In this document: positions 1-64,000 of the stretch, one piece after another
How the letters are laid out: each line of letters starts with the position of its first letter
Numbering within the stretch: the stretch's first letter is position 1
DNA from: Micromonospora aurantiaca ATCC 27029
Lineage (GTDB): Bacteria > Actinomycetota > Actinomycetes > Mycobacteriales > Micromonosporaceae
Assembly: GCF_000145235.1 (NCBI RefSeq)
Contig: NC_014391.1
Coordinates: 3,418,001-3,482,000 of the forward strand
Direction: 5' to 3'
Length of the DNA: 64,000 nucleotides
Notes under the pieces: generated by a model
Told to the model about the DNA's origin: nothing
Databases searched by the model: none
The model's input: only the letters and a program-made list of their open reading frames with translations
Translations under genes and position numbers: made by a program

Positions 1-1
1 G

Positions 2-211
2 GCCGCCGCCGGACTGGCCCGGCTGCGCGCCGCCGCGCCCGCCGACGCCGACCGGGTGCTGCTCGACGTGCTCAGCCGGCACCAGCGCACCGCGGCCGAC
101 CTGGCCCGTGCCCAGGTCGCCGCCGGGACCAGCGAGCGGGTACGCGACCTCGCCCGCCGCATCGACCGTTCGCGTACGGCCGAGGTCGACCTGATGGCCG
201 GCCTGGGCTGA
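2..211 (+). CDS. DUF305-like protein, C-terminal part (truncated by window edge)
   Basis: The open frame enters from the left edge and stops at TGA 209-211, leaving 69 residues. The visible part is helical and contains LSRHQRTAADLA followed by RVRDLARRID. This resembles the second helical repeat of DUF305 proteins, ferritin-like four-helix bundles whose repeats carry HQ-type metal-binding residues. DUF305 proteins are usually exported, but the N-terminus is outside the window, so a signal peptide cannot be judged. Only one repeat is visible, so the family call is moderate. The function is unknown. Confidence 0.5.
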   Translation, partial: AAAGLARLRAAAPADADRVLLDVLSRHQRTAADLARAQVAAGTSERVRDLARRIDRSRTAEVDLMAGLG

Positions 212-538
212 TCGGCGGCGTGCCGAAGCGCCGGAGCTGCCCGGACGGGGCATGACCTTCGTCACGGTCGTCGCCGCCGGTGACCGGCTCGACAAGAGCG
301 GCGAATCGGCGCGCACCAGCCCTTTCCGCGAGCCGGCGGAGCAGATCGGCGCCGGCGGCGCGGCCGGTTCGCGTGCCGCCGCGGTTCTCCCGTCGGCAAA
401 ACCGGCCGCGCCTCGTCCCAGGTCATGGCTACGCTGTCGCCCGGACGCCGCCCCGCCGCGCGTTCCGCCCGCGCTCCGCAGACGGCGCGCGGCGCCGCCG
501 CCGACACCCAGTGCCGGACCGGATCCAGGAGACCGTCA
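212..538. other. Intergenic region upstream of the MFS exporter, no gene seen
   Basis: About 330 bases separate the DUF305-like gene from the exporter. The open frames here have no recognisable protein features and look like by-products of high GC. The only supported element is the ribosome binding site AGGAGA at 527-532 that fixes the GTG start of the next gene. No regulator gene is present, which is unusual for a DHA2-type exporter, whose regulator is often divergent. Confidence 0.5.
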
Positions 539-2128
539 GTGACCCAGCAACCCGTCGCGACGTCGACGAAGCTCGACGCCGCCGTACTCAAGGTGGCCGG
601 CGTCGTCGTGCTCGGTGCGATCATGTCGATCCTCGACGTGACAGTCGTCAGCGTGGCGCTGCCGACGTTCCAGAGCGAGTTCGACGCCACGTACGCCCGC
701 GTCGCGTGGACCATGACCGGCTACACGCTCGCGCTCGCCACGGTGATCCCGCTCAGCGGCTGGGCCGCCGACCGGTTCGGCACGAAACGCCTCTACATGG
801 TGGCGCTGGCGTTGTTCACCATCGGCTCGGGGCTGTGCGCCACGGCCGACTCGATCGGCGAGCTGATCGCCTGGCGGGTGATCCAGGGCCTCGGCGGCGG
901 CATGCTTATGCCGCTCGGCATGACGATCATGACCCGGGCCGCCGGCCCGCACCGCATCGGCCGCCTGATGGCGGTGCTCGGCATCCCGATGCTGCTCGGC
1001 CCGATCACCGGCCCGATCCTCGGCGGCTGGCTGATCGACGTCGCGAGCTGGCACTGGATCTTCCTGATCAACCTGCCGATCGGCGTGGTCGCCCTGGTCT
1101 ACGCCCAGCTCGCCCTGCCCAAGGACAACGCCGAGCCGTCCGAGTCGTTCGACTTCCTCGGCATGCTCATGCTCTCGCCGGGTCTCGCGCTGTTCCTCTA
1201 CGGCATCTCCACGCTGCCCGAGACCGGCACCGTCGCCGACACGAAGGTCTGGCTGCCGATGCTCGCCGGCGGCGCGCTCGTGGTCGCCTTCGTGCTCTAC
1301 TCGTTCCGGCCCCGGCACCCGCTGCTCGACCTGCGGCTGTTCCGCAACCGCAACCTGACCATCGCCACCGTCACCATGTTCGTGTTCATCATCGCGTTCA
1401 TGGGCGCGGGCCTGCTGTTCCCCAGCTACTTCCTCCAGGTGCGCGGCGAGACGACGCTGACCGCGGGCCTGCTGATCGCGCCGCAGGGCATCGGCGCGAT
1501 GCTGACCATGCCGATCGCCGGCATGCTCGCCGACCGCGTGCCGGTCGGCCGGACGGTGCCGTTCGCGCTCGTGCTCATCGCCGCCGGGTTCTTCACCTTC
1601 ACCCAGCTCGGCACCGACACGTCGTACTGGCTGCTCTGCGGCTCGCTGTTCGTGATGGGCCTCGGCATGGGCGGCACGATGATGCCGATCATGACCTCGG
1701 CGCTGAAGACGCTCAGCGCGGCGGAGGTGGCGCGCGGCTCCACGCTCGTCAACATCCTCCAGCAGATCGGCGGCTCGGTCGGCGCCGCGGTCATGTCGGT
1801 CATCCTCACCAGCGAGCTGAACGGCTCCCGGCCGATCCCCGGCGTCACCGACCCGGCCACCGGCGCCCCGCTGACCGAGGCCCAGCTCGCCATCGCCTCC
1901 CAGCAGCAGCCCGAGCTGACCCAGCAGTTCCCGGTGCCGCCGTCGCTGATCGAGCGCGGGCTCGACTACGCGGCGAACTCCTTCTCCACCACGTTCTGGG
2001 TCGCCTTCGGTCTGGTGCTGCTGACCTTCATTCCGGCCGCGTTCCTGCCCCGCCGCCGCGAGCCCTCGCACCTGCTCGACGGCGACCCGGGCGAGGACAA
2101 GCGTCCGGTGCCGGTCCCGATCCACTGA
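539..2128 (+). CDS. MFS drug/proton antiporter, DHA2 (14-TM) family
   Basis: A 529-residue inner-membrane efflux protein that should expel toxic organic compounds in exchange for protons. After a short cytoplasmic N-terminus the chain is almost entirely hydrophobic helices. The motif-C-like stretch ILDVTVVSVALPTF lies in helix 1, WAADRFGTKR is the family's motif A in the loop after helix 2, and GWLIDVASWHWIFLINLP is typical of the EmrB/QacA branch. I chose GTG 539 over an upstream in-frame ATG at 425 because AGGAGA sits 6 bases before it and the extra upstream residues are Arg/Ala-rich and not family-like. The substrate cannot be told from sequence. Confidence 0.9.
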   Translation: MTQQPVATSTKLDAAVLKVAGVVVLGAIMSILDVTVVSVALPTFQSEFDATYARVAWTMTGYTLALATVIPLSGWAADRFGTKRLYMVALALFTIGSGLCATADSIGELIAWRVIQGLGGGMLMPLGMTIMTRAAGPHRIGRLMAVLGIPMLLGPITGPILGGWLIDVASWHWIFLINLPIGVVALVYAQLALPKDNAEPSESFDFLGMLMLSPGLALFLYGISTLPETGTVADTKVWLPMLAGGALVVAFVLYSFRPRHPLLDLRLFRNRNLTIATVTMFVFIIAFMGAGLLFPSYFLQVRGETTLTAGLLIAPQGIGAMLTMPIAGMLADRVPVGRTVPFALVLIAAGFFTFTQLGTDTSYWLLCGSLFVMGLGMGGTMMPIMTSALKTLSAAEVARGSTLVNILQQIGGSVGAAVMSVILTSELNGSRPIPGVTDPATGAPLTEAQLAIASQQQPELTQQFPVPPSLIERGLDYAANSFSTTFWVAFGLVLLTFIPAAFLPRRREPSHLLDGDPGEDKRPVPVPIH

Positions 2129-2140
2129 CCGCCGCCGTGA

Positions 2141-2174
2141 CCCGGGGCCGGACGCGTCTGCGTCCGGCCCCGGG
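2141..2174 (+). terminator. Strong stem-loop terminator after the MFS gene
   Basis: A perfect 15-bp inverted repeat, CCCGGGGCCGGACGC against its complement, encloses a 4-base loop (GTCT) and starts 12 bases after the stop codon. It is followed by a short run of T. Its position and strength fit intrinsic termination in a high-GC genome. Confidence 0.8.
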
Positions 2175-2256
2175 CCGTTTCCGGCGCCGCGATCCGCCAC
2201 CCCGGCGACGACCGGCGCCTAGGATCGGAGACGGAACCGAAGGAGGGCGGGTCAGC

Positions 2257-2481
2257 GTGAGCGCAGACGACGCGCAGCGGTCGGCGCGACGGCGTAACCG
2301 GCTGCTGCTCGCGGGCCTGCTCGCCGTCGTCGGGCTGATCCTGCTGCTGCTCGGCCTCACCGTCGCCACCGGCACGGTCGCGGGCGTCGAGGTGGTACTC
2401 GCGCTGTTGCTGCTGGTGACCAGCTACGCGATCCAGCGGGTGGCCCGCCGCGAGACCGTCTACCGCGACGAGCGGCGCTGA
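2257..2481 (+). CDS. Small two-helix membrane protein
   Basis: A 74-residue protein with a charged N-terminus (DDAQRSARRRNR), two hydrophobic segments at about residues 16-35 and 40-58, and a basic C-terminal tail. AGGAGG at 2241-2246 precedes GTG 2257, 10 bases away, which is slightly long but usable. It lies alone between a terminator and the NYN gene. No family was recognised; small membrane proteins of this shape are common in actinomycetes and their role is unknown. Confidence 0.6.
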   Translation: MSADDAQRSARRRNRLLLAGLLAVVGLILLLLGLTVATGTVAGVEVVLALLLLVTSYAIQRVARRETVYRDERR

Positions 2482-2516
2482 CCGGTCCGGCGTTCCGGCC
2501 GGGCTAGGCTGCCACC

Positions 2517-3587
2517 GTGGATCACGAAGATCGCATCGCGCTGTTCCTCGACTACGAGAACCTCGCCCTGGGCGTACGGGACCATCACGGCGGCCGCCCG
2601 TTCGACTTCCGGCCGATCGCCGACGCGCTCGCCGAGCGGGGACGCGTGGTGGTACGCCGGGCGTACGCGGACTGGTCGTACTTCGACGAGGACCGGCGCA
2701 TGCTCACCCGCTCACACGTCGAGCTGATCGAGATCCCGCAGCGGATGGGCGCCTCGCGCAAGAACGCCGCCGACATCAAGATGGCGGTGGACGCGGTCGA
2801 GCTGGCGTTCGAGCGCGGCTACATCTCCACGTTCGTGATCTGCACCGGGGACAGCGACTTCACCCCGCTCGTGCACAAGCTGCGCGAACTCAACAAGCGG
2901 GTGATCGGCGTCGGGGTGGAGAAGTCCACCTCCGCGCTGCTGCCGCCGGCCTGCGACGAGTTCCTCTACTACGACCGCCTCGAAGGCGTGGACGTACCGC
3001 CACCGGCCGCCCGCCGCTCGCGCCCGGCCCGGCCCTCACCGGCTGAGCCGGCGCCCGAGCCCGTGGTGGTGACCGCGGCCGAGGAGGAGTCGGCGCGGGA
3101 CGTCGACACGCTCGCCGTGCAGCTCGTGCAGACAGTGGCCGGCATGCAGGGCAGCTCCAGCGGCGACGTGACCGCCTCCGCGCTCAAGCGCGCCCTGCTC
3201 CGCAAGGATCCCACGTTCAGCGAGTCCGACTACGGCTTCCGGACCTTCGGGGAACTGCTGCGCCACCTCGCGGCGCACAACGTGGTGGAGCTGGCCGCCG
3301 GGCCCGCCAAGGGCGACCCGGAGGTGTCACTTCCCGAGCAGGGCGACCGGGAGGTCGCGTTCGGGCTGCTCCGCTCCGTGGTGGTGGACCTCGCCGCGGA
3401 CGGCGGAGCGGTGGCGCTGTCCGGGCTGAAGGACCAGCTCCGGCGCGCCCGGCCCGACTTCAGCGAGAAGAAGCTGGGCTACCGCAGCTTCCTCCAGTTC
3501 TGCAAGGCCGCCGCGACGGGCGGGGCGGTGGAGTTGCGCTGGAGCCCGGACGACGGCGACTACCTCCTCACTCCCCAGACCCCCTGA
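2517..3587 (+). CDS. NYN/PIN-like ribonuclease domain protein with two OST-HTH (LOTUS) domains
   Basis: A 356-residue cytoplasmic protein likely to bind and possibly cut RNA. Residues about 5-150 form a NYN (LabA/DUF88) domain, with acidic active-site candidates in LFLDYENLALG, the DIKMAVDAVELA helix and CTGDSDFTPL. A Pro/Ala linker follows. Two OST-HTH domains come next, at about 197-260 (ending FRTFGELLRHLAAHNVVEL) and 276-340 (containing LGYRSFLQFCKA). OST-HTH domains bind RNA in eukaryotic germ-line proteins, and the NYN plus OST-HTH layout is known in bacteria with undefined targets. Start GTG 2517 is the first start in the family-like frame. Confidence 0.85.
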   Translation: MDHEDRIALFLDYENLALGVRDHHGGRPFDFRPIADALAERGRVVVRRAYADWSYFDEDRRMLTRSHVELIEIPQRMGASRKNAADIKMAVDAVELAFERGYISTFVICTGDSDFTPLVHKLRELNKRVIGVGVEKSTSALLPPACDEFLYYDRLEGVDVPPPAARRSRPARPSPAEPAPEPVVVTAAEEESARDVDTLAVQLVQTVAGMQGSSSGDVTASALKRALLRKDPTFSESDYGFRTFGELLRHLAAHNVVELAAGPAKGDPEVSLPEQGDREVAFGLLRSVVVDLAADGGAVALSGLKDQLRRARPDFSEKKLGYRSFLQFCKAAATGGAVELRWSPDDGDYLLTPQTP

Positions 3588-3629
3588 CCCACTCCGCCCC
3601 GCCCCGCCCCTCGCCCCCGCCTTCGCCTC

Positions 3630-3703
3630 CGCGATCTTGCACTTACCGACCTCCAAAAGCGGGATGAATCGCCTATCCCGAGGGCAGCAAGTGCAAGATC
3701 GCG
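3630..3703. repeat. Hairpin repeat with arms CGCGATCTTGCACTT / AAGTGCAAGATCGCG
   Basis: A perfect 15-bp inverted repeat (3630-3644 and 3689-3703) with a 44-base spacer. It is too widely spaced to be a simple terminator, although it lies 43 bases after the NYN gene. The arms are more AT-rich than their surroundings. From general familiarity with Micromonosporaceae intergenic DNA, similar arms recur between genes, so I read it as one copy of a dispersed repeat; copy number cannot be checked here. Confidence 0.6.
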
Positions 3704-3868
3704 GGGGCTCGGGGCTCGGGGACTCAAGGGCACGGTGGCTCAAGGGCTCGGGTATCCCGAGGGGATGGGATCGGGCGGCGAGGGGATGCGGCGGTGGGAC
3801 GTGGCTGCGGGAAGGGCTGCGCCGGTGGGCCACGGCGCTGGCCGATCTTCCCCGCCTGGGACACCCAG

Positions 3869-3949
3869 CTTGATCCACGCCAGCTCGCCGAGGTGGCGGG
3901 GTCCGAGCCGGCCGGATGCCGCCACCTCGGCGTAATGGTGTCGATCAAG
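3869..3949. repeat. Imperfect 31-bp inverted repeat (second dispersed-repeat type)
   Basis: The left arm 3869-3899 (CTTGATCCACGCCAGC...) and the complement of the right arm 3919-3949 (CTTGATCGACACCATT...) agree at 26 of 31 positions, with the last 14 bases, CGCCGAGGTGGCGG, identical. The spacer is 19 bases. The right arm runs into the first unit of the 24-bp tandem array that follows. No protein is encoded. Confidence 0.6.
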
Positions 3950-4032
3950 CGGCCACCACGGGTGTCGATCAAGCGGCCACCACGGGTGTCGATCAAGCGG
4001 CCGCCACGGGTGCGATCAAGCAGTCGCCGCGG
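3938..4032. repeat. 24-bp direct tandem repeat, three copies plus one degenerate copy
   Basis: Units at 3938-3961 and 3962-3985 are identical, the unit at 3986-4009 differs by one base, and a degenerate fourth unit lies at 4010-4032. Each contains GTCGATCAAGCGGCC, the same words as the outer end of the neighbouring hairpin arm. The array therefore appears to have grown by slippage or unequal exchange from that arm. There are no unique spacers, so it is not a CRISPR array. Confidence 0.8.
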
Positions 4033-4049
4033 CAACCGCCCGGGCACAG

Positions 4050-4140
4050 CCGACCAGCAGCCTGGGCGCGGCCACCTCGTTCGCCGTCCTCGACCGGTAC
4101 GCCGAGGACGGCGGCACCTTCATCCCCGGCTGGCACTCGA
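4050..4140 (+). pseudogene. Fragment of an aldo/keto reductase gene
   Basis: One frame reads TSFAVLDRYAEDGGTFIPGW, closely resembling the N-terminal strand-helix of aldo/keto reductases (usually SFALLDRFVEAGGTFIDTA). No start codon, NADPH-binding region or catalytic residues follow. After about 30 codons the frame runs into the 3' end of the opposing gene. It is best read as the remnant of a gene lost during rearrangement at the adjacent repeats. The fragment is short, so chance resemblance is possible. Confidence 0.35.
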
Positions 4141-4150
4141 CTCCGCGGGG

Positions 4151-5407
4151 TCAGGAGAGGGCCGCGTCCACCTGGGCTGTCGCGCCGAGCCTTACCGCCA
4201 GGCCGAGCCGTCGGCCCACCTGGCCCACCAGGTCCAGCAGGGCCGCCTCGGATGAGGCGGTCGGGCTCGGGTCGCCGGTGGGACCGGGCTCTCCGGTCGG
4301 ATCCGGGTCGCTCGTCGGGCTCGCGGTCGGCGCCGGAGTCACCTGGTCGGCGGGAGGGCTGGGCGGCTCGACGGGCGTCGACGGGCGGTCGCCGACCCGT
4401 GCCGGCGGCGACCCGGCGACGGGCGGTGCGGTGGTGAGGACCCGCGCCCCGGACGCTGCGGTCGCGTTCGGGAGGCGCTTCGGTGGCGGCGCGGGCCGGG
4501 TCGGCCGGACCACCGGCGACGACGGGTCGACCGGAGTCGCCACGGGCGGCACCCCGGGCGCGGGCGGTGCGGCCGTGGTGGCGGGCGCGGTCGCCTGTCC
4601 GTGCGCCGGATCGGTCTGCCCGGCTGTCGCCGTCCAGGTGCCGGCGGAGGTGACGCCCAGCAGCACGGCCGCCGCCGCGACGCCCGCCGCAGCCAGCCGC
4701 TGGGGGAGTGCCCGGTCGGCCGGGGCGTCCCACGGGCCGAGCGGCCGGGGAGGCCGGGGCCGGGCAGCCCGGTGGGCGGACCGCAGCGCCTCGACGTCCT
4801 CGACGACCGCCTGCCGTGTGCCGGTGGCACCGGCGTGGGCGAGGGTGAGGTAGAACCTGGTGTTCGCCGCGCCCGGGGCCGGTACGCGCAGGCCCGCCGG
4901 GGCGCCGCCGTCGGCGTCGTGCAGCAGGGTGACCGGACGGTCCGGGTGGTGCCCGAGGCCGCGCACGTCCCGCAGCGGCCAGTCCCGCCGGGCGTTCTGC
5001 CCGGCGAAGGCCACCCGCCGGTCGGTCACCACGGCGGTGCCGCTGTCCACCACGCGCAGTCCCGTCGGCAGCGGGCCGTGGGACGGGTCGAGACAACCGG
5101 CGAGCGTGCGGCCCGGCACCGGCAGCCCGGGCAGGTGCCGGGCCGTCGCCTCGACCAGGTCGACTGTGGGCAGGATGCGGTAGACGACCTCGCCGTCGTC
5201 CAGCGGCACCGGCAGCGCGGTGCCGGGCAGTGTGCAGCCGTGGAAGCCCGCCGCTTCCATCGACAGCCGGTCGAGGTGGTCGGCGCGGCGGCGCCAGGTC
5301 CGGGCCGCCGTCTCGTACGCCTGGCGCCCGCGCTCGTTCTCGCGCCGTGCCCAGGCCAGTCGCCGCTGCGGATGAGCCCCGATCGCGTCGGGTCGCCTCG
5401 CCGTCAC
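4151..5407 (-). CDS. Hypothetical single-pass membrane protein with Pro/Thr-rich tail
   Basis: A 418-residue protein. The N-terminal 230 residues are soluble and rich in Arg and Asp, with a repeated DRRVAFAGQ-type beta region. One hydrophobic helix lies near residues 237-258 (AAAGVAAAAVLLGVTSAG). The rest is a low-complexity, mostly Pro/Thr/Ser exterior-type tail ending in a short helix. This suggests a cytoplasmic head and a cell-wall-spanning tail. GTG at 5405-5407 is the start, divergent from the MOSC gene. No family was recognised. The 3' end abuts the repeat-rich region. Confidence 0.65.
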   Translation of the reverse strand: MTARRPDAIGAHPQRRLAWARRENERGRQAYETAARTWRRRADHLDRLSMEAAGFHGCTLPGTALPVPLDDGEVVYRILPTVDLVEATARHLPGLPVPGRTLAGCLDPSHGPLPTGLRVVDSGTAVVTDRRVAFAGQNARRDWPLRDVRGLGHHPDRPVTLLHDADGGAPAGLRVPAPGAANTRFYLTLAHAGATGTRQAVVEDVEALRSAHRAARPRPPRPLGPWDAPADRALPQRLAAAGVAAAAVLLGVTSAGTWTATAGQTDPAHGQATAPATTAAPPAPGVPPVATPVDPSSPVVRPTRPAPPPKRLPNATAASGARVLTTAPPVAGSPPARVGDRPSTPVEPPSPPADQVTPAPTASPTSDPDPTGEPGPTGDPSPTASSEAALLDLVGQVGRRLGLAVRLGATAQVDAALS

Positions 5408-5497
5408 ACCTGGTACAACGCCCTGCGGAGGGCGCGGATACGTGAGCGCGGCTATCGTCCGTTTTGGCGGTGGTATGCCCCCGATTAGACTTCGCGC

Positions 5498-5971
5498 ATG
5501 CCGCGGATCGTCCAGTTGCTGGCCTCACCCGTGCACCGGTACGTGGGCCGCCCGGCGGACGGACCCGCCCCCGCGCCACCGGGCGAGCTGGTGGACCGGG
5601 TGGAGCTACACGCCGGGCTCGGCATCGTCGGTGACCGCTACTTCGGCCGTCCCGCGCACCGTCAGGCGAGCGTCACGCTGATCGCGCGGGAGTCGCTGCC
5701 GCCCGGCGCGGACCTCACCCAGCTGCGGCGCAACGTGCTCACCGAGGGCATCCCGGTGGACGATCTGGTCGGGCGCGTGCTCACGCTCGACTCCGGCGAC
5801 GGCCCGGTCCGGCTGCGGGTGCACCGGGCCGCCCCGCCCTGCGCCTGGCTCGACGTGGTGGTCGCCCCCGGCACGTGGAAGGCGATGCGCCGCCGCGGCG
5901 GCGTCCGGTGCTCGCCGCTCACCGACGGCGTCCTGCGGGTCGGGCCGGTCACCGTCTCCGTTGACGACTGA
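5498..5971 (+). CDS. MOSC-domain protein
   Basis: A 157-residue protein matching the MOSC fold seen in the C-terminus of molybdenum cofactor sulfurases and in YiiM/YuaD-type stand-alone proteins. Visible family features are GIVGDRYFG near residue 45, ASVTLIARESL, QLRRNVLTEGI, and the conserved cysteine in PPCAWLD near residue 114, where these proteins are thought to carry sulfur or bind molybdopterin. The C-terminal RRGGVRCSPLTDGVLRVG is also typical. The start is ATG 5498. It is divergent from the tail-rich membrane protein and stands alone, so its partner enzyme is unknown. Confidence 0.85.
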   Translation: MPRIVQLLASPVHRYVGRPADGPAPAPPGELVDRVELHAGLGIVGDRYFGRPAHRQASVTLIARESLPPGADLTQLRRNVLTEGIPVDDLVGRVLTLDSGDGPVRLRVHRAAPPCAWLDVVVAPGTWKAMRRRGGVRCSPLTDGVLRVGPVTVSVDD

Positions 5972-6051
5972 CAGCGAGGGAACTTTCCTGACCCGCCGGC
6001 CGACCAACCGGGGGTGACCGGACTCCGGCGCCGGCAGGAGGGACGCCACTG

Positions 6052-6123
6052 ATGAACCGAGCGGGGCGCGCATCCGTACCGTCCGGCATGAGCATGCCGG
6101 ACCGGCGGGCCGGCCGCGGATGA
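6052..6123 (+). CDS. Possible 23-residue leader peptide coupled to the ECF sigma gene
   Basis: AGGAGGG at 6036-6042 lies 9 bases before ATG 6052, and the frame runs 23 codons (starting MNRAGRASVPSG) to TGA 6121-6123. That stop overlaps the ATG 6120 of the sigma factor as ATGA. The sigma gene itself has no good ribosome binding site, so it may be translated by coupling to this peptide. The peptide is basic and has no known family. It could instead reflect a longer sigma leader with chance reading. Confidence 0.45.
   Translation: MNRAGRASVPSGMSMPDRRAGRG
6083..6100. promoter_or_regulatory. 18-bp palindrome CCGGCATG-AG-CATGCCGG in the sigma factor leader
   Basis: A perfect 8-bp inverted repeat with a 2-base centre, inside the putative leader peptide and 20 bases before the sigma start. 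As RNA the 2-base loop is tight, so as DNA it is more likely a protein-binding site or a structure affecting coupling. No matching second site was seen in the window. Confidence 0.4.
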
Positions 6124-6683
6124 GCCCGGACGACGACGAGCAGGTGACCGGGTGGGCACGACGCGCCGCCCGGGGTGACCAGCTGGCCGCTGCCGCGTTC
6201 GTCAGGGCCCTCCAGGCGCCGGTGTGGCGTTTCCTCGCCCACCTGGCCGGGCCCGCCGAGGCCGACGACCTGGCCCAGGAGACCTTCCTGCGCGCGCTGC
6301 GCAGCCTGCCCGGCTTCGCGGGCCGGTCGTCGGCGCGTACCTGGATATTCACGATCGCCCGCCGGGTCGCGGTGGACCACGTGCGGGCGGCGACCGCCCG
6401 GCCCCGGGTCGCGGCGCTGCCGGACTGGCAGGCCGCCGCGGAGGCGGCCGGCGCGGTGACCGGCGGCGGGGAGGACGGGGTGGTGCTGCGCGGTCTCATC
6501 GCCACGCTGGCGCCGGACCGGCGGGAGGCGTTCGTGGCCACCCAGGTGCTCGGCCTGTCCTACGCCGAGGCGGCCGAGGTGTGCGGATGCCCGGTGGGCA
6601 CCATCCGCTCCCGCGTGGCCCGCGCCCGGGAGGACCTGGTCGCCGCCTGGTCCGGCGACGCCCGCGACCGCCGGGCGCGCTGA
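6120..6683 (+). CDS. ECF-family RNA polymerase sigma factor
   Basis: A 187-residue sigma-70 family protein with only regions 2 and 4. Region 2 (about residues 26-90) includes AEADDLAQETFLRALRSLP, the core-binding and -10 recognition helix, and ARTWIFTIARRVAVDHVR. Region 4 (about 120-175) includes GLSYAEAAEVCGCPVGTIRSRVARAR, the -35 recognition helix-turn-helix. It likely directs a stress regulon. A zinc-finger anti-sigma candidate lies convergently downstream at 6809-7543, an unusual arrangement because such pairs are normally co-transcribed in the same direction. The start ATG overlaps the leader peptide stop. Confidence 0.9.
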   Translation: MSPDDDEQVTGWARRAARGDQLAAAAFVRALQAPVWRFLAHLAGPAEADDLAQETFLRALRSLPGFAGRSSARTWIFTIARRVAVDHVRAATARPRVAALPDWQAAAEAAGAVTGGGEDGVVLRGLIATLAPDRREAFVATQVLGLSYAEAAEVCGCPVGTIRSRVARAREDLVAAWSGDARDRRAR

Positions 6684-6808
6684 CACCACGACCGCCGAGA
6701 GCGCTGAGACACCACCGCCGAGGCCTGCGGGGACCGCGGCCGGCCGGGGCCCGACCGCGGCCGAGGGCCGCAGGGACGCCGCGAGCCGGAGATTCGCGCC
6801 GCGGGCCG

Positions 6809-7543
6809 TCAGGCGGCGCGCCGGTCGCGGGCCTGTGCGGGGTACGGGCCGGGCGGCACCAGCCGCAGCGCCGGCGCGGCCGGTTCCTCGGTCGGCAGCG
6901 CCCACCGGGATCCGTCCGGCCGGCGCTGACCGGGCGGGGTGTCGCCGGGGCGCCGGCCGAGGCGGGACAGCACCAGCATCACGGCCCAGCCGACCAGCAG
7001 GAAACCGTGGCTGACCAGCCGGGTCATCGCCACCTGCCCGGTGATCAGGTCGTTCACCGACAGCAGCACGAGCGTGGCGACGAACGCGCTGAGCATCGGC
7101 AGCAGGCCGGACGGGGCGGACCGGCGCGCGGCCACGTAGAGGAACCCGGCGCCGACTGCGACGTTCCACGCCGCTGACTCGTGCCACAGGTGCTGGCCGG
7201 AGGTGTGTGCGTGGGTGACGACCGCCTCCCGGCCGATCTGGGCCAGGCCGAGTACGAGCTGCACCGCGCCGAGCAGCCCGAGCGCCCCGCGCAGCCCGAG
7301 CGTGATCCGGTGGCGGCGACTGGGCCGGGGCGGGGGAGCGGCGGCCAGGACCGCGTCGACCAGGTCGGGCACCCGCGGGGCGAGCTGCGTACGGGCCCGC
7401 CGGGTCACCGACGCGGCCGAGTCGAACCAGCCGCGGCAGCCGGCGCAGCCGGTCAGGTGCGCCTCGGCCGCCTCGATCTCCGACTCGGACGCCTCACCGT
7501 CCAGCTGTGCCGACAGGATCTCCCGCCACTGCTCACACACCAT
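6809..7543 (-). CDS. Zinc-finger (zf-HC2) anti-sigma-like membrane protein
   Basis: A 244-residue protein. The N-terminal anti-sigma-type zinc motif HLTGCAGC (H-x3-C-x2-C, near residues 30-37) is followed by a linker and about four to five hydrophobic helices between residues 85 and 200, then a Pro-rich cytoplasmic tail. ZAS domains bind and hold ECF sigma factors at the membrane. The facing sigma gene at 6120-6683 is the obvious partner, but the two genes converge rather than forming an operon. Start 7543 lies directly ahead of the divergent oxidase gene. Confidence 0.75.
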   Translation of the reverse strand: MVCEQWREILSAQLDGEASESEIEAAEAHLTGCAGCRGWFDSAASVTRRARTQLAPRVPDLVDAVLAAAPPPRPSRRHRITLGLRGALGLLGAVQLVLGLAQIGREAVVTHAHTSGQHLWHESAAWNVAVGAGFLYVAARRSAPSGLLPMLSAFVATLVLLSVNDLITGQVAMTRLVSHGFLLVGWAVMLVLSRLGRRPGDTPPGQRRPDGSRWALPTEEPAAPALRLVPPGPYPAQARDRRAA

Positions 7544-7680
7544 GTAGGGATAGTCGTCGGGAGCGCCGCGCTGGTTCCCGGCGGGGTGCGGGTCACGCCG
7601 GGCCGCCCGGCGGCGGCGGTCACGGCGCGGCGGCGACTACCCCGGGCGGGCACGGGTAAGCCGACCGGGGAGGGGCCGCT

Positions 7681-8883
7681 GTGACACGCGAATTCGTGAA
7701 CTGGTCCGGCAGTCTCCGCTTCACGCCGGCGGACCGGGCCGAGCCGGCCGACGAGGCCGAGGTGTGCGACCTGGTGCGCCGTGCCCGGGCCACCGGCGCC
7801 ACCATCCGTCCGGTCGGTTCGGGGCACTCGTCCAGCCCGCTGGTGCGTACCGACGGGATCCTGCTCGGCCTGGACCGGCTGTCCGGCGTGATCTCCGACG
7901 ACGGGCGGCTCGCGACCGCGTGGGCCGGCACCAAGCTCCGGGCGCTCGGTGAGGGGCTCTACGACGCCGGGCTGGCCATGGACAACCTGGGTGACGTCGA
8001 CTACCAGTCGATCGCCGGGGCGACCGCCACCGGCACCCACGGCACCGGCATCGGCTTCGGGAACCTGAGCACCCAGGTCACCGGCGTACGCCTGGTCACC
8101 GGCACCGGCGACGTGCTGGACGTGGACGCGCGCCGCAACCCGGACCTGCTGCCCGCCGTCCGTCTCTCCCTCGGCGCGCTGGGCGTGATCACCCGGATCA
8201 CGCTCGACGTGCAGCCGACCTATCAGCTGCACCGCCGTTCCTGGTGCACGCACCTCGACTGGACCCTGGACCACCTCGCCGAGCTCCAGCACACCAACCG
8301 CAACATGGACTTCTACTGGTACCCGCGCAGCGACCGGACGCAGATCCGGGTGATCAACCGCATCGACACGGACGCCGCGCCGGACCGGGCGGACGTCCGG
8401 TTGCCGGACGGCGAGCCCCGGCAGAGCCAGGTCGGGCCGACCCACCGCACCATTCCCCGGGACCGGGAGCTGCGCTTCGAGGAGATCGAGTACATGCTGC
8501 CGTCGGAGGCGTTCCCGGCGTGCTTCGCCGAGGTACGCCGCCGGGTGCGCGACCGGCACCGCCGGGTGGCCGCCTGGCGGGTGCTGGTGCGCACCATCGC
8601 CGCGGACGACATCTGGCTCAGCAACGCCTACGGCCGGCCCACCACCACGATCGCCTGCCTGCAGAACACCTCACTGCCGTACGAGGAGTACTTCCGGGAC
8701 GTGGAGGCGGTGTTCCGGCACTACGGCGGGCGCCCGCACTGGGGCAAGAAGCACTGGCTCGGCGCGGGGGAACTGCGTCCCCTCTTTCCCCGCTGGGACG
8801 ACTTCCAGGCGGTGCGCCGCCGGCTCGACCCGGACGGGGTGTTCCTCACGCCGGACCTGGCCCGGCTGCTGGAGGAGCAGTGA
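7681..8883 (+). CDS. FAD-dependent D-arabinono-1,4-lactone/L-gulonolactone oxidase family protein
   Basis: A 400-residue oxidoreductase of the vanillyl-alcohol oxidase flavoprotein class. The FAD-binding half is clear: IRPVGSGHSSSPLVRTDG (residues about 40-57), DYQSIAGATATGTHGTG (pyrophosphate loop, about 108-124), and LRLSLGALGVITRITL-like sequence near 165. The C-terminal half has the ALO family's conserved ending, RPHWGKKHWLGAGELRPLFPRWDDF, including the HWGK catalytic region. Such enzymes oxidise aldonolactones or related polyols with oxygen. GTG 7681 is the start. Its stop overlaps the next gene by 4 bp, so the two are translationally coupled. Confidence 0.85.
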   Translation: MTREFVNWSGSLRFTPADRAEPADEAEVCDLVRRARATGATIRPVGSGHSSSPLVRTDGILLGLDRLSGVISDDGRLATAWAGTKLRALGEGLYDAGLAMDNLGDVDYQSIAGATATGTHGTGIGFGNLSTQVTGVRLVTGTGDVLDVDARRNPDLLPAVRLSLGALGVITRITLDVQPTYQLHRRSWCTHLDWTLDHLAELQHTNRNMDFYWYPRSDRTQIRVINRIDTDAAPDRADVRLPDGEPRQSQVGPTHRTIPRDRELRFEEIEYMLPSEAFPACFAEVRRRVRDRHRRVAAWRVLVRTIAADDIWLSNAYGRPTTTIACLQNTSLPYEEYFRDVEAVFRHYGGRPHWGKKHWLGAGELRPLFPRWDDFQAVRRRLDPDGVFLTPDLARLLEEQ

Positions 8884-9257
8884 GCGCGCCCGTCGGCGCC
8901 CGGGTCTGGGTGGTGCCCGGCGGGCACGTGCCGTTCCCCGCGCACGGCCCGGAACCGGCGTTCACCGCCTTCGACCAGCTCTGCGTGCTCAACGCAGGTG
9001 ACCGGGACGCCGCTGTGGAACTGGACTTCTACTACCAGGACACCGAGCCGGTGGGGCCGTACCGGCTGCTGGTCGGCGCCCGCCGCATCCGGCACGTCCG
9101 GGTCAACGACCTGATCGATCCGGAGGCCGTGCGGCTGGACCGGCCGTACGGCTGCGTGCTGCGCTCCCCGGTGCCGGTGGTGGTGCAGTTCCTGCGCCAG
9201 GACACCCGGCTGCCCGGTGTGGTGGCGCTGACCGGCACGATGGCGTACCCCGGATGA
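8880..9257 (+). CDS. Sensory-rhodopsin-transducer family protein
   Basis: A 125-residue beta-rich soluble protein. The features GPEPAFTAFDQLCVLNAGDRDA, FYYQDTEPVGPYRLLVGARR, RHVRVNDLIDPE and the ending SPVPVVVQFLRQDTR match the Anabaena sensory rhodopsin transducer family, a tetrameric beta-sandwich with a proposed sugar-like ligand site. GTG 8880 is preceded by GGAGGAG at 8871-8877 and overlaps the oxidase stop as GTGA. No rhodopsin is encoded in the window, so a role with the oxidase, perhaps sensing or handling a sugar acid, is more likely than photosignalling. Confidence 0.75.
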   Translation: MSAPVGARVWVVPGGHVPFPAHGPEPAFTAFDQLCVLNAGDRDAAVELDFYYQDTEPVGPYRLLVGARRIRHVRVNDLIDPEAVRLDRPYGCVLRSPVPVVVQFLRQDTRLPGVVALTGTMAYPG

Positions 9258-9290
9258 GATTCGAGCGGTCGGCCGCGGGTACCCCGGTAT

Positions 9291-10391
9291 ATGCGGGCTG
9301 CCGTCGACCGGGTGCGTGATGTGGGTCTGACCGGTCACCGGAGGCTGCGGACGTACTTCCTCGTGGCGGTCCAGGCCGGCCTGGCCGCCGCGCTGGCCTG
9401 GACGGTCGCCCGGGAGGTGCTCGGCAACCCGGACCCGACGTTCGCGCCGGCCGCGGCGGTGAGCGTCATCGCCGCCTCGCTCGGCAACCGCACCCGGCGG
9501 ACCGTGGAGCTGGTGGCCGGTGTCGTGCTCGGCATCGTCGTCGGTGACCTGCTGGTGAGTCTCCTGGGCACCGGGCCGTGGCAGACCGGCGTGATCGTGT
9601 TCCTGGCGGTCACCGCGGCGGTGCTCGTCCGCGGCACCGGCGCGCTCGTCACCCAGGCCGGCGGTACGGCGGTCCTGGTCGCCACGCTGACCCCGGTGTC
9701 GCCCGACCTGGAGCTGCCCCGGACCGTCAACGCGCTCGTCGGCGGTGTGGTCGGCCTGCTCGTGGTGCTGGTGATCGCGCCGTTGAACCCGCTGCGCGCG
9801 GTCCGCCGCGTCGCCGACCCGGCGCTCGACAGGTTCGCGTGCCAGATGACCGCGTCGGCGGAGGCGCTGGCGCGGGCCGACGTGCGCGCGGCCGACGAGG
9901 TGCTGGCCCGGATGCGCGCCGCCGAGGCGGAGCTGGACCAGATCGACGAGATGGTCACCGCCGCCGACGAGGTGGTGCGGTTCTCCCCGGTGCGCTGGCG
10001 GCGACGGCGGGCCCTGGCCGCGTACCGGCACGGCGCCGAGCACCTGGACCGGGCGTTCCGCAACAGCCGCGGCATGGTCCGCCGGATCGGCACCACGTTG
10101 CGGGACCGGGAGCCGGTGCCGCCGCAGCTACCAGCCGCGCTCGAGCACTTCAGCGAGGCGATCCGGCTGCTGCACCGGGAGTTCCTGGCCGCCGAGGAGC
10201 CGGTCGCCGCCCGGGAGCGGGTGCTGCGCGCGGTGCGCGACGCGGGCGAGGCGTGCCGGCAGGACATCGGCTTCTCCGGCACCATCGTGGTCTCGCAGTT
10301 GCGGACCGTCGCCAACGACCTGCTGCGCGCCACGGGCGTGCCGCCGGACGAGGCCCGCCGGCTCGTCCGCCGGGCGGCCGCGGCCCGCTGA
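9291..10391 (+). CDS. FUSC/aromatic-acid-exporter-like membrane protein
   Basis: A 366-residue protein. Residues about 20-165 form five to six hydrophobic helices, including PTFAPAAAVSVIAASLGNRTRRT, the helix and RT-basic turn typical of the FUSC/ArAE (YhfK-like) half-domain. A 200-residue, largely alpha-helical cytoplasmic domain follows, ending in Arg-rich sequence. Family members are proposed exporters of aromatic or phenolic acids, often working as dimers. It sits alone downstream of the transducer-like gene after a 33-base gap. Confidence 0.75.
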   Translation: MRAAVDRVRDVGLTGHRRLRTYFLVAVQAGLAAALAWTVAREVLGNPDPTFAPAAAVSVIAASLGNRTRRTVELVAGVVLGIVVGDLLVSLLGTGPWQTGVIVFLAVTAAVLVRGTGALVTQAGGTAVLVATLTPVSPDLELPRTVNALVGGVVGLLVVLVIAPLNPLRAVRRVADPALDRFACQMTASAEALARADVRAADEVLARMRAAEAELDQIDEMVTAADEVVRFSPVRWRRRRALAAYRHGAEHLDRAFRNSRGMVRRIGTTLRDREPVPPQLPAALEHFSEAIRLLHREFLAAEEPVAARERVLRAVRDAGEACRQDIGFSGTIVVSQLRTVANDLLRATGVPPDEARRLVRRAAAAR

Positions 10392-10400
10392 GGCGGCCGG

Positions 10401-10655
10401 TCACGCCTCGGTCAGGCGGGACTTCTGCACCTTGCCCATCGCGTTGCGGGCAGCGCGCCGACCAGCCGTACCTGCCGGGGGCGTTTGTGCGCGGACAGGT
10501 GCCGCGCCACGAAGTCGATCAGCTCCGTCTCGGCCACTCCGTCGCCCACCACGTACGCGGTCACCTGCTGGCCCAGGTCGGGGTGGGGCGTGCCGACCAC
10601 CGCGGCCTCCCGGACACCCGGGTGGGCCAGGAGGGCGTCCTCGGCCACCCCTGCC
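10401..10655 (-). pseudogene. Frameshifted C-terminal remnant of an acyl-CoA synthetase (AMP-forming ligase)
   Basis: The minus strand reads a typical ligase C-terminal domain, HPGVREAAVVGTPHPDLGQ, then AYVVGDGVAETELIDFVARH, then LSAHKRPRQVRLVGALP. After that a one-base deletion moves the invariant RNAMGKVQKSRLTEA, which carries the catalytic lysine, into another frame, ending at the stop at 10401-10403. The N-terminal 400 or so residues are missing. A CoA transferase gene begins 50 bases beyond the broken end. The piece is a relic of an AMP-dependent, malonyl-CoA-synthetase-like gene and cannot make a working enzyme. Confidence 0.8.
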
Positions 10656-10706
10656 GGGCGTGCCGTCGGGTATGTGTCATCGTGGTCGGCGGCGAGGGAG
10701 GGTGGC

Positions 10707-11834
10707 ATGTCGGGTCCGTTGCGCGGGGTGCTGGTCGCCGACTTCTCCCGGATCCTCGCCGGGCCGTACGCGACCATGCTCCTGGCCGACCTCGGCGCCG
10801 ACGTGGTCAAGGTGGAGGCGCCCGGCGGGGACGACACCCGCGGCTGGCTGCCCCCGGTGCGCGACGACGTGGCCACCTACTACCTGGCGGTCAACCGCAA
10901 CAAGCGATCGCTGGTGCTCGACCTGACCGATCCCGGCGACCTGACGCTGGCCCACCGGTTGGCCGACCGGGCCGACGTGCTGATCCAGAACTTCCGCCCG
11001 GGCGCGCTGCGCCGCTTCGGCCTCGACCACGGCACGGTCACCGCCCGCAACGCCCGCCTGGTGTACGCCTCGATCAGCGGCTTCGGCGACGCCGGGGGCG
11101 CCGACCTGCCGGGGTACGACCTCATGGTGCAGGCCGCCGCCGGGCTGATGAGCCTCACCGGGGACGCGGACGGCCCGCCCTACAAGGCCGGGGTGGCGGT
11201 GTTCGACGTGATCGCCGGGCTGCACGCGGCGGTCGGGATCCTGGCCGCGCTGCGGCACCGGGAGGAGACCGGTCGCGGGCAGCACGTCACCGTGGACCTG
11301 CTCTCCTCGGCGTTGTCCGGGCTGGTCAACCACGCCAGCGCGTACGTCGCGGGTGCGGCGGCGCCGCACCGGATGGGCAACGCGCACCCGAGCATCGTGC
11401 CGTACGAGCCGCTGCCCACCGCCGACGGCGAGCTGGTGGTGATCGCCGGGAACGACGGCCAGTTCCGTACCCTCTGCGGGGTGCTCGGCGTGCCGGAGCT
11501 GGCCGGCGACGCGCGGTTCCGCGGCAACGCCGACCGGGTCGCGCACCGCGACGAGCTGCGGCCGCTGCTGGTGGCGGCGCTGTCCCGGCGCGGCAGCGCG
11601 GACTGGTTCGCCGAGCTGCGTGCCGCGGGCGTGCCGTGCAGCCCGATCAACTCGGTGGCCGAGGGGGTGGCGCTGGCTCAAGGGCTCGGCCTGGAGCCGG
11701 TGGTGACGACCGGCGGGGTACCGGGGATCCGGAATCCGATCGGCCTGTCTGGGGCGCCACCTCGCTACGACCTGCCGCCGCCGGAGCTGGACGAGCACGG
11801 CGCCGAACTGCGCGCCTGGCTCGCCGCGGAGTGA
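10707..11834 (+). CDS. CaiB/BaiF family (class III) CoA transferase
   Basis: A 375-residue enzyme that should move CoA between a carboxylic acid and an acyl-CoA. The N-terminal LVADFSRILAGPYATMLLADLGADVVKVE is the family signature, NRNKRSLVLDL follows, and the catalytic aspartate is expected in LPGYDLMVQAAAGLMSLTG near residue 140. I chose ATG 10707 because a GAGGG site lies just upstream and the protein then begins LRGVLVADFSR, as usual. The neighbouring acyl-CoA ligase is a relic, so the pathway is probably reduced or supplied elsewhere. The substrate is unknown. Confidence 0.9.
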   Translation: MSGPLRGVLVADFSRILAGPYATMLLADLGADVVKVEAPGGDDTRGWLPPVRDDVATYYLAVNRNKRSLVLDLTDPGDLTLAHRLADRADVLIQNFRPGALRRFGLDHGTVTARNARLVYASISGFGDAGGADLPGYDLMVQAAAGLMSLTGDADGPPYKAGVAVFDVIAGLHAAVGILAALRHREETGRGQHVTVDLLSSALSGLVNHASAYVAGAAAPHRMGNAHPSIVPYEPLPTADGELVVIAGNDGQFRTLCGVLGVPELAGDARFRGNADRVAHRDELRPLLVAALSRRGSADWFAELRAAGVPCSPINSVAEGVALAQGLGLEPVVTTGGVPGIRNPIGLSGAPPRYDLPPPELDEHGAELRAWLAAE

Positions 11835-11849
11835 CCAGCCCGGCCGCCG

Positions 11850-12266
11850 TCAGAGCGTCTCGACCAGCCGGAAGCGTTCCAGCACGGCCGGGGTGTCGTC
11901 GTCCACTGTGAACCCGGGGTCGCCGAGCCAGCCGCGGTAGTCGTCGCCGTGCCAGAACCGTTCGTGGCCGGCGCGCCAGGCGGCGACCGTCTCGAACCCC
12001 TCGCCCTCGTCCCGGGCGTGGTCGAGGTCGACGTCGCCGAGGCGGGCGACGCGGACCTCGACCAGCTCGATCACCGCCACCGGCCGGCCGTCGGAGTCGA
12101 TCACCGCCGAGCGGGTGCCGACGGCCGGTAGCGGCTCACCGTCGATCTCGTAGTCCTGGAGCAGGCCGGTGGTGGTGGTCTTGCTCCCGTCGAGCACCGC
12201 GGCGACGAGCTGGTCGCGCAGCGGGCCGGGGAAGGCGAACTCGAAGGTGGGCAGCTCGGCGTCCAT
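11850..12266 (-). CDS. ASCH-domain protein
   Basis: A 138-residue protein with the ASCH (ASC-1 homology) beta-barrel. Visible are FEFAFPGPLRDQLVAAVLDGSKTTTTG, where the family has the conserved GxKxxT-type motif, GTRSAVIDSDGRPVAVIEL, and the tail AGHERFWHG. ASCH domains are PUA-related and predicted to bind RNA or modified nucleosides. YqfB-type members hydrolyse N4-acetylcytidine, but this is a different, longer subgroup. Start 12266 is the ATG directly before the domain. It is convergent with the CoA transferase and upstream of nothing on its own strand. Confidence 0.8.
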   Translation of the reverse strand: MDAELPTFEFAFPGPLRDQLVAAVLDGSKTTTTGLLQDYEIDGEPLPAVGTRSAVIDSDGRPVAVIELVEVRVARLGDVDLDHARDEGEGFETVAAWRAGHERFWHGDDYRGWLGDPGFTVDDDTPAVLERFRLVETL

Positions 12267-12283
12267 GCGCGGCAGCGTAGCGG

Positions 12284-13303
12284 TCAGCGGCGGCGCAGCG
12301 CCGGGTCGAGCAGGGCGGGCGGGGTGTCGTACTTCTCCTCCGGGGCCAGGTCGACGCCGGGGGCGACGATCGCGTCGATCGCGTCCAGGACGTCGGCGTC
12401 CAGGACGGTGCCCGCGGCGGCGAGCTGGCTGTGCAGGTGTTCCGGCGTGCGCGGACCGATGATCGCGCTGGTCACGGCGGGGTGCGCGGTGACGAAGCCG
12501 AGTGCGAGCTGGATCAGCGTGAGTCCTGCTTCGTCGGCGACACCGGCCAGCCGTTCCACCGCGTCGAGCCGGGCCTGGTTGGCCGGGACCGTGGGGTCGA
12601 AGCGCTGCGGCATGAACGTGGACCGGTGGGTGGTGATCTCGCGGCCGGCCCGGATCGCCCCGGAGAGCCAGCCCGAGGCGAGCGGGCTCCAGACCAGGAC
12701 GCCGAGCCCGTAGTGCTGTGTGACCGGCAGGACGTGTGCCTCGATGCCGCGTTGCAGGATCGAGTAGCTGGGCTGCTCGGTGACGTACCGGCCGAGGTGG
12801 TGCTCGCGGGCCGCCCACTGCGCCTCGACCAGGCGGTGGGCCGGGTAGGTGGAGGTGCCGAAGTACCGGATCTTGCCGGCCTGCCGCAGGTCGGTCAGCG
12901 CCGACAGCGTCTCCTCGTCGCTGGTGGCCGGATCCCAGCGGTGGATCTGGTAGAGGTCCACGTGGTCGACGCCGAGCCGGCGCAGGCTGTCCTCCAGTGC
13001 GGTGACCAGCCAGCGCCGGGAGCCGCCCCGGCGGTTGCGCTCCTCGCCCATGGGCAGGGCGGCCTTCGTCGCCAGCACCACGTCGTCGCGGCGGCCGGCG
13101 ATCGCTCGGCCGACCATCTCCTCGGAGATCCCGTTGCCGTAGGCGTCGGCGGTGTCGATCAGGTTGATCCCGGCGTCGAGTGCGGCCCCGACGAGCGCGG
13201 TGGCCTCGTCCTGGGTGGTGCGCCCGATCGGGCCGAGGTTCATGGCGCCCAGCGCGAGCGTGCTGACCTGTACGCCGGTGCGGCCCAGGGTGCGGTACTG
13301 CAT
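12284..13303 (-). CDS. Aldo/keto reductase
   Basis: A 339-residue NADPH-dependent TIM-barrel oxidoreductase. The catalytic tetrad is visible: D in NLIDTADAYGNG, Y within the same motif, K in VVLATKAALPMG, and H in VDLYQIHRWD. The C-terminal cofactor region includes VTSAIIGPRTPEHL. The start ATG 13301-13303 faces a TetR gene 150 bases away, with a palindromic operator between them, so it is probably repressed by that regulator and induced by a reactive carbonyl or xenobiotic. Confidence 0.9.
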   Translation of the reverse strand: MQYRTLGRTGVQVSTLALGAMNLGPIGRTTQDEATALVGAALDAGINLIDTADAYGNGISEEMVGRAIAGRRDDVVLATKAALPMGEERNRRGGSRRWLVTALEDSLRRLGVDHVDLYQIHRWDPATSDEETLSALTDLRQAGKIRYFGTSTYPAHRLVEAQWAAREHHLGRYVTEQPSYSILQRGIEAHVLPVTQHYGLGVLVWSPLASGWLSGAIRAGREITTHRSTFMPQRFDPTVPANQARLDAVERLAGVADEAGLTLIQLALGFVTAHPAVTSAIIGPRTPEHLHSQLAAAGTVLDADVLDAIDAIVAPGVDLAPEEKYDTPPALLDPALRRR

Positions 13304-13402
13304 GGGGTGTCCCTCCGGTGGCCGCGACGGGCGCGGCCTGACTCGGTGATCTCTCGTCCCGCCTGGCATGATGGCCATGCGGAACATTGCTCCGGTAACG
13401 AT

Positions 13403-13419
13403 ACGGAACGCTGTTCCGT
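13403..13419. promoter_or_regulatory. TetR-type operator palindrome ACGGAAC-GCT-GTTCCGT
   Basis: A perfect 7-bp inverted repeat with a 3-base centre, located between the divergent aldo/keto reductase and TetR genes, 34 bases before the regulator start. A weaker half-related copy (CGGAAC then TCCG) lies at about 13380-13392. The size and symmetry match operators of small TetR dimers, so it should control both genes. Confidence 0.7.
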
Positions 13420-13452
13420 TTGACAACCGCAGTCCAGGAGAGGACGCCGAAC

Positions 13453-14028
13453 GTGACCGACACCACCGGGCCGGGCCGACGCCGGGCCGACGCGCGGCGC
13501 AACCAGCGCTCGCTGCTCGACGCCGCCGCCGCGGTGTTCGTCGCCTCCGGCGTCGAGGCCCCGGTACGCGACATCGCCGCCGCCGCAGGCGTCGGCGTGG
13601 GTACGGTCTACCGGCACTTCCCGACCCGCGCCGACCTCGTGGTCGCGGTGTACCGGCACCAGGTCGAGGCGTGCGCCGAAGCCGGCCCGGTCTGCCTGGC
13701 GCAGGCACCCACCCCGTACGCCGCGCTGACCCGGTGGATCGACCAGTTCGTCGACCTGCTGGTCACCAAGCACGGGCTCGCCGCGGCGCTGCGCGCGGAC
13801 AGCGGGCAGTTCGACGCGCTGCACGGCTACTTCGTCGACCGGCTGGTGCCGGTCTGCGCCGCTCTGCTGGACGCCGCGGCCGAGGCCGGCGAGATCCGCC
13901 GGGACGTCGACGCGTACCAACTGCTGCGCGGCGTCGGGAACCTCTGCATCGGCGCGGACAGCGATCCCCGCTACGACGCGCGCCGGCTGGTCGGCCTGCT
14001 GCTCGCCGGGCTGCGGTACCGGGACTGA
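13453..14028 (+). CDS. TetR/AcrR family transcriptional regulator
   Basis: A 191-residue repressor. The N-terminal DNA-binding domain is clear: RNQRSLLDAAAAVF then VRDIAAAAGVGVGTVYRHFP, the helix-turn-helix, at about residues 17-62. The ligand domain is helical and ends LLAGLRYRD. GTG 13453 is preferred because AGGAGAGGA at 13436-13444 is well placed; an in-frame TTG at 13420 would overlap the operator and lacks a site. It probably represses itself and the divergent aldo/keto reductase. Confidence 0.9.
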   Translation: MTDTTGPGRRRADARRNQRSLLDAAAAVFVASGVEAPVRDIAAAAGVGVGTVYRHFPTRADLVVAVYRHQVEACAEAGPVCLAQAPTPYAALTRWIDQFVDLLVTKHGLAAALRADSGQFDALHGYFVDRLVPVCAALLDAAAEAGEIRRDVDAYQLLRGVGNLCIGADSDPRYDARRLVGLLLAGLRYRD

Positions 14029-14036
14029 CCGCCTGC

Positions 14037-14915
14037 TCAGCCGGCGGGCGGCAGCCGCCGGTCGAGCCAGTCCAGCAGGACCCGTTCGTACTGCGGGCTG
14101 ACGCTGTCCAGATCCTCGCCCTCGCCGAGCGTGGGGGCATGGTCGCAGCCGGCCAGCCGGGCCACCGTCAGCTCGGCGTCGCGCGCCGCCCGCCGCCACA
14201 CCGCGAGGCTGTCCTCGATCGGGATCCACGCGTCGGTCTCGCCGTAGCAGAGCAGCACGGGGCACGTCAGCCGCGCCAGCACCGGCGCCGGGTCGTAGTC
14301 CATGTCGGTCCAGGTGCCGGGCGTCGCGGGCAGTTCGTTCGGCAGGAACGCCAGCGGGAACCACCGGCGGCGGGCCGCCGCGTCGATCGCCGCCTGTGCC
14401 TCCGCGCGCGGCACGTCGCCGCGCTGGAATCCCTCGGCGACGCGGCGCAGCTCGGCCAGCTCGGCGAGGTCGGCCGGGCCGTAGCCGTTGCGGCGGAGCT
14501 GCTCGGCGGTGCCGTGGCGCATCTGGACCGCGGGGCTCACCGCGCTGCACCCCACCAGCACCAGGAAGTCGACCGGGTGCCGGACGGCGGTCAGGGCCGC
14601 CGCCCACGCGCCCTGGCTGAAACCCCACAGCCCGACCGGCGGCGACCCGACGTGCCGGCGCAGCTCCGCCACGGCCGCCGACGCGTCCTCGGCCTGGTCG
14701 GCCAGCGGCACGTCGTGTCCGTCGATCCGAGGGCGGCGGTCGTAGCGCAGCACCGCGATCCCGGCCGGAGGCAGCAGCCGGGCCAGATGGGCGTAGAGGA
14801 AGTAGGAGTGCTGCTCGGCGTGCGAGCCGTGCAGCACCACCAGGCCGCCGCGTACCGGCCCGGCCGGCAGGTCGAGGACCGCCGGCAGGCCCGCCGTGCC
14901 GACTGTCGTCTCCAT
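14037..14915 (-). CDS. Alpha/beta hydrolase (dienelactone hydrolase-like)
   Basis: A 292-residue soluble hydrolase. The oxyanion region is GGLVVLHGSHAEQH (about residues 23-36), the nucleophile elbow is LWGFSQGAW (serine near residue 100), the acid is in LLCYGETDAWIPIEDS (about 225), and the histidine in AGCDHAPTLG (about 262). The fold and GFSQG motif suit an esterase or peptidase-like enzyme acting on a small ester or lactone, but no specific substrate can be named. It is convergent with the TetR gene, 8 bases away. Confidence 0.8.
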   Translation of the reverse strand: METTVGTAGLPAVLDLPAGPVRGGLVVLHGSHAEQHSYFLYAHLARLLPPAGIAVLRYDRRPRIDGHDVPLADQAEDASAAVAELRRHVGSPPVGLWGFSQGAWAAALTAVRHPVDFLVLVGCSAVSPAVQMRHGTAEQLRRNGYGPADLAELAELRRVAEGFQRGDVPRAEAQAAIDAAARRRWFPLAFLPNELPATPGTWTDMDYDPAPVLARLTCPVLLCYGETDAWIPIEDSLAVWRRAARDAELTVARLAGCDHAPTLGEGEDLDSVSPQYERVLLDWLDRRLPPAG

Positions 14916-15023
14916 GCCGGGCAGTGAACCACGAACCGTCCCGCCCGGTGGTCCCGGCCGCCGTCCGGGACACCCGCGTGCGTACGCTGACCAGGTACGC
15001 CGCCGCGACCGTGGAGAACCGCC

Positions 15024-15560
15024 ATGACCAGCCCCGCACCCCGTACCGTCCGGGTCGCCCGTCCCGAAGACGTGGCAGCCCTCGTCGACCTGATCGAGTC
15101 GGCGTACCGGGGTGAGCGCAGCCGGCAGGGCTGGACCCACGAGGCGGACCTGCTGGCCGGGCAGCGCACCGACCCGGCGATGGTGACCGCCGCGGTCACC
15201 GGCCCGGACGGCGTGGTGCTGGTCGCCGAGCAGGACGGCGACCTGGTGGCCTGCTGCCAGCTGGAGCGCCGCGACGACCACGTCTACTTCGGGATGTTCG
15301 CTGTCGCGCCCGGCCGGCAGGGCGGCGGCGTGGGCCGGGATCTGCTGGCCGAGGCCGAGCGCTACGCGGCCGAGCAGTGGCACGCCGGTGAGATGCGGAT
15401 GACCGTGATCGTCCAGCGCGACGACCTGATCGGCTGGTACGAGCGGCGCGGTTACGTCCGCACCGGCGAGCTGAGCCCGTTCCCGTACGGCGACGAGCGG
15501 TTCGGCGTGCCGCTGCGGGCGGACCTGGCGTTCGAGACGCTGCGCAAGAAGCTCGGCTGA
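15024..15560 (+). CDS. GNAT family N-acetyltransferase
   Basis: A 178-residue acetyl-CoA-dependent transferase. The acetyl-CoA binding motif A is FAVAPGRQGGGVGRDLLAEAE (about residues 92-112), preceded by strands carrying VLVAEQDGDLVACCQLE and followed by a C-terminal IGWYERRGYVRTGE motif B. GNAT enzymes acetylate amines on small molecules or proteins; the substrate is not predictable. ATG 15024 is the only sensible start. It ends one base before the convergent YjbR-like gene. Confidence 0.9.
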   Translation: MTSPAPRTVRVARPEDVAALVDLIESAYRGERSRQGWTHEADLLAGQRTDPAMVTAAVTGPDGVVLVAEQDGDLVACCQLERRDDHVYFGMFAVAPGRQGGGVGRDLLAEAERYAAEQWHAGEMRMTVIVQRDDLIGWYERRGYVRTGELSPFPYGDERFGVPLRADLAFETLRKKLG

Positions 15561-15561
15561 C

Positions 15562-15972
15562 TCAGCCCGGCCGGTCGACGAGCGCGACCAGTTTCTTCGG
15601 GGCCAGCACGCAGTAGCTCTCGGTGAGCAGTTCGGCGACCTCGGTCCCGTCCGTGTCCGCGTCCAGCCGCAGGCCGACCACGTCGGCGGCCCAGTCCGGC
15701 TTGAAGAAGTGCGGCCCGGCCGCGAGCAGCCCGGCGATCTCGTCGCCGGGGGAGCGGAACGTCATCACGCAGACCGGCTCGTCGGTCGCCGCGGCCCGTG
15801 CGTACGCCGCCTGGTGGCCCGGGTCGACGGTGAGCACGTGGGCGAACGTGCGGCCGCGGACGCGCCACCGGACGCCCACCCAGGCCGCCTCCTCGTAGGT
15901 CTCCGGCAGGCCGAGGCAGACCGGCCGCAGGCGGTCGAGGTGCTCGGGCGGGACGTCTCCGGGGCCGGTCAT
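15562..15972 (-). CDS. MmcQ/YjbR family protein
   Basis: A 136-residue protein beginning MTGPGDVPPEHLDRLRPVC with the family's LPETYEEAAW motif near residue 22, a FAHVL strand, and a C-terminal GPHFFKPDWAADVVGLRLD then LLTESYCVLAPKKL. YjbR/MmcQ proteins have a CyaY-like fold and are sometimes called DNA-binding, though their role is not settled. It is convergent with the acetyltransferase and carries no operon partner. Confidence 0.8.
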   Translation of the reverse strand: MTGPGDVPPEHLDRLRPVCLGLPETYEEAAWVGVRWRVRGRTFAHVLTVDPGHQAAYARAAATDEPVCVMTFRSPGDEIAGLLAAGPHFFKPDWAADVVGLRLDADTDGTEVAELLTESYCVLAPKKLVALVDRPG

Positions 15973-16138
15973 GCGCGCAGGCTAGCCGCACCCCCCGACA
16001 TTCCGGCCGCACCGGCGTGGCGGCGCCGCCGCCGCCCGTCCGACCGGGAAATGTCGTAGCCGGGGAGTACGACAGCGATGAGTTTCGGTGAGCCGCACGG
16101 TCATTGCGGGGAGAACCCCTCGGACGAGAGGACGAGAC

Positions 16139-17254
16139 ATGAGCGGCGTACGAGTACTGGTCGGAACGCGCAAGGGCGCGTTCATCCTGACCTCGGACGG
16201 CAAGCGCGACGACTGGACCGTCGACGGGCCGCACTTCGGCGGCTGGGAGATCTACCACCTGACAGGTTCGCCTGTCGAACCGGACCGGCTGTACGCGTCC
16301 CAGTCCGGCGGCTGGTTCGGGCAGCTGATCCAGCGCTCGGACGACGGCGGCCGGACCTGGACGACGGTCGGCAACGACTTCGCCTACAGCGGCGAGGTGG
16401 GGCAGCACCTCTGGTACGACGGCACTCCGCGGCCGTGGGAGTTCAAGCGGATCTGGCACCTGGAGCCCTCCCGCCACGACCCCGACACCGTGTACGCGGG
16501 CGGCGAGGACGCCGCCCTCTACCTGTCCACCGACGGCGGCCAGAAGTGGTCCGAGCTGACCGCCCTGCGACAGCACCCGACCGGCCCGTCCTGGCAGCCC
16601 GGCGCGGGCGGGATGTGCCTGCACACGATCCTGCTCGACCCGGCCGACCGGGACCGGATCTACGTCGCGATCTCGGCGGCGGGCGCGTTCCGCAGCGACG
16701 ACGCCGGCGCGAGCTGGCTGCCGATCAACAAGGGGTTGCGCTCGGGCGAGATCCCGGACACCGACTCCGAGGTGGGGCACTGCGTGCACCGGCTCGCCCA
16801 GCATCCGTCCCGGCCGGACACGCTGTTCATGCAGAAGCACTGGGACGTCATGCGCACCGACGACGCCGGCGCGAACTGGCGGGAGGTCAGCGGCGACCTG
16901 CCGACGGACTTCGGCTTCCCGATCGCGGTGCACGCGCACGAGCCGGAGACGGTCTACGTGGTGCCGATCACCAGCGACTCGCTGCACTACCCGCCGGAGG
17001 GCAAACTGCGCGTCTACCGCAGCCGTACCGGCGGTGAGCACTGGGAACCGCTGACCGAAGGGCTGCCGCAGTCGCACTGCTACGTCAACGTGCTGCGCGA
17101 CGCGATGGCCGTCGACACGCTCGACCCGTGCGGCGTCTACTTCGGCACCACGGGCGGTCAGGTCTACCACTCGGCCGACGGCGGCGACACGTGGGCGCCG
17201 ATCGTGCGGGACCTGCCGGGCGTGCTCTCGGTCGAGGTCCAGGTGCTGCCGTGA
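16139..17254 (+). CDS. BNR/sialidase-like beta-propeller protein
   Basis: A 371-residue protein with repeated Asp-box motifs of the sialidase type: [65 protein letters not shown] and [13 protein letters not shown], giving a six-bladed or similar propeller. There is no signal peptide, so it is cytoplasmic, unlike true secreted sialidases, and no catalytic set was identified. A GAGAGGA site precedes ATG 16139. The stop overlaps the next gene as GTGA, coupling it to a MoaD/ThiS-like protein. Confidence 0.8.
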
Positions 17255-17547
17255 TCCGGGTGGTGCTGCCGGCGCACCTGAAGAACCTGGCGCACGTCAC
17301 CGGCGAGGTCCGCGTCGAGGTGGCCGGGCCGCCCACCCAGCGGGAGGTGCTCGACGCGCTGGAGACCGCGTACCCGATGCTGCTCGGCACGATCCGCGAC
17401 CGGCACAGCGGGAAGCGCCGGCCGTTCGTCCGCTTCTACGCCTGCGAGCTGGACCTCTCCAATGAGTCCCCGGACGACCCGTTGCCGGAGGAGGTGGTCG
17501 CCGGCAAGGAGCCGTTCATCGTGCTCGGCGCGATGGCGGGCGGTTGA
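17251..17547 (+). CDS. MoaD/ThiS-like ubiquitin-fold sulfur carrier
   Basis: A 98-residue beta-grasp protein beginning [13 protein letters not shown], with [20 protein letters not shown] in the helix and strand region and a C-terminus of IVLGAMAGG. The terminal Gly-Gly is what sulfur carriers and small ubiquitin-like modifiers need for adenylation and thiocarboxylate formation. GTG 17251 overlaps the propeller gene stop. No MoaE, ThiF/MoeB or cysteine desulfurase lies nearby, so the partner activating enzyme is elsewhere. The tight link to a BNR propeller is notable. Confidence 0.8.
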
Positions 17548-17613
17548 GCGGCACGGCCGGTGGTCGAACGGCACGGCCGGGAACCGTGCTCGTCACCGCC
17601 ACGTCTGACCGGC

Positions 17614-19563
17614 ATGACCCGTCACGGATCCCGGACGTTTGGATGGACGATGGCCGCCGCGCTGGCTCTCGCCGGCTGCACCGCGTCACCGCCGGCCGCC
17701 GACCCGCCGCCCACCGGGCGGGTCGTACCGGCCGGCGGGCTGCGGCTGGTGGCTTTCGACGGCTGCGACGAGGCGCTGCGGCAGCTCCGCACGGCCGCGA
17801 AGGCGGCGGTCGGCCCGTGGGGTTTCGGCCCGGACGTACGCATGCAGTTCAGCGCGGAACGGGCGGCGGTCGGCGGCGCCGCCAAGGACGCGGCGTCGGC
17901 GTCCACGCCCGACTTCTCCGGCACCAACGTGCACGAGGCCGGCGTGGACGAACCGGACCTGGTCAAGACCGACGGGCGGCGGATCGTCACGGTCAGCCGG
18001 GGCGTGCTGTCGGTGGTCGATCCGGCGAGCCGCCGCGTGACCGGCCGGCTGGCGCTCGACCGCGATGCCGAGCGGTTCTCCGGCGACGAGGGGAGCCTGC
18101 TGCTGCACGGTGACCGGGCGCTCGTGCTGCTGCACGCCGGACGGACCGTCAAGGGCCCCGTACCGGACGGGCAGACGCGCCCGGGCGCGACCCCGCAGGC
18201 CCGGCTCGTCCTGGTGGACCTCGCCGGACCGCCCCGGGTGGTGGGGGAGTACCGGATGGACGGTCTCCTGGTCGACGCCCGGCAGTCCGGCGGGACCGCC
18301 CGTGTGGTGATCCGGTCCGCGCCCCGGCTCGACTTCCCGTACCCGTCCGGTCGCCGGACCGACGCCCAGCGGATCGCCGCCAACCGGGCGGTCATCGACA
18401 AGGCCACGCTCGACGACTGGCTGCCCCGCTACGAGATCCGCGACAGCGTCCGGACCGTCGGCACGGGGCGGGTCGGCTGCGACCGGGTCAACCGTCCGGC
18501 CGGATTCTCCGGCGCGTCGATGGTGACGGTGCTCAGCTTCGACCTGGGCGCGGCTGCGCTCGGTGCCGGTGACCCGGTCACCGTGGTCGCCGACGGCGAC
18601 ACCGTCTACAGCAACGGCGCACGCCTCTACGTCGCCAACGACCACCGCTGGCGGATGTGGCGGGGCGGACCGTCCGGGGCACGTGACACCAGCACCGAGA
18701 TCTACCAGTTCGACACCGCGGCGGGCACACCACGCTTCGTCGCCGCCGGGTCCGTGCCCGGCTGGCTGATCAACCAGTACGCGCTGTCCGAGTGGGACGG
18801 TCACCTCCGGGTGGCGACCACGACGGGTGACACCTGGGGGCGCGGCACGTCCTCGCAGTCCGGCGTCTACGTGCTGCGCGCCGACGGTGCCACGCTGAAG
18901 CGGGTCGGCGCGGTGACCGGCCTGGGCAAGGGCGAGCGGATCTTCGCGGTGCGGTTCGTCGGCGGCACCGGGTACGTGGTCACGTTCCGGCAGACCGACC
19001 CGCTGTACGGCGTGGACCTGCGCGATCCGGCCGCGCCCCGGGTCACCGGCGAGTTGAAGATCAACGGGTACTCGGCGTACCTGCACCCGGCCGGCGACGG
19101 CCGCCTGATCGGGGTCGGGCAGGACGCGACGGACCGGGGACGGGTGACGGGCACCCAGGTGTCGCTGTTCGACGTGGCCGACCCGGCCCGTCCGGCGCGC
19201 ATCGCCCAGCACCACGTCCCGGGCGGCTGGTCCGAGGCGGAGCACGACCCGCACGCGTTCCTGTACTGGGAGCCCGAGCGCCTGGTGGTGCTCCCGGTGC
19301 GGCAGCCGGGCGTGGTCACCGACCGCGCCGACGGCACCAGGCGCCCGCCGTCCGGCGGTGTGCTGGCGCTGCGCATCGGCGACAAGGGCTTCACAGCGGC
19401 CGGTGCCGTCGACCACCCGGGCGTCCTGGCCGACGGCGGCGAGTGGGCGCCGATCCGCCGCTCGCTGATGATCGACGGTGTGCTCTGGACGGTCTCCGAC
19501 GCCGGTCTCAAGGCGACCGCCCTGTCCGGCATGACCACCCTGGGCTGGGTGCCGCTGACCTGA
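17614..19563 (+). CDS. Beta-propeller-domain lipoprotein (PF09826-type)
   Basis: A 649-residue exported protein. Residues 1-22 form a lipoprotein signal with lipobox LAGC, so Cys22 should be lipidated and the protein anchored outside the membrane. The body matches the secreted beta-propeller family: FSGTNVHEAGVDEPDLVKTDG (about residues 105-125), repeated strands with SVVDPASRRVTG, and later GTGYVVTFRQTDPLYGVDL and KINGYSAYLHP, characteristic of the family. The function is unknown, probably a cell-surface scaffold. I chose ATG 17614 over upstream in-frame starts because it begins the signal peptide exactly. Confidence 0.85.
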   Translation: MTRHGSRTFGWTMAAALALAGCTASPPAADPPPTGRVVPAGGLRLVAFDGCDEALRQLRTAAKAAVGPWGFGPDVRMQFSAERAAVGGAAKDAASASTPDFSGTNVHEAGVDEPDLVKTDGRRIVTVSRGVLSVVDPASRRVTGRLALDRDAERFSGDEGSLLLHGDRALVLLHAGRTVKGPVPDGQTRPGATPQARLVLVDLAGPPRVVGEYRMDGLLVDARQSGGTARVVIRSAPRLDFPYPSGRRTDAQRIAANRAVIDKATLDDWLPRYEIRDSVRTVGTGRVGCDRVNRPAGFSGASMVTVLSFDLGAAALGAGDPVTVVADGDTVYSNGARLYVANDHRWRMWRGGPSGARDTSTEIYQFDTAAGTPRFVAAGSVPGWLINQYALSEWDGHLRVATTTGDTWGRGTSSQSGVYVLRADGATLKRVGAVTGLGKGERIFAVRFVGGTGYVVTFRQTDPLYGVDLRDPAAPRVTGELKINGYSAYLHPAGDGRLIGVGQDATDRGRVTGTQVSLFDVADPARPARIAQHHVPGGWSEAEHDPHAFLYWEPERLVVLPVRQPGVVTDRADGTRRPPSGGVLALRIGDKGFTAAGAVDHPGVLADGGEWAPIRRSLMIDGVLWTVSDAGLKATALSGMTTLGWVPLT

Positions 19564-19669
19564 CAACGACGGAGGAGGAAACCCGCCGCCGACGGACGGA
19601 ACCGCCGGCCTGACGTCGACCCGGGGAAAACCCGTCGCGACGGCGGGCGCCGTCCCGGATGATCGGGCC

Positions 19670-20095
19670 GTGCGCATCCGGCTGCGGCGACTGTGGATCG
19701 ACGGGCGCGCCTTCACCTGGCGGGCGGAGATCCGCGAGGTACGGGGCGACACGGACTGCCACCGCTGCATCCGGCTCCGGATCTGGGGCGGCGGGAAGAC
19801 GGGCCAGGCGCTCCAGGCAGATCTGCTGTCGACCACCTGGGGGACGCGCTGGTCGCCCTGTGCCGTCGACGACGCCTACCCGACCTCGGCCGACGTACGC
19901 GCCGTCATCGAGTACGCCCTGCGGCACGGATGGCAGCCCGATCGGCGCGGCGGCACGTACCGGCTCGCCGAGCGGGAGCACGCGGCCCGGTTCCGGTTGC
20001 CCGGATTCCTGCTCACCGACCGGCTGCGTGGACCGGAGGGCGGTGACCCGACGCGGCGCGTCGTGTCGGCGTGGGCCGCCGCGGACAGCGACTGA
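19670..20095 (+). CDS. Conserved-looking hypothetical protein
   Basis: A 141-residue soluble protein starting MRIRLRRLWIDGRAFTWRAE and ending VVSAWAAADSD. It has a beta-rich N-terminus (IRLRIWGGGKTGQALQADL) and a helix with TSADVRAVIEYALRHGW, resembling small actinobacterial proteins of unknown role. GTG 19670 is the start. It stands alone before a strong bidirectional terminator. No enzyme motif is visible. Confidence 0.65.
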   Translation: MRIRLRRLWIDGRAFTWRAEIREVRGDTDCHRCIRLRIWGGGKTGQALQADLLSTTWGTRWSPCAVDDAYPTSADVRAVIEYALRHGWQPDRRGGTYRLAEREHAARFRLPGFLLTDRLRGPEGGDPTRRVVSAWAAADSD

Positions 20096-20097
20096 CC

Positions 20098-20134
20098 GGA
20101 CCTCGCCGCGCGCTGTGGGCGCGCGACGAGGTCC
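20098..20134. terminator. Bidirectional stem-loop terminator
   Basis: GGACCTCGCCGCGCGC pairs with GCGCGCGACGAGGTCC with one mismatch around a short TGTG-type loop. It starts 2 bases after the stop of the hypothetical gene and 6 bases before the stop of the leftward ABC permease operon, so it can end transcription from both sides. Confidence 0.8.
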
Positions 20135-20140
20135 GGCACG

Positions 20141-20755
20141 TCACTGTTCCAGCGCCGCCTCGGCGGCCGCGACCTGCGGTCCCACCCGCAGCGCGTACGC
20201 GACGACGCCGCCGAGGAGGAACGTCGTGGCGGTGACCGCGGCGATCCGGTTGCCCGGCTCCTGCGCCATCCACAGCGCGACCTGCCGCCACTCCGGTCCG
20301 CCCGGTGCGGCCAGGAAAGCCCCCAGCGCGGCCCAGGCGGTCGGCACCTGCCAGGCGGCCCGCGCGCCGGCGAGCGCGGCCCCGAGTCCGACCAGCCCGG
20401 TCAGCCCGGCCGTGTTGCGGGCCAGCACGGACAGTGGCCCGAAGTCGGCGCCGAGCATGCGGGCGGCGGCCAGCAGCCCGACCACCGCCGCGCCGTACGC
20501 GAGCAGGTGCCCGGCCCGGCGCGGCGCCCAGGACCACGCGGCGGTCCGCTCCAGCGCCGGGTCGGTGCCGGCGAGCGTCGGCCCGAGCGGTGCCACCGCC
20601 ATCGCGGTGGTGAGCACGGCGAGGCCGGCGGGCACCTCGGGACGGTCGGTGAAAGCGGACCAGGCGGCGGTCATCACCGCGACGGCGACTGCCGATCCGG
20701 CCAGGGCGGCGGGTAGCCGGCGGGACCGCACGTACAGCGGCAGCCAGCGGGTCAC
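20141..20755 (-). CDS. Membrane protein, last gene of the ABC operon
   Basis: A 204-residue protein with about six hydrophobic helices from residue 14 onward (AALAGSAVAVAVMTAAWSAF, LLAYGAAVVGLLAAARML and others). No nucleotide-binding motif is present. GTG at 20753-20755 overlaps the previous gene's stop as GTGA. It probably forms the membrane part of the transporter together with the gene before it. No specific family was recognised. Confidence 0.65.
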   Translation of the reverse strand: MTRWLPLYVRSRRLPAALAGSAVAVAVMTAAWSAFTDRPEVPAGLAVLTTAMAVAPLGPTLAGTDPALERTAAWSWAPRRAGHLLAYGAAVVGLLAAARMLGADFGPLSVLARNTAGLTGLVGLGAALAGARAAWQVPTAWAALGAFLAAPGGPEWRQVALWMAQEPGNRIAAVTATTFLLGGVVAYALRVGPQVAAAEAALEQ

Positions 20756-22101
20756 GGCGCGGCCCGGCCGGTGAGCGCCGGCATCAGGTCCGGCTCGCAC
20801 CGCGCGGCCGCGTCCCGCAGCGCGGTGACCCGCCGCAACTGCTCCGGCTCGGGCAGCGCGCGCAGTTGCCGCACCCCGGCCCGGATCTCCTCCTGCTGCT
20901 CGTCGGCGTACCGGTATCCGGTCCAGGAGTCCCACAGCCGCACGGTGTCGGTGTCCAGCAGCCAGGCCGCGACGATCGCCGGGGCGATGTCGTCGCCGCT
21001 GCGCCCGCAACCGGACCACCGGGTGCCGCCGCCCATGGCGATGCGCTCGGCCACGTCCGCGGCCCGGCCGGTGTCCGGATCGACCTCCAGGTGGAACTGC
21101 ACGGTGCCGGGTGTGGGCTTGGGCCGGTGCCACTGCTCGCTGTCGTTGCTGCCGATGGTGTCCAGCCGCAGTTCCACCGCGCGGGTCGGCGCGTTCGGCA
21201 GCTTCGCCAGCGCGTGCAGCCCTCGGCGGGCCTCGGTGGTGACCTCGGGCAGCAGGTGCGCGTTGACGGCGGTGACGCACACCTGCGGCGTGCCGTCGGC
21301 GCAGACGTAGCGGCGCGCTTCCGCATCGAGCTGCCAGATGCCGGCGGGGCCCGGTACGCCGATCAGCAGGAGAACCGCCACACCACCGGCGAGGCTCGCC
21401 GCCGCGCCGGCCCTGGTCAGCCAGGATTTGCCTGCCGCCAGCAGCAGGCCGGCCAGGACCAGCCCGGCGCCCAGCACGAGGCGGCTCAGCAGCAGCCGGT
21501 CGGACAGCGTCTCCCACGGGGTGTCCGGCGGCCAGGAGATCATGAGGGACGCGTTCGTCAGCCGGCTGCCCGTACCGCCGAGCATGGCCGTGCCCTCCTG
21601 TGCGACCAGACCGGCGGCGGCCAGCAGCGGCGGCAGCAGCGGTGAGGACCACAGCCGGCCGACCGCCACGCCGACCCAGGCCGCGCCCACCAGCACCAGC
21701 ACGTCGATCAGGGGCCCGGCGAGTCCGCGTACGCCGAGGTGGGCGCCGCCGGAGGCGACCACCGCCGCGCTGGCGGCGAGCACGAGCAGGTGCGCGGCCG
21801 CGACGGCGACGCCGAGCGCTGCCATCGCTGGTAGCGCGCGCTGCCAGCGGGGCCGGCCGGTGCTGTTCATCAGTTCCTCGGCGCGGGTACGCCGGTCCCG
21901 GCGGCCCAGCACCGCGCCACCGGCGAGCGCGAGCGGCATCAGGAAGAACACGTCGGAGGCGTGCACGTAGCCCAGCCGCAGCCACTGTCCCTGCCAGAAG
22001 CTGTACATGCTGGCGGTGCCGAGGGCGCCGACGGCCAGCAGCAGCACCGCCACGGCCGGCGCGTTGGAGCGGCGCAGTTCGATGCGTACCTGTCTGATCA
22101 T
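20752..22101 (-). CDS. ABC-2-type membrane protein with extracytoplasmic domain
   Basis: A 449-residue protein. The N-terminal half has about seven hydrophobic helices. It then leaves the membrane near residue 265 with LLLIGVPGPAGIW, followed by a soluble region with a cysteine pair (VCADGTPQVCVTAV) and a peptidase- or receptor-like mixed alpha/beta part of about 180 residues. The gene is sandwiched by 1-bp and 4-bp overlaps with the ATPase and the last membrane gene, so it is surely part of the same complex. The exported substrate is unknown. Confidence 0.65.
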   Translation of the reverse strand: MIRQVRIELRRSNAPAVAVLLLAVGALGTASMYSFWQGQWLRLGYVHASDVFFLMPLALAGGAVLGRRDRRTRAEELMNSTGRPRWQRALPAMAALGVAVAAAHLLVLAASAAVVASGGAHLGVRGLAGPLIDVLVLVGAAWVGVAVGRLWSSPLLPPLLAAAGLVAQEGTAMLGGTGSRLTNASLMISWPPDTPWETLSDRLLLSRLVLGAGLVLAGLLLAAGKSWLTRAGAAASLAGGVAVLLLIGVPGPAGIWQLDAEARRYVCADGTPQVCVTAVNAHLLPEVTTEARRGLHALAKLPNAPTRAVELRLDTIGSNDSEQWHRPKPTPGTVQFHLEVDPDTGRAADVAERIAMGGGTRWSGCGRSGDDIAPAIVAAWLLDTDTVRLWDSWTGYRYADEQQEEIRAGVRQLRALPEPEQLRRVTALRDAAARCEPDLMPALTGRAAP

Positions 22102-22895
22102 CAGGCGCTCCGGTGCTGCTTGAGGAGGTGCGAGTAGCCGCGCTCGGCGGCGCTGTCGCCGACGCCGCCGGTCTCGCCGTGGCGGATCAGGTCGGCGGGC
22201 AGGCCCTGGAACACGCGGGTGCCGTGGTCCATCAGGATGACGTCGGAGCAGGCCGCCACCACGTCCTCCACCAGGTGGGTGGAGACCAGCACGCAGGCGT
22301 CCGCGCCGAGTTCCCGGATCAGCTCACGGAACTCGACCCGCTGTTCCGGGTCCAGGCCGACTGTCGGTTCGTCGAGCAGCAGCAGGTCCGGTTCGTTCAC
22401 GATCGCCTGGGCGATGCCGGCCCGGCGCAGCATGCCGCCGGACAGCGACTTGAGCTTGGCGTCGGCCCGGTCGGTGAGGCGTACCCGGTCGATGGCCTGC
22501 TGGGCCGCGCCCGGCACCGCCGACGCGGGCATCTCCCGCAGCCAGGCCACGTACTCGACGTACTCCCGGACGGTGAACCGGGGGTAGTAGCCGAACTGCT
22601 GCGGCAGGTAGCCGAGCCGGCGGCGCACCGGCCGCAGCTCACGGGACGCGGTGGCGTCCGCGCCGAGCAGCCGCAGCACGCCGTCGTGCGGCTTGACCAC
22701 TGTGGCGAGCGCACGCATCAGGGTGCTCTTGCCGGCGCCGTTCGGGCCGAGCAGCCCGTGCACGCCGGCACCGAGCGTCAGGCCCAGGTTGTCGACTGCG
22801 AGGTGCCGCCCGGCCTTCACCGACAGTCCCACCGCCTCGATCCGCCAGGCGTGCCGGGTCGGCGCCACCTCGTCGGCGCTCACTGCGCGTACCAA
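22101..22895 (-). CDS. ABC transporter ATP-binding protein
   Basis: A 264-residue ATPase. Walker A is GLLGPNGAGKSTLM (about residues 48-61), the Q-loop lies in YLPQQFGYYP, the signature is LKSLSGGMLRRAGIAQA, Walker B is DLLLLDEPTVGLDPEQ, and the H-loop is VLVSTHLVED. The start is a TTG at 22893-22895 with AAGGAG 6 bases upstream; a GTG five codons in is an alternative. It energises the two downstream membrane proteins. The sigma/anti-sigma pair upstream on the same strand may regulate it. Confidence 0.9.
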   Translation of the reverse strand: MVRAVSADEVAPTRHAWRIEAVGLSVKAGRHLAVDNLGLTLGAGVHGLLGPNGAGKSTLMRALATVVKPHDGVLRLLGADATASRELRPVRRRLGYLPQQFGYYPRFTVREYVEYVAWLREMPASAVPGAAQQAIDRVRLTDRADAKLKSLSGGMLRRAGIAQAIVNEPDLLLLDEPTVGLDPEQRVEFRELIRELGADACVLVSTHLVEDVVAACSDVILMDHGTRVFQGLPADLIRHGETGGVGDSAAERGYSHLLKQHRSA

Positions 22896-22970
22896 TGTCG
22901 TCTCCTTCTTCGGGCAGGGTCGGTCGCGGCACCGGACGGGCGCCGTGTCGTGGTGGTGCGGTTTTCGGGG

Positions 22971-23789
22971 TCAGCGCCAGGCGGCGGGCCGCCGCAGGTG
23001 TTCGGCGCGCAGCGTGGTCAGGAGGGTGAGCACGGCGGCGGCCGCCGCCCAGGCGGGCATGGTGGCGGGCCGGAGCAGGGCCTCGGTCGCGGCGGCGGCG
23101 CGGGCCGCGTCGGCGTCGCCGGTGAACGACACGGCCGCGACCACGGTGAGCCAGCCACCGCCGAGGACGGCGGCGGCCAGCGGCACGCCGACGCGGCTGC
23201 CGAGCAGCAGCGTCGCGGCGGTGAACGTCAGGCAGGGCAGCAGCCACAGCGCGGGGTTGCGGCCGACCGCCAGCCCGGCCACCGCGAGCACCGGCGCGAC
23301 CAGGAGCAGAACCGCGAGGGTACGGCGAAGCAGCAGTTCCAGCCCGGCGCGGGCGGTGCCGGCGATCACCTCCCAGTTCGGGTTGGCGCGGCGGGACCAG
23401 GCCACCGCGAGCCCTGCGAGCGGTGCCACAGGTGCCAGCAGCAGCACCGCCGAGGGCTGCTCCGGGTAGTTGCGGTCCAGCAGCACCGCGGCGAGGATCG
23501 CCGTGCACGTCATGGCCGCCCACGCCAGCAGCGACCAGTCGGTCCAGCGCAGCCACCACTGTCGCAGCGGGCGCCGGCGCACCGGTCGTGGCCCGGTGCG
23601 GGCCTGTTCCAGGATCGCCTCCCGGGCGTCGCCGAGCAGGGCGCGCAGTGGCGGGGCGGCCAGCTCGCCGAGCCGGTCGCGGCACTCGGCGCAACCCTCC
23701 AGGTGCACCTCGATCGTCCAGGTGGCGGCGTCGTCGGGGCTGCCCGCCGCGTACGCGGCCAGTGCCGGCGGGGGAACGTGAGCGGTCAT
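22971..23789 (-). CDS. Zinc-finger anti-sigma-like membrane protein
   Basis: A 272-residue protein. The zinc motif HLEGCAEC (H-x3-C-x2-C) lies near residues 29-36, followed by a linker and about six to seven hydrophobic helices from residue 85 to the C-terminus. It starts at ATG 23787-23789, overlapping the stop of the upstream ECF sigma gene as ATGA, the standard sigma/anti-sigma layout. It should hold that sigma factor inactive at the membrane until a signal arrives. Confidence 0.8.
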   Translation of the reverse strand: MTAHVPPPALAAYAAGSPDDAATWTIEVHLEGCAECRDRLGELAAPPLRALLGDAREAILEQARTGPRPVRRRPLRQWWLRWTDWSLLAWAAMTCTAILAAVLLDRNYPEQPSAVLLLAPVAPLAGLAVAWSRRANPNWEVIAGTARAGLELLLRRTLAVLLLVAPVLAVAGLAVGRNPALWLLPCLTFTAATLLLGSRVGVPLAAAVLGGGWLTVVAAVSFTGDADAARAAAATEALLRPATMPAWAAAAAVLTLLTTLRAEHLRRPAAWR

Positions 23790-24370
23790 GCCAGTGCCTC
23801 CCGTAGGGCGTTGCGGGCACGCCGCGCCCGGCTCTTCACGGTGCCCTCGGGCACCCCCAGCAGGACGGAGGTCTCCCGGACGGTCAGCCCGTCCAGGACC
23901 ATGGCGGCGAGCACCGCCCGCAGCTCCGGTGCGAGGGCGTCCAGCGCGGCGCCCACCTCCGAGCCGAACGACCCGGCGAGCGCCTCGTCCTCGGCGGCCG
24001 GCGCGCTGCGGACCGGAAGCACGTCGGTCGGCACCTCCTGCACCCGGGCGCGGCGGCGCAGCGCGTCGACCAGGCGCCGGGCCGCGATCGTCCAGATCCA
24101 TCCGGCGGCCGAGCCACCCGGCGCGTCCGCGCCGCCGGAGGGCCGGATCCCGCTGAACGAGCCGGCGGCCCGCCACACAGTCAGGTACGTGTCCTGGAGG
24201 ACCTCGGCGACGATGCCGTCGTCCGCGCACCGCCGCCGCAGCCGGATCGCGAGCCACGGCGACGTACGCCGGTACAGCTCGTCGAACGCGTCCAGGTCGG
24301 CGCGCGCGACCCGCCGCAGCAGCCGCTCCTCGTCCTGTCGACTTCCTCCCACGCTCAGTTGGTCGTTCAC
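23786..24370 (-). CDS. ECF-family RNA polymerase sigma factor
   Basis: A 194-residue sigma factor with region 2 containing DAFDELYRRTSPWLAIRLRRR and VAEVLQDTYLTVWRAAGSF, and region 4 containing DGLTVRETSVLLGVPEGTVKSRARRARNALR. A Gly/Ala-rich insert (GGADAPGGSAAG) lies between regions 2.2 and 2.4, and the start is GTG 24368-24370. It is first in a leftward set with its anti-sigma and an ABC transporter, so it may activate its own operon. No promoter could be assigned with confidence in the 64 bases upstream. Confidence 0.9.
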   Translation of the reverse strand: MNDQLSVGGSRQDEERLLRRVARADLDAFDELYRRTSPWLAIRLRRRCADDGIVAEVLQDTYLTVWRAAGSFSGIRPSGGADAPGGSAAGWIWTIAARRLVDALRRRARVQEVPTDVLPVRSAPAAEDEALAGSFGSEVGAALDALAPELRAVLAAMVLDGLTVRETSVLLGVPEGTVKSRARRARNALREALA

Positions 24371-24434
24371 GGCAACTCCGACGGATCACGGCGCGGCGTG
24401 ACCTGGGTCACACCGCGCCGTGAGGGGCCGTCAG

Positions 24435-25601
24435 TCATTCCGCTGCGGCGAACGGTCCCTTCGGGCCGAACGCCAGCGCGGCGAACCGCTCGCCGATGCG
24501 GCGGTCGGCGGCCGGGTCGGGGTGCAGCTCGTCGGGCAGCGGCAGGGCGGCGTAGTCGGCCTCGCCGTACAGCTCCAACCCGTCGAGGTAGTGCAGGTTC
24601 GGGTCGGCGCCGGACCGGGACGCCACGATCCGGGCCAGCTCGGCGCGGATGACGCGCAGCGTGAGCCGGCCGGTGGCCACCTCGGCCGGGTCGCCGGTGG
24701 CCCGGAACCGGACCTTCCCGTCGACGAACTCGACCGCGCCCGGGCCGGGCGTGTCCTCCTGGATCGGGCACAGGACCGACGACACGACCAGCAGCGGCGT
24801 GTGCGGATGTCCCTCCCGGATCGTGTCCAGGAAGCCGTGCACGGCGGGGCCGAACGCGCGCAGCCGCATCAGGTCGCTGTTCACCACGTTGATGCCGATC
24901 TTGACGCTGATCACGTCGGCCGGGGTGTCGCGCATCGCGCGGGCGGTGAACGGGTCGAGCAGCGCGCTGCCGCTGAACCCCAGGTTGACCAGCTCCACGC
25001 CGGCGAGCGTGGCGGCCACGGCCGGCCAGGTGCCGGTGGGGCTCTCCGCGTCCGAGCCGTGGCTGATCGAGCTGCCGTGGTGCAGCCACACCCGGCGGCC
25101 ACCCGTGTCGGCCGGCTCGACCGGCGCGTCCGTGCGCAGCGCCACCAGCTCGGTGATCTCCCGGTGCGGCAGCCAGATCACCACCTCCTTGTCGGCGGCG
25201 GGCAGGTCGGTGAAGCGCACCGTGCCGACCGGACCCGGCTCGACGCCGGACGTGCCGGCGGCCAGGTCGATGGTGAGCACCTTGCCGCCGTCGGCGGTGG
25301 CCTGACCGGCGAGACGGCCGTCGACGACCAGGTCGTAGCGGCCGTCTGGACGCGGGCCGGTGCCCCGGTAGACCATCCTCGTGGGCAGCACGTCCAGCTC
25401 CACGACTGTGGCGCGGGTACGGAACACCAGCCGTACGCCCGACGGCATCGCTTCGGCCATCGTCAGCTGCGGGTCGGTGTTCTGTGCCCGGGCCCACGCG
25501 GGCAGCCGGTGCGGCAGCACCCCGTCCGCTGTCTGTTCCAGGTCGAGCGCGCCGCGCAGCAGGTCGGTGGTGATCGGGGTGGTGATGTGCGGGGATGGCA
25601 T
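24435..25601 (-). CDS. SGNH/GDSL-type hydrolase
   Basis: A 388-residue enzyme without a signal peptide. Residues about 1-165 form a beta-rich accessory domain. The SGNH hydrolase follows with block I as VWLHHGSSISHGSD (nucleophile Ser near residue 178), then NLGFSGSAL, ISVKIGINVVN (block III Asn) and the C-terminal DELHPDPAAD carrying the catalytic Asp and His. Such proteins often remove acetyl groups from sugars. It lies downstream of the sugar-related operon on the same strand, 74 bases away with a hairpin between. Confidence 0.8.
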   Translation of the reverse strand: MPSPHITTPITTDLLRGALDLEQTADGVLPHRLPAWARAQNTDPQLTMAEAMPSGVRLVFRTRATVVELDVLPTRMVYRGTGPRPDGRYDLVVDGRLAGQATADGGKVLTIDLAAGTSGVEPGPVGTVRFTDLPAADKEVVIWLPHREITELVALRTDAPVEPADTGGRRVWLHHGSSISHGSDAESPTGTWPAVAATLAGVELVNLGFSGSALLDPFTARAMRDTPADVISVKIGINVVNSDLMRLRAFGPAVHGFLDTIREGHPHTPLLVVSSVLCPIQEDTPGPGAVEFVDGKVRFRATGDPAEVATGRLTLRVIRAELARIVASRSGADPNLHYLDGLELYGEADYAALPLPDELHPDPAADRRIGERFAALAFGPKGPFAAAE

Positions 25602-25645
25602 GATCCCGATCCTGCCCCCGGATCCCGGGGGGTGGCCACCTGATT

Positions 25646-25663
25646 AGTCCGACAGACCGGACT
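25646..25663. promoter_or_regulatory. Short hairpin/palindrome AGTCCG-6-CGGACT
   Basis: A perfect 6-bp inverted repeat with a 6-base loop, between the stop of the epimerase gene and the start of the hydrolase gene on the minus strand. It may partly terminate the upstream operon or serve as an operator for the hydrolase; the stem is too short to decide. Confidence 0.35.
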
Positions 25664-25675
25664 CGTCACGCTGGG

Positions 25676-26515
25676 TCAGTCGGTGAGCACCCGCTCCACG
25701 TAGCGGGCGATCATGGTGGCGAGGACCCGGTCCGGGTCGGTGGCCCACACCTCGGCGTTGAAGATCTCCACCTCGACGTCACCGGTGTACCCGGCGGCCT
25801 CCACCGCGTGGCGCAGCGGCGGGAAGTCGATGTGCCCGTCGCCCATCATGCCGCGGCCCAGCAGCACGTCGGCCGGCAGCGGGGTGAGGAAGTCGCAGAC
25901 CTGGAAGCTCGCGATCCGTGCCCCGGCGCGGGCGATCTGCCGCCACACGTCCGGATCCCACCAGACGTGGAACGTGTCCACCACGACGCCGACCTGCTCG
26001 GCCGGGAACGCCTCGGCCAGGTCGAGCGCCTGCCCGAGCGTGGACAGCACCGCCCGGTCGGCGCAGTACATCGGGTGCAGTGGCTCCAGCGCGAGGCGTA
26101 CCCCCCGCTCGCGGGCGTACGGCGCAAGCTCGGCCAGCGCGTCGGCGACCCGCTGCCGGGCACCCGCCAGGTCGCGGGAGCCGGGTGGCAGGCCGCCGAC
26201 GACCAGCACCAGGCAGGCGGCGTCCAGCGCGGCGGCCTCGTCGATCGCGCGCCGGTTGTCGGCGAGCGCCTCGACCCGGCCGGCGTCGTCGGCGGCGGTG
26301 AGGAACCCGCCCCGGCACAGCGACGACACCCGGAGCCCGGCATTCGCGACGAGCCGCGCGGCGGCCGGTACGCCGATCTCGGCCACCGGCTCGCGCCACA
26401 GCCCGATCGCCGGGATGCCGGCGCGTACGCAGCCGTCGACCGCCTCGGCCACCGACCAGCGCTGCGTGGTGCGCTGGTTGAGCGACAGCCGCGCCAGCCG
26501 GGCATCGGCGGTCAT
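25676..26515 (-). CDS. Sugar phosphate isomerase/epimerase (xylose-isomerase-like TIM barrel)
   Basis: A 279-residue AP-endonuclease-2-type barrel. Metal-site residues are visible: Glu in ALEPLHPMYC (about residue 140), Asp-His in VVDTFHVWW (about 175-180), and Glu in DVEVEIFNAEVW near 255. GMMGDGHIDFPPLRHA near 232 is characteristic of the family. ATG 26513-26515 overlaps the stop of the DUF993 gene by 4 bp. Together with the two upstream genes it likely forms a catabolic pathway for an unusual sugar or inositol-like compound. Confidence 0.85.
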   Translation of the reverse strand: MTADARLARLSLNQRTTQRWSVAEAVDGCVRAGIPAIGLWREPVAEIGVPAAARLVANAGLRVSSLCRGGFLTAADDAGRVEALADNRRAIDEAAALDAACLVLVVGGLPPGSRDLAGARQRVADALAELAPYARERGVRLALEPLHPMYCADRAVLSTLGQALDLAEAFPAEQVGVVVDTFHVWWDPDVWRQIARAGARIASFQVCDFLTPLPADVLLGRGMMGDGHIDFPPLRHAVEAAGYTGDVEVEIFNAEVWATDPDRVLATMIARYVERVLTD

Positions 26516-27675
26516 CCGGGCACGCCCGCGACGTCCAGGTACGCGCGCATCCGCCGCGCCGCCAGGTCCGGGTCGCGCAGCAGCCCGGCGGCGTCGGCCA
26601 GCCGGAACGCCTCGACCAGGTGCGGGACGCCGCGCCCGCCGTGCAGGCCGCCGACCATGGTGAAGCCCGGTTGCCGTCCGTTCAGCCAGGACAGGAACGC
26701 GATGCCCGTCTTGTAGTACGGCGTGGGCGGGGCGAACAGGTGCCGGGACAGCGGCACCGTCGGGTCGAGAATCGCCCGGAACCCGGCCGGATCGTCCGCG
26801 TCGAGCCGTCCCAGCGCGGCCGACGCGGCCGGGGCGATGGCCGCGAACGCTCCGAGCAGCGCGTGGCTGAACCGCTTACCGTCGCCCTCGATCAGCTCCG
26901 GGTAGTGGTAGTCGTCGCCGGTGTAGACCTTCACCGCGGGCGGTAGCAGCTCCCGCAGCCGTACCTCCCGGCCGGCGTCCAGCAGCGACACCTTCACCCC
27001 GTCGACCAGGTCGGCGTGGGCGTGCACCAGCGCGGCGAACGTGGCGGTGGCCTCGTCCAGGTCGGTCGAGCCCCAGTAGCCGGACAGTGCCGGGTCGAAC
27101 ATGTCGCCGAGCCAGTGCAGCACCACCGGCGTGCCGGCCTCCCGCAGCACCCGTTCGTAGACGCGCAGGTAGTCCTCCGGGCCGGTGGCGAGCGCGGCGA
27201 GGTGCCGGCTGGCCATCAGCACCGGCGTGGCGCCGTACTCCTGGACGACGGCGACCTGCTCGGCGTACGCGGCGACGACCTCGTCGAGCGTGCCGGGCAC
27301 GCCGATGAGCTGGTCGGTGCCCGCCCCGGCGACGATCCGCCCGCCGCACGCGGCGGCCTCGGCGGCGCTGCGCCGGATCAACTCGCGGGTGGCCGCCCAG
27401 TCCAGCCCCATCCCGCGCTGCGCGGTGTCCATCGCCTCGGCCACCCCGAGGCCCCACGACCACAGGTCACGCCGCACCGCGAGCGTCGCGTCCCAGTCCA
27501 GCCCCGCCGGGCGGCCGGGGGAGTTGTCGGCGTACGGGTCGGCGACGACGTGCGCGGCCGCGTACGCGATCCGGGTTGCCGGTGGCCCGGACGGCCGTCG
27601 CCACGCGGGGGGTTCCCGCAACGTCAGCCGCTCGGTGCCGCCGCCCGGTGCGGGAAGCGTGATGTGCGTGCTCAC
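26512..27675 (-). CDS. DUF993 protein, dihydrodipicolinate-synthase-like aldolase fold
   Basis: A 387-residue protein matching DUF993, a family distantly related to class I aldolases of the DapA type. Features are DPYADNSPGRPAGLDWDATL near residue 45, the helix GLGVAEAMDTAQRGMGLDW, VVLHWLGDMFDPALSGYWG near 185, and KVYTGDDYHYPELIEGDG near 240. It starts at a GTG (27673-27675) overlapping the dehydrogenase stop as GTGA. It probably catalyses an aldol or retro-aldol step in the pathway encoded here. No member's reaction is known to me. Confidence 0.8.
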   Translation of the reverse strand: MSTHITLPAPGGGTERLTLREPPAWRRPSGPPATRIAYAAAHVVADPYADNSPGRPAGLDWDATLAVRRDLWSWGLGVAEAMDTAQRGMGLDWAATRELIRRSAAEAAACGGRIVAGAGTDQLIGVPGTLDEVVAAYAEQVAVVQEYGATPVLMASRHLAALATGPEDYLRVYERVLREAGTPVVLHWLGDMFDPALSGYWGSTDLDEATATFAALVHAHADLVDGVKVSLLDAGREVRLRELLPPAVKVYTGDDYHYPELIEGDGKRFSHALLGAFAAIAPAASAALGRLDADDPAGFRAILDPTVPLSRHLFAPPTPYYKTGIAFLSWLNGRQPGFTMVGGLHGGRGVPHLVEAFRLADAAGLLRDPDLAARRMRAYLDVAGVPG

Positions 27676-28823
27676 CGGGGGATCTCCTCGATCGTCACCC
27701 GCCGCCCCTCGCGGGCCGAGCGCAGCCCGGCCTCGGCCAGTTGCACGCCCCGGGCGCCGGCGAGGAAGTCCCACGGGAACGGCTCGTCGTCGACGACGTG
27801 GCGCAGGAAGGCCTCCCACTGCACCTTGAACGCGTTGTCGTGCTCGCCGTTGTCCGGCACTGTCTGCCACTGCGCGCGGAACGCCTCGGTGACCGGCAGG
27901 TCGGGGTTCCATACCGGCATCGGGGTGGCGCCCCGGTGCTGGATACGGCAGTCGCGCAGCCCGGCCACGGCGCTGCCGTGCGTGCCGTCGACCTGGAACT
28001 CGACCAGTTCGTCCCGGTGTACGCGGACCGCCCAGGAGGAGTTGACCTGCGCGACGATGCCGCCGGCCAGCTCGAAGATCCCGTACGCGGCGTCGTCGGC
28101 GGTGGCCCGGTAGCGGGTGCCGGTCTCGTCGACGCGCTCGGGGATGTGCGTGGCGGTGACAGCGGTGACGGCGGTGACCGGGGCGATGATCTGCTCCAGC
28201 ACGTAGTGCCAGTGCGGGAACATGTCCAGCGTGATGCCGCCGCCGTCCTCGGCGCGGTAGTTCCAGCTCGGGCGCTGCGCGGCCTGCCAGTCGCCCTCGA
28301 AGACCCAGTAGCCGAACTCGCCGCGCACGGACAGGATCCGGCCGAAGAAGCCGCCGTCCACGAGTCGCTTGAGTTTGCGCAGGCCGGGCAGGAACAGCTT
28401 GTCCTGCACGACGCCGTTGCGGACGCCCTTGGCGGCGGCGAGCCGGGCCAGCTCCAGCGAGGCGAGGAACCCCTCGGCGAGCGGCTTCTCGGTGTAGACG
28501 TGCTTGCCGGCCTCGATCGCCGCCCGGATCGCCTTCTCCCGCTGGGTGGTCACCTGCGCGTCGAAGTAGATCTGGTGGGCGTCGTCGGCGAGGGCCGCGT
28601 CCAGGTCGGTCGTGTACGCCGACAGCCCGTGCCGCCCGGCGATCTCGGCGAGCCGGTTCTCGTCGCGGCCCACGAGTGTCAGCTCGGGCCAGATCCGGCT
28701 GCCGTCGCGGGCCGGTACGCCGCCCTGTTCGCGGATGGCGAGCAGGGACCGGACGAGGTGCTGCCGGTAGCCCATCCGGCCGGTGACGCCGTTGAGGATG
28801 ATGCCGACGGACGTGCGTTCCAC
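27672..28823 (-). CDS. Gfo/Idh/MocA family NAD(P)-dependent dehydrogenase
   Basis: A 383-residue dehydrogenase. The N-terminal Rossmann region begins VGIILNGVTGRMGYRQHL, AIEAGKHVYTEKPLAE is the family's EKP motif (about residues 104-119) with the catalytic Lys, and GGGITLDMFPHWHYVLEQ (about 196-213) supplies the Asp/His pair. The C-terminal alpha/beta domain follows. It is first in a three-gene operon with 4-bp overlaps, divergent from lacI, and its promoter region carries two LacI-type operators, so it is likely induced by its sugar substrate. Confidence 0.9.
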   Translation of the reverse strand: MERTSVGIILNGVTGRMGYRQHLVRSLLAIREQGGVPARDGSRIWPELTLVGRDENRLAEIAGRHGLSAYTTDLDAALADDAHQIYFDAQVTTQREKAIRAAIEAGKHVYTEKPLAEGFLASLELARLAAAKGVRNGVVQDKLFLPGLRKLKRLVDGGFFGRILSVRGEFGYWVFEGDWQAAQRPSWNYRAEDGGGITLDMFPHWHYVLEQIIAPVTAVTAVTATHIPERVDETGTRYRATADDAAYGIFELAGGIVAQVNSSWAVRVHRDELVEFQVDGTHGSAVAGLRDCRIQHRGATPMPVWNPDLPVTEAFRAQWQTVPDNGEHDNAFKVQWEAFLRHVVDDEPFPWDFLAGARGVQLAEAGLRSAREGRRVTIEEIPR

Positions 28824-28838
28824 TGTGCCTCCCGGCGG

Positions 28839-28865
28839 TGAATGCGCTTTCAGTAAGCGCTTTCA
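28839..28865. promoter_or_regulatory. Two overlapping LacI-family operators
   Basis: TGAATGCGCTTTCA at 28839-28852 and AGTAAGCGCTTTCA at 28852-28865 each approach the LacI/PurR-class palindrome TGAAAGCGCTTTCA (one and two mismatches). They lie between the divergent dehydrogenase and lacI genes, 16 bases from the dehydrogenase start, so a bound repressor would block that promoter and probably its own. Confidence 0.75.
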
Positions 28866-28925
28866 GGGTGCTACCGTAGCCACGCCGGAACACCGGGTCA
28901 AGACGTTCCGCAGGGAGACGCATCG

Positions 28926-29945
28926 ATGTCGCACGTGACGCTGGAAGACGTGGCCAGGGCGGCCGACGTCTCACTGGCAACCGCCTCCCGGGCCCTCAAC
29001 GGCAGGCGCGTCACCCCGCACCTGCACGACCGCGTCCTGGCCGCCGCCGCACGGCTCGCGTACACCCCGAACGCCCACGCCCGCGCGCTCGCCGGCGCGT
29101 CCCGGCGCAGCGTCGGCGTGGTCTGCCACGACGTCACCGACCCCTACTTCGCCGCCGTCGCCGGCGGCGTCATGCGCGTCGCCGCCGACAACGACCTGCT
29201 GGTCATGCTGGCCAGCACGTTCCGCGACCCGGAACGGGAGATCGCGTACGTGTCGATGCTGCGCGCCGAACGCGCCCCGGCGATCCTGCTCATCGGCTCC
29301 GGCTTCGAGGACCCCCGCTGGGAGCGGGCCATGGCCGCCGAGCTGGCGCCCTACCTCGACGGCGGCGGCCGGGTCGCGGTGGTCAGCCGGCACCGCACCC
29401 TGAAGGTCGACAGTGTCCTGCCGGAGAACCGGGCCGGCGCCGCCGAGCTCGCCCGCGCGCTGCTCGGCCTGGGGCACCGCCGCTTCGCGGTGCTCTCCGG
29501 CCCGCCCGAGCTGACCACAGTCGCCGACCGGCTCGGCGGGTTCCGCGACGAGCTGGCCGCCGCCGGTGTCACGCTCGACCCGGGCGCGGTGGCCGAGGCG
29601 GCGTTCACCCGCGACGGCGGCTACCGGGCGATGACCGAGCTGCTCGACCGCGGGCTCGACGCCACCTGCGTCTTCGCGTGCACCGACGTGATGGCCGTCG
29701 GCGCGTACGCGGCGTTGCGCGACCGCGGGCTGTCGGTGCCCGGCGACGTCTCGGTCGCCGGTTTCGACGACATCCCTGTCGTGCGTGACCTCACCCCGCC
29801 GCTGACCACAGTGGCGCTGCCGCTGCACCGGCTCGGCGAGGAGGCGATGAAGCTGGCCCTGACCGAGAACGCCGGTCGCCGCCGCCGGATCGTGCGCCTG
29901 CCCGGCGAGGTCGTGATGCGGGCCAGCACGGCGCCGGTCGCCTGA
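28926..29945 (+). CDS. LacI family transcriptional regulator
   Basis: A 339-residue repressor. The helix-turn-helix VTLEDVARAADVSLATASRALNG starts at residue 4 and is followed by the hinge AYTPNAHARALAG. The sugar-binding domain includes VGVVCHDVTDPYFAAVAGG, ALLGLGHRRFAVLSGP and VPGDVSVAGFDDIPV, all canonical. ATG 28926 is preceded by GCAGGGAG. It should bind the twin operators just upstream and control the divergent sugar operon in response to a sugar or sugar acid. Confidence 0.95.
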   Translation: MSHVTLEDVARAADVSLATASRALNGRRVTPHLHDRVLAAAARLAYTPNAHARALAGASRRSVGVVCHDVTDPYFAAVAGGVMRVAADNDLLVMLASTFRDPEREIAYVSMLRAERAPAILLIGSGFEDPRWERAMAAELAPYLDGGGRVAVVSRHRTLKVDSVLPENRAGAAELARALLGLGHRRFAVLSGPPELTTVADRLGGFRDELAAAGVTLDPGAVAEAAFTRDGGYRAMTELLDRGLDATCVFACTDVMAVGAYAALRDRGLSVPGDVSVAGFDDIPVVRDLTPPLTTVALPLHRLGEEAMKLALTENAGRRRRIVRLPGEVVMRASTAPVA

Positions 29946-29984
29946 TCCCGGCCGGTAGGGTGCCGTCATGATCGAGGACGCACC

Positions 29985-30494
29985 GTGCCGCTGACGAACC
30001 CCTGGCTGACCGGTCCGACGCCGACGAGGAAGCTGGACCGGGACCGCCTGGAGGAGCGCATCCTCAACCTGCTGTCGTCGCAGAACATGTGCGTGCTCGC
30101 CACGGCGGGGCCGGACGGGCCGCTTGCTACGCCGGTGCGCTACTACCCGCTCGACTTCACGCTGATGTTCACCGCCGCGCCACGCTCGCCGAAGATGCGC
30201 AACATCGCCGCCGACCCGCGGGTGTCGGTCGGCGTCTTCGCGCCGCTGGTCGGGCTGGCCAGCAGCCGTGGCGCGCAGGTGTTCGGCACCGCCCGGGTGC
30301 TCGGCCCCGACCACCCCGACCGGGCCCGCCACTGGGCCGCGTTCCGCTGGGAGAACGAGCACGCCGAGCGGGGCCGGTCGCTGTCCGAGCCGCCCGAGGA
30401 CCCGCTCGTGGTGATCGAGGCCGACCGGATCGTCTACACCGAACACTGGCTGCGCCGCGAGGGCTACGCCCCACGCCAGCAGTGGCGTCGCTGA
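29985..30494 (+). CDS. Pyridoxamine 5'-phosphate oxidase-fold (split barrel) protein
   Basis: A 169-residue flavin-reductase-like split-barrel protein. CVLATAGPDGPLATPVRYYPLDF and FTAAPRSPKMRNIAADPRVSVGVF (residues about 35-85) are the FMN or F420 binding strands typical of the family. GTG 29985 is the start, with GAGGA upstream. In actinomycetes such proteins often use F420 or biliverdin, but the cofactor here is not certain. It is convergent with a methyltransferase gene 20 bases away. Confidence 0.8.
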   Translation: MPLTNPWLTGPTPTRKLDRDRLEERILNLLSSQNMCVLATAGPDGPLATPVRYYPLDFTLMFTAAPRSPKMRNIAADPRVSVGVFAPLVGLASSRGAQVFGTARVLGPDHPDRARHWAAFRWENEHAERGRSLSEPPEDPLVVIEADRIVYTEHWLRREGYAPRQQWRR

Positions 30495-30514
30495 CGGCGT
30501 TCCACCCAGGCGCG

Positions 30515-31135
30515 CTACGGGCCGGCGGGGGAGCGGGTGGCGTGCAGCAGGTTGCCAGCCAGGCGCAGGTCCGCGCCGCCGACCCTCGCGAGCACGTCGA
30601 TCCGCTCGGCCGTCACCTGCGTCCAGAGCGGGTCGGGGAAGGCCGCGCGCAGCGTGTCCGCGTCCAGGCCCCAGCCCTCGCCCGCCTCCGGCGACACCGC
30701 CAGGACGAACACCGCACCACCGGGCGCGGTCAGGCGCGGCAGCAGCGCCAGGTAGTCGCGTACGGCGGCGCCCCGCCGGTCCAGCGAGTGCAGCAGGCCG
30801 GAGTCGAACACCGAGTCGTACGGCACCGGCGGCACCGGGATCGCCGTCGCGTCGCACACCTCGAAGCGCACCGGCAGGCCCGCCGCGGCGGCCTTGGCCC
30901 GGGCCTGGTCGATCGCCACCGGTGAGATGTCGACGCCTGTCACGTCGTGGCCGCGGCGGGCCAGCGCGAGCGCCAGCTCACCGGTGCCGCAGCCGACGTC
31001 GAGCACGCGCGGGCCGCGTACCCCGGTGTCGAGGACCGCGGCGAGCGCCGGCTGCGGGCCGCCGATCTCCCAGGGCGGGCGCTCGGCGTCGCGATAGAGG
31101 CGGTCGTAGTGGACGTCGTCCGGCTCGTCGGTCAT
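30515..31135 (-). CDS. Class I SAM-dependent methyltransferase
   Basis: A 206-residue protein. Motif I is VLDVGCGTGELALALARRG (about residues 44-62), then VTGVDISPVAIDQARAKA and the acidic FEVCDATAIPVP. The N-terminus HYDRLYRDAERPPWEIGGPQP is typical of small thiopurine/tellurite-type or unclassified methyltransferases. The substrate is unknown. It sits alone, convergent with the split-barrel gene. Confidence 0.85.
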   Translation of the reverse strand: MTDEPDDVHYDRLYRDAERPPWEIGGPQPALAAVLDTGVRGPRVLDVGCGTGELALALARRGHDVTGVDISPVAIDQARAKAAAAGLPVRFEVCDATAIPVPPVPYDSVFDSGLLHSLDRRGAAVRDYLALLPRLTAPGGAVFVLAVSPEAGEGWGLDADTLRAAFPDPLWTQVTAERIDVLARVGGADLRLAGNLLHATRSPAGP

Positions 31136-31208
31136 CGCGTACCCCCTCGGTCGGCGCGGCCACCCCCGAGCGTGTCACGTCCGGCGGCGATCAGTGCCCC
31201 GTCGCGGG

Positions 31209-32150
31209 TCAGAACCGCAGGCGGCGCAGGTAGCGGTAGCCGACGGCAGCGGTCTGCTGCGGCGTCACGTCGGGGGTGTCGTTCTCCACGATGTACTCCA
31301 TCACCTGGTGCCCCCGGAAGATCCGCGCGAAGTCGATCATTCCGGTGCCGAGGTCGGCCATGTCGCCGGTGGCCGGGTCGCGGTCCTTGACGTGGTACTG
31401 CAACACCCGCTGCGGCGCCGAGCGGATCACGTCGAGCGTGAAGCCCTCCGGGTCGTCGACGCCCTCGCCGGAGTTGATGCCGCCGGTGACCGCCCAGTAG
31501 ATGTCGATCTCCAGGTGCACCAGGCGCGGGTCGAGTTCCTCGGTCAGCACGTCCCACGGCCGCCTGCCGTTGCCGAAGTCGATGGTGAACTCGTGCGCGT
31601 GGTTGTGGTAGCCGTACCGCAGGCCCGCCTTGCGCGCGGCGGCGGCCTCGACGTTCATCTGCTCCGCCCAGCGCTTCCAGTCGTCCTCGCGGTCGGAGTT
31701 CAGGTACGGCACCACCATGAACCGCTGGCCCAGCGTCCGGGCGTTCGCAATCTTCTGTTCCAGCGCGGCGGCGTCGGCGGCGATGCCGTCGTGGCTGGAG
31801 CTGGCCTTGATGCCGATGCCGTCCAGGAAGCGGCGCAGCTCCCGGGCGGTACGGCCGAAGTAGCCGAGCGCCAGCTCGACCCGCGGGTAGCCGATGCGGG
31901 CCAGGTGCGCCAGCGTCGCGTCGTAGCCGGGCGAGCCGTTGAGCGCGTCGCGGACCGTCCAGAGCTGGAGGCTGATCAGTTCCTTCGGCACCGGGCGCCG
32001 GCCGTGATGGTGCCCGCCGGCCTGGGCCGCGGTCGCGCCGAGCCCGGTGGCGAGCCCGATCCCGGCGAGCGCCGCCAGGGAGCCGCGCAGCAGGTCGCGC
32101 CGGTCCAGCGACTGCCGTAGCGCCGTCTGTCCGTCGAATCCGTAGCACAT
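31209..32150 (-). CDS. Exported sugar-isomerase/epimerase-like TIM barrel protein (Tat signal)
   Basis: A 313-residue protein. The N-terminus has a twin-arginine signal, DRRDLLRGSLAALAG, followed by a hydrophobic stretch and cleavage near ATAAQAGG, so it should be folded and then exported by Tat. The mature part is an AP-endonuclease-2-type barrel with metal-type residues in YGYHNHAHEF, LEIDIYWAV and YHVKDRDPAT. It resembles the family's extracellular or periplasmic members. It is divergent from the NUDIX gene. Confidence 0.85.
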   Translation of the reverse strand: MCYGFDGQTALRQSLDRRDLLRGSLAALAGIGLATGLGATAAQAGGHHHGRRPVPKELISLQLWTVRDALNGSPGYDATLAHLARIGYPRVELALGYFGRTARELRRFLDGIGIKASSSHDGIAADAAALEQKIANARTLGQRFMVVPYLNSDREDDWKRWAEQMNVEAAAARKAGLRYGYHNHAHEFTIDFGNGRRPWDVLTEELDPRLVHLEIDIYWAVTGGINSGEGVDDPEGFTLDVIRSAPQRVLQYHVKDRDPATGDMADLGTGMIDFARIFRGHQVMEYIVENDTPDVTPQQTAAVGYRYLRRLRF

Positions 32151-32297
32151 GGTCGTACTCCTTATCGCCTGTGCGCCGACGCTACAAAAGCCATGTCGAT
32201 ATGTCTATGGCTTTCGGTGCTTCGAGTCTGACTTTCGATCGGTGTGGCGGAAAGTCGGGGACTGTGCGTCGCCGGTGCCGCGTGGCAGGCTCGGGGC

Positions 32298-32711
32298 GTG
32301 GCCGCATACGACGTCGCTCTCGTCCTGCTCGTCGACCCGACCGGCGCCATCCTCATGCAGCACCGCGACGGCAACGCGCCGGTGTCTCCGTACCAGTGGA
32401 GCCTGCCCGGCGGCAGCATCGAGCCCGGCGAGACACCGGAGCAGGCCGCTCGGCGCGAGCTACGCGAGGAGACCGGGCTGACCGCCGGTGAGCTGCACCT
32501 GCTGTGGAGCGGCCCCCGCCCGCACGAGGACGGCTTTCCGCACACCGTCACCGTCTACGTCTTCCGCGGCGCCACCGACGCCCGGCAGGAGGACGTGGTG
32601 CTCGGCGAGGGACAGGCGATGGTCTTCGTGCCCCGCGACGAGGTGCTCGACCGCGACCTGGCGGTGAGCGCCGCGAAGGTACTGCCGCTGCACCTCGCGG
32701 AGACCGCCTAG
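32298..32711 (+). CDS. NUDIX hydrolase
   Basis: A 137-residue pyrophosphohydrolase. The NUDIX box is complete: [20 protein letters not shown] followed by ETGL (about residues 42-65), matching G-x5-E-x7-R-E-x2-E-E-x-G. The substrate is a nucleoside diphosphate linked to another moiety, not further defined. GTG 32298 is taken as the start because the upstream in-frame extension ([18 protein letters not shown]) is not family-like. The 3' end overlaps the convergent arginase-like gene by 4 bases. Confidence 0.9.
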
Positions 32712-33598
32712 CGCCCGGTCAGCGTCCCGGCCAGCACCCCGGCGAACCGGGGGAGCAGCTCGTCGTCGGGCAGATGATCCGGGTTGATCTCGGTGACCGA
32801 CAACCCGGCGAACCGCGGGCTCGCCACCAGCTCCGCCAGCGTCGCCGCCGCCTCGCCGAGGCTGAGCCCGAACGGCTCCGGCACGTCCGCCAGCGGCGCG
32901 TCCACGAAACTCAGCACGTCCACGTCGAAGTGCACCACGAACCGTTCGGCCGCACCCTCGGCCACCGACCGGGCCCGGCGCGCCGCCGCCCGAGCGTCGG
33001 CATGCACCTCGTCGGCCGGCACGTACGCAAGCCCCAGCTCGGCCACCAGCTCGCGTTCGTGGTCACCGCGGGGCAGCGAGTCCCCGTACACCACCACCCG
33101 CTCCGGCGGCAGCAGCGGCACCTCCGGCCCGACGCCCGCCACCTCGGGCAGCGTTCCCGGCAGGCCGAGCATGTGCGCCAGCCCCATCGCGTCCAGGTTG
33201 CCGTTGGCGCGGGTCTCCGGCGTGTAGAGATCCGGCCCGCCGTCCACGTACACCAGCGCGGGCGACAGCCCGGCCCGCGCGCAACCCGCGACCAGGCCGA
33301 CGGTCACCGTGCAGTCGCCGCCGAGCACCAGCGGCGCACGGCCCCGGCCCAGCGCCGCCGCGACCCGGTCGGCCACCGCCGAGGCGACGGCGGCCACCGC
33401 GCCCGCGTTCTGACCCCTGGGGTACGCCGGATCCGGCCGCCACCGGAAGCCCGGCACGTCACCGGCGTCCTCCACGTCGGCGCCCAGCTGGTCGAGCAGA
33501 CCCGCGGCGCGCAGGGCGGCGGGTGCACGCTCGATACCCGGGGTGTGGGCGCCTGCGCTCGACGGCGCTCCGACGACCATCCACTGACGAGGGTCCAT
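32708..33598 (-). CDS. Arginase/agmatinase/formiminoglutamase-fold protein with altered metal site
   Basis: A 296-residue ureohydrolase-fold protein. The fold is clear from [33 protein letters not shown] and [13 protein letters not shown]. Compared with true arginases (GGDHS, DAHxD, SxDxDxxDP), the first and third metal-ligand positions are C96 and G121 rather than His, while D119, D123, D224 and D226 remain. Loss of both His ligands suggests weakened or different metal binding, or a non-hydrolase role. The start ATG is at 33596-33598. Confidence 0.75.
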
Positions 33599-33635
33599 CG
33601 CCCCACCCTAACCTTGCTTGGGCCTGACGCCGGGA

Positions 33636-34367
33636 TCAGCGCAGCACGAGCAGGTCCAGCGTGTCGACGACCGGACCGGCTTGGGTCCTTGCTGCTTCAC
33701 GCAACCGCTGGACGCCCGCGGCGTACTCCGCGTCGGTGATGAGCTGAAGCGGCGTGTGCGCCTCCCGGCGCAGGCCGGCCGCCGCCTCCCGCAGCGACGG
33801 CGCGGTGACCTGCGGAACCTGCTCGACCGCCGCGGTGGCGAAACCGGCGGCGGCGAAGGCGGCCCCGACGTCGGCGATGCCCGGATACGTGTCCAGCACG
33901 CGGATCGCCTCGGGGAAGTAGCCGAACAGCGTGATCGCGCCGTGTCGTCCGGCGAACGCGGACCGGATCAGCACCGGGGCGCCCGGCCGCAGTACCCGGC
34001 GCAGCTCGCGCGCCGCCGCGGCCAGGTCGGGCACGTGGTGGATGACTGTGGACAGCCACGCGGCGTCGACGCTCCCGTCGGCGAGCGGGATGTGCGCGGC
34101 GTCGCCCCCGACCAGCGGCGCGAACGCGCAGCGGGCGCGCATCGCCGCCGACGGTTCGACGGCGACCACCTCGACGCCGGGGAACCAGCCGGTGAACGCC
34201 CGTGCCCAGCTGCCGGTCCCGGCGCCCAGGTCGAGCAGTCGCATCCCCGGGCGCGGTACGAGGTGCCGGGCGACGGCGGCACGCCAGGCCGTGAGACCGT
34301 CGTCGGTGAGGTGCCGGGTCGCGGCGAACGCCTCGGCGTCCGCGTCGTGGTACGCGATGCGGGCCAT
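33636..34367 (-). CDS. Class I SAM-dependent methyltransferase
   Basis: A 243-residue enzyme. Motif I is LLDLGAGTGSWARAFTGWFP (about residues 44-63), then VVAVEPSAAM, GDAAHIPLADGSVDAAW and HHVPDLAAAARELRRVLRPG (motifs II-III region), typical of UbiE/COQ5-like methyltransferases acting on small molecules. Start 34367 is the ATG before the family N-terminus. It is a stand-alone gene. No substrate assignment is possible. Confidence 0.85.
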   Translation of the reverse strand: MARIAYHDADAEAFAATRHLTDDGLTAWRAAVARHLVPRPGMRLLDLGAGTGSWARAFTGWFPGVEVVAVEPSAAMRARCAFAPLVGGDAAHIPLADGSVDAAWLSTVIHHVPDLAAAARELRRVLRPGAPVLIRSAFAGRHGAITLFGYFPEAIRVLDTYPGIADVGAAFAAAGFATAAVEQVPQVTAPSLREAAAGLRREAHTPLQLITDAEYAAGVQRLREAARTQAGPVVDTLDLLVLR

Positions 34368-34447
34368 ACCCGACAGCCAACTCCCCGGCGGGCCGCCAGG
34401 GCAAGCATTGTGACGCGTTACCTGTGAACCTTGGAGAGGGGCGGCGG

Positions 34448-34915
34448 GTGCGGTATCGGATCCACTTCGACGCCGAGCTGCCGGCGGACGCCCTTCGCCT
34501 GTTCCTGCTGACGGAGTAAGGCATCGCGCCGGAGAGCGTGTACGTCGGGCGGATCGAGGACCGGGCCGTGGACGATCCGCGCCCGGTGGCGATGCTCACC
34601 CCGCCCGACGGGGACGAGGGATTCGGCTGGATCCTCACCGGCGACACCGAACTGGCCGCCGCCACCGGCCACGGCGAGCGCGATCTCGCGGTCACCCTCG
34701 CCCGCGCGTTCGGCGTACGGGCGCTCGTCGACGACGGCAGCGTCCACCCCGACCGGTGGGTGCTGGTCAGCGCCGACGGCAGCAGCGGCCGGGTGCTGAC
34801 CGACCCCGACGCCGCCGCCGACGGGGACCTGCGGATCGTGCACGCACTGGAACCGATCAGTGGGGAGCCGCAGCTCGCCGTCGTACCGCCGCCGGACTGG
34901 GCCCGCGACTGCTGA
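34448..34915 (+). pseudogene. Small hypothetical gene interrupted by an in-frame TAA
   Basis: From GTG 34448, which has a good GGAGAGGG site at 34433-34440, the frame reads VRYRIHFDAELPADALRLF..., stops at TAA 34517-34519 (codon 24), then continues in the same frame for 131 more codons to TGA 34915 with protein-like composition (FGWILTGDTELAAATGHGE, RWVLVSADGSSGRVLTD). A downstream GTG at 34538 could start a shortened product but has no proper ribosome site. The same 5' end recurs at 37413. The family is unknown. A sequencing error could also explain the stop. Confidence 0.6.
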
Positions 34916-34950
34916 CCCGGCCGTGCCCCGAACCGGCAATTCCTTGGGAA

Positions 34951-36849
34951 CTATGAACCACCGCTCGGCTCGTAGATCGTCTCGAGACCACGTTCCACGC
35001 GGATCAGCGAGTTGAGCCATGCCCGGGTCTCGGCGTCCGTCGAGTACAGGATCGTGCCGCGCATGCCTCGCGTCATCAGCACCTTGTAGGTGTTACGGAT
35101 CAGGCGGTCGGCCTCCGCGTCACTGAGCGACTTGCGGCTGCGGAATGCGGGGTCCTTCGACTCCGCCCGCTGGGTCACCAGCCGGCCGTCGCGGGCGACC
35201 AGGTCGGGTCCGAGGATGACACCGGACCACTCGTACTCGAAGCCCTGTGCGGTGTAAACGCAACCGACCTGGCCGAATCCGTGCGGATCGGTGGCCCAGA
35301 ACGCGCTGCCCGGCGCGTCGCCGACGCTGCGGTCGCTCTTCACGTTCCAGGGACGCGCCCAACCACCGATCCGTACGTCGGCGACCAGGGACTCGTCCGG
35401 CAGCGGGTCGCTCCACGGCCAGCAGTACCCGGCCGACATCCGCGCCGTCTCCCCGGCCGCCTGCTTCGCGGCCAGGAACGCCTCCATCTCCTCCGGCGAA
35501 CTCGCCAGCCGCAGGTCGAAGCGTCCGTCTCCGGCCCACACCGACGGCTTGCCGCCGTCGAGGCCGAGCAGGTCGACGACCCACTCCTCGTACGCCTCAC
35601 TGCCGCCGCACCGGAACTGGTCGTGCAGCGACACGACCTCGACATCCAGATTGAGCTGTTTCGCGTACGTGGAGATGACCTCGACGTTCCCCAACTCGCC
35701 CGGCTTGACCACCTGGTGCTCGTCGAGCAGGAAGACCGGTACCCGGGCCGCGGCGAGGAGCTCGTCGATCTGCGGCCGGGCACGGTCCCGCTTCGCCTTC
35801 GGCGTGAACCGGTTGACCGAGGTCTCCCTGATCCGGTGCGCCTCGTCGCAGATCAGCACGTCGAGCCCGTTCCGCTCGGCGGTCATGAAGCTGTTGAAGT
35901 AACCGAACAGGTTCTTCAACCGGGTGGAGCCCTTGCCCGCGTAACGCCGCAGCGTCTGGGTGAACGATCGCGAACCCGTGGCGTGCATGACCGAGCGCTG
36001 CTGCCGGGCCAGTTCACCGAGCACCGAGAGTGCGATGACGCTCTTGCCGCTGCCCGGCCCGCCGGCCACCACCACTACCGACTTGCGGTCGGCGCTGCGC
36101 GCACGCTCCACGGCGTGCAACACCAGCTCGTACGCCAGGCGCTGCTCGTCGAGCAGGGTGAAGTGGGACCGGTCCTTCAGCTCGGCGGCGGCGTAGGACA
36201 GCAGGTGCTTGCTGGGGCGTACCGAACTGGTGAGGAAGCGGTCCGCGGCGGCTGCGCCGGAGCCGGGGGCCAGGTGGTTTCGCAGGTAGTCGAGGAACCG
36301 GCCGCGGCGCTGCTTGGTGAAGATCCGGCTCTGCTCCGTCGCCCGCCGGGCGAAGAGGTCGTCGACGTCGCGGTCGACGGCGTTGTGCAGGTAGGCGGCC
36401 CCGACGATCGGGTTGCGCGAATGGGCGAGCACCCCGAGGAAGTCCGCGAGGTATTCGCAGTAGTCCTCGACCTGCACGCCCGGATGCAGCCGAGGGGTGG
36501 CGGCGTGCTCGACCAGGACCAGGCTCTCTGATCCCTCGTACGACTCGACCCGGGACCACTGCTTCAACTCCACGACGACGTAGGAGTCCTCGGCCGTCTT
36601 CGGATGTGTTCCGGCGAGGACGACGTCGATCCGCTTGCTGGTGAGCGGGAGTTGGTACTCCACCAGCATCTCGACCTGCCCGAGACCCGCGTCGGCGAGA
36701 TCCTGGGCGAGCACCGGCAGGCTCCGCTCCCAGGACCGCCGTTCGGAGGCGCTCACGTTGTGCCCGATGTGCTCCGCGATCCGGTCGGCGAGGGCGCCAC
36801 CTGCCGCGTAGCGCAGCAGTCCGTCGGCGGAGGTGCGAAATGCTGACAC
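34951..36849 (-). CDS. DUF2075 helicase-like ATPase with N-terminal PD-(D/E)XK-type nuclease region
   Basis: A 632-residue nucleic-acid enzyme. The N-terminus has a restriction-nuclease-like motif: D75 in KRIDVVLAG and E94-x-K96 in VVVELKQW. Walker A is VVAGGPGSGKSVIAL (near 262-275) and Walker B is LICDEAHRIRE (near 332). Later motifs include VFLLDEHQVVKPGE and DQFRCGGSEAYEEWV. The C-terminal helicase end has VYTAQGFEYEWSGVILGPD and RNTYKVLMTRGMRGT. DUF2075 proteins recur in defence neighbourhoods. The MazG-like gene lies 128 bases upstream on the same strand, and the two are probably co-expressed. Start 36849 is the first good ATG. Confidence 0.85.
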   Translation of the reverse strand: MSAFRTSADGLLRYAAGGALADRIAEHIGHNVSASERRSWERSLPVLAQDLADAGLGQVEMLVEYQLPLTSKRIDVVLAGTHPKTAEDSYVVVELKQWSRVESYEGSESLVLVEHAATPRLHPGVQVEDYCEYLADFLGVLAHSRNPIVGAAYLHNAVDRDVDDLFARRATEQSRIFTKQRRGRFLDYLRNHLAPGSGAAAADRFLTSSVRPSKHLLSYAAAELKDRSHFTLLDEQRLAYELVLHAVERARSADRKSVVVVAGGPGSGKSVIALSVLGELARQQRSVMHATGSRSFTQTLRRYAGKGSTRLKNLFGYFNSFMTAERNGLDVLICDEAHRIRETSVNRFTPKAKRDRARPQIDELLAAARVPVFLLDEHQVVKPGELGNVEVISTYAKQLNLDVEVVSLHDQFRCGGSEAYEEWVVDLLGLDGGKPSVWAGDGRFDLRLASSPEEMEAFLAAKQAAGETARMSAGYCWPWSDPLPDESLVADVRIGGWARPWNVKSDRSVGDAPGSAFWATDPHGFGQVGCVYTAQGFEYEWSGVILGPDLVARDGRLVTQRAESKDPAFRSRKSLSDAEADRLIRNTYKVLMTRGMRGTILYSTDAETRAWLNSLIRVERGLETIYEPSGGS

Positions 36850-36977
36850 GACTTGCCCCCGGGCAGCACGAAATGATCGTGCGCATGGGGGGCGTGTCCG
36901 GCGACGACCGGAAGCCCGTCGTTACGCGCTTGTACCGGGTGGACTGTAGCGGAGAGATCATTCTCCGGCACGCCCCG

Positions 36978-37313
36978 CTATCGCTTGGCCGCAGAACCTC
37001 TGACTTCTCCAGCCGGATAGCGGACGGACACCTCGGCCAACTTGGCGACTGCGGCCTCCGTCAGGTCGATGCCGAGGACGTCCGCCAGTCTCGTCAGGTA
37101 GATCATGACGTCGCCGATTTCCGCCCGCACACGTGCGCCCGCCTCGGGATCCGACATCACCGCACCGGCCTGCTCCGGGGTCAGCCACTGGAACTCGGCG
37201 ACCAGTTCTCCGACCTCGCCGGCGAGTGCCATGGCGAGGTTCTTCGGCGTGTGGAACTGCTGCCAGTCACGTTCCTCCGCGAACGCCCGTACGTGGGCCG
37301 TCAATTCGTCCAT
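36978..37313 (-). CDS. MazG-like nucleotide pyrophosphohydrolase
   Basis: A 111-residue all-alpha NTP pyrophosphohydrolase (RS21-C6/dCTPase type). The metal-binding acidic residues lie in ALAGEVGELVAEFQW (about residues 29-43) and EIGDVMIYLTRLADVLG (about 66-82). It should hydrolyse (d)NTPs to monophosphates. It is upstream of the DUF2075 nuclease-helicase on the same strand. The pairing suggests a defence role in which nucleotide depletion or alarmone removal is tied to DNA or RNA cleavage. This is an inference from context. Confidence 0.85.
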   Translation of the reverse strand: MDELTAHVRAFAEERDWQQFHTPKNLAMALAGEVGELVAEFQWLTPEQAGAVMSDPEAGARVRAEIGDVMIYLTRLADVLGIDLTEAAVAKLAEVSVRYPAGEVRGSAAKR

Positions 37314-37831
37314 ACCCGCAGTCTGACACCGCGAGCAGGCGCGACACGTGAGTCCTGACTGGCCGGCATCGGGGATGTTCTCTCATCACGAGAGGAGCCG
37401 GGGGTGGAGGGTGTGCGGTGTCAGATCCACCTTGAGGGCGAGCTGCCGGCGGATGAATCTGTCGCTGTCGAATGGGCCGTCGCGGTCCGGCTGTGTCGAA
37501 TACCTGCAGCGGCTCAAGCGGTGGCCGGGTCAGGCGTTCCAGGGTCGCTGGGGGCCGGCCAGGCGGAGTGCCTTGCCGGCGACATGCGGACTGGCGGTTG
37601 GCGTCAGTCCACATGTCCATATGGAGCCGCTGACCGTTGGGTCGTCCCGGCTGTACGGGGGAGGAGGCCCTGCACGTCCGCCATTGATGTTCCGTCAATT
37701 CGCTCGTGTCGCAAGAACGACAGACCTTTGTGAATGAGTTCTGTCGAATCGCGCCTATCGTGGGCTGCTCCGCGTAGGGGACGGTTCGTCCTGCTACCGC
37801 GAGACTTCCCGACGAGGCAAGGAGTCAGTGC
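37314..37831. other. Gene-poor stretch carrying a copy of the 34448 gene's 5' end
   Basis: Only one element is recognisable: 37413-37455 repeats 34448-34490 at 36 of 43 positions and in the same reading frame (VRCQIHLEGELPADES against VRYRIHFDAELPADAL). After it the frame loses resemblance. An inverted repeat CGACAGA / TCTGTCG lies at 37718-37746, and AAGGAG near 37821 serves the DUF262 gene. The long open frames here are not convincing genes. The region probably holds the promoter of the rightward operon. Confidence 0.5.
37413..37455 (+). repeat. Imperfect direct repeat of 34448-34490 (truncated gene copy)
   Basis: The 43 bases start with GTGCGGT and end with GAGCTGCCGGCGGATG. They match the 5' end of the broken gene at 34448 at 36 of 43 positions, preserving codon phase. 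The two copies bracket the MazG/DUF2075 pair. This looks like a duplicated gene of which only the head survives here, or a target-site-like trace of an insertion. Confidence 0.6.
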
Positions 37832-40369
37832 ATGGTCGCGGCACACGAGACGACACTGCGGGAGCTACTGGAGGGCGCGAAGCAGTATCGAGTACCGCTC
37901 TACCAGCGGACGTACTCGTGGTCTGAGTCTCAGCTCGGGAGGCTGTGGGAGGACATCATCAAACTGGCCGAAGATCGTGCCGAAAGCCCGAGTCTGACGC
38001 ACTTCATCGGCTCGCTCGTGCTCGCTCCCAGCCCTACGCATGGGCCCTCGGTCTCCGAGTTCCTGGTGGTCGACGGTCAGCAGCGGCTGACCACCCTCTC
38101 GATCCTTCTCTGCGCTATCCGCGACCATCGGGCCGCTCACGAGGATCCCGACCATCGAAACCGGATCGACCCGGAATACCTGATCAACAAGTACAAGCCG
38201 GCGCATCGGATGAAACTCGTTCCCACCCAGGCCGATCGCGCCGCGTACGAGGCTTGCTTGGAAGCAACACCGCAGGCTGGTGGAAGTGACCGGGTGGGTG
38301 CTGCGTACCGGTTCTTCGCGGCGCAACTGGTCGCCGTGGACGACCCGGAAGACCCGCTGGACATCGAGCGCATCGAGGACGCTGTCATCTCGGGGATGGC
38401 GTTGGTCTCGGTCGTGGCCCAGGCCGGCGACAACGTCTATCGAATCTTCGAGTCGCTGAACAACACCGGCCTGAAGCTCACCCAGGCCGATCTACTCCGC
38501 AACTACCTGTTCATGCGGCTGCCGACACGGGGCGAAGCGGTTTATGACTCGTTGTGGTTCCCTTTACAGAAGCAGCTGAACTCCGGCGAGCTGGAGCAGT
38601 TGTTCTGGCTCGACCTGGTGCACCAAAACCCCGAGGTGAAGCAGACCGACACCTACGTAGGTCAGCAGGGCCGGCTCAACAGACTCCACACCGAGGTCGA
38701 GATCGAGGCCGAGGTACGTCGATTCTGCCGTCTCGGCGCCCTCCTGCGGATCATCCTGCATCCCGAGGAGGAAGGCGACCCGGAGGTACGACGGCGTCTG
38801 GCTCGGCTCAACGCGTGGGACACGACGACTGTCTTGCCGTTGCTGCTGCATCTGTTGGATCGCCGTAAGGAGGGAACGGCAACCTCCGGCCAGATCGCCT
38901 CCGCGATGTTGTATGTGGAGAGCTACTTCGTGCGGCGCCTCCTGATCGGCCGCGCTACCGCGAGCATCAACCGGGTCCTGCTACGCATCGTCACCGACAT
39001 GCGAAAGGACCTACCGGTCGACGAGGCAGTGCGGGCATACCTGTCGGTTGGCCGGAAGTACTACGCCACCGATAGCCACCTGCGGGAGTCGGTGCGCTCG
39101 GTCCCGTTCTACCTGAACGGACGCGCGACGCAGCGCAAGCTGGTGCTTCAGTGGCTGGAGGAGTCATTCGGCAGCAAGGAGCCGGTGGCCCCGACGTCAC
39201 TCACCATCGAGCATGTCATGCCGCAGAGCCCGACTGCGGAGTGGCGGCAGATGCTGGGCGAGGACCTGCAGGGCGAGGAGAGCTTCGCCGAGGTGCATGA
39301 CGCTCTGGTACACACATTGGGCAACCTCACCCTGACCGGCTACAACGCGGAGCTGAGCAACAGTTCCTTTCTCGTCAAGCGCGCACAGCTCGGCAAGAGC
39401 GGGATTGCGCTGAACCGGGAGATCGCCGAGAAGAAGCGCTGGGGGCGGCCCGAGATCCACGCTCGCGCGGATGCGCTCGCGGAGCGCATCATCGCCACCT
39501 GGCCCGGCCCCACAGAGGAAGCGGGTAACAAGTCCGAGGTGCCTTGGGACGTCATGAACGCCGCGCTCGCCGCGTTGCCTGCCGGCTCCTGGACCTCGTA
39601 CGGAGATCTCGCCGCGCTGATCGGCAGCCACCCCGTCTCGGTCGGTGCCCGGCTAGCGAACCATCCCGCGCCTCACGCGCACCGTGTGCTCCAGGCCGAG
39701 GGAGTGGTGGCACCGAACTTCCGCTGGCTCGACCCGTCCCGCACTGATGATCCACACGACTTACTCCGTGACGAGGGTGTCGAGTTCGACAAGTACGGTC
39801 GGGCCAGTCAGGCCCAACGCATAGGTGTGCTGGAACTGGCCCAGCTCGCCGGCATGCCGCAACAGGACGGGTCGGATCAACTCCTTCGGCCACGATCCCG
39901 CCACAATAGCTCCCTGGACGATCGCTTCCTTGAGCAGTTGCGCGACTTGCAGGACACACACGTCGCGCTTGGCACGGTCGCGGTGCTGGAAGCCTGGGCC
40001 GGCATGGGCGGCACCCTCCTCTACGGATCTGGAGGTGAGACGTCGTGCTTTCTCATGGCACGCGGTAAGGACCATCAGCTCGGCAACATCTGGCCTGCGA
40101 CGATCTATCCGAGCGGGAAGTTCGAGATCGTGTTCCAACATCTCAGCACAAGGATCCCGTTCGATGACATCACGCTGCGTGAGCAGTTTCGCCAGCGCTT
40201 GAACGAACTGGCCGGCGTGAAGATCGCGGTCGCCAAGCTCGCACTGCGTCCCGGCTTTCCCCTCGACGTCCTGGCTGACGTGAAGACTCGGGAGGCGTTG
40301 ATCGGGCACCTCCGTTGGTTTTACGACCAGGCCATCACCAACGAAGAGGCCGGGGTATCCCGGCATTGA
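37832..40369 (+). CDS. DUF262-DUF1524 (GmrSD-type) restriction protein with alkyltransferase-like domain
   Basis: An 845-residue multidomain protein. DUF262 has VPLYQRTYSW (21-30) and VVDGQQRLTTLS with the nucleotide-handling DGQQR (81-85), then FESLNNTGLKLTQADLLRN. DUF1524 carries an HNH-like nuclease motif, TIEHVMPQS (His461), and HTLGNLTLTGYN. Residues about 570-650 resemble the DNA-binding domain of MGMT/ATL proteins: PAGSWTSYGDLAALIGSHP and HRVLQAEG. The C-terminal 200 residues end in a DUF5655-like region. The gene is fused by TGATG to the next and has two TTA codons (38564, 39761). AAGGAG precedes ATG 37832. By analogy with GmrSD it may cut modified phage DNA. Confidence 0.85.
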   Translation: MVAAHETTLRELLEGAKQYRVPLYQRTYSWSESQLGRLWEDIIKLAEDRAESPSLTHFIGSLVLAPSPTHGPSVSEFLVVDGQQRLTTLSILLCAIRDHRAAHEDPDHRNRIDPEYLINKYKPAHRMKLVPTQADRAAYEACLEATPQAGGSDRVGAAYRFFAAQLVAVDDPEDPLDIERIEDAVISGMALVSVVAQAGDNVYRIFESLNNTGLKLTQADLLRNYLFMRLPTRGEAVYDSLWFPLQKQLNSGELEQLFWLDLVHQNPEVKQTDTYVGQQGRLNRLHTEVEIEAEVRRFCRLGALLRIILHPEEEGDPEVRRRLARLNAWDTTTVLPLLLHLLDRRKEGTATSGQIASAMLYVESYFVRRLLIGRATASINRVLLRIVTDMRKDLPVDEAVRAYLSVGRKYYATDSHLRESVRSVPFYLNGRATQRKLVLQWLEESFGSKEPVAPTSLTIEHVMPQSPTAEWRQMLGEDLQGEESFAEVHDALVHTLGNLTLTGYNAELSNSSFLVKRAQLGKSGIALNREIAEKKRWGRPEIHARADALAERIIATWPGPTEEAGNKSEVPWDVMNAALAALPAGSWTSYGDLAALIGSHPVSVGARLANHPAPHAHRVLQAEGVVAPNFRWLDPSRTDDPHDLLRDEGVEFDKYGRASQAQRIGVLELAQLAGMPQQDGSDQLLRPRSRHNSSLDDRFLEQLRDLQDTHVALGTVAVLEAWAGMGGTLLYGSGGETSCFLMARGKDHQLGNIWPATIYPSGKFEIVFQHLSTRIPFDDITLREQFRQRLNELAGVKIAVAKLALRPGFPLDVLADVKTREALIGHLRWFYDQAITNEEAGVSRH

Positions 40370-41088
40370 TGGCTAGGAATTCCATCGGGAAGGAAGGCAT
40401 GCGCCAACCCCTCACCCTCGCGGAGATTCTGGCCGTGCTGGATGCACCCGAGTCGGTCACGGACCTCCGCCGCTACTTCCACGGGAGTGGAGATGCCGCG
40501 TTCACCGGAGGGCAATTCGACGCGCTGGGTGGCGGCGGATCTCGTCCCGAGGTAGCGCATACCATCACCGCCGAGGACATCATCGCGGTCGAGCTGCTCA
40601 GTGTGACCATCGGCCCATGGCAGCGGCTGGACCTCCTTCAGGGCCAACTTGGTCATGACGTGTCGGCGGCGTTGGCCAGCATCCCGGTCCGCGTCGAGTT
40701 GGGCGAGGACGCCGCGCTTGAGCACATCGTCGGCGGCGGTTCCGCAGATGCCGCATGGCGCCTGCTACGTGCTGCGACCGGCATCGAGAGGGTCATCGCG
40801 GGTAAGCTGCTCGCCCGGAAACGTCCGAGGCTCGTTCCGGTCTACGACCGCGTCGTCTCCTGCGCCTACCGTACCCGCAGCGGATTCTGGAGATGGCTGC
40901 ATTGCAAGCTACGCGAAGATAGCGGGATATTGATGCAGCGGCTCGACGTATTGCACAAGGAAGCCGGGCTGCCCCCCTCGGTCAGCCGACTTCGGGTGCT
41001 TGATGTCGTGTTCTGGATGGGGCACCGCAACGACCACCTTCCCAATGGCTGTCTCGGCCTCACCGTGCCGAACTCGGGGGCCCGATAA
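40369..41088 (+). CDS. DUF6308-like protein
   Basis: A 239-residue protein of the actinobacterial DUF6308 type, recognised from DLRRYFHGSGDAAFTGGQF, AEDIIAVELLSVTIG, AGKLLARKRPRLVPVYDRVV and VSRLRVLDVVFWMGH. The fold and activity are unknown. ATG 40369 overlaps the preceding stop as TGATG, so translation is coupled to the DUF262 gene; ATG 40399 with AAGGAAGG close by is an alternative start. The K-R-P-R-L-x-P-V-Y-D-R motif suggests nucleic-acid contact, but this is only a guess. Confidence 0.75.
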   Translation: MARNSIGKEGMRQPLTLAEILAVLDAPESVTDLRRYFHGSGDAAFTGGQFDALGGGGSRPEVAHTITAEDIIAVELLSVTIGPWQRLDLLQGQLGHDVSAALASIPVRVELGEDAALEHIVGGGSADAAWRLLRAATGIERVIAGKLLARKRPRLVPVYDRVVSCAYRTRSGFWRWLHCKLREDSGILMQRLDVLHKEAGLPPSVSRLRVLDVVFWMGHRNDHLPNGCLGLTVPNSGAR

Positions 41089-41089
41089 G

Positions 41090-41356
41090 ATGCGTAAGGT
41101 CACGGTTCACATTGACTGTGACAACGATGAGCGGTACGCGGACATCGCCAATGCCATCTGGGCCCAGATGAACGCCACCGGCTACAACTTCAGTATTTTG
41201 CTCGACTCCACGGCTGACGCTGCTGCAGTCGACAGGCGGTGGGACGAATACAGCGAAGTGTCCTGGGCGGCTGGCGGTCGGCGTGGCACCCCGCAGGCGG
41301 TCGCCGTCCAAGCGGCTCGCAACGTCGGCCGCCGCTCTGCCGGGACGAAAAAGTGA
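41090..41356 (+). CDS. Small protein of unknown family in the defence-like operon
   Basis: An 88-residue protein starting MRKVTVHIDCDNDERYADIAN. It starts 2 bases after the DUF6308 stop and overlaps the next gene by 4 bp, so it is translated as part of the operon. The N-terminus looks like a ferredoxin-like beta-alpha-beta unit and the C-terminus is basic (RRGTPQAVAVQAARNVGRRS), which could contact DNA or RNA. I recognise no family. It could be an adaptor or a regulator of the neighbouring nucleases. Confidence 0.65.
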   Translation: MRKVTVHIDCDNDERYADIANAIWAQMNATGYNFSILLDSTADAAAVDRRWDEYSEVSWAAGGRRGTPQAVAVQAARNVGRRSAGTKK

Positions 41357-42354
41357 CGGATCGCAAACCCAAGACCCGCCTGCCCGCCATCGTAGTCTGC
41401 GTCAACTGCGGCGACGAAGTCCACGGTCGGGCGGGCTCACGCGGGCGCGGCCCAGACATCGCGTGGTATGCCCACTGTGGACGATGTGCTGCCTTGGTGA
41501 TAGAGCGGACAGAGCGCCTCCATCTACTGCCGGAGCGCACCGGGGTGGACCTCTACCGCTGCCGAAACTGTGGCTCTCACCGGATCGGTCGCACCAGTTG
41601 GCGCACCCGGTGCCATATCTGTCTGGACGAGCGGTCGGCAGGCCACGCTCTCGCGTCCGGTGAGCGCCTATTGGCCCGCCCCCTACACGAGCCCGACCTC
41701 GCGGATCAGGTTCGTCGATTTGCCGGTCTCACGTCCATGGACGTCATTCCCGCGTGCGCCGCCGCCGAGTTCCAAGCCGCGTTCGCTCTTGGCATGGAGC
41801 TTGACCGGTATCGCCGTGATGGCTGGAGCGACGTCACGGGAGACGTGCACGGATTGCCGTGGTGCGGCGGACGGACTGGTCCCTGGTCCCATGGCACCTG
41901 GGGCGTTCACGACCGATGTGGATCCTGGCAGCGGCTCCGTGACCGGTCCTGTCCGCGGTGTCCCGCAGAACCTGGCGACCGCTCGTTCGCCGCCTTGCAG
42001 GACAGCACATACCTGCTTTACCTGGTCCGGCATCGAGGCTTGCTGAAGTTCGGGGTCGGCGGCGTGCGCCGGGTACGGCAGCATCTCTCGGCAGGTGCGG
42101 AACTGATGGAGGTCATTGAGGGGCGGCACGCCGACGTCATCGCCGCCGAGGCGACTCTCAAGCGGCAGAAGAAGGAAGCAGCAGTGCCCCTGCGAAAGTG
42201 GCGGACCTGGCGGATGCCGGCGTCGTTCGGCCGAGGAACCGAGGTGGTACGGGCCGACGTTGAGATCAAATTGGCCGACGTGATGACCAACGGCCGTGAC
42301 GTCACCGTCCGCTTCGCCACCCGAGAGCGGCGGGCTGACGCCGAGTCCGGGTGA
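41353..42354 (+). CDS. Zinc-ribbon protein with GIY-YIG-like C-terminal domain
   Basis: A 333-residue protein. The N-terminus has two or more zinc ribbons: C16-x2-C19, C42-x2-C45, C70-x2-C73 and C87-x2-C90, with another CPRC pair at 200-203. Residues about 219-275, TYLLYLVRHRGLLKFGVG, VRRVRQHL and a later Glu266, resemble a GIY-YIG nuclease core (strand, GxxxxFG turn, Arg helix, Glu). GTG 41353 overlaps the previous stop as GTGA. It is the last gene of the four-gene operon. A Zn-ribbon plus GIY-YIG layout is not one I know, and nuclease activity is a prediction. Confidence 0.65.
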   Translation: MTDRKPKTRLPAIVVCVNCGDEVHGRAGSRGRGPDIAWYAHCGRCAALVIERTERLHLLPERTGVDLYRCRNCGSHRIGRTSWRTRCHICLDERSAGHALASGERLLARPLHEPDLADQVRRFAGLTSMDVIPACAAAEFQAAFALGMELDRYRRDGWSDVTGDVHGLPWCGGRTGPWSHGTWGVHDRCGSWQRLRDRSCPRCPAEPGDRSFAALQDSTYLLYLVRHRGLLKFGVGGVRRVRQHLSAGAELMEVIEGRHADVIAAEATLKRQKKEAAVPLRKWRTWRMPASFGRGTEVVRADVEIKLADVMTNGRDVTVRFATRERRADAESG

Positions 42355-42423
42355 TCGGGCTGTCCTCCGAGAGTGGGAACCTGCTTCGGAACGCTGATCC
42401 GCGTCGAGTCCTCACGCCCCCGG

Positions 42424-43083
42424 TCAGGTCACCAGGCCGGTGCGGTACGCGTACACCACCGCCTGCACCCGGTCCCGCAGGTCCAGCTTCGTCAGGATCC
42501 GCGACACGTACGTCTTCACCGTCTCCTGACTGATCACCAACCTTGCCGCGATCTCGCTGTTCGCCAGCCCGTCGGCGATCAGCCGCAGCACCTCCAGCTC
42601 CCGCGGCGTCAACCCCACGTCCGCCGGCGTGCCCTCGGCGGGACGGATGCGCGCCGCGTACCGGCCGACGAGCTGCCGCGTCACCTCCGGCGCCAGCAGC
42701 GCGGCGCCGGAGGCGACGGTGCGGATGCCGTGCAGCAGCTGCGCCGGTGGGGCGTCCTTGAGCAGGAACCCGCTCGCGCCGGCGCGCAGCGCCTCGTAGA
42801 CGTACTCGTCGAGGTTGAACGTCGTCACCACCAGCACCTTGACCGGGTGGGCGACGCCCGCGCCAGCCAGCAGGCGGGTCGCCTCGATGCCGTCGAGCAC
42901 CGGCATGCGTACGTCCATCACCACCACGTCGGGCCGCAGGCGGCCGGCGAGGTCGACAGCGGCGCGGCCGTCGCCGCACTCACCCACCGCGGCCATGTCC
43001 GGCTGCGCGTCGATGATGGTGGTGAATCCGGTACGGATCAGCGCCTGGTCGTCGCAGACCAGCACCCGGATCGGCGCGGTCAC
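42424..43083 (-). CDS. NarL/FixJ-type response regulator
   Basis: A 219-residue regulator. The receiver domain has acidic D10-D11, phosphoacceptor Asp in VVVMDVRMPVLDG (about residue 57) and Lys in GFLLKDAPPAQL. The LuxR-type HTH is LTPRELEVLRLIADGLANSEIAARL then SQETVKTYVSRILTKLDLR. The start ATG at 43081-43083 overlaps the kinase stop as ATGA, so they form a two-component system. It reads leftward with the kinase and a CPBP protease upstream. It probably controls genes of the membrane-stress type; the targets are unknown. Confidence 0.95.
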   Translation of the reverse strand: MTAPIRVLVCDDQALIRTGFTTIIDAQPDMAAVGECGDGRAAVDLAGRLRPDVVVMDVRMPVLDGIEATRLLAGAGVAHPVKVLVVTTFNLDEYVYEALRAGASGFLLKDAPPAQLLHGIRTVASGAALLAPEVTRQLVGRYAARIRPAEGTPADVGLTPRELEVLRLIADGLANSEIAARLVISQETVKTYVSRILTKLDLRDRVQAVVYAYRTGLVT

Positions 43084-44234
43084 GGGGCGCTCCCGGTGGG
43101 GATGCGTGCGCGGACCACGAAGCCGCCGCCCGCCCGGCGTCCCGCGTCGAATTCGCCGCCGAGCAGCGTGACGCGCTCGCGCAGCCCGGCGAGGCCGCGT
43201 CCGCTTCCGCCCGGACCCGCGGCGCGCGTGCCGGGGCCCTCCGTGCTGATCTCCACAGTGATCTCCCTGTCGCCATGGTGTACGTGCACAGTGGTGGGGC
43301 GGCCGTGTGCGTGTTTGAGGGCGTTCGTCAGCGCCTCCTGGACCACCCGGTACGCGGCCACCTCCGCGCCGCCGGTCACCTCCGCCGGGCTGCCCTCCTG
43401 CGTGAACTCCACCGGCTGCCCGGCCTGCCGGGTCTGCTCCACCAGGGCCTGCAGTTCGCCGGCCGAGGGTGTACGCGGCTCCGTACCGTGGTCGGGGTTG
43501 AGCACGTCGAGCAGCACCCGCAGGTCGCCGATGGCGCGGCGGCCGGTGTCGGTGATGGCGGTCAGTGTGGTTTCGAGCCGGTCGGGCGCGGCGGTCAGGT
43601 AGCGGGCCGCCTCGGCCTGCACCACCATCGCCGTCACGTGGTGGGTCACCACGTCGTGCAGCTCACCGGCGATGCGCGAGCGTTCGGCGGCGCGGGCGGT
43701 CTCGGCGACGTGCCGGCGACGTTCGGCCTCGGCGAGGCGGTTCTGCCGCAGCCACGACCCGGTGCCCCAGGCGAGCGCCAGCAGCAGGTAGAACGTGGTG
43801 AAGCCGACCACACCCTCGGCCGACCCCTGCCGGTCGAGGGCGACTGCGAGCCCGACGTACGCGAGGGAGCCCACGAGCACAGTCGTACGGCGGCCTCGGT
43901 CCAGGTGGGCGCCAGCGCTCAGCAGTGCGATGGCGAGCGCGGTGCCCGCGAAGGTGTGGTAGGCGCGTACCTGGTCGAGCGCGAAGCCGAGCGACACCAG
44001 GGCGAGGGACAGCGCCGGACGGCTGCGGCGCAGCGCCAGCGGAAGGCACTCCAGGGCGATCACCACGACTGTGAGCGCGTCGAACGGCCGGGCGGGCAGA
44101 TCGCCGAGCTGCGTACCGATGCCGCGCAGCGGTGGGGTCACTGATGCGAGCGCGATCACCAGCGCGAGCGGGAGATCCCGGACCGTGACGGGCCAGCGCC
44201 GCCACGAGTCCGGGAGCATCCGTCGGGTGATCAT
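43080..44234 (-). CDS. Sensor histidine kinase (HisKA_3 type)
   Basis: A 384-residue kinase with six or more membrane helices in residues about 20-165 and no large external loop, so it may sense membrane state. The dimerisation helix ERSRIAGELHDVVTHHVTAMVV (His near residue 208) is the HisKA_3 motif, and the ATPase domain ends YRVVQEALTNALKHA and GSGRGLAGLRERVTLLGG. ATG 44232-44234 overlaps the stop of the upstream CPBP protease by 1 base. The cognate regulator follows in the next gene. Confidence 0.9.
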   Translation of the reverse strand: MITRRMLPDSWRRWPVTVRDLPLALVIALASVTPPLRGIGTQLGDLPARPFDALTVVVIALECLPLALRRSRPALSLALVSLGFALDQVRAYHTFAGTALAIALLSAGAHLDRGRRTTVLVGSLAYVGLAVALDRQGSAEGVVGFTTFYLLLALAWGTGSWLRQNRLAEAERRRHVAETARAAERSRIAGELHDVVTHHVTAMVVQAEAARYLTAAPDRLETTLTAITDTGRRAIGDLRVLLDVLNPDHGTEPRTPSAGELQALVEQTRQAGQPVEFTQEGSPAEVTGGAEVAAYRVVQEALTNALKHAHGRPTTVHVHHGDREITVEISTEGPGTRAAGPGGSGRGLAGLRERVTLLGGEFDAGRRAGGGFVVRARIPTGSAP

Positions 44235-45070
44235 CAGGAGACCGTAACGCTCTCCGCTGGGGCCTCGGCCGCGCGGCGGCGCCGCGTCACGATGTGGCCG
44301 CGGCGGTGGGCCAGCCAGAGGAAGACCACTGTCAGCACCGCCCCGGCCGCCACCGTGTAGAGGCTGCCCTCCGGCCCGAAGTCTCCGCCGCTGAGCAGCG
44401 TCGAACCCGACGTGCCGGCGTCCAGCAGCCCCGCCGACTCGCCGTTGCCGGAGACGACGACGCTGAAGACGCCGCCGGCGGCGAAGTTCCAGCCGAAGTG
44501 CAGGCCGATCGGCACCCACAGGTTGCGGGTCGCGGCGTAGCAGGCCGCCAGCATGAACCCGGCCTCGATCGCGATGGCTGTCGCGCCCCACAGGCTGGCG
44601 TCCGGGTTCAGCAGGTGCATCAGGCCGAACAGTACGCCGGTCAGCAGCAACGAGAGCCACGTACCGAGCCGCTCCTCGACCAGGCGGAACAGCAGGCCGC
44701 GGAACATCAGCTCCTCGGTCACCGCCGCGGCGGCCATGAACCCGAAGATGCCCACCGCGCCGGACACCGAGCCGAGACCGTGCACGTGGTAACCGCCCAT
44801 GAGGGCGATGTTGACGATGACCGCCGCGAACATGGCGAACCCGATCAGCACCCCGCGGTTGAGCCTTGCGGCCGCGCCGTCCCGGGCCAGCTCGGTGACC
44901 TCGCGGCGTTCGGTGCGGCGCACCACCCACCCGTACACCATGATCGCGGCCGCGGCGGTCGCGACGCCGAGGATCAGGCTGAGCCAGGCGTTGTCCTGTG
45001 CTGCGACGACCGCCCGGCTGCCGACGAGACTGACCGCGACGACGGCCAGGAGCTGCTTCACCACGCGCAT
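44234..45070 (-). CDS. CPBP family intramembrane metalloprotease
   Basis: A 278-residue membrane protease of the CAAX/Abi family with about eight helices. The catalytic motifs are AVTEELMFRGLLF (Glu-Glu, residues about 118-130), VLFGLMHLLN (His) and PIGLHFGWNFAAG (His-Asn). AAGGA lies 6 bases before ATG 45070, which is preferred over upstream in-frame starts that add non-membrane sequence. It is co-transcribed with a two-component system, so it may process or degrade a membrane protein in that circuit. Confidence 0.9.
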   Translation of the reverse strand: MRVVKQLLAVVAVSLVGSRAVVAAQDNAWLSLILGVATAAAAIMVYGWVVRRTERREVTELARDGAAARLNRGVLIGFAMFAAVIVNIALMGGYHVHGLGSVSGAVGIFGFMAAAAVTEELMFRGLLFRLVEERLGTWLSLLLTGVLFGLMHLLNPDASLWGATAIAIEAGFMLAACYAATRNLWVPIGLHFGWNFAAGGVFSVVVSGNGESAGLLDAGTSGSTLLSGGDFGPEGSLYTVAAGAVLTVVFLWLAHRRGHIVTRRRRAAEAPAESVTVS

Positions 45071-45259
45071 GACGATTCCTTCGAGAGGTCCGCGGCCGGA
45101 GCGCCGCGGTTCACCTGGAACGCTATGGATTCGCAGGCCGGGAATCGTCACCGTGCGGTGGACATTTGCGGGTAGCTCGCACGGGGGACAAGCGCTTCGG
45201 GGGCCTGCCCTCAGCAGAAATGCTGGCTCGGAGACGACTGGGGCGGGCAGGCTGCCGGC

Positions 45260-46048
45260 ATGGCGACGGGCTTCGGCGGTGAGGTGGCGACCTACTATGC
45301 GCAGCATCGGCGCGGCTATCCGCCCGAGGTGCTCGACGCCCTGGCGGCAGCCTTCCAGCTCGGTGCCGACGACACGTTGGTGGACCTCGGTTGCGGCACC
45401 GGTCAGTTGAGCATTCCGCTCGCCGACCGGGTGGGCGCGGTCATCGGCATGGATCCCGAGCCGGACATGCTGGCGATCGCCCGGCGAACCGCACTGGACC
45501 GGGGGACCGCAAACGCCACGTGGATGCTCGGCGGTGACGGCGACGTGCCCGCGTTGTCCCGGTTGCTCGGCGGGCGGACGGTCGGTGCGCTGACCGTCGC
45601 CGTCGCCATTCACTTCATGGACCGCGACGCCCTGTTCACGGCGGCCCGGCCGTTGTTGCGCCCCGGCGGTGGCATCGCCGTCGTCACCAACGGCGAACCG
45701 CTGTGGATGCAGGACACCGAATGGTCGGCCGCACTGCGCGGCTGCCTGGAACGGATGCTCGGCCACCCGGTGACCGGACGATGCCAGACCGACGAGGCCG
45801 GGCGTCGGCGCAACCGGGAGGCGCTCGTGGGTGCCGGTTACCGGTACGAGGAGACGTCGGTGCGGTACGACGCGCCGCTCACTGTCGACGACATGGTGGG
45901 CGGCGTCTTCTCCGCCATGTCGGCCGAACGGTTGCCGTCCTCGCGGCAGCGGGCGACGTTCGCCGCCGACGTGCGCGACGCCCTCGGCGGGAGGACCGAG
46001 GTGATCGAGAACGTGCGGGTCTGGATGCAGTGCGGCGTGCTCGACTAG
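45260..46048 (+). CDS. Class I SAM-dependent methyltransferase
   Basis: A 262-residue enzyme. The motifs are LVDLGCGTGQLSIPLADRVG (about residues 39-58), GMDPEPDMLAIARR, and LRPGGGIAVVTNG near 135. The fold is of the type found in many small-molecule methyltransferases. ATG 45260 has GGGCGGGC-type sequence upstream and no strong ribosome site. It is divergent from the CPBP gene, with a 189-base gap that carries no evident operator, and convergent with a toxin-system gene. The substrate is unknown. Confidence 0.8.
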   Translation: MATGFGGEVATYYAQHRRGYPPEVLDALAAAFQLGADDTLVDLGCGTGQLSIPLADRVGAVIGMDPEPDMLAIARRTALDRGTANATWMLGGDGDVPALSRLLGGRTVGALTVAVAIHFMDRDALFTAARPLLRPGGGIAVVTNGEPLWMQDTEWSAALRGCLERMLGHPVTGRCQTDEAGRRRNREALVGAGYRYEETSVRYDAPLTVDDMVGGVFSAMSAERLPSSRQRATFAADVRDALGGRTEVIENVRVWMQCGVLD

Positions 46049-46054
46049 GGCTCG

Positions 46055-46285
46055 CTAACTCGCGAAGAGCATCCGTTGCGGAAAGTCGCCCCGGTCGCGC
46101 CAGGCGTTGACGATCTTCGCGGTGATCGCGCTCGCGGCGGCGTTGAAGTCGCCGTCCTCAACTCGCGCCTGCAAGGTCTGCGGATCGATGACGAGAATCC
46201 GGTCGAACCTGTCCTCGAACCCGAACTCGTAACGCACCTCGTCCGCCGGGGCCTCGATCCGGCGGGCCGCCACCATCATGCCCAT
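46055..46285 (-). CDS. Small hypothetical protein at the end of the toxin operon
   Basis: A 76-residue protein containing YEFGFEDRFDRILVIDPQTL and an acidic middle then FPQRMLFAS. The pattern resembles short actinobacterial proteins often found near polymorphic toxins, but I do not recognise the family. It is 6 bases downstream of another small gene on the same strand. It could be an additional immunity or accessory gene. Confidence 0.5.
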   Translation of the reverse strand: MGMMVAARRIEAPADEVRYEFGFEDRFDRILVIDPQTLQARVEDGDFNAAASAITAKIVNAWRDRGDFPQRMLFAS

Positions 46286-46291
46286 GTCGCT

Positions 46292-46564
46292 CTATCCGAA
46301 CCTCACGCAACTCGTAGTCGCAACCGTTCTTGAGGTCGAGGGCGCGCAGCGTCCGTCGTCGCCCCTTTTGCCCGATCCGGCGGGCAAAGGGCGACCTCGA
46401 GGGCTGAGTCCTCCGGTCATATCAGAGAGTCCGACTTCGGCGGCGCCGATCCGCTCGACCTCGTCCGGCGTGAAGGCCGCGCGACTGAGGGATTCGCCGT
46501 CCTGATTGGTGACCTTCACCTCGTAGGCGAGTTCGGGCCGGTGGTACACGTGCACGACGGCCAA
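46292..46564 (-). CDS. Small hypothetical protein, possibly an interrupted immunity-type gene
   Basis: A 90-residue frame beginning at TTG 46564 (AVVHVYHRPELAYEVKVTNQ). Its first 50 residues look like a real protein. The rest (LSPRGRPLPAGSGKRGDDG) is read through a hairpin at 46358-46395 and loses protein character, so the original C-terminus may have been replaced. It follows the immunity gene by 6 bases. The function is unknown; it may be a decayed second immunity gene. Confidence 0.4.
   Translation of the reverse strand: MAVVHVYHRPELAYEVKVTNQDGESLSRAAFTPDEVERIGAAEVGLSDMTGGLSPRGRPLPAGSGKRGDDGRCAPSTSRTVATTSCVRFG
46358..46395. terminator. Hairpin within the toxin operon
   Basis: GTCGCCCCTTTTGCCCG pairs with CGGGCAAAGGGCGAC apart from two bulged bases, around a loop of about 6 bases. 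It could attenuate transcription into the last two small genes, or be a small inserted hairpin element; it lies inside an open frame. Confidence 0.4.
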
Positions 46565-46570
46565 CCGTCC

Positions 46571-46891
46571 TTACTCCACCGGCAGCCTGTAGGTAGCGGC
46601 GACGAGTTCTCGAAGATGTGCCACCACGTCGGGCTTCTGGTTCGTCTCCGGCAGGTGCTCTTCGCCCGCCGCCACCAGGCCAGTGCGCCAGTGGGCGACG
46701 ACCTCGCGCTGGGCCTCCGGCGACAGGTCCTGCAGCCAGAATGAGCCGAGGTTGTTCTCGATGATCTCCTGCAGATGCTCAGCGGCACGTCTGTCCGACA
46801 GCCGGGACACCAGGAACTCCAGTGTCCAGTCGAACAGGCCCCCGGTCGCTGTCCAGTCGATCCCGGGCCGGAGGACGATGAGGCCGGCCAT
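46571..46891 (-). CDS. Predicted immunity protein for the adjacent toxin
   Basis: A 106-residue acidic protein (LEFLVSRLSDRRAAEHLQEI, NNLGSFWLQDLSPEAQREVV) with no signal peptide. ATG 46889-46891 overlaps the toxin gene's TAA, the usual position and coupling of immunity genes in contact-dependent inhibition and polymorphic toxin loci. I do not recognise the immunity family from sequence, so the role rests on position. Confidence 0.6.
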   Translation of the reverse strand: MAGLIVLRPGIDWTATGGLFDWTLEFLVSRLSDRRAAEHLQEIIENNLGSFWLQDLSPEAQREVVAHWRTGLVAAGEEHLPETNQKPDVVAHLRELVAATYRLPVE

Positions 46892-48087
46892 TACTTCCCC
46901 ACGATGAAGATACGCGGGCCGAACCCGCGATCGGCTATGAACTGCTCGACCATTGCTGTCTGCTGTGCCGAGAACCTGGAGACGTCGACCGGAACGAGAT
47001 CGGCCTTCTCCAGGTGCCTTTCGATCTGGTACTGAAGTTGTGGCCACTGCCGGTCGAAATACTGGCCGGGGAAGTTGCCCACCGCATCATAGGTGCGTCC
47101 CGCCTCGTCCACCCAGTCCGCCGAGGAGTCCGACGGCGCCCGTCTAAGCCGCACTCCGAGGTGCTCTTCGACCCGGACCGCCGTCTCGGCCTCGGCCGGC
47201 CGAAATCTCCCGGTCGCAGGATCCATGCCCAGATCGCGAATCCGCTGCGCCTCGTCTACTTTCGAGGGCCGGGAAAGGTCCGCGTCTCCGCCGGGCTTCG
47301 ACGGGCCGGCCGTCGGCTCCGGTGAACGGTGGGTCAGTCGGCTCAGCGCCTCCCTGAGCTTGCCGATCAGCTCACCCAGCCGGCGCATCTCCGGCATCAG
47401 CCGCCGCAGACTCGCCAGCAACCCCCGCAGCAACCGCCCGATCCGCGCCGCCCACGACGCCACGGTCGTCGTCACCTGCTCGACCACCAGCGGCGTCGCC
47501 AGCCCTGCCGTGGCGACCAGTTCGGCCGCGTACACGATCAGCCGGGACACGCAGGCGGCGATGGCGTCGCGGACCAGCAGCCGCACGGCCGCGACCAGGC
47601 CGGCGGCACCCTCGGTGATCGCTGCCATCACCTCGGCGCCCTGCGCCAGCCCGGTGACGGCCTGCTGCTGCTCGGCTGCCCAGCGGCGGTAGCCGGTGGC
47701 GGCGGCGCCGGTCCAGCCGGTGACCTCGGTGCGTACGGCGTGGGCCAGCTCGGCGGCGTCGTCGCGCAGCGACGCGGCGACGTTGCGCCAGGTCTGCGCG
47801 TGCGCGGTGATCTCGGCGGGGTCGCCGGCGAGCCAGTCGAGGGCCTCGCTGAGCGGCTTGACGTGCTCGATGAGCCAGGCGATGCCGTACTGGAGGAGGA
47901 TCCCGGCGGGGTCGGACACGAGGGCGAGCGCGTCGAGGCCGGCGCTGACGACGCCGAGGCTGCTGTCGATCCAGCTGCCGGTACGGACGCCCTGGGCGAT
48001 GAGTTCGATGTCCTCGCAGATCCACACGCCGGCCCAGGGACTCGGTCCGGAGTCCGCCGCGGCGGCGACCAGCGGGTTCGTGGTCAC
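46891..48087 (-). CDS. Polymorphic toxin: helical WXG-like carrier with CdiA-like C-terminal toxin
   Basis: A 398-residue protein. Residues about 1-250 are long amphipathic helices with a W-x-G-type turn (VTGWTGAAATGYRRWAAEQQQ), as in type VII secretion substrates. An acidic linker follows. The last 90 residues, DEAGRTYDAVGNFPGQYFD, HLEKADLVPVDVSRFSAQQ and RGFGPRIFIVGK, resemble the CdiA-type toxin domain of contact-dependent growth inhibition systems, which cut DNA or tRNA. GTG 48085-48087 is the start. The next gene is the likely immunity gene, and two small helical-secretion-type genes lie upstream. Confidence 0.7.
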   Translation of the reverse strand: MTTNPLVAAAADSGPSPWAGVWICEDIELIAQGVRTGSWIDSSLGVVSAGLDALALVSDPAGILLQYGIAWLIEHVKPLSEALDWLAGDPAEITAHAQTWRNVAASLRDDAAELAHAVRTEVTGWTGAAATGYRRWAAEQQQAVTGLAQGAEVMAAITEGAAGLVAAVRLLVRDAIAACVSRLIVYAAELVATAGLATPLVVEQVTTTVASWAARIGRLLRGLLASLRRLMPEMRRLGELIGKLREALSRLTHRSPEPTAGPSKPGGDADLSRPSKVDEAQRIRDLGMDPATGRFRPAEAETAVRVEEHLGVRLRRAPSDSSADWVDEAGRTYDAVGNFPGQYFDRQWPQLQYQIERHLEKADLVPVDVSRFSAQQTAMVEQFIADRGFGPRIFIVGK

Positions 48088-48404
48088 CGCCGCTGCCGTA
48101 CCCGGTCGAGCAGGTCGGCGGCGTGCGTGTCGGAGGCGCGGTAGCGCTCGGCACTGACGCGCACCTTCTCGGCGGTGTCACGGACGGAGGTGGCGGCGGT
48201 GCCGATGCCGTCGGTGAGCGTCCGTTGGAGGTCGTCGAGCAGGACCGGCATGATCGCGCAGAGCTGCCCGTACGCGTCGGCGCTCAGCCGGACGTGCTGG
48301 CCGGCCTGCCGGGCGGTGTCGATTCCGTCGGCGCAGCGGACGAGGTGGGCGGCGTGCGCGGTCAGGTCGTCCGGGTCGACCTGGAGACCGTCACCGGGCG
48401 GCAT
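48084..48404 (-). CDS. EspC/WXG100-like small helical secretion protein
   Basis: A 106-residue protein made almost entirely of two long amphipathic helices (HAAHLVRCADGIDTARQAG and TLTDGIGTAATSVRDTAEKV), the size and hairpin layout of ESX/WXG100 and EspC-like proteins. No classical W-x-G is present, so it is the EspC-like subgroup. Its stop overlaps the toxin gene's start by 4 bp, and it probably acts as the secretion partner of the toxin carrier. Confidence 0.65.
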   Translation of the reverse strand: MPPGDGLQVDPDDLTAHAAHLVRCADGIDTARQAGQHVRLSADAYGQLCAIMPVLLDDLQRTLTDGIGTAATSVRDTAEKVRVSAERYRASDTHAADLLDRVRQRR

Positions 48405-48792
48405 CCGGCGTGCCCGGGTCGGGGGCGAGCCGCCGCTGGTGGGACTCGATAATCGCCCGCGCGGCCGGGTCCTCCGCGCCGAGTGTCTCGGTGGTGGCCT
48501 CGGTGAGCCGTCGCAGCAGGTCGGCGCGGGCGTCCCCTGTGACGGCGAGAATCTGCCGGGCGGTGTGTGCGGCGGAGTGCTGCCGGACGCGCTCGTCGAG
48601 TCGCAGGCCGGTGAGCAGCCCGGACGCGTCGACGGTGACCTCGACCAGCCCGTCGGCGCTGCGGGCTGTGCCGGTCAGCGCCTGTGTGCGGGCGGACAGG
48701 TCGCGGGCCCGCGCCGCACGGCCGGCCAACGACGACTCCCACTCGTCGAGCCGTCGTGCCGCCGCGTCCAGCGCGGCCTCGTCCGCCCACAT
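48391..48792 (-). CDS. YbaB/EbfC-like protein
   Basis: A 133-residue protein with an N-terminal coiled-coil helix (RRLDEWESSLAGRAARARDL), a strand pair containing DGLVEVTVDASGLLTGLRLD that matches the YbaB/EbfC nucleoid-protein fold, and a C-terminal helix. In actinomycetes such proteins often open type VII-like toxin operons. The stop overlaps the EspC-like gene. It is first in the operon. Confidence 0.7.
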   Translation of the reverse strand: MWADEAALDAAARRLDEWESSLAGRAARARDLSARTQALTGTARSADGLVEVTVDASGLLTGLRLDERVRQHSAAHTARQILAVTGDARADLLRRLTEATTETLGAEDPAARAIIESHQRRLAPDPGTPDAAR

Positions 48793-48861
48793 AGCGACCC
48801 TCCCCAGGGGACAGTGGTGAGCGTCACGCTACCAACCGATCGCGCTGCGTGTATGCCCGGT

Positions 48862-49497
48862 TCAGCCCTGCAACCGCTGCGCCCAGTACACCTGCCCGTC
48901 CGGTCCCATGTAGACGAGCGCCAGCAGCAGGTCCGGCAACGTCACGGGCGCGGTGGCGATCGGGTGTACCCGCTCGTGTCTCTCCAGGTGGGGAAACCGG
49001 ACGACGAACGTCAGGGGTGAGGCGGCGGCGTCGACGATCCCCAGGCGGCTGCCGACGCTGAGCCACTCGTGCTCGCTGACCCGGATGTCGCCCGCGCCGC
49101 GCAACCACGGGTAGCGGTCGGGGATCCTGTTCTCCACACCGGCGCTGCCCATGCCGACGCTCTCCTGCGGCGCGGCCACCGCGAACACCGACGGCTTGAG
49201 ATCCGTGCGCTTGTCGATGAGGAACAGCGCGAAGTACCCGCCCTCAAGCGGTGCCGGCGGCTTCTGCCACGACACGCGGCCCAGCACCAGCTGGTCACCG
49301 TCGGACGTCACCGGCGCCTGGTACGCCGGCCCGAGAGCGGCCTGCGCCTCCTCGTAGCCGACGAACTCCAGGGACGAGCGGAGGTGCAGCGCTTCCGGCC
49401 CGTACGGCGGGTGCTGGTGCCACCAACGCCACCCGCCGACGGCCACCACGGCCAGGACCAGCACCGCCACCATCGAAGCCGCCCGCCGCCACGTCAC
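48862..49497 (-). CDS. Hypothetical membrane-anchored extracytoplasmic protein
   Basis: A 211-residue protein. Residues 1-25 form an N-terminal anchor (ASMVAVLVLAVVAVGGW) and the rest is an exterior domain with LHLRSSLEFVGYEEAQAALG and YMGPDGQVYWAQRLQG. No family was recognised. It starts at GTG 49497, 5 bases after the decarboxylase stop, so it may be co-transcribed with it. It ends 69 bases before the toxin operon's first gene and reads the same way. Confidence 0.65.
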   Translation of the reverse strand: MTWRRAASMVAVLVLAVVAVGGWRWWHQHPPYGPEALHLRSSLEFVGYEEAQAALGPAYQAPVTSDGDQLVLGRVSWQKPPAPLEGGYFALFLIDKRTDLKPSVFAVAAPQESVGMGSAGVENRIPDRYPWLRGAGDIRVSEHEWLSVGSRLGIVDAAASPLTFVVRFPHLERHERVHPIATAPVTLPDLLLALVYMGPDGQVYWAQRLQG

Positions 49498-49502
49498 GGT
49501 GC

Positions 49503-50894
49503 TCAGTGAACCAGCTCGCCGCCGATCCCGTGAGCCAGCCGGGCGATCGCCGCCACCGACCGGTCGACGTCCGCCTCCGTGGTGGTCGCGTTCGACACCG
49601 AGATCCGCATCAGCCGGCGTCCCCGCCACGTCGTCCCGCCTGCCCAGCACGTCCCGTCGGTCTGCACCGCGGCCACCACCCGGTCGGTGCGCGCGTCGTC
49701 GCCGAACCCGACCAGCACCTGGTTGAGCACCACGTCGTTCACCACCTCGAACCCGGCCGTGCTCAGGCCGTCGGCGAACCGCCGGGCCAGCGCACAACAC
49801 CGCTCCACCAGCGCGGCGACGCCGTCGCGGCCCAGCTCCCGCAGGCCCGCCCAGACCGCGAACCCACGGGCGCGGCGCGAGGACTCCGCGGTCAGGTCCG
49901 CGCCCGCGGGCGCACCGCCGGAACCCACGAGGTACGCGGCCGCGTACGACATGGCCGCCGCGTGCACGTCGGGCCGGGCGCAGAACGCGAACGCCGTGTC
50001 GTACGGCAGGTTCAGCCACTTGTGGCCGTCGCAGGCCCACGAGTCGGCCGTCTCCAGCCCGTCCACCAGGTGCCGGGTGGCCGGACTGGCGGCCGCCCAC
50101 AGCCCGAACGCGCCGTCCACGTGCGCCCACCCGCCGTGCCGGTGGACGAGGTCGCAGGCGCGGCGCAGGTCGTCGCACGCACCGGTGTTCACGTTGCCCG
50201 CCTGCAGGCAGACGATCGTCGGTCCGGGACCGGCGTCGCGTAGCGCCGCCGCCAGCGCGTCCGGGTCGATCGCGCCCTGCGGGCCGGTCGGCACCGGGCG
50301 CAGCGCGTCGGTGCCGAGGCCGAGCAGGCGCAGCGACCGGTCGATGGTGGCGTGCCGTTCGGCGCCGGCGAACACGCGGACCGCGGGCGCGCCGGTCAGG
50401 CCGCGCCGTTCCACGTCCCAGCCGGCGTCGGCGAGCACCTGGTGGCGGGCGGCGGCGAGCCCTGCGGTGTTGGCGGCCTGGCCGCCGGTGACGAAACCGG
50501 CCGACGCGGTCGCCGGTATGCCGAGCAGCTCCTTGAGCCAGGTCCCGGCGGCCGTCTCGGCGGCCACCGCGGCGGGGGAGGTGACCGCGTTGAACGCGAT
50601 CTGGTCCCACCCGGCGGCCAGCATGTCCGCGGCGGTCGCGGCCGGGGAGGCGCCGCCGACGACGAAGCCGAAGTAGCGCGGCCCGGCGGTGGCCACGAGT
50701 CCCGGTTCGGCGGCGGCCACCAGCTCCGCGAGGACCCGCTCGGGCGGCGTGGGCGCGTCCGGCAGCGGGCCGGCGAACGCCTCGTTCAGCACGGCCTGGT
50801 CCACGGGTACGCCGACCGGCCGGTCCGGCAGCGACAGCCGGTAGTCGGCCGCGTGGTCGGCGGCGCGCCGGAACAGGTGCCTCAGCTCGTCCAT
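49503..50894 (-). CDS. Pyridoxal-5'-phosphate-dependent decarboxylase (aromatic-L-amino-acid type)
   Basis: A 463-residue enzyme of the group II amino acid decarboxylase family. PLP binding is visible: GFVTGGQAANTAGLAAAR near residue 130, WAHVDGAFGLWAAAS (Asp for the PLP nitrogen) near 265, and DSWACDGHKWLNLPYD with the Schiff-base lysine near 296. It should decarboxylate an amino acid such as an aromatic one or glutamate-like substrate, though residues that set specificity cannot be read. The start ATG is at 50892-50894. Confidence 0.9.
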   Translation of the reverse strand: MDELRHLFRRAADHAADYRLSLPDRPVGVPVDQAVLNEAFAGPLPDAPTPPERVLAELVAAAEPGLVATAGPRYFGFVVGGASPAATAADMLAAGWDQIAFNAVTSPAAVAAETAAGTWLKELLGIPATASAGFVTGGQAANTAGLAAARHQVLADAGWDVERRGLTGAPAVRVFAGAERHATIDRSLRLLGLGTDALRPVPTGPQGAIDPDALAAALRDAGPGPTIVCLQAGNVNTGACDDLRRACDLVHRHGGWAHVDGAFGLWAAASPATRHLVDGLETADSWACDGHKWLNLPYDTAFAFCARPDVHAAAMSYAAAYLVGSGGAPAGADLTAESSRRARGFAVWAGLRELGRDGVAALVERCCALARRFADGLSTAGFEVVNDVVLNQVLVGFGDDARTDRVVAAVQTDGTCWAGGTTWRGRRLMRISVSNATTTEADVDRSVAAIARLAHGIGGELVH

Positions 50895-50933
50895 CGCCGC
50901 ACCCTAGCCGAGCGCGTTCCATCCGAGCCGCCG

Positions 50934-52901
50934 TCATGAACGGTCCTGACCGCCGGTCATCCCGAGTGCGGCGTCGAGCCGGTCCAGGTGCACGGCGACC
51001 GGCCCGACGGTGAGCAGGCCACTACCCGCCCCGGCCAGTTCGTCCACGGCCGGGGCGAGCGCGGACCGTGCCCGGAGCATCGCGTCCCGGTCGCCCAGCG
51101 CTACGGCGGCCCGCGCGGTCAGGCACCACAGCGCCTCCATGAGCAGGTCACGCGGTGGCGCCGGGGTGCGCCGCAATGCCTTGGCGGCCTCCTCGCGCCG
51201 GCCGTCGGCGAGCAGGAGCAGCGGGCGGGCCCAGGGCGCGTACGGGCCCCAGTCCGTGTCCGCCGGGAAGACGGCCGGCAGGTCGTGCCACACCCGCAGG
51301 CAGAGCAGCGCCAGCGGCGCCAGCCCGCGTTCCACGCCGGGCATGCCGCAGCCGGCCAGTCCGGTCGCCCACGACCGGTACGCCGCCTCCGCGTCCGGGT
51401 ACGCGGCTCCGGTGGCGGCGGTCCGCATGGCCCGGTAGCCGCCGGTGAACACGCCGACGAGCGGACTCTCGTGCCGGGCGGCGAGCCGGTCCGCCGCCTC
51501 GGCGTGCGCGTCGGCGGTGGTGAAGTCGGCGAGCGCGCTCCGCGCCTGCACCCGGATCAGATGTCCGAGGATCTCCACTGTCGCCAGGCCGTGCCGCGCC
51601 GCGAGCGCGACCAGTTCGGTGCCGATCCCGTCCCGCTCGGCGGCCAGCCCCGCGCGGTGGAACGTCTGCATGTACACGCCGTTGAGGGCCTGGGCCAGCA
51701 GCGCCGGGTCGGCCACCCGCCGGGCGATCGCCTCCGCCTCCCGCGCGGCCTCGGCGGGGCGCGGCGACGCCGTACCGCGGGACTCGATGGCGACGGTGGC
51801 CAGCAGCCGGGCGCGGGTCGCCTCCGGCGCGTCCGGGCCCAGCCCGGCGAGGGCCCGCTCCGCCGCCGCGACGACCCGGGCCGCCTGCGCCGGGTCGTCC
51901 GAGCGGGTCCAGATCGCGGGTACGTCGTACCCGCCGATGACCCGCGCGGTGAACTCCGGGTCGCCCAGCTGCTCGGCCGCGGTGATGGCCGCCTCGCGCT
52001 GGTCCCGGGCGGCCTCCAGTCCGCCCGGCCCGGTCACCGCGAGGCTGCGCAGCAGCCCGACAGTGGACTCCAGCCGGGCCCGCGCGCCGGGCACCACACT
52101 GCGCTCGTACGCCGCCGCGGTCTCCGCCCAGACCCGCGCCGGGCCGGTCGGTTCGGGTTCGGCCTGGCGCAGCAGGTCGGTCTCCAGCCGCCGCAGCCGC
52201 GGTCCGGGGTCGAGTCCGAGCTGGTCGCGCAGCAGTTCCCGGGCGCGGCGCAGCACGGCGAGCGCGTCGGCCTGCCGCCCGGCCCGGTAGAGCGCCGACG
52301 CCAGCAGCGCCCACCCGTCCTCCCGCCACGGGTACGCGGCGACGTGGGCGTCGAGATCGGGTACGGCGTCGGCGGCCCGGTCCAGCGCCAGCAGCGCCTC
52401 GGCCCGCCGCTCGACGGCTGTCAGCCGGATCTGGTCCAGCCGGGACCGCTCGGCGTGCGCCCACGGCTGGTCGAAGTCGGCGTACGCGGGTCCGCGCCAC
52501 CAGCCCAGCGCCTCGTCGAGCCGGTCCAGCGCGGCCCGGGGCAGCGCGTCGGCCGCTGCGGTGACCGTGTCCTCGAACCGCCAGGCGTCGACGGTGTCCG
52601 GGTCGGCGCGCAGCGCGTACCCCGGTCCGTCGGTGACCAGCAGCCGGGCCGGCTCGCGTGGCGGACGGTGCGGTTCCAGGCGGCGGCGCAGCGCCGCGAC
52701 GAACGTGCGGACCGCGCCCACCCCGCCGGGCGGCGGGTCGTCCCACAGGTCGTCGACGATCTGCCCGACCGGCACGGTCCGGCCCCGGGCGGCGACCAGC
52801 CGCGCCAGCACGGCCCGGTGCCGGGGCCCCTTCAGGTCGACCGGCGCACCCGCGTCGTCCCAGGCCGTGACCGGACCCAGCACACCGAAACCGACAGGCA
52901 C
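50934..52901 (-). CDS. SARP/AfsR-type transcriptional activator with BTAD domain
   Basis: A 655-residue regulator. Residues about 5-95 form the OmpR-like winged helix (FGVLGPVTAWDDAGAPVDL, VDDLWDDPPPGGVGAVRTFVAALRRRLEP). Residues about 96-245 form the bacterial transcriptional activator domain (BTAD), with EALGWWRGPAYADF and WREDGWALLASALYRAGRQADAL. A long TPR-like helical region follows, with no AAA ATPase. GTG 52901 is chosen because GAGGAGG precedes it by 5 bases; an upstream GTG at 52925 lacks this. No biosynthetic cluster lies nearby, so the target is unknown. Confidence 0.85.
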   Translation of the reverse strand: MPVGFGVLGPVTAWDDAGAPVDLKGPRHRAVLARLVAARGRTVPVGQIVDDLWDDPPPGGVGAVRTFVAALRRRLEPHRPPREPARLLVTDGPGYALRADPDTVDAWRFEDTVTAAADALPRAALDRLDEALGWWRGPAYADFDQPWAHAERSRLDQIRLTAVERRAEALLALDRAADAVPDLDAHVAAYPWREDGWALLASALYRAGRQADALAVLRRARELLRDQLGLDPGPRLRRLETDLLRQAEPEPTGPARVWAETAAAYERSVVPGARARLESTVGLLRSLAVTGPGGLEAARDQREAAITAAEQLGDPEFTARVIGGYDVPAIWTRSDDPAQAARVVAAAERALAGLGPDAPEATRARLLATVAIESRGTASPRPAEAAREAEAIARRVADPALLAQALNGVYMQTFHRAGLAAERDGIGTELVALAARHGLATVEILGHLIRVQARSALADFTTADAHAEAADRLAARHESPLVGVFTGGYRAMRTAATGAAYPDAEAAYRSWATGLAGCGMPGVERGLAPLALLCLRVWHDLPAVFPADTDWGPYAPWARPLLLLADGRREEAAKALRRTPAPPRDLLMEALWCLTARAAVALGDRDAMLRARSALAPAVDELAGAGSGLLTVGPVAVHLDRLDAALGMTGGQDRS

Positions 52902-52999
52902 CGACCCCTCCTCGACCCGGGTCACCGTATCGCGCTCATCGGTTGCTCATCCGGCGCCGCCACGCTGGACCGGTACGACGAGACGAAAGAGGGATCGAG

Positions 53000-53878
53000 A
53001 TGAGCACCACCATCGCGGGATTCGACTACCAGCGCGTTCCGGTCGCCGGGGACGTGGCGCTGAACGTGGCGGTGGGTGGCTCCGGCAGCCCGGTCGTGCT
53101 GCTGCACGGCTTCCCGCAGACGCACCTGATGTGGCGGCACGTCGCCGCCGACCTCGCAGCCGAGCACACGGTGATCTGCCCGGACCTGCGCGGCTACGGC
53201 GCCAGCGACAAGCCGGCCGCCGCCACCGAGGACACGTACGCCAAGCGGACCATGGCCGCCGACGTGGTGGCGCTGGCCCGCGCGCTCGGACACGAGCGGT
53301 TCGCGCTCGCCGGGCACGACCGGGGCGCCCTGGTGGCGGTCCGGGCCGGCCTGGACCACCCGGACGCGGTCACCCACCTGGCGTCGCTTGATGTGCTGCC
53401 CACCCTCGACATGTGGGACGTGCTGCACGGCGCCTCCGCCTCGGTGGCGTTCCACCTCTACCTGATGGCCCAGCCGCCCGGCCTGCCCGAGACGATGATC
53501 GCGGCGAGCGCCGACGCGTTCTTCGGGCACTTCCTGGACGCCTGGGCCGGTGACCCGGCGGCCATGCCGGCGGAGGTGCGCGCCGAGTACCTGCGTGCCT
53601 CCCGGGAGGCGGTCGACTCGATCGTCGCCGACTACCGGGCGTCGGCCGGGATCGACGTGGCGCACGACCGGGCGGACCGGGACGCCGGGCGGCAGCTGAC
53701 CATGCCGGTCACCGTCATCCAGCAGGACTGGGGCGCCGCGCTGGGCTACGACGCGGCGGCGGTGTGGCGGGCCTGGGCACCGGACCTGGAGCACCGCACC
53801 ACCACGGCCGGGCACTTCATGGCCGAGGAGGCACCCGGCGAGATCGCCGGGGCGCTGCGCGCGCTGCTCAAGCGGTAG
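53000..53878 (+). CDS. Alpha/beta hydrolase, haloacetate/fluoroacetate dehalogenase-like
   Basis: A 292-residue hydrolase. HGFPQTHLMWRHVA (oxyanion), DLRGYGASDKP, LAGHDRGALVAVRAG with nucleophile Asp near residue 112, and the C-terminal AGHFMAEEAP with the catalytic His are all typical of fluoroacetate dehalogenases and soluble epoxide hydrolases. An Asp nucleophile in GHDRG rather than Ser supports that branch. ATG 53000 is preceded by AAAGAGGG. It is divergent from the SARP gene. Confidence 0.85.
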   Translation: MSTTIAGFDYQRVPVAGDVALNVAVGGSGSPVVLLHGFPQTHLMWRHVAADLAAEHTVICPDLRGYGASDKPAAATEDTYAKRTMAADVVALARALGHERFALAGHDRGALVAVRAGLDHPDAVTHLASLDVLPTLDMWDVLHGASASVAFHLYLMAQPPGLPETMIAASADAFFGHFLDAWAGDPAAMPAEVRAEYLRASREAVDSIVADYRASAGIDVAHDRADRDAGRQLTMPVTVIQQDWGAALGYDAAAVWRAWAPDLEHRTTTAGHFMAEEAPGEIAGALRALLKR

Positions 53879-53884
53879 GTACGG

Positions 53885-53913
53885 CGGTCCGGGCGCGCGC
53901 GGCGCCCGGACCG
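53885..53913. terminator. Bidirectional terminator hairpin
   Basis: CGGTCCGGGCGC pairs perfectly with GCGCCCGGACCG over a 5-base loop GCGCG. It lies between the stops of the dehalogenase-like gene and the leftward ABC permease, so it can terminate both. Confidence 0.8.
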
Positions 53914-53928
53914 TCCGCCCCCGTCCGC

Positions 53929-54900
53929 TCAGCCGGCCCGTCTCCGGACGTGCCACAGGCCGAGCGCCGCCAGCAGACCGGCCGCGCCGAGGTGGAGCGC
54001 CAGCTCGATCCACTGGAACGCCCAGAACCGGCGGTTCGGCTGGTAGGCCAGGTCCACGTGCAGGTCGAGCGCGCCGAGACAGACCGCCGTGTCGCCGAAC
54101 GTGCCGGTGGCGCCGGTACGCGGCGGATCGCGGAAACAGGTGCCGAACGCCTCGTCGGAGAGCTGACGCCCGTCGGCGGTCCGCAGCGGGCTGATGTCGG
54201 TGACCCAGGCGCCCGGCACGTCCAGCCCGCCGACCACAGGGGAGCCGGTGATGCTGCCCAGGTTGCGGGCCCGGTTGACGGTGTCGGCGGTCATCGGCAC
54301 GGTGATGCGCTCCGGCGGCAGGTAGTGCGGGCGCAGCAGGTTCGGCACCGCGAGCTGCACCACGACCACGGCCAGGAACACCACTGCCATCGCCGGCAGG
54401 GTGCGGCGCAGCAGCAGCCCGGCGACCACGCCGAGGACGAGGCCGAACACCGCGTACCCGACCGGTGCGACGCCGCGCGCGCCGAACAGCACGGTGCTGA
54501 ACCGGTCGCCGGCGACCCGGTCGACGGGCGAGGCCGCCCAGGTCAGCAGCGCACCGAGCACACCGGCGACGAGCGCGGCGGCGGCCGAGAGCACGGCGAG
54601 CTTGACCGCCAGCCAGCGGCGGCGGGGCACGCTCTGGTTCCACACCAGCCGGTGCGTGCCCTGCTCCAGTTCCCGGGCGACGAGCGGCGCGCCCCAGAAG
54701 GCCCCGATCAGCGCGGGCACCAGCGCGAAGCCGCCGGCGAGGAACAGCATCGTCTGCGCGTACCGGTCGGGCAGCCGGGCCGGATCCGGTACGGCGCGGA
54801 TGTCCGCGCCGAGGCGCAGCAGGTAGGCGCCGGCCAGCACCAGCAGGGCGGCGCCGACGAGCGCCGGGAGGCGGAACTGCCGCACCGTCATCCGGATCAT
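53929..54900 (-). CDS. ABC transporter permease (ABC-2 type)
   Basis: A 323-residue membrane protein with about six hydrophobic helices. GAPLVARELEQGTHRLVWNQS near residue 70 is the motif of ABC-2 permeases of the antibiotic and bacteriocin exporter type. A larger external loop precedes the last helix. ATG 54898-54900 overlaps the ATPase stop as ATGA. It works with the next gene upstream. Substrate unknown; a divergent two-component system may control it. Confidence 0.85.
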   Translation of the reverse strand: MIRMTVRQFRLPALVGAALLVLAGAYLLRLGADIRAVPDPARLPDRYAQTMLFLAGGFALVPALIGAFWGAPLVARELEQGTHRLVWNQSVPRRRWLAVKLAVLSAAAALVAGVLGALLTWAASPVDRVAGDRFSTVLFGARGVAPVGYAVFGLVLGVVAGLLLRRTLPAMAVVFLAVVVVQLAVPNLLRPHYLPPERITVPMTADTVNRARNLGSITGSPVVGGLDVPGAWVTDISPLRTADGRQLSDEAFGTCFRDPPRTGATGTFGDTAVCLGALDLHVDLAYQPNRRFWAFQWIELALHLGAAGLLAALGLWHVRRRAG

Positions 54901-55730
54901 CGGGTCACCGCCGGGCGAGTGGCGGCCCGGGACAGGTACGCCAGGACCAGTTCCTCCAGAGTGACCGGCGCGCCGTCGCGTACCGCCGGGCCCCGGACCA
55001 CGACGCGGCCGGGCTCGGCCCAGACCACCTCGGCCCCGGCGGGCGCCGCGGCTGTCCGGTGGTGCGTGGCGAGCAGGTCCGGGACCGGACCGGCCACCTG
55101 CACCCGGGCGGCGCAGAGCACGACCAGGTGGTCGCAGACCTGCGCCACATCGCCGAGCAGGTGTGAGGAGAGCACCGCGCCCGCGCCGAGTTCCCGCACG
55201 AAACCGGCCAGCCCGTGCATGAACTCGCGGCGCGCAAGCGGGTCCAGCGCGGCGGCCGGCTCGTCGAGGATCAGCAGCTCGGGGCGTTTCGCGGCGGCCA
55301 GCGCGAGGGCCAGTTGCGCGCGCTGGCCGCCGGAGAGCCGGCCCGCCTTCTGCGCCGGGTCCAGGCCGACCTCGTCGACGCGCCGCCGGGCCAGCGTCGA
55401 GTCCCAGGACGGGTTCAGCCATGCGCCCATCCGCAGGTGCTCGGCGACGGTGAGGGAGGCGTAGACCGGCGTGTCCTGGGCGACGAAACCGACCCGGGCC
55501 AGGTGCGCGGCGTCGGCGGCCGGTGGCGAGCCGAGCACCGTCAACGTGCCCGAGGTCGGCGCGATCAGCCCGCAGGCCAGTTGCAGCAGCGTGGACTTTC
55601 CGGCGCCGTTGGGGCCGACCAGGCCGACCACGTGCCCGCGCGGAACGCTCAGGTCGCAGTCGGCAAGCGCGGTCCGGCGGCCGTACCGTTTGGTCAGCCG
55701 CTCGGCGTGCAGGGCGAGTGGTGGATGCAT
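54897..55730 (-). CDS. ABC transporter ATP-binding protein
   Basis: A 277-residue ATPase. Walker A is GLVGPNGAGKSTLLQLA, the signature is RLSGGQRAQLALALA, Walker B is ELLILDEPAAALDPLAR, and the His switch is VLSSHLLGD. ATG 55730 (MHPPLALHAERL) is chosen because AGGA precedes it; upstream in-frame ATGs (up to 55766) have no clear site, so the start is uncertain. It drives the permease encoded in the next gene and is divergent from a sensor kinase. Confidence 0.85.
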   Translation of the reverse strand: MHPPLALHAERLTKRYGRRTALADCDLSVPRGHVVGLVGPNGAGKSTLLQLACGLIAPTSGTLTVLGSPPAADAAHLARVGFVAQDTPVYASLTVAEHLRMGAWLNPSWDSTLARRRVDEVGLDPAQKAGRLSGGQRAQLALALAAAKRPELLILDEPAAALDPLARREFMHGLAGFVRELGAGAVLSSHLLGDVAQVCDHLVVLCAARVQVAGPVPDLLATHHRTAAAPAGAEVVWAEPGRVVVRGPAVRDGAPVTLEELVLAYLSRAATRPAVTR

Positions 55731-55848
55731 GCGGCTCATCCTGGGCATGTCCGGACCGGCGGGCATCGGTCCGGAGCAGGGTCCGGCGCGCGGCGGACCC
55801 TACTTTCGGCCGGTTCGGCCCGGCCCGCGATCTCCTAGCGTGCTGGGC

Positions 55849-56976
55849 ATGGCTACCGAACGGCTCACCCGGGTTGCGGCGACGGCGGGGCTCGCCGTGG
55901 TGCTGCTCGCCGCGATCGGCGTCCAGGCGGTGGCGGTCGCCGCGAGCTGGGGTCTGCGGTACTGGCTCCCCGGCGGCGCGGCCGCCGTCGTGGTCGGCGT
56001 GCTGGCTCTGGTACGCCATCGGCAGCGCGTCGTCACGGCCACTGCCGGACTCGCCGTCGCCGGGTCGACAGTCGCCGCGGCCCGGCTGTTCGACCTGCCC
56101 ACCGAGCCGGGGCCGGCGCTGGCGCTGGCGTCGGCCGTCCTGGTCGGATCGGCGGTGCGCGCGCTGCCGCCGCTGCCCGCCGGCCTGATCGCCGCAGGTG
56201 GTCTCGTGGTGGCGGCCGGGGCGTGGGCGGCGGCCCGGCCGGGGGCGGGCGGGTCCGGGGTGGTGTCGCTCAACGGGCTGTGCTGGCTCGGCGGGGTCGT
56301 CGCGGGGCTCACGCTGCGGCTGCTCGACGAGCGGGCCCGGGCCGCGGCCGAGCGGGTACGCCGCGACGAGCGGCTGGAGCTGGCCCGGGAGCTGCACGAC
56401 GTGGTGGCGCACCACGTCACCGGCATGGTGGTGCAGGCGCAGGCCGCCCACCTGGTCGGGCGGCGGGATCCGGCGCGCGCCACGGAGTCGCTGGCCGGCA
56501 TCGAGGCGGCCGGCGGCGAGGCGCTGCGGGCCATGCGCCGCCTGGTCGGGGTGCTGCGCGACACCGCCGACGCGCCGCCGGCCTCGGCCGGTACCGAGCA
56601 GATCGAGGAACTGGTCGAGCGGTTCCGCCGGCAGGGCCCGCCGGTGCGGCTGCGGCTGCCGGGGGAGACGGCCTGGCCGCCGGAGGTCACCAGCACCGTG
56701 CACCGGATCGTCCGGGAGGCGCTGACGAACGTGGCCCGCCACGCCCCGCACGCCGGCCAGGTCACCGTGGACGTGTCGCAGGAGCCGGACGCGGTGGTGG
56801 TCGAGGTGACCGACGACGCGTCCGGCGTTTCCGCCGTTTCCGCCGAGCAGCGGGGCGGATACGGCCTGATCGGCCTGCGCGAGCGGGTCGAGGCCCTCGG
56901 CGGCACGCTGCGCGCCGGTCCCCGCCCCGGCGCCGGGTGGTCGGTGCGGGCGGTAGTGCCGCACGGGAGGGCGTGA
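55849..56976 (+). CDS. Sensor histidine kinase (HisKA_3 type)
   Basis: A 375-residue kinase. Four to five membrane helices span residues about 10-150. The dimerisation motif LELARELHDVVAHHVTGMVV (His near residue 182) follows, and the ATPase domain has VHRIVREALTNVARHA and GGYGLIGLRERVEALGGTL. ATG 55849 is the start. The response regulator follows with a TGATG overlap. It is divergent from the ABC exporter, which it probably controls in answer to a membrane-active compound. Confidence 0.9.
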   Translation: MATERLTRVAATAGLAVVLLAAIGVQAVAVAASWGLRYWLPGGAAAVVVGVLALVRHRQRVVTATAGLAVAGSTVAAARLFDLPTEPGPALALASAVLVGSAVRALPPLPAGLIAAGGLVVAAGAWAAARPGAGGSGVVSLNGLCWLGGVVAGLTLRLLDERARAAAERVRRDERLELARELHDVVAHHVTGMVVQAQAAHLVGRRDPARATESLAGIEAAGGEALRAMRRLVGVLRDTADAPPASAGTEQIEELVERFRRQGPPVRLRLPGETAWPPEVTSTVHRIVREALTNVARHAPHAGQVTVDVSQEPDAVVVEVTDDASGVSAVSAEQRGGYGLIGLRERVEALGGTLRAGPRPGAGWSVRAVVPHGRA

Positions 56977-57623
56977 TGACGATCCGGGTGCTGCTCGCCG
57001 ACGACCAGGCGATGGTCCGCGGCGGGCTGCGGCTGATCCTGGAGGACCAGCCCGACATCACAGTGGTCGCCGAGGCGGCCGACGGCGTCGACGCGGTGGC
57101 CCAGGCCCGCCGGCTGCGCCCGGACGTCTGCCTGGTGGACATCCGGATGCCGCGGCTCGACGGGCTCCAGGTGACGCGGGCGCTCGCCGGGCCCGAGGTG
57201 GCCGACCCGCTGCGGGTCGTCGTGGTCACCACGTTCGACCTGGACGAGTACGTCTACGGCGCGCTGCGCGGGGGAGCGGCCGGGTTCCTGCTCAAGGACG
57301 CCGGACCGGCGCTGCTGGTGGAGGCGGTCCGGGCGGCGTACCAGGGTGACGCGCTCGTGTCCCCGTCGGTGACGGTCCGGCTGCTGCGGCACCTGACCCC
57401 GCCCGCGCCGCCCCGCGACGAGCGCCGTCCGGCGCTGTCCGAGCGGGAGATCGAGGTGGTACGGGAGATCGCCCGGGGCCGGACGAACCTGGAGATCGGC
57501 GCGGAGCTGTTCATCTCGCTGAGCACCGTGAAGAGCCACGTGTCGGCGGTGCAGACGAAGCTCGGCCTGCGGAACCGTACCGAGATCGCGGTCTGGGCCT
57601 GGGAGCACCGCGTGGTCGACTGA
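56976..57623 (+). CDS. NarL/FixJ-type response regulator
   Basis: A 215-residue regulator. The receiver domain has D9-D10, VCLVDIRMPRLDG with the phosphoacceptor Asp near 54, and GFLLKDAGPALL. The LuxR HTH is LSEREIEVVREIARGRTNLEIGAELF, then LSTVKSHVSAVQTKLGLR. ATG 56976 shares bases with the kinase TGA. It is paired with that kinase and probably controls the divergent ABC exporter genes. Confidence 0.95.
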   Translation: MTIRVLLADDQAMVRGGLRLILEDQPDITVVAEAADGVDAVAQARRLRPDVCLVDIRMPRLDGLQVTRALAGPEVADPLRVVVVTTFDLDEYVYGALRGGAAGFLLKDAGPALLVEAVRAAYQGDALVSPSVTVRLLRHLTPPAPPRDERRPALSEREIEVVREIARGRTNLEIGAELFISLSTVKSHVSAVQTKLGLRNRTEIAVWAWEHRVVD

Positions 57624-57637
57624 AACGTTGGCGGACG

Positions 57638-57662
57638 CGCTACCGTACGTTGTACGTTAGCG
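57638..57662. promoter_or_regulatory. Palindromic operator in front of the DrrAB-type exporter
   Basis: CGCTAnCGTAC-GTT-GTACGnTAGCG: the arms are 11 bp with one mismatch around a 3-base centre. It lies 27 bases before the GTG of the ATPase gene and 15 bases after the response regulator stop. The size and symmetry suit a TetR- or PadR-type repressor that shuts the exporter off; no candidate regulator lies next to it. Confidence 0.6.
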
Positions 57663-57689
57663 GCCGTCGTCAACGGAGGGGGCACAGTC

Positions 57690-58658
57690 GTGGAACACGC
57701 GATCCTGGCGGAGGGCCTGCGCAAGCGATACGGGGACACCGTCGCGCTCGACGGATTCGACCTGCGGGTGCGACCGGGCACCGTGTGCGGGCTGCTCGGC
57801 CCGAACGGGGCGGGCAAGACCACAGCCGTCCGCATCCTGGCCACGCTGCTGCGCTTCGACGCCGGGCGGGCCGAGGTCGCCGGCTTCGACGTGGCGGGAC
57901 AGGCCGACCGGGTGCGCCACCGCATCGGTCTGGTCGGGCAGCACCCCGCTGTGGACGAGGCACTGAGCGGGCGGGAGAACCTGGTGATCTTCGGCCGCCT
58001 GTTCCACCTGGACCGGGCCGGGGCGAGGCGGCGCGCCACCGAACTGCTCGACCGGTTCGGGCTCGCCGACGCCGGCGGGCGGCCGGTACGCACGTACTCC
58101 GGTGGCATGCGCCGCCGCCTCGACCTGGCCGCCGGGATGATCCTCGCGCCGTCGGTGCTGTTCCTCGACGAGCCGACCACGGCGCTGGACCCGCGCGGGC
58201 GCAACGAGGTGTGGGAGGCGGTACGCGACCTGGTACGCGGCGGCACCACGGTGCTGCTGACCACGCAGTACCTGGACGAGGCCGACCAGCTCGCCGACCG
58301 CGTCTGCGTGCTCGACGCCGGCCGGGTGATCGCCGAGGGCACACCTGACGCGCTCAAGTCCCGGCTCGGCGGCGACCGGATCGAACTGGTCGTCCGCGAC
58401 GCCGCCGACCTGGCCACAGCCGCCGGGCGGTTGCGCGCCGTCGCCCTTGCCGAACCGGCAGCCGATCCGGACCGCCGGGCGGTCAGCGCCCAGGTCGGCG
58501 ACCGGGCCGGCGCGCTGACCGAGGTGCTGCGCGCGCTGGACGCCGACGGCGTGGACGTGGCCGACGTGGCGTTGCGGCGGCCCACACTGGACGAGGTGTT
58601 CCTCCAGCTCACCGGCGTGCCGTCCGCCGCTCGGACCGGTGTGGAGGTGACCGGGTGA
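57690..58658 (+). CDS. ABC exporter ATPase, DrrA-like
   Basis: A 322-residue ATPase with Walker A GLLGPNGAGKTTAVRIL (about residues 32-48), signature TYSGGMRRRLDLAAGM, Walker B SVLFLDEPTTALDPRGR, H-loop TTQYLDEADQLADR and a C-terminal dimer domain ending DEVFLQLTG, typical of daunorubicin-type exporters. GTG 57690 has GGAGGGGG upstream. Its stop overlaps the permease start (GTGA). It is probably a drug or lipid exporter. The substrate is unknown. Confidence 0.9.
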   Translation: MEHAILAEGLRKRYGDTVALDGFDLRVRPGTVCGLLGPNGAGKTTAVRILATLLRFDAGRAEVAGFDVAGQADRVRHRIGLVGQHPAVDEALSGRENLVIFGRLFHLDRAGARRRATELLDRFGLADAGGRPVRTYSGGMRRRLDLAAGMILAPSVLFLDEPTTALDPRGRNEVWEAVRDLVRGGTTVLLTTQYLDEADQLADRVCVLDAGRVIAEGTPDALKSRLGGDRIELVVRDAADLATAAGRLRAVALAEPAADPDRRAVSAQVGDRAGALTEVLRALDADGVDVADVALRRPTLDEVFLQLTGVPSAARTGVEVTG

Positions 58659-59464
58659 CCGCGACCGTGACCCCGGCCCGGCGCGCGTCGCTGGCCGGTG
58701 ACGGCCTGACGCTGACCGGGCGTGCGCTGGCGCACTGGCGGCGCGAGCCCGGCCCGCTGGTCGGCTCGCTGGGCTTCGACATCCTGATGGTGCTGATGTT
58801 CGCGTACCTGTTCGGCGGCGCGCTCCAGGTGCCCGGCGGCGGCAGCTACCGCGAGTTCCTGATGCCCGGCATGTTCGCCATGACGATGGTCTTCGGCATC
58901 AGCATGACCACCATGGCGGTCTCGGCGGACCTGGAGCGCGGCGTCACCGACCGGCTGCGGTCCATGCCGGTGTCCCGGCTGGCCCCGCTGCTCGGCCGCG
59001 CCGTGGCCGACCTGATGTTCGCGGTGGTGACGCTCGCCGTCATGCTGCTCGTCGGCCTGGCCGTCGGGTGGCGGGCGAGCGGCGACCTCGGTGACACGCT
59101 CGCCGCGTTCGGGCTGATCCTGCTGCTGCGGTTCGCGCTGGTCTGGGTGGGCGTCTTCCTCGGCCTGACCGTGAAGGGGCAGAGTGCGGTCACGGCCGTG
59201 CAGACGCTGGAGTTCCCGCTGGGCTTCCTGTCCAGCGCGTTCGTGGCGCCGTCCACGATGCCCGCGTGGCTGGGCGCGGTCGCCGAGTGGAACCCGCTGT
59301 CCGCGACCGTCGGGGCCACCCGGGAGCTGTTCGGCAACCCCGGGTGGGGCGGCGACTCGTGGGTGGCAGCGCACCACCCGCTGCTGGCGGTGCTCTGGCC
59401 GCTGGCGCTGGTCGCGGTGTTCCTGCCGCTGTCGCTGCGCCGCTACCGGGCGCTGAGCCGCTGA
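58655..59464 (+). CDS. ABC-2 exporter permease, DrrB-like
   Basis: A 269-residue membrane protein with about six helices. Motifs such as FREFLMPGMF-like GGGSYREFLMPGMFA, then DLERGVTDRLRSMPVSRLAPL (the coupling helix region) and LEFPLGFLSSAFVAPSTMP are typical of DrrB-type permeases. GTG 58655 overlaps the ATPase stop. It forms the exporter's membrane part. A strong terminator follows, so the two genes form one transcription unit behind the 57638 operator. Confidence 0.9.
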   Translation: MTATVTPARRASLAGDGLTLTGRALAHWRREPGPLVGSLGFDILMVLMFAYLFGGALQVPGGGSYREFLMPGMFAMTMVFGISMTTMAVSADLERGVTDRLRSMPVSRLAPLLGRAVADLMFAVVTLAVMLLVGLAVGWRASGDLGDTLAAFGLILLLRFALVWVGVFLGLTVKGQSAVTAVQTLEFPLGFLSSAFVAPSTMPAWLGAVAEWNPLSATVGATRELFGNPGWGGDSWVAAHHPLLAVLWPLALVAVFLPLSLRRYRALSR

Positions 59465-59470
59465 ACCGGA

Positions 59471-59499
59471 CCCGGGGGCGGCCGTGCACCGCCCCCGGG
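59471..59499. terminator. Bidirectional terminator hairpin
   Basis: CCCGGGGGCGG pairs perfectly with CCGCCCCCGGG over a 7-base loop, starting 6 bases after the DrrB-type stop and 6 bases before the convergent helR stop. It can end both transcripts. Confidence 0.85.
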
Positions 59500-59505
59500 A
59501 CGCGG

Positions 59506-61677
59506 TCACGGCCCGGTGAGGACGACCAGCTCGCCGGTCGCCCGGGTCATCGCGACGTACCGGTCCACCGCGCCGGAGATCCCGTCGCCGAACGACTCCG
59601 GGTCGACCAGCACCACCAGGTCGAACTCCAGTCCCTTCGCCAGCTCCGGGGTCAGCGACCGGACCCGCTCCGAGGCCGGGAACGCCGGATCGCCGATGAC
59701 GCACGCGACGCCCTCGGGATGGTCGGCGAGCCAGCCGTCCACCACCGCGCCCAGCTCCGCGCGGGCGCCGTGACGCACCGGGGCGCCGTCGCGGATGGAC
59801 GTTGGCACGTTGGCGTCGGGCAGCACGGTCCGGATCACCGGTTCGGCCGCCGCCATCACCTGCGCCGGAGTGCGGTAGTTGACGGTGAGCGTGGCCACCT
59901 CGACCCGGTCGAAGCCGGCCCGCGTCAGCCGCTGCGGCCACGACTCGGTGAACCCGTGCCGCGCCTGCGCCCGGTCACCGACCACTGTGAAGCTGCGCGA
60001 CGGGCAGCGCGCCAGCAGCATCTGCCACTGCGCGTCGGTCAGCTCCTGCGCCTCGTCCACCACGACGTGCGCGAACGGCCCGGCCAGCAGGTCCGGATCG
60101 GCCACGCTCAGCGCGCTGGAATCGACCAGGCTGGGTCGCATGTCCTCGCCGTACAGCATGGTCATCAGACCCTCGCCGTCGTCGTAGGCGTGCGACGCGA
60201 TCAGCGCGTCGACCACCGTGTCCATCTCGGCGCGCTGCGCGGCCAGCACCGCCTCGTCGCGGCGCCGCCGCAGCGACGCCTCCGGGTCGCCGACGCGGCG
60301 CCGGGCCGCGTCCAGCCACGGCAGGTCGGCGACAGTCCAGGCCCGGGGGTCGGGCCGCCGCAGCGTACGGATCTCCTCGACGCTCAGCCAGGGCGCGCAC
60401 CGGCGCAGGTAGGCCGGCACCGACCACAGGTCGGCCACCACGTCGAGCGGGTCCAGCAGCGGCCACGCCCGGCCGAACGCGGTGACCAGCTCCCGGTCGC
60501 GCGCCAGCGCCCGGCGCACCGCCTCCTCCGGCTCGTCGCCGCGGTACTTCTCCACCAGGATCGTGAGCAGTTCCTCCCACACGTCGTCGCGGGCCTCGTT
60601 GTGCGGGACGCCCGGTCCGGCCGCCTCGAACGCCGTCGTCCAGTCGTCGGCGGTCAGCCGCAGCTCGCCGTCCCCGACGCCGACTGTCATCCCGGTCGCG
60701 GGCGGCTCCTCGTAGAACCGGACCGCGGCGTCGACCGCCCGCACCGGGTCCGCGGACGCCTTCAGCCGGGCCACCTCCGGGTCGGTCTCCGCCGCCGCCG
60801 CTGCGCCCTCGGGCACCAGGTCGGCGAGCGTGCAGATCTGCACGTCCTCCTCACCCAGGCTGGGCAGCACGTCCGACACGTAGTTCAGGTACGGCTGGTG
60901 CGGCCCCACCACCAGCACCCCGCCCCGGCGCTCGCCCAGCCGCGGGTCGGCGTGCAGCAGGTACGCGGTCCGGTGCAGCGCCACCACCGTCTTGCCGGTG
61001 CCGGGGCCGCCGTCGACCACCAGCGCGCCCCGCGACCCGGCCCGGATGATCGCGTCCTGGTCGGCCTGGATGGTGCCGAGCACGTCGCGCATCCGCGCCG
61101 ACCGGGTCGCGCCCAGGCTGGCGATGAACGCCGACTGGTCGTCGAGCGCGGCGTGCCCCGCCAGGCCCTCGGCGGTGAACACCTCGTCCCAGTAGTCGGT
61201 GATCCGCCCTCGGCTCCACCGGTACCGGCGGCGGCTGACCAGGCCCATCGGGTCGGCGTGGGTGGCGCCGAAGAACGGCTCGGCGGCGGGGGAGCGCCAG
61301 TCCAGCAGCAGTCGGCCGCCCACGCCGTCGGTCAGGCCGAGCCGGCCCACGTACACCGGTTCGCCGCCGTCCGCGCCGACCATCCGGCCCAGGCACAGGT
61401 CCAGGCCGTAACGGCGCAGCGTACGCAGGCGCGCGCTCAGCCGCCGGACCTCCTGGTCCCGGTCGACCGCCTGCCGGCCCCGGCCGCCCGCGGTCCGGCG
61501 CGTCGCGTCGAGCCGGTCGGTCAACTCGGCGATCGAACGGTGCAGGCTGTCCGCGATGGCGGCGAAGTGCCGCTCGTCGGCGGCGATCAGGTCCGGGCCG
61601 ACCTTCGCCGACAGACGCTCGGGAAGATCGAAAACGCTCGTGGCAGGCAGATTCAACTCGTCTCCGATCACGGGCAC
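59506..61677 (-). CDS. helR: HelR-type RNA polymerase recycling ATPase (rifamycin resistance)
   Basis: A 723-residue UvrD/HelD-like motor ATPase. Walker A is VVDGGPGTGKTVVALHRTA (about residues 217-235) and the Walker B/DEAQ box is VVVDEAQELTDAQWQMLL. Helicase motifs FTVVGDRAQARHG and VNYRTPAQVM follow, and AVDRYVAMTRATGELVVL ends it. The N-terminal helical arm and the middle SPAAEPFF and RGRITDYWDEVF region are HelD-like. HelR displaces rifamycins from RNA polymerase and is induced by rifampicin through a rifamycin-associated element. Such a palindrome lies in this gene's leader. The GTG start is at 61675-61677, with GGAGG 7 bases before it. Confidence 0.9.
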   Translation of the reverse strand: MPVIGDELNLPATSVFDLPERLSAKVGPDLIAADERHFAAIADSLHRSIAELTDRLDATRRTAGGRGRQAVDRDQEVRRLSARLRTLRRYGLDLCLGRMVGADGGEPVYVGRLGLTDGVGGRLLLDWRSPAAEPFFGATHADPMGLVSRRRYRWSRGRITDYWDEVFTAEGLAGHAALDDQSAFIASLGATRSARMRDVLGTIQADQDAIIRAGSRGALVVDGGPGTGKTVVALHRTAYLLHADPRLGERRGGVLVVGPHQPYLNYVSDVLPSLGEEDVQICTLADLVPEGAAAAAETDPEVARLKASADPVRAVDAAVRFYEEPPATGMTVGVGDGELRLTADDWTTAFEAAGPGVPHNEARDDVWEELLTILVEKYRGDEPEEAVRRALARDRELVTAFGRAWPLLDPLDVVADLWSVPAYLRRCAPWLSVEEIRTLRRPDPRAWTVADLPWLDAARRRVGDPEASLRRRRDEAVLAAQRAEMDTVVDALIASHAYDDGEGLMTMLYGEDMRPSLVDSSALSVADPDLLAGPFAHVVVDEAQELTDAQWQMLLARCPSRSFTVVGDRAQARHGFTESWPQRLTRAGFDRVEVATLTVNYRTPAQVMAAAEPVIRTVLPDANVPTSIRDGAPVRHGARAELGAVVDGWLADHPEGVACVIGDPAFPASERVRSLTPELAKGLEFDLVVLVDPESFGDGISGAVDRYVAMTRATGELVVLTGP

Positions 61678-61750
61678 GGCCGAGCCTCCGCTCTTCGCGG
61701 CTTTTCGAATGCCTCGGCAATGGGTTACGGCCGGCAATTGTGCGCCCTCA

Positions 61751-61775
61751 CCCCGGTCTTGCGGCAAGACCGGGG
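61751..61775 (-). promoter_or_regulatory. Rifamycin-associated-element-like palindrome
   Basis: A perfect 12-bp inverted repeat, CCCCGGTCTTGC-G-GCAAGACCGGGG, whose core CTTGCGGCAAG matches the rifamycin-associated element found before rifamycin-inactivating and helR genes in actinomycetes. It sits 73 bases before the helR start. A -10-like TATAGC (minus strand, 61780-61785) borders it, so the element is at or just after the transcription start. It should give rifamycin-inducible expression. Confidence 0.85.
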
Positions 61776-61901
61776 GTGCGCTATATGTTGGTAGTGGCGG
61801 GGGAACCCGCCATTCTTTTTGCGCGAACAATTCTCGGGCTCCCCTTTTCCGGCGTCCCGCCGACCGCCGGTGACCGGCGTGGCCGGTAGGATGACGGCAC
61901 C

Positions 61902-62693
61902 ATGTCGAAGGAGCGCCGGCGCAAGGCCGATCCCGCCCGCAGCCTGGCCCTTCTCTGGCGCACCCAGGAGCCGGCCAGCCGCGGCGCCGGTCCCGCCCTG
62001 AGCGTCGACCGGATCGTGCGCACCGCGATCGAGATCGCCGACGCCGACGGCATCGACGCACTCACCATGCGCCGGGTCAGCGAGGCGCTCGGCGTGGGCA
62101 CCATGTCCGTCTACACGTACGTGCCGGGTAAGGCGGAACTGCTCGACGTCATGGTGGACGCCGTCCTCGGTGACCTGCCGCGCCCGTCCGACGTGCCGGG
62201 TGGCTGGCGGGGGCGGCTGGAACGCGTCGCGCGGGACAACCTCGCCCTCTACCGGGCCCACCCGTGGCTGCTGCGCGCCGAGACCACCCGGCCGGTGCTC
62301 GGCCCGAACGTGCTCGCCAAGTACGACTACGAACTGCACGCCGTCGCGGACATCGGGCTGGACGACGTGGAGATGGACGCGGTGCTCACGCTCGTGCTGG
62401 GGCACGCCAAGAATGCGGCCCGGGTCGCGCTGGACGTGGCTGAGCTGGAACGTGAGACTGGGATGACCGACGACCAGTGGTGGCAGACGCACGGGCCCTG
62501 GCTGGAGAAGTTCATGACCGCCGGCAGTTTCCCGCTCGCCGCACGGGTCGGCACCGCGGCCGGCATGGCGCACGGCGCGGCGTACGGGCCGGACCACGCC
62601 TTCGAGTTCGGTCTTCAGCGTGTGCTCGACGGCATCTCGGTGGTGGTGGCCGACCGTGCCGCTGGTGGGCCGGAGCCCGGGAAGACCTTGTAA
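61902..62693 (+). CDS. TetR family regulator with tetracycline-repressor-type C-terminal domain
   Basis: A 263-residue repressor. RIVRTAIEIADADGIDALTM and RRVSEALGVGTMSVYTYVPGK form the TetR helix-turn-helix at about residues 36-78. The C-terminal part, with HPWLLRAETTRPVLGPNVL and LGHAKNAARVALD, is the tetracycline-repressor C-terminal type used by drug-responsive regulators. ATG 61902 has AAGGAGCG a few bases inside and a weak upstream site. It is divergent from helR and might regulate neighbours; no obvious operator was found for it. Confidence 0.9.
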   Translation: MSKERRRKADPARSLALLWRTQEPASRGAGPALSVDRIVRTAIEIADADGIDALTMRRVSEALGVGTMSVYTYVPGKAELLDVMVDAVLGDLPRPSDVPGGWRGRLERVARDNLALYRAHPWLLRAETTRPVLGPNVLAKYDYELHAVADIGLDDVEMDAVLTLVLGHAKNAARVALDVAELERETGMTDDQWWQTHGPWLEKFMTAGSFPLAARVGTAAGMAHGAAYGPDHAFEFGLQRVLDGISVVVADRAAGGPEPGKTL

Positions 62694-62694
62694 T

Positions 62695-62711
62695 CCTACT
62701 GGATGGGTAGG
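62695..62711. promoter_or_regulatory. Short palindrome CCTAC-7-GTAGG before the flavin reductase
   Basis: A perfect 5-bp inverted repeat with a 7-base centre, located 50 bases upstream of the flavin reductase start and 2 bases after the TetR stop. It may be an operator or a promoter element; short arms mean moderate to low confidence. Confidence 0.4.
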
Positions 62712-62761
62712 AAACTCTCCCTGGGGTCGACGATCCCCGTCGTACACCTTGGAGGAACACC

Positions 62762-63295
62762 GTGACCGAGCCTGCCGACACCCCGGTCGACGCCGACGCC
62801 GACGCGCTGCGGACGCTGCTGCGGCACCAGGCCAGCACCGTCACAGTGGTCACCGCCGCCGGTCCGCCCGCGGCCGGGTTCACCGCCACCTCGTTCACCG
62901 CGGTGTCGCTGCGGCCGCCGATCGTCTCGTTCTGCCTGGACCGGGGCTCGTCGAGCTGGCCGGTGGTGTCCCGGGCCCGGCACGTCGGCGTGCACCTGCT
63001 CGGGCACGGCCAGCACGAGATGGCCCGGACGTTCGCCACCAGCGGGATCGACCGGTTCGCCGAGCCGACCCGCTGGCGGCCCGGCCCGGAAGGGGTGCCG
63101 GTCCTCGACGACACGCTGGCCTGGCTGCTCTGCCGGGTGGTGGACCGGGTTGTCGTCGGGGACCACGCCGTCGTGCTGGCCGAACCGGAGCTGCTGCGGC
63201 ACGCCGACGTCGGCTCGCCGTTGCTCTACCACAGGGGGCGGTACGCCGGCCTGGCCGACACGACCGACCCCGGTGGCCGCCGCTCCGCCGCCTGA
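62762..63295 (+). CDS. Flavin reductase family protein
   Basis: A 177-residue split-barrel flavoprotein. ASTVTVVTAAGPPAAGFTATSFTAVSLRPPIVSFCLDRG (residues about 24-62) is the NAD(P)H:FMN oxidoreductase domain that supplies reduced flavin to monooxygenases, with HVGVHLLGHGQHEMARTFA following. GTG 62762 has GGAGGA 6 bases upstream. No partner monooxygenase is nearby. It may serve sulfonate or aromatic oxidation encoded elsewhere. Confidence 0.9.
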   Translation: MTEPADTPVDADADALRTLLRHQASTVTVVTAAGPPAAGFTATSFTAVSLRPPIVSFCLDRGSSSWPVVSRARHVGVHLLGHGQHEMARTFATSGIDRFAEPTRWRPGPEGVPVLDDTLAWLLCRVVDRVVVGDHAVVLAEPELLRHADVGSPLLYHRGRYAGLADTTDPGGRRSAA

Positions 63296-63318
63296 CCGGC
63301 CGCCGCTATCGTGGCCGC

Positions 63319-63492
63319 GTGATCACCTGCGTCGTGCACTACACGATCGACAGCCTGGCGGCGTACGAGCAGTACCGGGCCCGGTTCGGTGTGGACCCCG
63401 AGTTCGTCGCCGCCGACCGGATCCGCGAGGAGTCGGGCTGCGTCCTGCGGTACGAGCGCACGTTCATGCGCCCGCTCCTGCCCACCGACTGA
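63319..63492 (+). pseudogene. NIPSNAP-type gene with internal in-frame deletion
   Basis: The 57-residue frame starts ITCVVHYTID and jumps directly to SLAAYEQYRARFGVDPEFVA, then ends RYERTFMRPLLPTD. NIPSNAP family proteins are normally about 100 residues, with 40-45 residues between these two blocks. The middle, which forms half the ferredoxin-like fold, is absent, so an in-frame deletion is the simplest reading. The product is unlikely to fold as usual. GTG 63319 is the start. Confidence 0.6.
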
Positions 63493-63509
63493 CGCCCCGG
63501 CCGGCCCGG

Positions 63510-63998
63510 CTACCGAGGCGGGCGCGGGCCCTCTGCCGCTGCGGCGTAGCGGCGGGCCAGACGGGCGAACGCCTCGCGCAGCTCCGGCGGCCCGACCACC
63601 TCGATGTCGGCGTCGTAGCGGCCGAGCACGGCGGCCAGCCCGGGCCACGACCAGGCGCCCAGCACCAGCCGGCAACGGTCCGGGCCCAGCGCCTCGACGA
63701 TCCCGTCGCGGGTCCACCCGGACACCACGCGGGCGGGCAGGTCGAGGATCACCTCGCCCCGGCAGGGCCAGTCACCCGGCCCGGTGGCGCCCTTGAACCG
63801 GCCGGCGACGTACGCGGCCACGTCCCCGCCGGGCAGCTCGCGGGGCGTGAACCGGGGGCCGGTGGGCGTACGCGGGCTGATCCGGTCGACCCGGAACGTG
63901 CGCCAGTCGTCGCGGTCGAGATCCCAGGCGACGAGGTACCAGCGCCCACCCCAGGTGACCAGGTGATGCGGCTGCACCCGGCGCGGCGGCCGGCCCGC
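63510..63998 (-). CDS. WYL-domain transcriptional regulator, C-terminal part (truncated by window edge)
   Basis: A minus-strand frame entering from the right edge. The C-terminal WYL ligand-binding part is visible: RVQPHHLVTWGGRWYLVAWD, then DRDDWRTFRVDRISPRTP and the C-terminal domain ending ELREAFARLARRYAAAAEGP. YafY/DeoR-like regulators of this type have an N-terminal HTH (outside the window) and often respond to nucleic-acid or DNA-damage signals. It is convergent with the NIPSNAP remnant. Confidence 0.85.
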   Translation of the reverse strand, partial: AGRPPRRVQPHHLVTWGGRWYLVAWDLDRDDWRTFRVDRISPRTPTGPRFTPRELPGGDVAAYVAGRFKGATGPGDWPCRGEVILDLPARVVSGWTRDGIVEALGPDRCRLVLGAWSWPGLAAVLGRYDADIEVVGPPELREAFARLARRYAAAAEGPRPPR

Positions 63999-64000
63999 GA

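Follow-up and report, generated by a model that had tools for sequence, protein, structure and literature searches.

Four rightward genes in the chromosome of Micromonospora aurantiaca ATCC 27029 are tentatively read as a restriction-type anti-phage cassette, consisting of two separable modules that form one co-directional run in several species, including the one studied here. Modified phage bases would most likely be flipped or excised by this cassette, after which the DNA strand would be cut. The locus is better read as module A (gene 1) and module B (genes 2–4) than as one fixed system. Its restriction-type nature, as claimed in the original prediction, is well supported, because a GmrSD enzyme, an exchangeable site and a patchy distribution are found together; the anti-phage function itself is predicted.

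The window (the whole stretch of DNA analysed) comprises 64,000 nt (GCF_000145235.1, NC_014391.1, positions 3,418,001–3,482,000 of the forward strand). Its relevant features, in window coordinates, are as follows.

31209–32150, - strand: upstream flank, sugar-isomerase-like TIM barrel protein (Pfam)
37832–40369, + strand: gene 1, 845 aa, predicted GmrSD-family type IV restriction nuclease (Pfam; PADLOC Orf5/HEC-06 models; invariant residues), with DUF262, DUF1524/HNH, an alkyltransferase-like domain and an uncharacterised C-terminus
39560–39781, + strand: alkyltransferase-like (PF01035) domain of gene 1, residues 577–650 (Pfam, 26.2 bits)
40399–41088, + strand: gene 2, DUF6308 protein with predicted HhH-GPD DNA-glycosylase fold (Pfam, model, fold matches, hhalign); its ORF (239 aa) opens at 40369
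40774–40848, + strand: HhH-GPD-like motif of gene 2, residues 136–160, with putative catalytic Asp160 (homologue alignment)
41090–41356, + strand: gene 3, conserved small protein of 88 aa, no known family (genome survey, alignment)
41353–42354, + strand: gene 4, 333 aa, with N-terminal zinc-binding cysteines and a C-terminal GIY-YIG-like domain
41398–41622, + strand: zinc-ribbon-like region of gene 4, residues 16–90 (cysteines invariant in 12/12)
41983–42330, + strand: GIY-YIG-like region of gene 4, residues 211–326 (motif, predicted fold)
49503–50894, - strand: downstream flank, PLP-dependent decarboxylase-like protein (Pfam)

The four rightward genes are present as originally described. The junctions reported for them (TGATG, a 1-base gap and GTGA) are all found in the sequence, but TGATG is probably not the true start of gene 2. 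In 10/10 of the relatives' copies listed, a start codon coincides with residue 11 of the ORF (window 40399), and in nine of these it is preceded by GAAGGAG or a close variant; the window reads GGGAAGGAAGGC-ATG at this site. Gene 2 probably starts at 40399 rather than at the ORF opening at 40369, and a 29-base gap would therefore separate it from gene 1. A scan for Sigma-70-type promoters found none (0.6 expected), a result that is uninformative at the GC content of the window. None of five terminator-like sites was located between cassette genes on the + strand. The third-position GC content of the cassette is 0.75–0.80, compared with a median of 0.93 for the 42 other ORFs in the window, four of which have values of ≤0.81.

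Gene 1 is, by its sequence, a predicted GmrSD-type (type IV) nuclease with intact motifs, in line with the DUF262/DUF1524 assignment made originally (Pfam: GmrSD_N, 2.9e-36; GmrSD_C, 1e-25). The DGQQR motif of DUF262 (residues 81–85) and the HNH-type residues H461, N498 and N510 of DUF1524, together with N505, are invariant in 30/30 aligned homologues, which include one at 50% identity (L163). The match to the PF01035 alkyltransferase DNA-binding domain (E 7e-6) lies just below the cut-off of 27.0 bits. Its acceptor cysteine is replaced (HAHR here, NAHR in most relatives), with no Cys at this place in any of the 30 homologues (Ala in 29), whereas Y590, R607 and H617-R618-V619 are kept in all of them. 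No conserved Arg is found at what we take to be the arginine-finger place of ATL proteins; the invariant R607 lies elsewhere. The use of this domain as a sensor had been put forward as undescribed for the family, but its fusion to several, mainly Streptomyces, GmrSD homologues was already in print in 2015, as stated in the relevant passage of that report (PMC4619093).

The DUF6308 assignment of gene 2 is clear (Pfam, E 1.2e-62), and its structure model (pLDDT 87.6) and homologue profiles indicate that this family, unannotated so far, probably resembles the HhH-GPD DNA-glycosylase fold, which is a new result. Among 41 homologues, Pro153 and Trp216 are present in all, and the Asp160 place is occupied by D in 38 and by E in three. 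Alignment of these homologues with 27 endonuclease III/MutY-type sequences in hhalign gave a score of 30.7 (E 9.6e-4), compared with 20.2 for the best of 200 column shuffles. A set of 20 homologues scored 23.7 (E 0.012), above the 19.2 reached by the highest of 200 shuffles, and its E-value was better than those of 20/20 control families, the best of which had E 0.061 at a raw score of 22.9. hhalign's own probabilities were low (3.5%, and 22% with 41 homologues). Among the matches listed by VIA-align for the model, 48/50 were HhH-GPD proteins, aligned over residues 14–236 or thereabouts, many of them repeat structures of MutY and OGG. The best of them reached Z 6.7 (rmsd 4.3, 153 residues aligned; first unrelated match, Z 4.5), a value (<8) in the range that VIA-align calls common for helical models. 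Foldseek returned no match reaching E 0.001 with this model, and a PDB sequence search with the DUF6308 profile gave nothing useful (best E 0.35). The UDG-superfamily fold was not among the matches listed by Foldseek and VIA-align, which does not amount to its exclusion. The Lys of bifunctional glycosylases (K120 in EndoIII) is absent from DUF6308, with Val142 at this place of the window protein in the hhalign alignment; mono-functional HhH-GPD members typically lack it as well. The term DUF6308 was not found in the literature searched. We infer a putative glycosylase activity and base specificity for the protein. The earlier label "multi-nuclease" falls short because DUF6308, the most interesting component, is probably a glycosylase-fold protein, as judged from motif, profile comparison and fold matches.

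For gene 4, the label of a zinc-ribbon GIY-YIG protein derives from motif and predicted fold, not from sequence-profile similarity; nuclease activity is a prediction from these features. C16, C19, C42, C70, C73, C87 and C90 are invariant in 12/12 aligned proteins, and so are Y223, KFG 232–234, R240 and E266, with the active-site Tyr/Arg/Glu places assigned by eye. Over residues 211–326 of the model, which is weak (pLDDT 68.8), matches 1–11 of 16 in VIA-align were Slx1, UPF0213 and UvrC, with low Z values (Slx1, 4.5; UvrC, 2.8). Foldseek found nothing in the PDB at E 0.001. GIY-YIG families gave no Pfam match up to E 10 in gene 4 and 11 relatives (HMMER filters drop most weak matches), hhalign gave none to UvrC/Cho-type domains, and a PDB sequence search with the gene 4 profile yielded nothing useful (best E 0.24). 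Among viral proteins, fold matches were obtained at E <0.001 to zinc-ribbon, treble-clef and CapR-homology proteins. Gene 3, previously called an orphan, was found in 13/160 Micromonospora genomes, which rules out that description.

The cassette site is a chromosomal exchange site at which defence genes are swapped. The interval between its two flanks varies from 7.1 to 60.7 kb across 11 genomes. The host of the cassette is a soil bacterium. PADLOC gave no family for genes 2–4, and PHROGs gave none below E 0.3 for them; at E 0.001, the phage collection contained no match to P0002, nor did the plasmid collection contain one to P0004.

Linkage was surveyed in 160 Micromonospora genomes. Gene 1 was counted in 32 of 37 genomes, at ≥64% identity (including partial genes in G485, G503 and G507; five at 43–50% were dropped), DUF6308 in 21 of 34 (≥48%) and the UvrD-like helicase that often follows gene 1 in 26 of 36 (≥79%); the gene 3 set leaves out a weak second place in G485. 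Gene calls for neighbours were crude, with approximate starts and some broken genes split or fused. Gene 3 occurs with gene 4 in 13/13 genomes (p 5e-16, 160 genomes), 12/17 gene 4 genomes carry DUF6308 at ≥48% identity (p 4e-9) and 9/17 carry gene 1 (p 0.0014), and 18/26 UvrD genomes carry gene 1 (p 1e-9), with all p values taken from Fisher tests that do not account for phylogeny, and with co-occurrence inflated by the shared exchange site. The four-gene order, sought as originally suggested, recurs on the same strand in 8/17 gene 4 genomes. A fixed four-gene unit, as first proposed, was ruled out: of the 32 genomes with gene 1, 23 lack gene 4, and of the 17 with gene 4, eight lack gene 1; in addition, UvrD or other helicase genes intervene in relatives (in 6/8 genomes with all four genes, UvrD separates gene 1 from gene 2, whereas the window copy has none). 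Module B is therefore not required for module A.

The same independence would fit two separate defence cassettes that share an exchange site, with gene 1 as a self-sufficient type IV enzyme and genes 2–4 having their own target. This explanation is possible, although we lean against it. A 46.5% relative lies on a Streptomyces plasmid, where the next gene is of the SMI1/KNR4 type, a CRISPR Cse1 gene is found at a distance of about 6 kb and the stretch has no annotated DUF6308. In L032, L041, L043 and L048, DUF6308 and gene 4 occur together while gene 1 is absent. However, order and strand are constant in 9/9 genomes having both genes 1 and 4 (one without DUF6308), and UvrD ends 15–16 bases upstream of DUF6308 in L034, L037 and L039. 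It is improbable, by comparison, that gene 4 (with gene 3) is a selfish gene of the homing type, encoding a zinc-finger GIY-YIG nuclease, that came to lie among defence genes and is not an effector of the system. Such an origin would agree with its viral fold matches at E 0.002–0.005 (T5 Orf172-type, GIY-YIG and "Hef-like homing endonuclease" proteins), its varying partners (in L033 an SNF2-helicase protein, in Kutzneria L010 an unknown protein of 578 aa), its broken or partial copies in G485, G508 and G534, and its place in L044, where it follows a gene 1 remnant covering the first 49 residues, but the strong linkage with gene 3 and DUF6308 and the constraint on its conserved residues argue otherwise.

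A possible but less favoured reading of DUF6308 dispenses with base excision and makes it a binding or base-flipping subunit, a gp46/PUGT-like transferase or half of a toxin-antitoxin-like pair. gp46/PUGT (8z2n) is among the weak Foldseek matches of the model, and on Rhodococcus and Cryobacterium plasmids DUF6308 is paired with small proteins, not restriction genes (mobF near in 2/3 cases), which also speaks against the cassette reading that we favour. Against this stand the conserved acidic residue at the catalytic place and the small partners themselves, since the one encoded by the Rhodococcus USK13 plasmid looks, by eye, unlike the one common to the R. fascians and Cryobacterium plasmids.

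In the two-module cassette that we favour, gene 1 would use NTP through its DUF262 domain and cut DNA through its HNH domain; its alkyltransferase-like domain, having no acceptor Cys, would serve to bind or flip altered bases but not to repair them. Module B would serve as the base-attack arm: DUF6308 would flip a modified base out and remove it, leaving an abasic site at which the zinc-finger GIY-YIG-like protein would nick the DNA, with the 88-aa protein as its putative subunit or adaptor. The UvrD-like helicase would be a frequent extra part in relatives, and modules A and B may act jointly. DUF6308 also adjoins other restriction-type genes, namely those for a kinase and a RAMA-domain protein at L032, L034, L150–L152 and L154 and, in distant actinobacteria (Pfam scan of 6/14 neighbour regions), an HsdR-like subunit at L199 and SNF2 with DUF4365 at L207. 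A broader proposal, which we regard as doubtful, is that actinobacteria have co-opted DUF6308, as a family of HhH-GPD glycosylases, to give various restriction systems an exchangeable base-excision arm (with GmrSD-ATL and UvrD, kinase and RAMA, HsdR-like or SNF2 partners), the ATL sensor, glycosylase and GIY-YIG nuclease of the cassette, with UvrD in relatives, rebuilding base- and nucleotide-excision repair against hypermodified phage DNA. If the base-excision reading is right, the cassette would combine a probable phage-DNA cutter with a predicted base remover and a second predicted DNA cutter, borrowing DNA-repair parts for defence, and an uncharacterised actinobacterial family would gain a testable chemistry, base excision. 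Glycosylase-based immunity, represented in the papers cited below by UDG-superfamily Brig enzymes and PabI, would gain a third origin, the HhH-GPD fold. There would also be a reason why GmrSD enzymes carry an alkyltransferase-like domain, for which the passage on the fusion in the 2015 report gives no role (PMC4619093).

GmrSD, Eco94GmrSD and BrxU share with gene 1 the DUF262 and DUF1524 domains, their motifs and the single-chain form, whereas gene 1 adds an alkyltransferase-like domain without the acceptor Cys, has about 190 residues more and is followed by DUF6308, the small protein and gene 4. Phage zinc-finger GIY-YIG (T5 Orf172-type) proteins and UvrC/Slx1 may resemble gene 4 in the predicted GIY-YIG-like C-terminus and zinc-binding N-terminus; in contrast to them, gene 4 lacks a sequence-profile match, is chromosomal and is linked to DUF6308. 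Endonuclease III, MutY, MagIII and OGG have in common with DUF6308 the predicted fold and the helix-hairpin-helix followed by an Asp at 22 residues, but DUF6308 has a conserved KRP before the Asp and no Lys at the K120 place, and several of its members are linked to restriction genes. PabI-family restriction glycosylases, described as base-excision restriction enzymes helped by AP endonucleases (PMC10273834), would share restriction by base excision with DUF6308, but PabI has the HALFPIPE fold and acts at a target site under the control of methylation, whereas the DUF6308 model is helical. The anti-phage DNA glycosylases Brig1 and Brig3, described as members of the uracil-DNA-glycosylase superfamily (PMC11078745, PMC13160076), would embody the same idea, excision of modified phage bases as a defence, if the favoured reading is right; DUF6308 resembles HhH-GPD enzymes instead.

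The source genome (7.03 Mb, single contig) carries the four genes in the following arrangement:

37832-40369: gene 1 (845 aa), GmrSD enzyme with an alkyltransferase-like domain
40369 (opening of the ORF): gene 2, DUF6308 protein
41090-41356: gene 3 (88 aa)
41353-42354: gene 4 (333 aa), zinc-ribbon-like and GIY-YIG-like protein

All four ORFs of the original prediction were present in the window sequence, as were their TGATG, 1-base-gap and GTGA junctions. Of the proposal that these junctions make the genes one unit, the co-directional run still stands, but the TGATG is probably not the true start of gene 2. As judged from relatives, translation probably begins at 40399 rather than 40369, because a start codon occupied the residue-11 position in 10 of 10 printed copies and was preceded by GAAGGAG or a close variant in nine; the window reads GGGAAGGAAGGC-ATG. 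With this correction genes 1 and 2 are 29 bases apart, genes 2 and 3 are one base apart, and genes 3 and 4 overlap by 4 bases. Third-position GC of genes 1-4 (0.80, 0.77, 0.75 and 0.75) was below the median of the 42 other ORFs in the window, 0.93 (script-called, at least 150 aa; 4/42 at 0.81 or less), which suggests imported DNA as their origin.

An HhH-GPD motif was suspected in DUF6308 from sequence, prior to any fold search. The AlphaFold model (pLDDT 87.6, pTM 0.85) was almost entirely helical. HhH-GPD proteins made up 48 of the 50 entries listed by VIA-align, including all of ranks 1-20, in a re-examination of Foldseek's own candidates in which many rows repeat MutY and OGG structures. 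The best match, MagIII (Z 6.7, rmsd 4.3, 153 aligned), spanned nearly the whole protein and the first unrelated row had Z 4.5, values in a range that, according to the tool's warning, may be common among helical models. Foldseek itself returned no match at E 0.001 (best E 0.13). Profiles were aligned by hhalign with 27 endonuclease III/MutY-type sequences from relatives, named by us from PF00730 matches. With 20 DUF6308 sequences (score 23.7, E 0.012, probability 3.5%), the score exceeded 200/200 column shuffles (best 19.2) and the E-value was better than that of 20/20 control families (best 0.061), the raw score of the best control, 22.9, being close. Enlarging the set to 41 sequences raised the score to 30.7 (E 9.6e-4, probability 22%), again above 200/200 shuffles (best 20.2). 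The hhalign register aligns Asp160 (D in 38/41 homologues, E in 3/41) with the endonuclease III catalytic Asp. It lies 22 residues from the hairpin Gly, the same spacing as in the endonuclease III motif. A plasmid-borne member reads LPGIGRTKATKLIARKRPRLYPIWD. Residues K120 and D138 of endonuclease III are named in an excerpt of PMC11754123.

The neighbours of DUF6308 were sampled in 14 distant regions (scanned in 6) and 7 plasmid regions. In several loci (L032, L034, L150-L152, L154), a PD-T4-6-like kinase is followed by a RAMA-domain protein weakly similar to HSDR_N and then by DUF6308; RAMA adjoins DUF6308 without a kinase match in L145 and L155-L157, and the kinase without a RAMA match in L153. 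This recurrent Ser/Thr kinase-RAMA-DUF6308 cassette may itself be an undescribed defence system. In more distant regions DUF6308 follows an HsdR-like subunit and a 239-aa protein (L199) or SNF2, DUF4365 and 486-aa proteins (L207), and L204 has it joined to an AAA domain as a fusion; on two Streptomyces plasmids it follows large uncharacterised proteins. One Gordonia plasmid has a DUF262 gene and a gene for an EcoRI-type methyltransferase ~3 kb and ~4 kb, respectively, away from DUF6308, separated from it by other genes. On Rhodococcus and Cryobacterium plasmids DUF6308 is preceded by small proteins (2/3 near mobF), which fits a restriction role less neatly. One Rhodococcus plasmid carries one full and one partial DUF6308 gene within 5 kb (L215:9493-9744 and L215:4920-5621).

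Pfam assigned GmrSD_N and GmrSD_C to gene 1, with PF01035 just below cut-off. Its nuclease looks intact, since the DGQQR motif and residues of HNH type (H461, N498, N510) were invariant in an alignment of 30 homologues. In the alkyltransferase-like domain, Y590, R607 and HRV were likewise invariant and the acceptor cysteine was absent in 30/30 (Ala in 29); this domain would thus serve in binding or flipping rather than repair. The fusion had been put forward as an undescribed sensor choice, but it is already on record, an excerpt of PMC4619093 placing PF01035 in several GmrSD homologues, mainly from Streptomyces.

Named relatives of gene 4 comprised seven Micromonospora records and one from Kutzneria. 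The predicted zinc-ribbon GIY-YIG protein was supported in part by N-terminal cysteine pairs, by C-terminal residues invariant in 12/12 (Y223, KFG, R240, E266) and by the predicted C-terminal fold, for which Slx1, UPF0213 and UvrC filled rows 1-11 of 16 structural matches (best Z 4.5), but sequence profiles gave no confirmation of GIY-YIG. The model had a pLDDT of only 68.8 and matched nothing in the PDB by Foldseek at E 0.001. By fold, 24 viral proteins matched at E up to 0.001; those named were zinc-ribbon, treble-clef, CapR-homology or uncharacterised proteins, and matches named T5 Orf172, GIY-YIG or Hef-like had E 0.002-0.005, with low TM-scores in most rows throughout. The label 'GIY-YIG-like' is likely though not settled. 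In L033:97-7970, the gene of a 2297-aa SNF2-helicase protein shares 4 bases with a gene-4 homologue (script-called starts), pointing to another partner for gene 4. Gene 3, described before as an orphan, turned out to be a conserved family in 13/160 genus genomes, all 13 also carrying gene 4; it ends 0 to 102 bases upstream of the gene-4 match and is invariant at 17/88 positions (13 sequences). Its product might, at a guess, serve the gene-4 protein as an adaptor or subunit.

The main rival reading is that gene 1 and genes 2-4 are independent cassettes. Among the 160 genomes, gene 4 had 17 carriers, gene 3 13, DUF6308 34 and gene-1 orthologues 32, with linkage assessed by Fisher tests that ignore phylogeny. 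The predicted four-gene order recurred, on one strand, in 8/17 gene-4 genomes (window, L034, L036-L039, L046, L047), but the grouping is looser than claimed. Genes are broken in L046 and L047, and L037 and L038 have an additional helicase-like gene inserted. A UvrD-like helicase gene (26/160 genomes at ≥79% identity) separates gene 1 from gene 2 in six of these eight genomes; a ninth genome (L042) lacks DUF6308 and retains a UvrD remnant, and in L043 a remnant precedes genes 2-4. UvrD of this type was absent from the window genome at E 1e-150. A simple reading is an older order, gene 1-UvrD-DUF6308-gene 3-gene 4, from which the window lost UvrD. Pairs of an HTH_31-DUF5753 regulator and a DUF397 protein are a recurrent feature, either upstream of gene 1 or elsewhere in its island (L130, L034, L137, others).

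The locus lies among these features:

31.2-32.2 kb and 49.5-50.9 kb: flank genes of the exchange site, metabolic by Pfam
34951-37313 (-): region with a Schlafen-group-3-type helicase protein (632 aa; Pfam SLFN-g3_helicase 1.4e-87, PADLOC PDC-S41 2e-19) and a MazG-like protein
46894-48087 (-): WXG100-like protein with a CdiA C-terminal tRNase-like domain

The flanked interval is a site exchanging defence cargo. Both flank genes were present in 24/160 genomes, on one contig in 16, and the window's arrangement was kept in 11 (interval 7.1 to 60.7 kb). Gene 4 lay between them in the window and G491, with a broken copy in G534; the site held kinase-RAMA-DUF6308 in G407 and G541 and another GmrSD (50% identity) in G520. 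The MazG-like gene product (111 aa) lies upstream of the Schlafen-type helicase gene, and the two possibly form a second defence unit adjoining the cassette. The WXG100-like protein is a probable polymorphic toxin; genes related to its own adjoin gene 4 at six further loci (L036, L039-L043).

On the best reading, gene 1 would recognise modified phage DNA through DUF262 and the alkyltransferase-like domain and cut it with its HNH domain, a type IV action that would follow from its family. We infer the remaining steps: DUF6308 would flip or excise modified bases, and gene 4 would cut at the site left. Such a glycosylase-nuclease pair is plausible by analogy, because AP endonucleases promote PabI restriction through AP sites, according to an excerpt of PMC10273834. 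DUF6308 was not found by name in the literature searched. Among known glycosylase defences, UDG-superfamily (Brig) and PabI enzymes came up in a non-exhaustive search. What the analysis genuinely adds, in testable form, is the reading of DUF6308 as a protein of HhH-GPD type linked with restriction genes.
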